Origin: a virus
IMG/VR virus record: IMGVR_UViG_3300017786_000186
Coordinates: 1 to 21,065 of that record
DNA: 21,065 bases
Strand: one strand, 5' to 3'
Shown one piece after another: positions 1-21,065 of the stretch; position 1 is the first letter of the stretch, and the number at the start of each line of letters is the position of its first letter. The notes beneath the pieces were generated by a model that worked only from the letters and a program-made list of their open reading frames with translations, had not been told where the DNA came from and ran no database searches. Both the position numbers and the translations under genes were made by a program.

Positions 1-3000
1 AGCTATACGTTTAGATTGTTTAGCATAGTCTTTAACAAAATTATAAACTTGTCTACCATCTTTAAAACCTAGTTGAGCATTAGAAAATCCTATAGGTCTT
101 AATATGTTTTCAACTATAAACTTGCCTAGTTTAGTAAATACATTTTCATCGTATGCAATATCTCCTTTAACAACTCCATCAACTAAAGCATTAAAATATT
201 CTTCTGCATTAGCATCGTTTACACTAGTAACTCCATAATCATCTTTTAGTCTTTTCTCTACTACTTGTAGTTCCTTGTTTGTTAAAGAGTTTTTAAATCC
301 TTGTACAGTTTCAGAGGCTACGCTTCCTAGTTGCTTACCAACCACGCCGTGAAGTAACTCATGCTGTCCAACTGAAATATCTCTAAGATTTTTAGCAGCT
401 TCTCTATTTATGTATATATTACCATCATTATCTATGTAACCAGAAGTGCCTTTAAAACCTGCATCATCTTGCTCTCCTAGCTCTTTCATCTTAGCTTCAA
501 ACTCTTTAGATGAGTTAAATTCTGTAAAAGACTTACCAGATGCCTCAGTTTTTTCTCTAGCTTGCTCTAATCCCGCTTCAAATGCTGATTCAAAGTTATA
601 TTGTAAACTAACAGCTTCTAATTGTTCATTTATCTGAGTTATATCTTCTCTTTGTTTTTTTACAATAGCTTTATCAGTTGCTTTATCTATTTGTTTTTGT
701 AAAGCTTTTTTTCTCTGTAATAAAGTATATGCTTTTTTCTCCCCTTCAATAGTTAAACTCATATCATCTAACTCTCTCATTACGCCACCTTGCTCCTTTA
801 AATCTCTCAATATTGTATTAGCTTGTTCTTGAGTCATAGGATCATTAGGGTCCATTACTTTTAATTGTAAATGTTGAGAATAACCTTCTTGAAAACCTTT
901 ATTAAGCGTAAAGCCTTTAGCCATTCTATATTGGCTATCAGATATTTTATCCATTGCTTTAGCTTTACTAGCTTTATAACCTGCAGATATAGTTCCAATA
1001 GGTCCACCTGCTAAAAAACCCATAGCTCCTGCTCTAACCACATTTGACATGGTTATTTCTGTAGCCATTTTATCAAATACTTCTTTTTCTTTCCAAGCGT
1101 TAACACCAGACTTAATAGACATAGTAGCTATTTCTTGAGCTGCTTCAGTTACAGCTTCAGCACTACCAGCTTTTAAACCAGCTTTAGTTAAAGCATATAC
1201 ACCTGTTTCTAATCCTTCTTCTATTATTTCATTAGTAGCTTTTTTAATAGCAGCTTTAGATACTTGTTTACCCGCTAGCTTACTCATTACCTTACCTAAT
1301 ATACCTTTTCTAACTACTGAACTAATTCCCTTAGCACCAACTCCGCCTATCATACCGCCAAAATAACCACCAGCACCTTCTATAGCACCATTAACAACTC
1401 CTATTGTTGTAGCTAGACCAAACCTTTCTTTCATGGATAATCCTTCAAAGTCTTCACTCATCATCTCTTCCATTTCTCCACCAGCTATAGATAATCCCAT
1501 TAAAGCACCATAACCAACGGCACCTGTTCCAGTTAATCCTGCAGCTAACATCATACTGCCCATTTCGACCATAGAGGTATATACTCCACCAGCAACAGTA
1601 GAATTAAACTCTTGTTCGTATTCATTAGTTACATCAGCTCCATACTTTTCAGTTATTTTAGATATAGCCATTTCAGCCTCCCTTGCTAAGGCTTTTTTAC
1701 CCTGTTCTGGATCTTCACTCCAATACTTTTCAATATCATCTTCTTTTAAAGCTAACATGCCTCCATTAAAATAAGATGTTATTTTATCTCCAACGCCTAG
1801 TATAGTGTTTGCTGTTATACCAGCTATATTGCCTTTTTCAGCTTCTACTACATACTTTTTAGCATTGACTATTTGAAGTTGTGCTTGTAGAGGTTGTATT
1901 TGGCTACTGTACATGCTACTTAACCTTTTATCAGTAGCTAATATATCTTGTTCTGTTTTAACTAGTAAAACTTTTCTTTCTGCAATTTCCTCATTAGATA
2001 AATTACCTTGTTTTATTTCGTTTTGTAATTTTTGTAAATCTAATTTGTAAGTATTAAATGCCGCTTGATTCTGAAAATATTGCTTGTTAACATCTATTAA
2101 TTGGTTGTTTAATTTTTGTGTTTCTTCTTTAACAATATCAGCATCGTAAATTGCATCAAAGTTTTTTACTACATCATCAGAAACTTTTTCTTCTTTAAAA
2201 ATATTAGTGACCCAGTCCCAATCACCTTCACCTTTTTCATCTTTAGCAATTTTTTCCATTGCTGCTACATCTAAATCTCCATTAGCTATAGTAGCCATCT
2301 TCTTAATACTAGTAGGATTATAATTACCTTTATTTAAATCTAAAAAACTTTTTAATTTAGCTGCTTGTTCTTTATCGCCAGCATTAGTCCAATTATCTAA
2401 AGATATTTCCGTTGCTTGGCCATTAGGTGCATAAACTTTTATATTGTCTCCAATACCTGTTTCTTCAAAAGTAAAACCATAATCACCATACAAATTGTTT
2501 AAAGTACCATAAACTTGTTCTTCTTCGTGGCCTACAATTTTAGCTCCAAGATCTCCATCTAATACACTAGTAGGTATTTGACCTTGTTTAACACTAGATA
2601 AAGCATTAGATAAATCTTTATCATATTGCCCTAATTTATTATCATATGTAGAGCTTTCATCAAAATTTCTATAACTAGCTATTCCACCAGCTGCTGTATT
2701 GAAACCAACTTCTTTCTGAGACTCTAAAAATTCATCAAAAGATTTGTCTCCTGCTAAAATTCTTTTACCTTCAACACTTATGTTGTCCCACTCTCCAGAT
2801 TTACCTAATTCAAAATCTGAATCTTTAAGTTTCATCCTAACTTCAGTAGGTAAATGATCAAAAGACTCTATTAATAAAGCTTTGTTAGGATCGTAGCCAG
2901 AAAGTTTATTTTTAATTCTATCTCTATACTTATCATCTGGATTAATTTCAACAACTTCTTCTACAGCTTGATCTTCAGTAGTCGTATCAATAGTGCTAAT

Positions 3001-3141
3001 AGACTCTCCATCACCTGTTTCATCTTCTATTTTTTCTACTATAACAGCGTCTGGATATGTAGACATAAAATCCGAAAAATTACTATCATCTATGTCATGC
3101 CACAATTGACCTGTGGAATCTCGCATTGTATATTTTGGCAT
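1..3141 (-). CDS. Giant internal virion / ejection-type protein with HExxH metallopeptidase motif (3' end outside window)
   Basis: The frame is open from an ATG at 3139-3141 to the left edge: 1047 residues without a stop, C-terminus missing. Seen: an acidic N-terminus; coiled coil about residues 338-430; glycine/alanine-rich hydrophobic stretches about 511-551, 573-602 and 697-724; a second coiled coil about 774-860; then a strand containing GNIYINREAA followed by GQHELLHGVVGK, giving HExxH at 927-931, with Glu980-Glu981 (NAEEYF) as candidate third zinc ligand. This layout fits a zinc-dependent peptidase domain on a large virion protein. It follows 218- and 575-residue proteins, matching the T7 gp14-gp15-gp16 order, where gp16 is the largest ejected protein and bears a transglycosylase. 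I infer that it is packaged and ejected, helping DNA or proteins cross the host envelope. The peptidase substrate cannot be told. A polyvalent protein with another role is possible. The start follows the previous stop by 12 bases. Confidence 0.72.
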   Translation of the reverse strand, partial: MPKYTMRDSTGQLWHDIDDSNFSDFMSTYPDAVIVEKIEDETGDGESISTIDTTTEDQAVEEVVEINPDDKYRDRIKNKLSGYDPNKALLIESFDHLPTEVRMKLKDSDFELGKSGEWDNISVEGKRILAGDKSFDEFLESQKEVGFNTAAGGIASYRNFDESSTYDNKLGQYDKDLSNALSSVKQGQIPTSVLDGDLGAKIVGHEEEQVYGTLNNLYGDYGFTFEETGIGDNIKVYAPNGQATEISLDNWTNAGDKEQAAKLKSFLDLNKGNYNPTSIKKMATIANGDLDVAAMEKIAKDEKGEGDWDWVTNIFKEEKVSDDVVKNFDAIYDADIVKEETQKLNNQLIDVNKQYFQNQAAFNTYKLDLQKLQNEIKQGNLSNEEIAERKVLLVKTEQDILATDKRLSSMYSSQIQPLQAQLQIVNAKKYVVEAEKGNIAGITANTILGVGDKITSYFNGGMLALKEDDIEKYWSEDPEQGKKALAREAEMAISKITEKYGADVTNEYEQEFNSTVAGGVYTSMVEMGSMMLAAGLTGTGAVGYGALMGLSIAGGEMEEMMSEDFEGLSMKERFGLATTIGVVNGAIEGAGGYFGGMIGGVGAKGISSVVRKGILGKVMSKLAGKQVSKAAIKKATNEIIEEGLETGVYALTKAGLKAGSAEAVTEAAQEIATMSIKSGVNAWKEKEVFDKMATEITMSNVVRAGAMGFLAGGPIGTISAGYKASKAKAMDKISDSQYRMAKGFTLNKGFQEGYSQHLQLKVMDPNDPMTQEQANTILRDLKEQGGVMRELDDMSLTIEGEKKAYTLLQRKKALQKQIDKATDKAIVKKQREDITQINEQLEAVSLQYNFESAFEAGLEQAREKTEASGKSFTEFNSSKEFEAKMKELGEQDDAGFKGTSGYIDNDGNIYINREAAKNLRDISVGQHELLHGVVGKQLGSVASETVQGFKNSLTNKELQVVEKRLKDDYGVTSVNDANAEEYFNALVDGVVKGDIAYDENVFTKLGKFIVENILRPIGFSNAQLGFKDGRQVYNFVKDYAKQSKRIA
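193..390 (-). other. HExxH zinc-peptidase core within the giant internal protein
   Basis: HELLH is encoded at 349-363 (residues 927-931). The residues before it (GNIYINREAAKNLRDISVGQ) have the usual form of a strand plus helix leading into a metallopeptidase active-site helix. NAEEYFNAL at about 190-210 supplies two adjacent glutamates roughly 50 residues after the motif, a plausible third metal ligand. Known: HExxH supplies two zinc-binding histidines and the catalytic glutamate in many peptidase families. The exact family cannot be assigned by eye. Confidence 0.65.
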
Positions 3142-3153
3142 AAAATTTTATTA

Positions 3154-4881
3154 TTAATTAGTTACAGTACCTCCACCTTGCTGAGTAGGTTGACCAGCTT
3201 GACCAGGTTTTCCTTGATTTTTAAAAGATTTAGATGGTGAATTTGCATTTACACCTTGATAATCAGGGTTTAAATATCTTCTTCCTTTATAATTAAAAAA
3301 TTGTTGATCAGAGCTTGGCTTTGGCTCTACTGATTTATAAGCTTGTTCTGCAGCTTGAGACCTTCTTTGAGAATATATAGTTTGTTGATCTAGGTTAATA
3401 CCACCTTCATCAGCTAAAGCAGCTCTTATACCTTCAGCTGTACTAGTTCCTGGTATTACATCACCTTGCTCATCGATTATAGAACCTATAGCTAGTTTAT
3501 TATCTTTAGCTAGTTTGTTAGCAAATTTAGTTTTTTCTTCTTTAGTGTCTAGATCATTATATTTTTCAAAGTCATCTTCTGACATAATATCTACTATGTA
3601 ATTTTCATCAATAACGCTATAAGTTTTACCAACTGGGTTAACTTCAGTTAAAGCAGCTGCTATTTTATCAGGGTTACCAACTAGCTCATTAGATTTTTCA
3701 GCATATACATTATATCTTTGTTCTCTAGCTTGGTCAGTTAGATTTGACTTAGTAGCTCTACCTGATCCAGGTGCTTTGTATTTTCTAGTAGACTGTATCA
3801 TCTTAATACCATCTGCAGCAGCGTTATCTTCTATAGATTTATTAGCCATCCATTTAGCAGCTTCATCTCTTTGCTTCTTAATATTAGCCTCTGTTTCCTC
3901 AGCAGTAGCTCCTTCAACGTCCATCCAGTCTGTGTCCTTACCCATCATATCAGCCCAAATGCTTTGCATACGTTCTTCGTCATCTAAGATGCCTTTAAAT
4001 TGATTAGAAGTAACCATTGATTCAGCAGCTTTAGTTCTCTGTTCAGGCGTCATGAATTTAAGCGTAGCTTCTTGATCACCAATTTTCTTAGTTTCAAACA
4101 TTACTAAATCAGCATTGTCTTTACCACCAGGCTTTACAGTGTTGTTATAAATACTTTTTAATGATTCAGATATATCAGGAACTGTTTTAAAATATTCTTT
4201 ACCATTACTTTCTAAATTTAATAATTCGTTTATATTAATCATAGCAGCTTCTTCATCTCCTTCACCTGGCTTAAATAAACATAGCTGACCATTGTCGTCG
4301 ACTATTTTTACATTACCACCTTGTGATAGAGCTAATAAAACTTCTTGCTGAGCAGTAGGCACTCTAGAGCTTATAGCACCAGGCTGTCCAGGTGGTATTT
4401 TTAAAGCTTCTTGCAATTGTTTTACTTGAGCCATTATAGGAACAACAGAATTTTTAAACTCAGTTACCTGATTGTTTAAGTAAGACAATGTTCTATTACC
4501 TTCCATTTGAGATATAGTACCGTCTTTTATACCTTGTTTAATTTTAAAATATTTTTCTGTTTGATCTCCAAAAAAATCGTTCATGTTTTGATCAAAAGTA
4601 CCGTAACCAGTCTCTTTAATACCAGCAACTTTATCATACATAGCTCTTTGTTCAGTGTTTTGCTTTGCAAACAACTGCTCTTGCTTAGCTCTTTCAAGTT
4701 CATTTCTAGCTATTATAGAAGCTGTATTTTCTCTCATAATTTGAGAAACACTTTTTTGTTTAGCTATATAATCAGCAAATAATTGATTAGTTTGTTGTTG
4801 AGGATTAGCATATGCTCCACCGCTTCTTGAAGCCGTGCCACCTTTACCTAATGCTTGTCCGTAATTTTGTATTTTTGCCAT
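3154..4881 (-). CDS. Putative internal virion protein (575 residues, T7 gp15-like by position)
   Basis: The protein starts with a glycine-rich segment (GQALGKGGTASRSGGAY), then a charged, mostly helical region about residues 30-170 with no membrane segment or signal peptide. The middle is acidic and mixed (PGEGDEEAAMININELLN). From about 400 it is again charged and helical. It ends in a low-complexity Gly/Gln/Pro tail (QGKPGQAGQPTQQGGGTVTN) that is probably disordered. No enzyme motif was recognised. It lies between a 218-residue coiled-coil protein and the giant HExxH protein, the place of T7 gp15 in the gp14-15-16 ejection set, so a packaged cargo/ejection role is inferred from order, size and composition only. 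The ATG at 4881 follows the previous stop by 11 bases, with an AT-rich leader lacking Shine-Dalgarno. Confidence 0.6.
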   Translation of the reverse strand: MAKIQNYGQALGKGGTASRSGGAYANPQQQTNQLFADYIAKQKSVSQIMRENTASIIARNELERAKQEQLFAKQNTEQRAMYDKVAGIKETGYGTFDQNMNDFFGDQTEKYFKIKQGIKDGTISQMEGNRTLSYLNNQVTEFKNSVVPIMAQVKQLQEALKIPPGQPGAISSRVPTAQQEVLLALSQGGNVKIVDDNGQLCLFKPGEGDEEAAMININELLNLESNGKEYFKTVPDISESLKSIYNNTVKPGGKDNADLVMFETKKIGDQEATLKFMTPEQRTKAAESMVTSNQFKGILDDEERMQSIWADMMGKDTDWMDVEGATAEETEANIKKQRDEAAKWMANKSIEDNAAADGIKMIQSTRKYKAPGSGRATKSNLTDQAREQRYNVYAEKSNELVGNPDKIAAALTEVNPVGKTYSVIDENYIVDIMSEDDFEKYNDLDTKEEKTKFANKLAKDNKLAIGSIIDEQGDVIPGTSTAEGIRAALADEGGINLDQQTIYSQRRSQAAEQAYKSVEPKPSSDQQFFNYKGRRYLNPDYQGVNANSPSKSFKNQGKPGQAGQPTQQGGGTVTN

Positions 4882-4892
4882 AATTTATTTAT

Positions 4893-5549
4893 TTAACCGA
4901 ATAACCCTGGCCCACCTGTCATTGCTCCTGGCCCTGTTAAACTTGATGCCATGGTGCCCACAGCGCCTATCATCTCTTGATTAGCTGCCATTTTAGCATT
5001 ACGAGCCATCATTTCTCTAGCCTCAGCATTGTCTTGCTGTGTTTGTAGCCTATCCATTTTAGTAACATCTCTAGCTTCTTGAGTTTCAAATTTATAAGCT
5101 TCACCTTGAGCCTTAAGCTGTTGCACTTGATTAGCACCTTCAGCTCTAGCATCGTTATTAGCTTTCTCTTGTTTTTGTATATCAGCAGAAATACCACGTT
5201 TAGATTCTAAAGCAGCTCTTGCTAAAGCAGTTGCACCACCAGCACCACCACCTGTTTGCATAATAGTGTCTAGAGTATTAGCTAAAGCAATATCAGCCTC
5301 TTCAGCTTGAAATTTAGAGGCCTGTGTAGCAACGCCTAAGTTTTCAAACTCATTAGCCATATTTTCGTAAGGATTAATAACTTCTTGTCTGTTTTTTTCA
5401 ATTTCTTCTAAAGCAGTTTTAGCATCATTAGCTTTTTTTGCCTCTGCTTCCATTTGTTTTTTAGCTTCGTTTTTCTTTACTTGAGCACCTACCATACTGG
5501 TAATGCCACCTACCGCTGCTGTTATTGCTAGTGTTGTTGCTACTGCCAT
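4893..5549 (-). CDS. Putative small internal virion protein (218 residues, T7 gp14-like)
   Basis: Residues 1-23 form a hydrophobic Ala/Thr/Gly segment (TTLAITAAVGGITSMVGAQV) that could insert in a membrane. A long Lys/Glu/Ala/Gln coiled coil covers about 25-185, broken by a glycine patch (QTGGGAGGATALA) near 95. The C-terminus is Gly/Pro-rich (TGPGAMTGGPGLFG). Known: phage gp14-type internal virion proteins are about 200 residues, helical, with an N-terminal hydrophobic part, and in T7 form the outer-membrane pore of the ejectosome. The resemblance here is in architecture and gene order; I did not recognise a diagnostic motif. It is the first of three consecutive proteins of rising size. The ATG at 5549 is one base after the stop of the GNAT-like gene, suggesting coupled translation. 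Confidence 0.6.
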   Translation of the reverse strand: MAVATTLAITAAVGGITSMVGAQVKKNEAKKQMEAEAKKANDAKTALEEIEKNRQEVINPYENMANEFENLGVATQASKFQAEEADIALANTLDTIMQTGGGAGGATALARAALESKRGISADIQKQEKANNDARAEGANQVQQLKAQGEAYKFETQEARDVTKMDRLQTQQDNAEAREMMARNAKMAANQEMIGAVGTMASSLTGPGAMTGGPGLFG

Positions 5550-5550
5550 A

Positions 5551-5952
5551 TTACAATACTTTTGTTAATTCATAAGAGGGTTTAGGATCTGCCTTCCACC
5601 CTAGTTTTTCATGTGTTTCTATTAGTCCTTTATGTTGCATTACTGCAAATAAATATTTATAATCAAGAGATTTAACTAAGTTTTCAGCACCAGTTATAAG
5701 AAGCTCTATAGCTTGTTTTCTGTCGCTTTCTCTATACTTTGGATTAGATACTATCCATTCTAATAAAGCTGTCTTAGAATTAGTTAAATAAATAAATCCA
5801 GCTACTACTGGTGTGTCATTTATTTCTACTATTAAACCTCCCTTACCATTTTCTGGTAAAAAGTCTTTTACTGGCGCTTTCCATTTAGGCCAATTATCCC
5901 ACCAAGATACTAATGTATCCCAGTCGCTGTCTGTAAGTCTACGTATATTCAA
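5551..5952 (-). CDS. GNAT-fold acetyltransferase-like protein (133 residues), in T7 gp13 position
   Basis: The opening (NIRRLTDSDWDTLVSWW) is the classic GNAT first strand and helix, followed by strands GGLIVEINDTPVVAGFIYL and KTALLEWIVSNPKYR, a helix (KQAIELLITGAENLVKSL), a strand KYLFAVMQ, and the closing HEKLGWK, which matches the GNAT 'YEKLGF' ending. The family binds acetyl-CoA through R/QxxGxG/A; here that place reads RESDRKQAIELL, without the glycines, so catalysis is doubtful. T7 gp13, a 138-residue virion assembly protein between the tail-tube and internal-protein genes, has similar size, position and, as I recall, a GNAT-like look. The only good start is TTG at 5952: the in-frame codons after the upstream stop are ATT AAA TTG, and no ATG occurs until far inside the domain. 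Readthrough of the upstream TAA would fuse it to the hub protein. Confidence 0.75.
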   Translation of the reverse strand: MNIRRLTDSDWDTLVSWWDNWPKWKAPVKDFLPENGKGGLIVEINDTPVVAGFIYLTNSKTALLEWIVSNPKYRESDRKQAIELLITGAENLVKSLDYKYLFAVMQHKGLIETHEKLGWKADPKPSYELTKVL

Positions 5953-5958
5953 TTTAAT

Positions 5959-7854
5959 TTAATTAGATGATTGTACTTGATTAGAAAATACTGCAAATAT
6001 TTGCTTAGATCCACCAATATCTGTTGATGAATCTGTTGATATTTTAACTGTTGCTACATATCCTTTTATACCACTAGTTGGATAACCACCATAAGCATCT
6101 GGTCCAAATACTACTTCACCAGCTCTTGCAGTGCTATTACTTTTTAAGTTAGCAACATATTTACCTTCTTTTAAATGGAAACCAGCTCTATATATTGGCT
6201 CTGTTAACGCCGCTGGATACTCATTACCAGCTGAGTCGTAAGCACCTTCATAGTAACTATTTACTATTACACTTGTATCAGTGTAATTTACATACCCTGG
6301 ATTTGTGGTTCCTGGATTTATATAATTATCAGGAACTTCTTGTAATCCTTGTATATCAGAAGTAAAACTATTTGCTTGCCATCCGTTACTTCCTTCATAA
6401 CCAACGGTTAAAAAGTTTTTATTAGTGTTTGGCATTGGATTAAATACAAAAGTTATAGATGATTGAGCCGATGCAGCACCATAAAATACATTTCTATTTT
6501 TAGGGTTATTATTAAAATAATGTTGGTATATTTCTCCACCGCTGGTAGTAAAAAAAGTATTTTTTAAACTAAACAAGTTGTTAGGTTTAAAACTAAAAAA
6601 GCTTGGCCAACCTAAAACACCTTCGTCAAAAGATAAAGTTTCATAAATGCTAGTTCCATCACTTAAAGTTCCTTTAGCTTTTTGTAATGACAAAGTGTAT
6701 TTACCATCGTGTATGTCCCATCCGCCAACTATTCTATCTTTTTTAAAACTTCTAAATATAATAGGCGAGTCGTTAGGTATAATATAAGATATTTCTTCTG
6801 ACAACGCAACATAGCTTAATGCTGGAGCAGCATTACTATCATAACCTATAACGTAGCTATTAAATTCTATACCATTTATAATTAATTGAGATCCTATTTC
6901 TATATCAACAGGAGTTGTTATAGTAATATAAGGAGACGCGAAAACAGTGCCACCAGATTGATCATTACCATATACAGCCGAAACGTCTACAGCTTCTGGG
7001 TTTTCATTAATATTTTTTAATTCATCTCTAAAAAAGTTAGACATGCCATATTCTGATATTTCAGTCATGCCATCATGAGATAATCTAAGTATAGAACCTC
7101 TATCTTTATCAGCAAAGTATTTTCTAAAACCATATACAGCAAATGATTCTGGGTTTTTACTTATCCCAAACTCACCTCTATATGGAGTTATTTGACCAAT
7201 AACAGTTCCTTGAGGTAATGTTTGAGTACCGCCTTCAGACGTGTAAATTTGATCTTTATCTATTAAAGCTCTATTTACTTTATCCTCTTGAAATACTATT
7301 AAGTTAGTGTCTTCAGCATATAACTTCTGTATGCTTCCTCTTTGTGGATCAACAGCTTTGGTTATAGCTTCACCTACTGAAAAAACATTTGTTTGATTTA
7401 ATCCTGTTCTAGAATTATAAACTCCAGAATATATCAAAGCGTTAGGTCTTGCTTCTTGTTTGTTATTTTCTTCTTTTAAATAAGATTTAGCTCCAAAACC
7501 CACTGAAACATTATTGTAGCCACCTTGGTATCTAGACTCTTCTACAAACCAATTTTCTGCTTCATCAAATGGATAAGTCTGTATAATAGCAGTTGGTGGA
7601 GCGGTTTGGTATCTTTGTGTCTTACTTCCGCAGCCAGATGGATAAGTAGGAAAACCAGTAGGATTCCAAACAAGTCCAGGGAAATTAGAACCTTGACCAC
7701 CTCTATATTGTTGAGGAAGTGTAATTCCTGCATCTGGATCAGTGCCACCAGCATCGTAGTTATATGGTATACTACCTGTAGTTGGTGTTCCTAGATATAT
7801 AGCTTTTTTTAACCAAAAAGTGTTATAATAAGATACTTCTATTGTATATGCCAT
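5959..7854 (-). CDS. Tail hub / nozzle protein (631 residues), beta-propeller-like
   Basis: The sequence is beta-rich, aromatic and Gly/Ser/Thr/Asn-rich, without signal peptide or membrane segment. Residues about 170-290 carry the run LYAEDTNLIVFQEDKVNRAL, then GEFGISKNPESFAVYGFRKY and DRGSILRLSHDGMTEISEYG, ending FFRDEL. Repeated 'G.(I/V)...NPES...YG...Y..D..RG.I.R.S.DG.' is what I recall from phage tail-tube terminal (nozzle or 'muzzle') proteins, where it builds a propeller around the tail channel. The C-terminal third is beta-rich and may face outwards. It follows the 1160-residue hub protein by two bases, so the two probably form one tail-end complex. The T7 counterpart by position is gp12. 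The exact subunit role is inferred. ATG at 7854. Confidence 0.65.
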   Translation of the reverse strand: MAYTIEVSYYNTFWLKKAIYLGTPTTGSIPYNYDAGGTDPDAGITLPQQYRGGQGSNFPGLVWNPTGFPTYPSGCGSKTQRYQTAPPTAIIQTYPFDEAENWFVEESRYQGGYNNVSVGFGAKSYLKEENNKQEARPNALIYSGVYNSRTGLNQTNVFSVGEAITKAVDPQRGSIQKLYAEDTNLIVFQEDKVNRALIDKDQIYTSEGGTQTLPQGTVIGQITPYRGEFGISKNPESFAVYGFRKYFADKDRGSILRLSHDGMTEISEYGMSNFFRDELKNINENPEAVDVSAVYGNDQSGGTVFASPYITITTPVDIEIGSQLIINGIEFNSYVIGYDSNAAPALSYVALSEEISYIIPNDSPIIFRSFKKDRIVGGWDIHDGKYTLSLQKAKGTLSDGTSIYETLSFDEGVLGWPSFFSFKPNNLFSLKNTFFTTSGGEIYQHYFNNNPKNRNVFYGAASAQSSITFVFNPMPNTNKNFLTVGYEGSNGWQANSFTSDIQGLQEVPDNYINPGTTNPGYVNYTDTSVIVNSYYEGAYDSAGNEYPAALTEPIYRAGFHLKEGKYVANLKSNSTARAGEVVFGPDAYGGYPTSGIKGYVATVKISTDSSTDIGGSKQIFAVFSNQVQSSN

Positions 7855-7856
7855 TA

Positions 7857-10800
7857 CTATTGAGTTAGTTCTATTTTTAAAGAGTAATAAGTTTCTCCAC
7901 TTCCAGATATTCCTTGAGCATCTTGAACCTTTATTTTTAATATAATAGGTGTGTTTAAAGGAATTCCACTGCTAGGTCCATAAACTACAGGATCACTATC
8001 GGTTGACATTGTTAATAAACCTCCACTATCTATTAGTCTGAAAAAAGGATCTGTTGTTGAATTTTGAACTTTATTAACAACAACTTCTAAGTCTTGTAAA
8101 TCTGGACCAGATGAGCCATTAAAAGGTTTAGTTGTTGATTGACCACTGTTAAATAGATCTATAGTGCCTAAAGAATCACCTATATGTCTAGGCCCTGGCG
8201 AAGATATATGTATAGGGTAAGTAACACTTCCTCCAAGCTGACCTAAAGTCCAAGTGAGAGATCCTTGCGATGGTATTGGACTTAAACTAGGATTAGTGTT
8301 ACTTAGTAATAATTGTTTAGTAACTAAATTATTACCATTAGCTAATATTCTTAACGTTACATTAAAAGTTCTATCATTGCTATCTTGGCCCCAGTAAAAA
8401 TATTGACTAGGCGATGTTGATCTAACTCTTAGTCTATATCTAAAACCAGTTGTATTAACCAACTCAAAAGGAACAGGAGAAATTACAGCGCCATTACCAT
8501 TAGTAATACTAACCAACTCTATTGTTCCTACACTCATTAAAGTGTTGTTGCTGTCTACAGTTTGAAACTCAGGGCAAATCCAAGCACTTAGACTAGGTAC
8601 TATACTTTCGTTAGCGGTTAAACTTATAGGTTCTGGATTAGCTACTGGCGTAGCAATATCAACACCTATACCACCGCTGCTTGTAGCGATTGAAGAATTT
8701 AAAGGTTTTATTAACCCAGAGGTCGTGGTTTCGTTATATATTTCTATTTTAGACTCAACAGGTTCGGTTTCAAATACATTTAAATTTTTTGAAAAAGTTG
8801 GTGCAATTGAAGTAGATACTCCATTTTGCAAATCAGGTGAAAAACCAACTAAAAAGTTAGTTTCAATTTGTGCAACAAACGGATTACTACTAGCTTCTAA
8901 ATATAAAGGATCTATATATACGGTATTAGTAGTTGCAAAATTATTAGGATAAGAAGATTTTTGTGCATATTTTCCTCTATTAGCTGTCCACGGTCCAAGA
9001 TCATTAAATGATACTATAGAGTTAACTGTAAATTCGTTTTTTTGATAAACTTGAGAGGATTGAGATAACGCTAAAGATGGCAACCATGAAGCGGGATGAT
9101 TAGTAGGTGATACTATATATTTAGTAACTACTCTAGGGTAGAGCAGTGTTTCACTACCATATATTTCTTCTGTAGGGCCTACGTCCGCTAATTCTTTTGG
9201 AACTTTGTTTATGTTGTCACCATACAACACTATATTACTTACGTTGTTAGCTCTTTTATAAGAAGGTTTTGCTGGCGTGTTTAAAGTCCCGTCACCTACT
9301 TCACCTGTAAATACTATCTTGCCTGAAGTAGCACCTGGTACATATACATTGTAATATTCTTGTTCTAACTGTTGTACTACAACCTTGTATGTTAAATAAC
9401 CTAATGGATTTAAAGGCGTACTTCCAGAGTGTATTCCGTTAAATATACCTGGATAACCATTTGTTTTGCTAGTAGGTATTATGTCACTAAAGCTTATTTT
9501 TAAATTATTACCTGGCCAATTTAAAGTGCTAACTAGGTTTTCGTATGGCGCGTATACACTAGATTTTTCACCAGCTAAACCTAAACTTATAGACTCATCT
9601 CTTAATATAACATTAGAAGACCTACCATATCTGTCTATTAAAACAATACCTACTTTATATGATCTGTTTTGTTTTAGTGTATGGTTTATGTATTCTTTTC
9701 TGCTGTAACTATAGCCTCCAGATAAACTACCTATAGCTTTTTTTTCGCTGACGCCTAAGTAGTAATTTAAGTTTTCAGGAGAAGCGTGATTTTCTATAAA
9801 ATTTCCATATATAATTCTATTGCTTGCTGTAGCTTGAGCAGCAGCTCTAATAGGAACTTTATCGTGGACTCTAGTAGAAGCAGCATCTGGTAAAGTTTTA
9901 AATGGCTTAAAAGATTCATAACTGTATGAATAGTATCTATCAGTATTAGAAGTTAATTGATCTTCCACTATTATATCATCTACTACTTTTATAGCTATAC
10001 CATCTGATTCTTTAGCTAGTATTTGTATTTCTGTTACTTTAAAGTTGTTAAAAAAATCACTTTGAACAGACCCAGCAGTTGGGCTAGCTACATCAATACT
10101 ATACCTAGGTGGTAAATCTATTTTAAAAGTTGCACTAGTAACTTGGTTTTCCATGAACTTTACAATACCGCTGTCAGCAGTATCTTTTTCGTTTCTTTGA
10201 GTTTCTCCACTATAGCCACTATCTAAAAAATAACCAAAGTTTTTTGGTATAAATAAAGATTGAGTAAAAGGAGCCATTAAAGAATATTCGCCATCGTCAT
10301 ATTTAAACCTATAGCTAAAACTTACAAATTTATCTTTTAAATATTCGTCATCGCCGTCAAAATCTGCATTGTAATAAGGGTTAACTTGTTCAAATTGAAT
10401 AACATCACCAGCCTCAAAAGCAGCTGTGCCTGATTCTATGTATTTAGCAGCTGCATTACTAGCTTCTGTTACAGCGTTAACACCTGTCATACCAGATCCT
10501 ATTGGATATTCAAAAGTTAAATTTTTTTGTGAACCGGTAATATTTGTTAATTTAAAATAACCTAGCTCTGGTTTATTTATATTTATAAATCTTGTAACTG
10601 GTGAAGTTGCAATGTCAATGTTTGCAAATTCTAAATTTACAGTAGAAGAAGATAAAGCTTGTACAACAGATGTTGAGTGCGAAGGTAGATATTCAGATAT
10701 ATTATCTTGCATTGTATTTTCATTGCTATTGTTCAAAAAAGATATTGGAGAAAAAGGAGCAAATTTAGCGACTGAAATATGGTCTTCGTTAAAGTAATAT

Positions 10801-11339
10801 GTAGAATCTGCAATAGCTGTCTCTACGTTTATTTTTCTAGGTTGATTTCTATTGTCAGTAAAAAATAGTAAATCTTCTAAAAGATCTACACCTAACATAG
10901 GATGAGTTTTAGAAAAATTAAGAAAACTTCCTTCAACTAAAACACCAGAAGCTGGCGATGTAGAATTATTAAATGGACCTTGTATATATGCAATGTAGCA
11001 TTTAGAACCAGGTATGGTTCCACCAGCTGGATGTGGCACATTGTCAACTGGAAAATTACTTAATTGATCTTGAGAAGAATCAACAAAGTTAGTAGCAAAT
11101 ATATATATTCTATCTTTATCTGTATCAACATAAGTACCAATAATTTCTGTATTAACAGCAAAATTAAAATTAGAATATTTTATATTCCCTAAAATATTTT
11201 CAACAACCCCTTCGTCTGGTCCTTCACTTTTACTTATAGATATATTTCTACCATCTCTATATTCGCCGCTAGGTAAAAGTCTTTCATCTAAGTCTTTGTT
11301 CATTTTAGACTTGACAAATACATTTCTTACTTCTGCCAT
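7857..11339 (-). CDS. Large tail structural protein (1160 residues), hub with cadherin-like C-terminus
   Basis: The N-terminus (VRNVFVKSKMNKDLDERLLP, then GEYRDGRNISISKSEG) is the kind of opening I associate with tail-hub/nozzle proteins of crAss-like and related marine podoviruses. Beta-propeller-like strands follow: DKDRIYIFATNF about residues 74-85 and LLEDLLFFTDNRNQPRKINV about 153-172. The rest is a long beta-rich chain of Ser/Thr/Asn/Gly-rich domains. The last 90 or so residues look like a cadherin/Ig-like beta sandwich (FRLIDSGGLLTM, then LKIKVQDAQG). Such C-terminal domains often decorate tails and bind host surface, but that role is inferred. It lies one base after the 395-residue connector gene and two bases before the 631-residue hub gene. 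It ends in TAG; most other genes here end in TAA. No enzymatic motif seen. Confidence 0.65.
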   Translation of the reverse strand: MAEVRNVFVKSKMNKDLDERLLPSGEYRDGRNISISKSEGPDEGVVENILGNIKYSNFNFAVNTEIIGTYVDTDKDRIYIFATNFVDSSQDQLSNFPVDNVPHPAGGTIPGSKCYIAYIQGPFNNSTSPASGVLVEGSFLNFSKTHPMLGVDLLEDLLFFTDNRNQPRKINVETAIADSTYYFNEDHISVAKFAPFSPISFLNNSNENTMQDNISEYLPSHSTSVVQALSSSTVNLEFANIDIATSPVTRFININKPELGYFKLTNITGSQKNLTFEYPIGSGMTGVNAVTEASNAAAKYIESGTAAFEAGDVIQFEQVNPYYNADFDGDDEYLKDKFVSFSYRFKYDDGEYSLMAPFTQSLFIPKNFGYFLDSGYSGETQRNEKDTADSGIVKFMENQVTSATFKIDLPPRYSIDVASPTAGSVQSDFFNNFKVTEIQILAKESDGIAIKVVDDIIVEDQLTSNTDRYYSYSYESFKPFKTLPDAASTRVHDKVPIRAAAQATASNRIIYGNFIENHASPENLNYYLGVSEKKAIGSLSGGYSYSRKEYINHTLKQNRSYKVGIVLIDRYGRSSNVILRDESISLGLAGEKSSVYAPYENLVSTLNWPGNNLKISFSDIIPTSKTNGYPGIFNGIHSGSTPLNPLGYLTYKVVVQQLEQEYYNVYVPGATSGKIVFTGEVGDGTLNTPAKPSYKRANNVSNIVLYGDNINKVPKELADVGPTEEIYGSETLLYPRVVTKYIVSPTNHPASWLPSLALSQSSQVYQKNEFTVNSIVSFNDLGPWTANRGKYAQKSSYPNNFATTNTVYIDPLYLEASSNPFVAQIETNFLVGFSPDLQNGVSTSIAPTFSKNLNVFETEPVESKIEIYNETTTSGLIKPLNSSIATSSGGIGVDIATPVANPEPISLTANESIVPSLSAWICPEFQTVDSNNTLMSVGTIELVSITNGNGAVISPVPFELVNTTGFRYRLRVRSTSPSQYFYWGQDSNDRTFNVTLRILANGNNLVTKQLLLSNTNPSLSPIPSQGSLTWTLGQLGGSVTYPIHISSPGPRHIGDSLGTIDLFNSGQSTTKPFNGSSGPDLQDLEVVVNKVQNSTTDPFFRLIDSGGLLTMSTDSDPVVYGPSSGIPLNTPIILKIKVQDAQGISGSGETYYSLKIELTQ

Positions 11340-11340
11340 A

Positions 11341-12528
11341 TTAATGCTTTATCCATTTAGATTTACCTCTCATAGTTTGTATCATCTCACTTGGCTTCAT
11401 ATTGCTTAAACGTATTTTAGCATTTCTAAGCTGGGCTGATCTATCTCTTTTAAATCTTTGAACTATATATTCTTGAACACCTGATCTACCTGCTAATATA
11501 GAATATGCTATATGCATGTACATTGCTTCTTCTGCCATTTTAGGTACTTTAGTATCTAAGTCAGATGCTAAGCCATCAGATATGTATTCTAGTATTATGA
11601 TTCTACCTTTTAAATCACTAGAAAAAGATATTACATTTTTTCTTCTGTCTATGTTAAACCAACCATTGCTTTGAGAAACAACTGGGTCTAAACCATATCT
11701 TCTTCCATAAGTTTCTTTTCTCCAATTAAAGTTATAAACATTAGCATCATAAAAGTATTGATCAAATTCACCTGTTATAAGTCTATCATTAGCACTTTCC
11801 CATCTAGTTCTAGTAATTGATTGAGCCGCTTCAGTGTTTTCTCCATATTTATCTTGAACAAAGCTACCGTCTTTTTGTTGTAGTGGTACAGATGTTGGAT
11901 CTGTAGTTAAATTATTAGCTGGATATATAGGATGCAGCACACCCATATTGTCAACAAAAGACATCCTAACATAATTAACATAGTCTTGTGGTATTACAAC
12001 AGAGTTACTCGGTGGTAAATCTAATTCTAAAGTTTTTATACTATTTAAAGTGTCATAGCTAAACTCTTGTAACCCTCTTTTAGCGTGAAATATAACATCA
12101 GTTCTTTTAACTAGTGGTATTAATTTGCCAACACCAGTATAAGCTATTAAAAAGTTATTTACTATATCATTTAATTTAATATATTCATAACTACCATAAT
12201 TGTTCCATAGTGCTCCAGCTTTTAAAACAACTCTTACTAATGTTGTAGCTGAGTTAGCAACTGCTACACTAAGTGTTATAGTTTGTTGATTATAAGGAGG
12301 TTTAACAGTGTTATCATTTACTACTGCAATAGTACCAGCTATATAATCATTAAAAGTAACACCACCATCTGTGCTTACTTGAACGCCGAAATTAGCAGGT
12401 TCTGTTGATGTAGCTACAGTTAGTTTAGGTTCAAATGTACAAGTAAAAACAGTTTGAGGAGCTGCTGTAACTGCAAACATCTTTTCTCCTGCATAATACT
12501 CTTCGTTAGTTTGATTAATTAAGCTCAT
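11341..12528 (-). CDS. Connector / ring-type neck protein (395 residues) with N-terminal beta domain
   Basis: Two parts are visible. Residues 1 to about 114 are a beta-rich, Thr/Val/Ala-rich domain (FGVQVSTDGGVTFNDYIAGT) that looks like a small decoration or carbohydrate-binding module. From about 117 the sequence changes to YIKLNDIVNNFLIAYTGVGK, then KRTDVIFHAKRGLQEFSYDT, LPPSNSVVIPQDYVNYVRMS and, near the end, KMAEEAMYMHIAYSILAGRS. I recall this second part as a conserved structural family in crAss-like and marine podoviruses, assigned to the neck or tail rings. The Arg/Lys-rich C-terminus (RFKRDRSAQLRNAKIRLSNM) could contact the channel DNA. Order between a 244-residue ring-type protein and the hub supports a connector role. 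The ATG at 12528 is three bases after the preceding TAA. Confidence 0.62.
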   Translation of the reverse strand: MSLINQTNEEYYAGEKMFAVTAAPQTVFTCTFEPKLTVATSTEPANFGVQVSTDGGVTFNDYIAGTIAVVNDNTVKPPYNQQTITLSVAVANSATTLVRVVLKAGALWNNYGSYEYIKLNDIVNNFLIAYTGVGKLIPLVKRTDVIFHAKRGLQEFSYDTLNSIKTLELDLPPSNSVVIPQDYVNYVRMSFVDNMGVLHPIYPANNLTTDPTSVPLQQKDGSFVQDKYGENTEAAQSITRTRWESANDRLITGEFDQYFYDANVYNFNWRKETYGRRYGLDPVVSQSNGWFNIDRRKNVISFSSDLKGRIIILEYISDGLASDLDTKVPKMAEEAMYMHIAYSILAGRSGVQEYIVQRFKRDRSAQLRNAKIRLSNMKPSEMIQTMRGKSKWIKH

Positions 12529-12531
12529 TTA

Positions 12532-13266
12532 TTATTGTTTTTGATTTGCTCTATCTGCTTGTAGTTGACCTGATGCAGCTTGAACTATTTGAGGATCTCT
12601 TATAACTATACCAGCATACATTAATATAGCTAATACAACTTCTGTAAATTCAGAATTATGTAATTCAAAATCTACAGTTGGAGGCGTGTTAGTGTTGTAA
12701 ATAAACTGACCTAAGTTACCTACTGTGTAAGCCCAGTTAATATCATCTGGAACTTTAATATATTGAACTGCTACATTAGCTGTACCAGCATTTGCGTTAG
12801 TATTTATAATATTTGGATATGCTTGCAATTTATTGTTTTCAAATAAGTATATAGGAAATTGCTCGCTTGGAGTTACTAGTGGAGATAATCTTAAGTTATA
12901 AAATTCTCCTCTATCTACTCTTTGCATTTCGACTGGTAGTCTGTTATTAGCTTCGTAAGTAACAGATCCCACTATGTGAGTAAGAGTTGGTAAGGTAAAA
13001 TTGTTATCGGCAGGAACATAAGTAGCATTACCATCTCTTTTAAATATGTTCATCTTTTCATTTAGGTTCATTAACCTATTAGCGTAATCCACGTCAGTTT
13101 GTGGCATTCTAGTATATTGATTTAAATCTTCAAAATACTTTTCAAAGATTTCTCTTTGGACTTGCGTACCTATTCTATTAAACTCTTCAGGCGTCATATA
13201 GCCTCTTTGTTCTTTATTTAGTATAAGTAATACAGTTTTATATACTTTATTTACGCTTATTGCCAT
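12532..13266 (-). CDS. Head-tail connector / ring-type protein (244 residues)
   Basis: A helical N-terminus (NKVYKTVLLILNKEQRGYMT followed by PEEFNRIGTQVQREIFEKYF) leads into a beta-rich middle (TLPTLTHIVGSVTYEANNRL, then PVEMQRVDRGEFYNLRLSPL) and a helical end with a hydrophobic helix (FTEVVLAILMYAGIVIRD). It resembles, from memory, the first ring or tail-tubular-A-like proteins of crAss-like and marine podoviruses; in T7 order the counterpart is gp11, which joins portal to nozzle. It is the first gene after a rho-independent terminator, so it needs readthrough or its own promoter; no convincing promoter could be picked in the 57-base gap. The ATG at 13266 is preceded by an A-rich leader without Shine-Dalgarno. 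Exact ring assignment is inference. Confidence 0.62.
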   Translation of the reverse strand: MAISVNKVYKTVLLILNKEQRGYMTPEEFNRIGTQVQREIFEKYFEDLNQYTRMPQTDVDYANRLMNLNEKMNIFKRDGNATYVPADNNFTLPTLTHIVGSVTYEANNRLPVEMQRVDRGEFYNLRLSPLVTPSEQFPIYLFENNKLQAYPNIINTNANAGTANVAVQYIKVPDDINWAYTVGNLGQFIYNTNTPPTVDFELHNSEFTEVVLAILMYAGIVIRDPQIVQAASGQLQADRANQKQ

Positions 13267-13278
13267 TTTAATCTTTTT

Positions 13279-13305
13279 AAAAAAAAAGGGTGGCGTAAAC
13301 CACCC
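13279..13305 (-). terminator. Rho-independent terminator after the 264-residue gene
   Basis: Reading the minus strand, GGGTGG (13300-13305) pairs perfectly with CCACCC (13288-13293) around a six-base loop and is followed directly by a run of T (complement of the A-run 13279-13287). It lies in the 57-base gap between the stop at 13324 and the start at 13266. A perfect GC-rich six-pair stem plus T-tract in otherwise AT-rich DNA makes this a confident intrinsic terminator. Confidence 0.88.
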
Positions 13306-13323
13306 TAAGTTATAATCACTTGT

Positions 13324-14118
13324 TTATTTTAGTTTTTTCATTATTGAGTTGTAAACCTCAACACCTTCATCTGTTTTAAACCAAGCAGCCATTGCTGAGT
13401 AAGGGTTTTCATCAAAAGGAACTTTCATTAATTTTTTATTATTACTAGCCCATGAAAAACTTCTTTGATCACTAGATAATTGAACTATACCTGATTCTAC
13501 TGATATAATAGCAACGTTTCTAAGTTCAACATTTTCATCTTCTGCTAAGTCTAGGAACAAGTTAGGGTTTCTTTTAGCAAATAATAATAAATCTCTTTTT
13601 AGTTCTTTAGAAGTTAAATTATTAACTTCAGATCCTATTTCTGTTCTTAATATAGCTTCTGCTTTGTCAATATCCATGTCATAGGCCATATTCATTGCAG
13701 CTATTTCTAATTCTAAACTATCATATTGATCTTCAGCTTCAACAACTGGATCAAACTCTGCAAATAGTAATCCTTTATGAGGATGTTTTTCTAAGAACTC
13801 TTGTAAATTTCTTTTTTCTTTAGGAACTATTAAATGCCCATTACTAAAAACAATATGTTTTAAAGTTGATTGACCTTGTTGCTCGTCAACAAATATTGAT
13901 TTTTGATTAGTAGCATATCTTAATTCTCTTTCATAACCTTTTTCTGGGTCAAACCAAACCAAAGGGTATCTAGCAGAATGTTTGCTAGGTATAGTATGAG
14001 TTAGAGGACTTTTGTTTCCTATTAGATAGTAATTTCTATCTTTATATTCCCAAGTATCTTTTTTTACTTCAGGAGTTTTTACAGCTTTAGCTGTAGTTTT
14101 CTTTTCTTTTGTTTCCAT
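13324..14118 (-). CDS. Unrecognised phage structural-module protein (264 residues)
   Basis: I do not recognise the family with confidence. Residues 1 to about 20 are Lys/Thr-rich (METKEKKTTAKAVKTPEVKK) and probably disordered. A mixed beta domain follows (WEYKDRNYYLIGNKSPLTHT; RYPLVWFDPEKG; STLKHIVFSNGHLIVPKEKR). A helical region about 125-200 is acidic (AEFDPVVEAEDQYDSLELEI; LLLFAKRNPNLFLDLAEDEN). The end (DQRSFSWASNNKKLMKVPFD, then ENPYSAMAAWFKTDEGVEVY) looks like a compact binding fold. No catalytic motif, signal or membrane helix. The start is ATG at 14118: a longer in-frame TTG at 14157 lies inside the upstream terminator hairpin and would add a spurious hydrophobic leader. Terminators on both sides make it a separate transcription unit or one read at reduced level. 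A head-completion or neck role would fit its place between capsid and connector genes, but this is speculative. Confidence 0.8.
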   Translation of the reverse strand: METKEKKTTAKAVKTPEVKKDTWEYKDRNYYLIGNKSPLTHTIPSKHSARYPLVWFDPEKGYERELRYATNQKSIFVDEQQGQSTLKHIVFSNGHLIVPKEKRNLQEFLEKHPHKGLLFAEFDPVVEAEDQYDSLELEIAAMNMAYDMDIDKAEAILRTEIGSEVNNLTSKELKRDLLLFAKRNPNLFLDLAEDENVELRNVAIISVESGIVQLSSDQRSFSWASNNKKLMKVPFDENPYSAMAAWFKTDEGVEVYNSIMKKLK

Positions 14119-14132
14119 AATATAATATAATA
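14116..14132 (-). repeat. 17-base AT-rich sequence covering the start of the 264-residue gene (copy 1)
   Basis: On the minus strand this reads TATTATATTATATTATG and ends in the ATG start codon. The identical 17 bases occur at the start of the scaffold-like gene (17194-17210). It could be a translation-initiation element in a system without Shine-Dalgarno, or hold a promoter -10-like TATAAT/TATATT. Being low-complexity AT, chance is not excluded. Confidence 0.5.
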
Positions 14133-14140
14133 TAATAATT

Positions 14141-14166
14141 AAAAAAGACCCCGCCAAAGCGGGATC
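14141..14166 (-). terminator. Rho-independent terminator after the capsid-proximal 90-residue gene
   Basis: Reading the minus strand, GATCCCGC (14159-14166) pairs with GCGGGGTC (14147-14154), one G-T pair, around a four-base loop, followed directly by six T (complement of 14141-14146) and more A/T. It sits 14 bases after the stop of the 90-residue gene. The place is analogous to T7 T-phi, which follows the capsid gene and sets the level of downstream late transcripts. Confidence 0.9.
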
Positions 14167-14180
14167 TTATTATTTAGTTG

Positions 14181-14453
14181 TTAAACTGTAACAGCTATTC
14201 CAGGAGTAGTTGTAGCTACGCCTGACATATCTACAGCAACACCTCCACCACCATCAACTTTCTTGATAGCAGCTTTTACTCTTTTTGTAATCTCTACACC
14301 ATTTGATGCTGAAGTAATTACAACAGAACTTAAAGCAGCGTTTCCGTAGCTTATAGTGCAAGTATTTGTAGCGCCAGCAATTTTTACAACGCCGTCTAAA
14401 AATACTACTTCTTCGATACTATTATGTGCATCTTCTATATATAATTGTGCCAT
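14181..14453 (-). CDS. Small capsid-proximal protein (90 residues), possible head decoration
   Basis: A short beta-rich protein: LYIEDAHNSIEEVVFLDGVV, then a Thr/Ala/Ser-rich stretch TCTISYGNAALSSVVITSAS, a basic helix-like piece EITKRVKAAIKKVDGG, and a Val/Gly/Thr-rich end. No signal peptide or membrane helix. It follows the major capsid gene by 30 bases and ends just before a strong terminator, so it is probably made at capsid-like levels. A head decoration or capsid-stabilising protein is the natural inference, but I recognise no family; a small neck or assembly protein is equally possible. The ATG at 14453 has an A-rich leader (AAAAAAATAAGAAA) without Shine-Dalgarno. Confidence 0.7.
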   Translation of the reverse strand: MAQLYIEDAHNSIEEVVFLDGVVKIAGATNTCTISYGNAALSSVVITSASNGVEITKRVKAAIKKVDGGGGVAVDMSGVATTTPGIAVTV

Positions 14454-14483
14454 TTTCTTATTTTTTTAAATGTTAATAATTAA

Positions 14484-15989
14484 TTAAGCTCCTTTGAATA
14501 ACACGAAGTTATTAGCAGCTTGAGTTACTAAACATCTTTCAGATAAGAAATTAACTTTCATAGCATCAAGATCAGAAGTATAAGCACCACCAACAGAACC
14601 AGTGATCCAAGACTTATAACGTCTGTCTTCAGTTTCAGAAGCTCTATATCTTACGTGTAAGAAAGGACGTCTGATATTTACACCCATCATTTGGTCATAA
14701 ACAGTAGTAGTACCAGCAGGAACCATAACACCATCAATAGCATTATCTAACCCTCTAGTAGTAGCATCGTTTAAGTATTTCCAGTCAGTTTTGTAGAAGT
14801 CATAAGAACCTCTTCTAAATCCTGAAAATCCAAAGTTTAATGCCATATCTTCTTCATTGTCAAAAAGACCATAAGAAGCAGACTGAGTAGAAGCATAACC
14901 TCCACCGGCCATAGCACCGATCATGTCATCAAAATCCAAAGCAGTAGCTCTTGATAAGAAAAGCATGTTTTCTTCAATAGCACCTTGCTTGTCTAATTGC
15001 TTAAGGATAGCATCAAAATCTCCTAATGCACCAGCTCCAGGAGCAGCAGCTCCAGCAAATCCAGAATATACGTTACCTCTTGCTTCAATAGCAGCAAATA
15101 AACCTTCAGATCCTTTAACTACAGTAGCACCAGAGTTTCCGTAAGCAAAAGCTTCAGTAGCTCTACCACCAGTAGTATCATATTTAACTGCTTCAACCAT
15201 AGACATTTCTAGGTAATCGTCAAATCTTAATCTTGTTTCAGACTCAGATTTTAAATACCATAAGTATCCAGATGTTCCATCTTCAGTAGCAACTTCAACC
15301 CAACCAATTTGAGCAGTATCAGATCCATTAATCTCAAAGTTGTCTTTAAGAATAATTGGTGAATTTGAAAACTGAGAAAATTGTGGCTGAATAGTTCCAG
15401 TCATTCCAGTAGAACCTTTAGCAAACTCAGAACCATATACAAATAATGAAGCAATGTTAGCTCCTTTTAATGTAGCAGGTAAATTAGCATAAGTAGTCTC
15501 ATACAAAGAACAAGTTAACTCATCTTGTAATGTACCAGCTGAACTAGTAACGCTTTGTACTAAAGCTTTAGCAGTTACTAATCCTGTAGCTCTATCAGAA
15601 AGTAAAATAGATTGTCCAGGTCTAACAGCACCATTTGGAGCATCAGCACCAGGAGCAGCAGCAGCTAAATCTAAAGTAATTTTTATTTGGTTAGCTTGAC
15701 CACCAACAGCAGCTGTAGAAGAATTCTTATACGCTACGTGTAATCTATTTTGCTCAGACCATACTACTTGATCAGATGTCATAGGCATTTCAGCGCCTAC
15801 CATTCTCAAGAAACCACCTAAAGTTCGGTTTCCGTATCTTTCTACTTCCGCTTCGTAAAGCTCAGGTAGATATTGTTGCGCAAAATCATTAGCACCACCT
15901 GTAAAATCTAGGTAGTTATCGTTAAGTGCTAATCTTTTTTGAGCAGGCTTAATTTGTGCAGGAAAACTCCCACTTGTATTAAAACTCAT
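14484..15989 (-). CDS. Major capsid protein (501 residues)
   Basis: The N-terminal region reads YLDFTGGANDFAQQYLPELY and then EVERYGNRTLGGFLRMVGAE, followed by MPMTSDQVVWSEQNRLHVAY. This is the opening I associate with major capsid proteins of crAss-like and related marine podoviruses, and 501 residues fits that group. The rest is Ala/Gly/Thr-rich with few cysteines, including the loop GAAAPGAGALGDFDAILKQL near residues 313-332, and ends RRPFLHVRYRASETEDRRYK, a typical strand near the HK97-fold P-domain end. Composition (low Lys, high Ala/Gly/Thr), position after the scaffold-like gene, and the small gene plus terminator downstream all agree. No protease cleavage signal or prohead protease gene is evident. 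The ATG at 15989 lies four bases after the scaffold stop, with an A-rich leader. Confidence 0.85.
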   Translation of the reverse strand: MSFNTSGSFPAQIKPAQKRLALNDNYLDFTGGANDFAQQYLPELYEAEVERYGNRTLGGFLRMVGAEMPMTSDQVVWSEQNRLHVAYKNSSTAAVGGQANQIKITLDLAAAAPGADAPNGAVRPGQSILLSDRATGLVTAKALVQSVTSSAGTLQDELTCSLYETTYANLPATLKGANIASLFVYGSEFAKGSTGMTGTIQPQFSQFSNSPIILKDNFEINGSDTAQIGWVEVATEDGTSGYLWYLKSESETRLRFDDYLEMSMVEAVKYDTTGGRATEAFAYGNSGATVVKGSEGLFAAIEARGNVYSGFAGAAAPGAGALGDFDAILKQLDKQGAIEENMLFLSRATALDFDDMIGAMAGGGYASTQSASYGLFDNEEDMALNFGFSGFRRGSYDFYKTDWKYLNDATTRGLDNAIDGVMVPAGTTTVYDQMMGVNIRRPFLHVRYRASETEDRRYKSWITGSVGGAYTSDLDAMKVNFLSERCLVTQAANNFVLFKGA

Positions 15990-15993
15990 TTTT

Positions 15994-17196
15994 TTATTTA
16001 TTAGTTATTTTTTTTGTTGTTTTTATTTTTAACCTAGAGCTATCAACACCAGAAATAGCTTTTACTTTAAATCCACCAACATATACATCGCCTTCAGACG
16101 CTGGCGTCCTAGACTCTACATTTATGTTTTTAGATTTTGCAACTACATCTTTAACAGCATCGGCTTTACCTTGCTCATAAAAATGTTTTGCTATAGTATC
16201 TGCATTTTCTGCTGCGTAAATAGCTTTATGATAACCAACATGATCCTTTACACTTCCATCTTCGTTTAAGAACTTCTTAACAAAATGAGATAAGTTTGAT
16301 TGGCTCTTAGCAACTTCCTGAGGGTTTGAAACTCCATATCTAAATCTTTTTTCTCCAACATTAAATTCAAAACCTTTGAATTCATCAGAGAACATTTGAT
16401 TAGTTCGCTTTTCAAAATCAGCATGTTGCTGTGTTGCTACATCTTGCTCTTTGTTATATCTATTGAAAAAGTCCATTGCTTTCTGTTGCTCTTGAGTAAC
16501 GCCCGGTCTCAACTTGATCTCGTCGTAATATTTACTCTTTGTTTGCTCTAGAAAGTTACGTGCTTTGGCAATTTCTTCTTTATAAGCTAGCTTTTTCTTT
16601 TTAATTGCTCGCTCTTCATCCACGTCTTCATCCCAAGAATAATTGTCTTCTAATATAAAGTCAACTTCTTCTCTGTCTAAATGTGGTTTAGTCTGTTTGT
16701 AATATTCTCTAAGTAAAACATCTTCATTAATGTTAGTATAGTCTGCATTTAATCTAACATAATCGTTAATGTCACCGCCTGTTTCTTCCATAAATGAAAC
16801 TAGTTTTTCGATGTTTTCTGGTAAAGGCTTACCTGTTACCTTTTCATCTCTTATAGCTTCTTTTAATTCTTGTTCTACAATTTTAGTTTCTTCTTTAACT
16901 TCTTCTTCAGTTATTTCAGATACTGGACTTACACTTTCTTCGGTAGGTTTTTGTTCTTCGTGTGTTTCTCCCACTTCTTGCAGTCCCAGCTTTTGTTCTT
17001 CTTTCGTCTCATTAGACTGTAGCACAACTTTTTTTGTTTCTGGCTCTTGAACGGCATCTTTTTGTTTTTTACTTAAATCTAATTTTACTGTTTCAGTAGT
17101 TTTATTTAATTTCTTTGGTCTACCTACTTTTTTCTTTAATTTTAAACCTTCTTTACCTTCGTCGGCAGGAGGGCCCTTTTCTACTTGTTTTGACAT
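15994..17196 (-). CDS. Putative scaffolding protein (400 residues)
   Basis: Highly charged and mostly helical, as capsid scaffolds are. Residues 1 to about 110 are Lys/Glu-rich low complexity (GKEGLKLKKKVGRPKKLNKT, later EITEEEVKEETKIVEQELKE). A conserved-looking part follows (LREYYKQTKPHLDREEVDFI; DEERAIKKKKLAYKEEIAKA; FLEQTKSKYYDEIKLRPGVT). The C-terminus is basic (SSRLKIKTTKKITNK), as in scaffolds whose C-terminal helix-turn binds capsid protein. No enzymatic motif. KKVGRPKKLNK near the N-terminus resembles an AT-hook core (GRPKK), so some nucleic-acid contact is possible. Its place between portal and capsid genes is the usual scaffold position (T7 gene 9). The ATG at 17196 carries the repeated 17-base leader. 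Confidence is high that the gene is real, moderate for function. Confidence 0.68.
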   Translation of the reverse strand: MSKQVEKGPPADEGKEGLKLKKKVGRPKKLNKTTETVKLDLSKKQKDAVQEPETKKVVLQSNETKEEQKLGLQEVGETHEEQKPTEESVSPVSEITEEEVKEETKIVEQELKEAIRDEKVTGKPLPENIEKLVSFMEETGGDINDYVRLNADYTNINEDVLLREYYKQTKPHLDREEVDFILEDNYSWDEDVDEERAIKKKKLAYKEEIAKARNFLEQTKSKYYDEIKLRPGVTQEQQKAMDFFNRYNKEQDVATQQHADFEKRTNQMFSDEFKGFEFNVGEKRFRYGVSNPQEVAKSQSNLSHFVKKFLNEDGSVKDHVGYHKAIYAAENADTIAKHFYEQGKADAVKDVVAKSKNINVESRTPASEGDVYVGGFKVKAISGVDSSRLKIKTTKKITNK

Positions 17197-17210
17197 AATA
17201 TAATATAATA
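17194..17210 (-). repeat. 17-base AT-rich sequence covering the start of the scaffold-like gene (copy 2)
   Basis: The minus strand reads TATTATATTATATTATG, ending in the ATG, identical to the copy at 14116-14132. It lies in the 26-base gap after the portal gene. The other starts in the window have different A/T-rich leaders. Confidence 0.5.
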
Positions 17211-17222
17211 GTTAATAAAAAA

Positions 17223-19634
17223 TTATTGTGGAGCAAATTGCTCTAATCCAAATCCACCAAGGTTGTCATTACCTGCGGATTCAAAATTTGTTGGTAATAA
17301 ATCATTTTTCTTTTGATCTATCATTTGACTCTGTTGAGTACCTATAAGTTTAGCTCGTTTATCTTTACGATCTTCTATAAAAGTTTCTTTATTTCTTTCA
17401 GCTTCACCTTTAGCTTGAGTTAACTGTATATTAAAATCAAATTCAATTTGCATTAATTGTCTTTTAATTTCAGCTTCTCTTTCCATACGTTGTATTTCAA
17501 ATTGAGACTTACCTTGTTCAATTGATAAAGTTGTTTGAGCTAAAGCCTCTTGCTTTTGAACTTCTGCCATAGCTGTTCTTTCTGCAGTTTCTGCTTGAGC
17601 TTGTCCTTGAGCAGCTATATTAGCTTGTTGAGCTTCCTGATCTTGTGCTTGCTTTTGTTTTCTTCTTTGTTTTAGTAATTGATTAGCAAGTTTTAAATTA
17701 TTGACTTGTCTAATATCAATTGCGTCTTCTAAGAATATCTGACCACTCTGTAGCGCTACTTGAATATTTTGCTCTAACTGAGCTTTTTCTTCTTCATCAG
17801 GTACTAAGTCTAAAAATATACCAAAGTCATACAAATGTAAGTTATATATATCCTCGAGCGTTCCTACGTTATAAGAACTTATACTAGACTTTAAAGCATC
17901 TCTAGTTAAATCAAATTCTAAGCAATCACCAACTCTAAGTGCGATATTTTCACATGTTCTTAATGTTAAATATAAACTTGCTTGAACTATATGTCTTGTA
18001 GCTGTATTAGAATTAGCAATAGCTAATTTTTGTAACCCAACTAAAGAATCACTAGCAGGTGTGCTTCCATCTCTAGCTTCATTAAGCCCGGTCACATCTC
18101 TTATCATTTGTAAATAATATTGATAAGTCTGTATAAGCCCTTGTATTTTACTCATACCACTAGATGTAGATAATTCTTGTATAGGCACTTTACCAGGGTT
18201 TTGACCACCGTCTTGAGTCATTGACCTACCAATAATACTACCAGTTTGAAAATACATATTTAATGCTTCTTGTGGATTGTAACTTGTTCCACTACCTAAG
18301 TCTATTTCTGCTAAACCATCAGCATCTAAATAAACACCATCAGGTACTATTCTAGACATTACTTGCTGAAGTTTTAGATGCGTTAATTGAATCATATCAG
18401 CAAAACCTGTTATTCTACTAACTAGAGATTCAATTCTGCCTTTATACATTCTAGGAGCACATATGTTATAGTTCATATTGACTTTAACTAAGTTAGATTC
18501 TGGTCTAGTCATATTCTTAGCTAACTCCCATTGTAACAAATTTTCATGTCCTAATATTTTAGCGCCAGAATACAATACTTCAATTGATCTAGACACTCTA
18601 TCAAACTTATCACTGGCTGGTGGATTAAAAGCATCTGTTTTTTCTAAAGCTTTTTCTAAACCAGTAGCTGTTTCTTTTATTTTAAATACTTGTTCGCTAT
18701 AAGTTTTGTATTCAAAGTATAAAACATAAACACTATTGTTGTCATCTCTACCTTGCCAGTCAAACATATAATTACTATTTCCTGGATACTTCTGTATTCT
18801 TTCTAATTCATCTGGTGTTAAATTAGGAAACTCTTGTTTAAGATCTGATAAGCTAATTCTTTTAACTTCACCAACATACCATATGTCTTCAAAATTAGGA
18901 TCTTCAGTATATGAATAAACTAATCTAGCTGGATCAACATAATCAACAGTAATACCTTCAGCTTTGTTAAAGCTTGTTTTAGTGCAACCTATACCTAGTA
19001 TAACTAAATCTTCATTTATTCTTCTTCTAGTTAATTCGTATCTATTTCTATCTAAAGTATTATTTATTAATTCTTCTTCAGCTATCTCTACAGACTGCTT
19101 GTAGTCTAACTGCATGTGTAACTCCAGCTCTTCTTTGTTTTGAGGAAGATCTTCAGGGTTTTCAGTAGAATATAAATTTAAACCTAATGTTTGTTGTATG
19201 TTATCTAAATATTCTTGAGTCTCTATATCTCTTAATATTCTATTAGCGTATTCTGTTCTAGACTTGAGAGACTCAGGATCTTGAGCATAAGCTTTTATTT
19301 CATAAAGCTTTTCAGACATGCCATTAACAACTATATCTACAAACTTAGGTATAACTGGAACTGGTTTCCAGTCTAAGTTTAAATAAGACAAATCACCATT
19401 AATAGCTAATTCATCTTTGTATTTTTGAACAGCTTGTTCTCCTCTAGCGTAAAGTCTTAAGTTCCTAAAATTATTAAAGTTAGTAGAGTATCTATTACCT
19501 AATCCAGTTCTAGTTCCACTAAACCATTCACCCTCTATAGCTTTGCCAACTTGCATGCCATAGTCATAGCTTGATTTTACTTCATCAGGAACAACTTGAT
19601 CTGGAAAAATACTATTACTATCAGTTACAACCAT
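17223..19634 (-). CDS. Portal protein (803 residues)
   Basis: An early helical segment and conserved-looking stretch (WKPVPVIPKFVDIVVNGMSE, about residues 89-108) precede a long stem-like helical insert and the block LVILGIGCTKTSFNKAEGIT followed by VDYVDPARLVYSYTEDPNFE (about 210-250), typical of phage portals ('...G.g..k......g.....v.P..v..d...'). Later MIRDVTGLNEARDGSTPASD matches the portal clip/wing segment 'i.e.TGin...'. From about 653 a 100-residue Gln/Ala/Glu/Lys coiled coil leads into a Gly/Asn-rich tail; such C-terminal barrels extend into the capsid in podovirus portals. About 800 residues matches the crAss-like size class and exceeds T7 gp8. The ATG directly follows the terminase stop (TAA ATG, no gap), supporting translational coupling. 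Confidence 0.85.
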   Translation of the reverse strand: MVVTDSNSIFPDQVVPDEVKSSYDYGMQVGKAIEGEWFSGTRTGLGNRYSTNFNNFRNLRLYARGEQAVQKYKDELAINGDLSYLNLDWKPVPVIPKFVDIVVNGMSEKLYEIKAYAQDPESLKSRTEYANRILRDIETQEYLDNIQQTLGLNLYSTENPEDLPQNKEELELHMQLDYKQSVEIAEEELINNTLDRNRYELTRRRINEDLVILGIGCTKTSFNKAEGITVDYVDPARLVYSYTEDPNFEDIWYVGEVKRISLSDLKQEFPNLTPDELERIQKYPGNSNYMFDWQGRDDNNSVYVLYFEYKTYSEQVFKIKETATGLEKALEKTDAFNPPASDKFDRVSRSIEVLYSGAKILGHENLLQWELAKNMTRPESNLVKVNMNYNICAPRMYKGRIESLVSRITGFADMIQLTHLKLQQVMSRIVPDGVYLDADGLAEIDLGSGTSYNPQEALNMYFQTGSIIGRSMTQDGGQNPGKVPIQELSTSSGMSKIQGLIQTYQYYLQMIRDVTGLNEARDGSTPASDSLVGLQKLAIANSNTATRHIVQASLYLTLRTCENIALRVGDCLEFDLTRDALKSSISSYNVGTLEDIYNLHLYDFGIFLDLVPDEEEKAQLEQNIQVALQSGQIFLEDAIDIRQVNNLKLANQLLKQRRKQKQAQDQEAQQANIAAQGQAQAETAERTAMAEVQKQEALAQTTLSIEQGKSQFEIQRMEREAEIKRQLMQIEFDFNIQLTQAKGEAERNKETFIEDRKDKRAKLIGTQQSQMIDQKKNDLLPTNFESAGNDNLGGFGLEQFAPQ

Positions 19635-21065
19635 TTATTTTATTATTTGTGAAAAACTTCCTTCGTTATTATATCTTTTAATACCTAAATTAACATTTTT
19701 TATGCTTCTATCAGCTACAGGTTTGTATAAATTCTTGTTACAAGCCATTATAGCCAAGCCAGAGCTTATTGAAGCATCATGCTTTGTTCTATTGTTTATG
19801 TTGAACTTAGCCCAGTCTTCTAGGGTTTTTTGGAAATACATATCTCCATATTCGTTTTCTTTTGATCCTACATAAGTTTCTATGTAAGATTCTATTGCAG
19901 CAGCGTGTGCTTGTTTAATATCTTCACTTGAGTTAGGTATTCCACCTATCTCTTTTTCAGTTGTTGAAAGTTTATTCCAAATTTTATCAGGACGATTCAT
20001 TGAAAAACCTCTATAACCTCTTCTTTTTAAATAGTATAAAAACCTAGGTTTATTATTTTCAGCAAGTATAGGCATGCCGTAAAATACCATAGCCATTAGT
20101 ACATCTTCAAAAAATATCTCAGCTGTTTGCGGCCTTGATATATATTCTAAAAAGAAATGATTTGGTGGCACGTCTTCCATTGAAAATTTTGTAAGTCCAT
20201 GTAAAGCTCCGTTAGATCCTTTACCGTCAACTGTACCTGAAATATCGTAACTATCAAGGCCAAAGGCACCAATATGCTCATTGCCAGGACTTTTAACCCC
20301 ATTCTTTAGTATCACTCGATTTTGTAAGTTTTTAGATGGCACCCATGATATTAAAAATCTACCATTATTATTAGGTACGAATATTACAGAGGTATCTTTT
20401 ACACCATTATCCCATTGAAAACTTCCTCTAGTTACACTATTTATATTATTTATTTCTTCATTATAATCTATTTGTTCATAGATTTTAGTTAAATTAAATA
20501 AACTATCTTTTGTTTCATCTCTAAAAGCATGCGCTTCAGTTCTTGGAAACTGCCTATAATATTCGTTTAAACTATCGCTGTCTGACTTGAGTCCTTCGAC
20601 TTCATTTTGCCAATGCTCGATAACTCCTGTTGTAATTTCATAACCATCAGCTCCTTTGACTTTACCTTCTGCTCTAACGAATACAGGTAATCCATAAGTA
20701 TCGATGAATCCTTCGTAGTTCCACTCCATAGGAATGAACAAGCTATAGAGCCCAGAAGATGTTTGTCCGTTTCTATTTCTTTTAGTAACGTCTGAATTGT
20801 AATAAAGTTTTCTAAAGTTTTCTCCACCTTTATCTAAAGCATTTGAAGTTGAGCCCATCATACATTTACCTACAATTCTTGAACCAAGACGCAGTGTAGT
20901 TTTTGTAACTCTCCAGTTGTTTAATATATTATCAGGTCTTTCCCATTTACCACTTTCATCATGAGCTAATAGTTTTAGCTTTTCACCATCATAAGAGTTA
21001 TCACCTGTGTTTTTCCAATCAATAGTTGTATCAAGTCCGTCTAGTTCTCTAAGCTGTTCATTCGA
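19635..21065 (-). CDS. terL: Terminase large subunit (5' end outside window)
   Basis: The frame stays open from the stop at 19635 to the right edge (476 residues visible), so the internal ATG at 20861 is not the start. Visible: hydrophobic strand then acidic pair LKLLAHDESGKW (Asp36-Glu37 of the fragment), a candidate Walker B with catalytic Glu; SRIVGKCMMGSTSNALDKGG, the coupling motif after it; and a nuclease domain with three acidic positions in order: Asp271 in GAFGLDSYDISG, Glu336 in MPILAENNKPRFL, and Asp430 in NRTKHDASISSGLA. These are the RNase H-like metal ligands of terminases. Walker A lies upstream, outside the window. The protein packages phage DNA into the prohead through the portal, whose gene follows with no gap. 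Small terminase subunit not in view. Confidence 0.88.
   Translation of the reverse strand, partial: SNEQLRELDGLDTTIDWKNTGDNSYDGEKLKLLAHDESGKWERPDNILNNWRVTKTTLRLGSRIVGKCMMGSTSNALDKGGENFRKLYYNSDVTKRNRNGQTSSGLYSLFIPMEWNYEGFIDTYGLPVFVRAEGKVKGADGYEITTGVIEHWQNEVEGLKSDSDSLNEYYRQFPRTEAHAFRDETKDSLFNLTKIYEQIDYNEEINNINSVTRGSFQWDNGVKDTSVIFVPNNNGRFLISWVPSKNLQNRVILKNGVKSPGNEHIGAFGLDSYDISGTVDGKGSNGALHGLTKFSMEDVPPNHFFLEYISRPQTAEIFFEDVLMAMVFYGMPILAENNKPRFLYYLKRRGYRGFSMNRPDKIWNKLSTTEKEIGGIPNSSEDIKQAHAAAIESYIETYVGSKENEYGDMYFQKTLEDWAKFNINNRTKHDASISSGLAIMACNKNLYKPVADRSIKNVNLGIKRYNNEGSFSQIIK

Follow-up and report, generated by a model that had tools for sequence, protein, structure and literature searches.

A putative zincin metallopeptidase retained in the giant ejection-type protein of mostly marine phages related to crAssphage

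The largest of the three ejection proteins of phage T7, gp16, carries a transglycosylase. Zincin-like metallopeptidases (MPTases) are the commonest domain of the polyvalent proteins of phages, where they fall into 12 clades, and self-processing of such proteins has been proposed, the processed DdrB of phage P1 also being cited (Iyer et al. 2017, PMC5512222). Self-cutting has therefore been predicted since 2017 against a background of conflicting examples, DdrB being proteolytically processed before packaging and the N4 virion RNA polymerase (vRNAP) not being processed (PMC5512222). In phiCrAss001 the cargo proteins gp45-gp50 are stored in the capsid and tail (PMC10172136); the words ‘protease’, ‘zinc’ and ‘peptidase’ are absent from the main text of that paper, and we found no earlier report of zincins in crAss-related phages in the literature searched.

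The DNA described here, referred to as the window, is the whole of IMG/VR record IMGVR_UViG_3300017786_000186, which comprises only 21,065 bases. It belongs to a crAss-related podovirus, a marine relative of crAssphage, whose host is probably a flavobacterium. By capsid protein, the closest annotated genomes are flavobacterial phages (the elemo phages, Panino and Cellulophaga phi38:1) together with MW202828. The last big gene of all of these likewise encodes a giant, of 1691-3859 aa. The genes we could place in the window, all on the minus strand, are as follows.

1..3141, minus strand: giant cargo/ejection protein, first 1047 aa; the C-terminal ~1900 aa are cut off by the contig end
3154..4881, minus strand: 575-aa protein in the slot of T7 gp15, DEV gp72 and crAss C1 (a likeness of position only); same slot in relatives, order compared with PMC10925440
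4893..5549, minus strand: 218-aa protein with a hydrophobic N-terminus in the slot of T7 gp14 and DEV gp73 (a likeness of position only); same slot in relatives, order compared with PMC10925440
5551..5952, minus strand: GNAT-like protein (phrog_17252, 1.2e-31)
5959..7854, minus strand: muzzle protein, C-terminal part (Pfam crAss_MUZ_C 2e-7; phrog_14478)
7857..11339, minus strand: muzzle-type protein, N-terminal part, a separate ORF (phrog_14478, 4e-46)
14484..15989, minus strand: major capsid protein (phrog_13704, 5e-87)
17223..19634, minus strand: portal protein (phrog_6547, 7e-142)
19635..21065, minus strand: terminase large subunit, incomplete (phrog_6681, 4e-93)

The giant is the fourth gene after a crAss-like muzzle, following the GNAT-like, 218-aa and 575-aa proteins, and by gene order it occupies the slot of T7 gp16 and of the N4 virion RNA polymerase. 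This succession of small, medium and giant matches the ejection set of N4 and DEV (PMC10925440) and gp14-15-16 of T7, and with few exceptions it recurs in 80 loci found through the GNAT-like protein, wherever the contig reaches far enough. Two related proteins, elemoF gp18 and phi38:1 gp101, carry the record annotation ‘structural protein’, and the phage structural proteomics papers searched gave no usable data on the giant. From gene order and precedent it is very probable that the giant is located in the virion. There it would be packaged close to the portal alongside the products of the two smaller preceding genes, and it would leave the particle before the DNA or together with it. As to the neighboring genes, the muzzle-type protein (phrog_14478) is split here into two adjacent ORFs (5959-7854 and 7857-11339); elemoF has one long ORF of 4.5 kb at that place. 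In hundreds of phages the GNAT-like gene (phrog_17252) holds a fixed place between the muzzle gene and those for ejection, and its phi38:1 counterpart is annotated as a structural protein.

Within the window (minus strand, 1-3141) the giant is one uninterrupted reading frame of 1047 codons that runs off the contig end. As the window is the whole record, the missing C-terminus was taken from relatives. A complete homologue in locus L003 (8001-16886) has 2961 aa and is 94% identical over the window part, as is a homologue of at least 2234 aa in locus L002. The first-pass annotation had placed a HELLH motif at the end of the protein; given the length of the L003 homologue, the predicted active site lies instead about one third of the way in. 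Purifying selection acts on the whole frame (dN/dS 0.07 in the comparison with L003, 0.28 in that with L095) and also on the peptidase part taken separately (0.10 and 0.12). The same annotation had described hydrophobic glycine-rich segments, and one such stretch is visible by eye at ~515-730; by hydropathy, however, no strong transmembrane segment rises above threshold in the window protein, nor did a scan near the peptidase give a consistent one.

The features of the peptidase are listed below.

1..531, minus strand: zincin-like metallopeptidase domain, residues 871-1047 (65-member alignment A7 and AlphaFold2 model)
406..417, minus strand: strand that precedes the active-site helix, IYIN at residues 909-912 (DSSP on AlphaFold2 model)
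328..372, minus strand: active-site helix, residues 924-938 (DSSP on AlphaFold2 model)
349..363, minus strand: HELLH, residues 927-931, with H927 and H931 as two predicted zinc ligands and E928 as predicted general base (invariant in 65/65 and 80/80)
169..207, minus strand: second helix, residues 979-991, bearing E981 (DSSP on AlphaFold2 model)
199..201, minus strand: E981, predicted third zinc ligand (invariant in alignments; on helix 979-991 of the model)

To gather homologues independently, the 80 loci were retrieved through their GNAT-like protein and the genes downstream of it were read. Of the giants at these loci, 62 reach 1500 aa or more, and 55 of these have HExxH, at positions from residue 557 to 1431, against an expectation of 0.005 in each. 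There are departures from the motif: the L154 giant has HEMVGH, an HExxxH variant, at residue 1005, that of L161 has HDAFH at the motif, and the giants of L153, Panino and phi38:1 have no HExxH. In L115 and L134 the motif reads EELFH (EExxH), the first His being replaced by Glu with the other residues kept, and these two look like natural peptidase variants that are possibly inactive. A profile detected the domain in 52 giants, a count that by itself is no test of the motif, the seed having been selected by it. In alignments of divergent copies H927, E928, H931 and E981 are the only invariant columns, in 33 sequences and again in 65. The first-pass annotation had named Glu980/981 as the downstream residue; both are present in the window protein, but conservation singles out E981. 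An independent scan relied on YNF[IVL]K[DE]Y, a conserved segment outside HExxH; it returned 258 relatives, and all four residues are kept in 80/80 of the best 80, although many loci are mutually related and copies should not be counted as independent events. When 20 giants were aligned over their full length, M1 and residues of this active site were the sole invariant ones. The domain is also present in gp18 of the cultured elemo phages, with HEIFH at 1543 (profile 4.5e-8; 43% identical to L144).

The alignment proposed at first pass thus upheld both His, the Glu and E981 in essentially all domain homologues, the exceptions being the two EExxH variants and the few giants without the domain. 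That HELLH arose merely by chance within a coiled-coil protein can be dismissed for practical purposes: the expectation in the composition of the window protein is 0.003, the residues are invariant in 65 and in 80 copies, and the frame is held by purifying selection. The frequency of HExxH among the 62 giants likewise excludes chance. On these alignments the predicted peptidase site is nearly universal in a phage group that has exchanged most other parts of the protein.

Two AlphaFold2 models were obtained (pLDDT 79 and 85; for the second, pLDDT 84.9 and pTM 0.73). They run strand-helix-strand-strand, then the HELLH helix, then a later helix with E981, so that the motif noted at first pass, with its preceding strand, does sit on a helix; neither of the two outcomes named at first pass as refuting the site was thus seen, apart from the minor exceptions given above. 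Foldseek returned no significant PDB match (PPEP-3 at E 1.2, collagenase G at E 1.1); against viral models its best matches were giant phage proteins, some of them named polyvalent. PDB sequence profiles gave no meaningful match for the domain, the window protein had no peptidase match in Pfam or PHROG, and no family covering the domain was found in either; members show scattered weak Pfam matches to the HExxH families M78, SprT, ATLF and M90. Judged from sequence and predicted fold, residues 871-1047 are very likely an active zincin metallopeptidase, and there is strong support from sequence for the predicted binding of zinc by H927, H931 and E981 and the activation of water by E928.

Like the polyvalent MPTases of Iyer et al., the domain combines HExxH with a Glu on a downstream helix, has its three strands and its helices in the described order, admits an HExxxH variant, and lies within a giant phage protein of several domains whose modules can be exchanged. 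Unlike them, it is nearly universal in one phage group and is covered by no Pfam or PHROG family. The best reading is that it works as the polyvalent MPTases do and would form a new family, judged against Pfam and PHROG. In N4, and likewise in its relatives among Schitoviridae, the virion RNA polymerase (gp50) is encoded by the largest of three ejection genes, and the C-terminal zincin region of gp50 aligns over the strand and HExxH (KTIY...HELVHA with NIYIN...HELLHG) and has an invariant downstream Glu. The spacing from second His to Glu, however, is ~78 in N4 and 50 here, no RNA polymerase was found here, and the match of N4 to the domain profile is weak (hhalign P 0.008, probability 5%). 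P1 DdrB is annotated as a possible metallopeptidase; membership of the family was considered and set aside, a profile comparison with DdrB as a single sequence giving no alignment over the motif. The phiCrAss001 genes for gp45-gp50 also follow the muzzle gene, but the giants there are RNA-polymerase-associated (PMC10172136). The comparison with T7 gp16 made at first pass holds for position, as the largest of three ejection proteins, and fails for protein sequence; no transglycosylase was found in the giant.

Two traits of polyvalent proteins are evident in these giants, namely several unrelated enzymatic domains in one polypeptide and exchange of domains between relatives. Along the L003 protein the conserved islands are the peptidase (~850-1045), a HAD/polynucleotide-kinase-like domain (~1900-2100) and a C-terminal region (~2250-2900), and the variable parts are the N-terminal 800 residues and 1450-1890. 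The zincin and the HAD/polynucleotide-kinase-like domain (phrog_415, 1e-6) occur in one polypeptide in P0002, and single relative giants have Pfam matches to Zeta-toxin/AAA_33 and to GNAT. Comparison of L002 with L003 reveals 94% and 87% identity on either side of an unrelated insert (L002 1452-1788 against L003 1456-1892), which on sequence is a clean swap of one cassette in a giant whose flanking parts are 87-94% identical. No giant among the 80 loci was split soon after the peptidase. Toward the other end a further module could be delimited; a tblastn search of annotated phages with the whole protein matched this module of MW202828 and nothing else.

2026..2562, minus strand: N-terminal module, residues 194-372, common to the MW202828 giant at 27-30% identity (sequence comparison)

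A short motif, [KR]FS[KR], occurs 38 times in 46 giants against 5.7 expected, about sevenfold, with part of this excess reflecting shared ancestry of the same sites; in the upstream virion genes it occurs 3 times against 4.5 expected. Permuted motifs were mostly near expectation, [KR]LS[KR] being also raised (35 against 10.7). In a second sample 69 of 72 copies lay C-terminal to the peptidase and 3 elsewhere, and in the giants of L092-L171 the copies fall mainly at module borders, for example at residues 1474, 1827 and 2028 of L134. A role as a recombination anchor was considered and rejected: codons vary, with 15 different 12-mers, and the motif is therefore conserved at the level of protein. 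One may imagine the giant as an effector polyprotein that cuts itself, in which the conserved zincin reads [KR]FS[KR] linkers and frees the modules singly in the new host. We regard this as unlikely, and the L115 and L134 giants, which keep three copies each despite their EExxH, weigh against the zincin as reader of the motif. If true, phages could plug in new effectors merely by keeping the linker motif.

How the peptidase is used can be considered on this basis. It sits between the N-terminal portion and a row of exchangeable modules toward the C-terminus. Most probably it cleaves its own giant, acting in cis or in trans, either while the head matures or once the protein has passed through the tail, and would thereby release the modules. 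The first-pass annotation had offered three roles, as a substitute for the wall-cutting enzyme, as a protease of a virion partner, or as one acting on a host protein; cutting of a virion partner, above all of the giant itself, is the one we favor. Whether such self-processing is the main role we judge to be an even call. In its favor, neighboring modules swap between L002 and L003 while the peptidase stays, [KR]FS[KR] is enriched and found mostly on the C-terminal side of the peptidase, and self-processing has been proposed for polyvalent proteins (PMC5512222). Against it speak the packaging of N4 virion RNA polymerase uncut, with what seems a comparable domain, the three [KR]FS[KR] copies in each of the two EExxH giants, the three giants that have no HExxH (L153, Panino and phi38:1), and the PDB fold searches, which gave no significant match. 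The main rival is an active zincin that reaches the host by ejection and there cuts a protein of the host, such as a defense or transcription factor, the giant remaining uncut. Polyvalent proteins commonly bear host-directed effectors, and some of their peptidase domains are allowed such a role (PMC5512222); the giants described here also hold effector-like modules (Zeta-toxin/AAA_33, GNAT, HAD/polynucleotide-kinase-like). Effectors should turn over, however, and the peptidase is the least exchanged catalytic feature, kept across very divergent phages, which leaves host cleavage a less likely but serious competitor to self-processing.

It has also to be asked if the domain is there chiefly because its fold helps the giant to be packaged or to fold, with catalysis secondary. 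The region of N4 virion RNA polymerase that holds the peptidase domain is needed for encapsidation (PMC5512222), and the L115 and L134 giants retain the domain although its motif reads EExxH. Were the domain purely structural, the four catalytic residues would nevertheless not be expected to be its sole invariant ones in 65 copies, and we consider this explanation improbable. Still further from likely, and in our view very improbable, is the idea raised at first pass that the peptidase replaces the transglycosylase of T7 gp16 and opens the peptidoglycan layer. The gene has the position of gp16 and no transglycosylase was found in the giants, which would suit a replacement, but a muralytic signature was looked for and none was found: Pfam gave no match to a peptidoglycan-hydrolase or lytic transglycosylase domain in 41 related giants, nor did Pfam or PHROG to a lytic transglycosylase in P0001, P0002 and P0003. 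HExxH-Glu zincins are not known to act as peptidoglycan hydrolases.

The kind of domain, a polyvalent-protein zincin, is already known (Iyer et al. 2017, PMC5512222); new are the domain family, its near-universal retention in a phage group, the naturally occurring variants of its active site and the motif at module borders. A predicted function can now be named for one of the largest unannotated proteins of these phages. They form a large group, most of it marine, in whose giants, 2000-3500 residues long, only the peptidase site comes close to being invariant. Cultured members (the Flavobacterium elemo phages), the natural variants and a candidate site motif make self-cutting directly testable.

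Some further observations concern individual modules. Residues 2250-2900 of the L003 giant are its most conserved region by coverage and are without a Pfam or PHROG family. In the L002 insert the stretch ADIVLTYYGQEIGIEAKK resembles, by eye only, a PD-(D/E)XK nuclease core. The L119 giant has a Walker A motif, GGPGAGKT, at residue 2134; the Pfam match to Zeta-toxin/AAA_33 among relatives probably stems from it, and it would represent a toxin-like module in an ejected giant.
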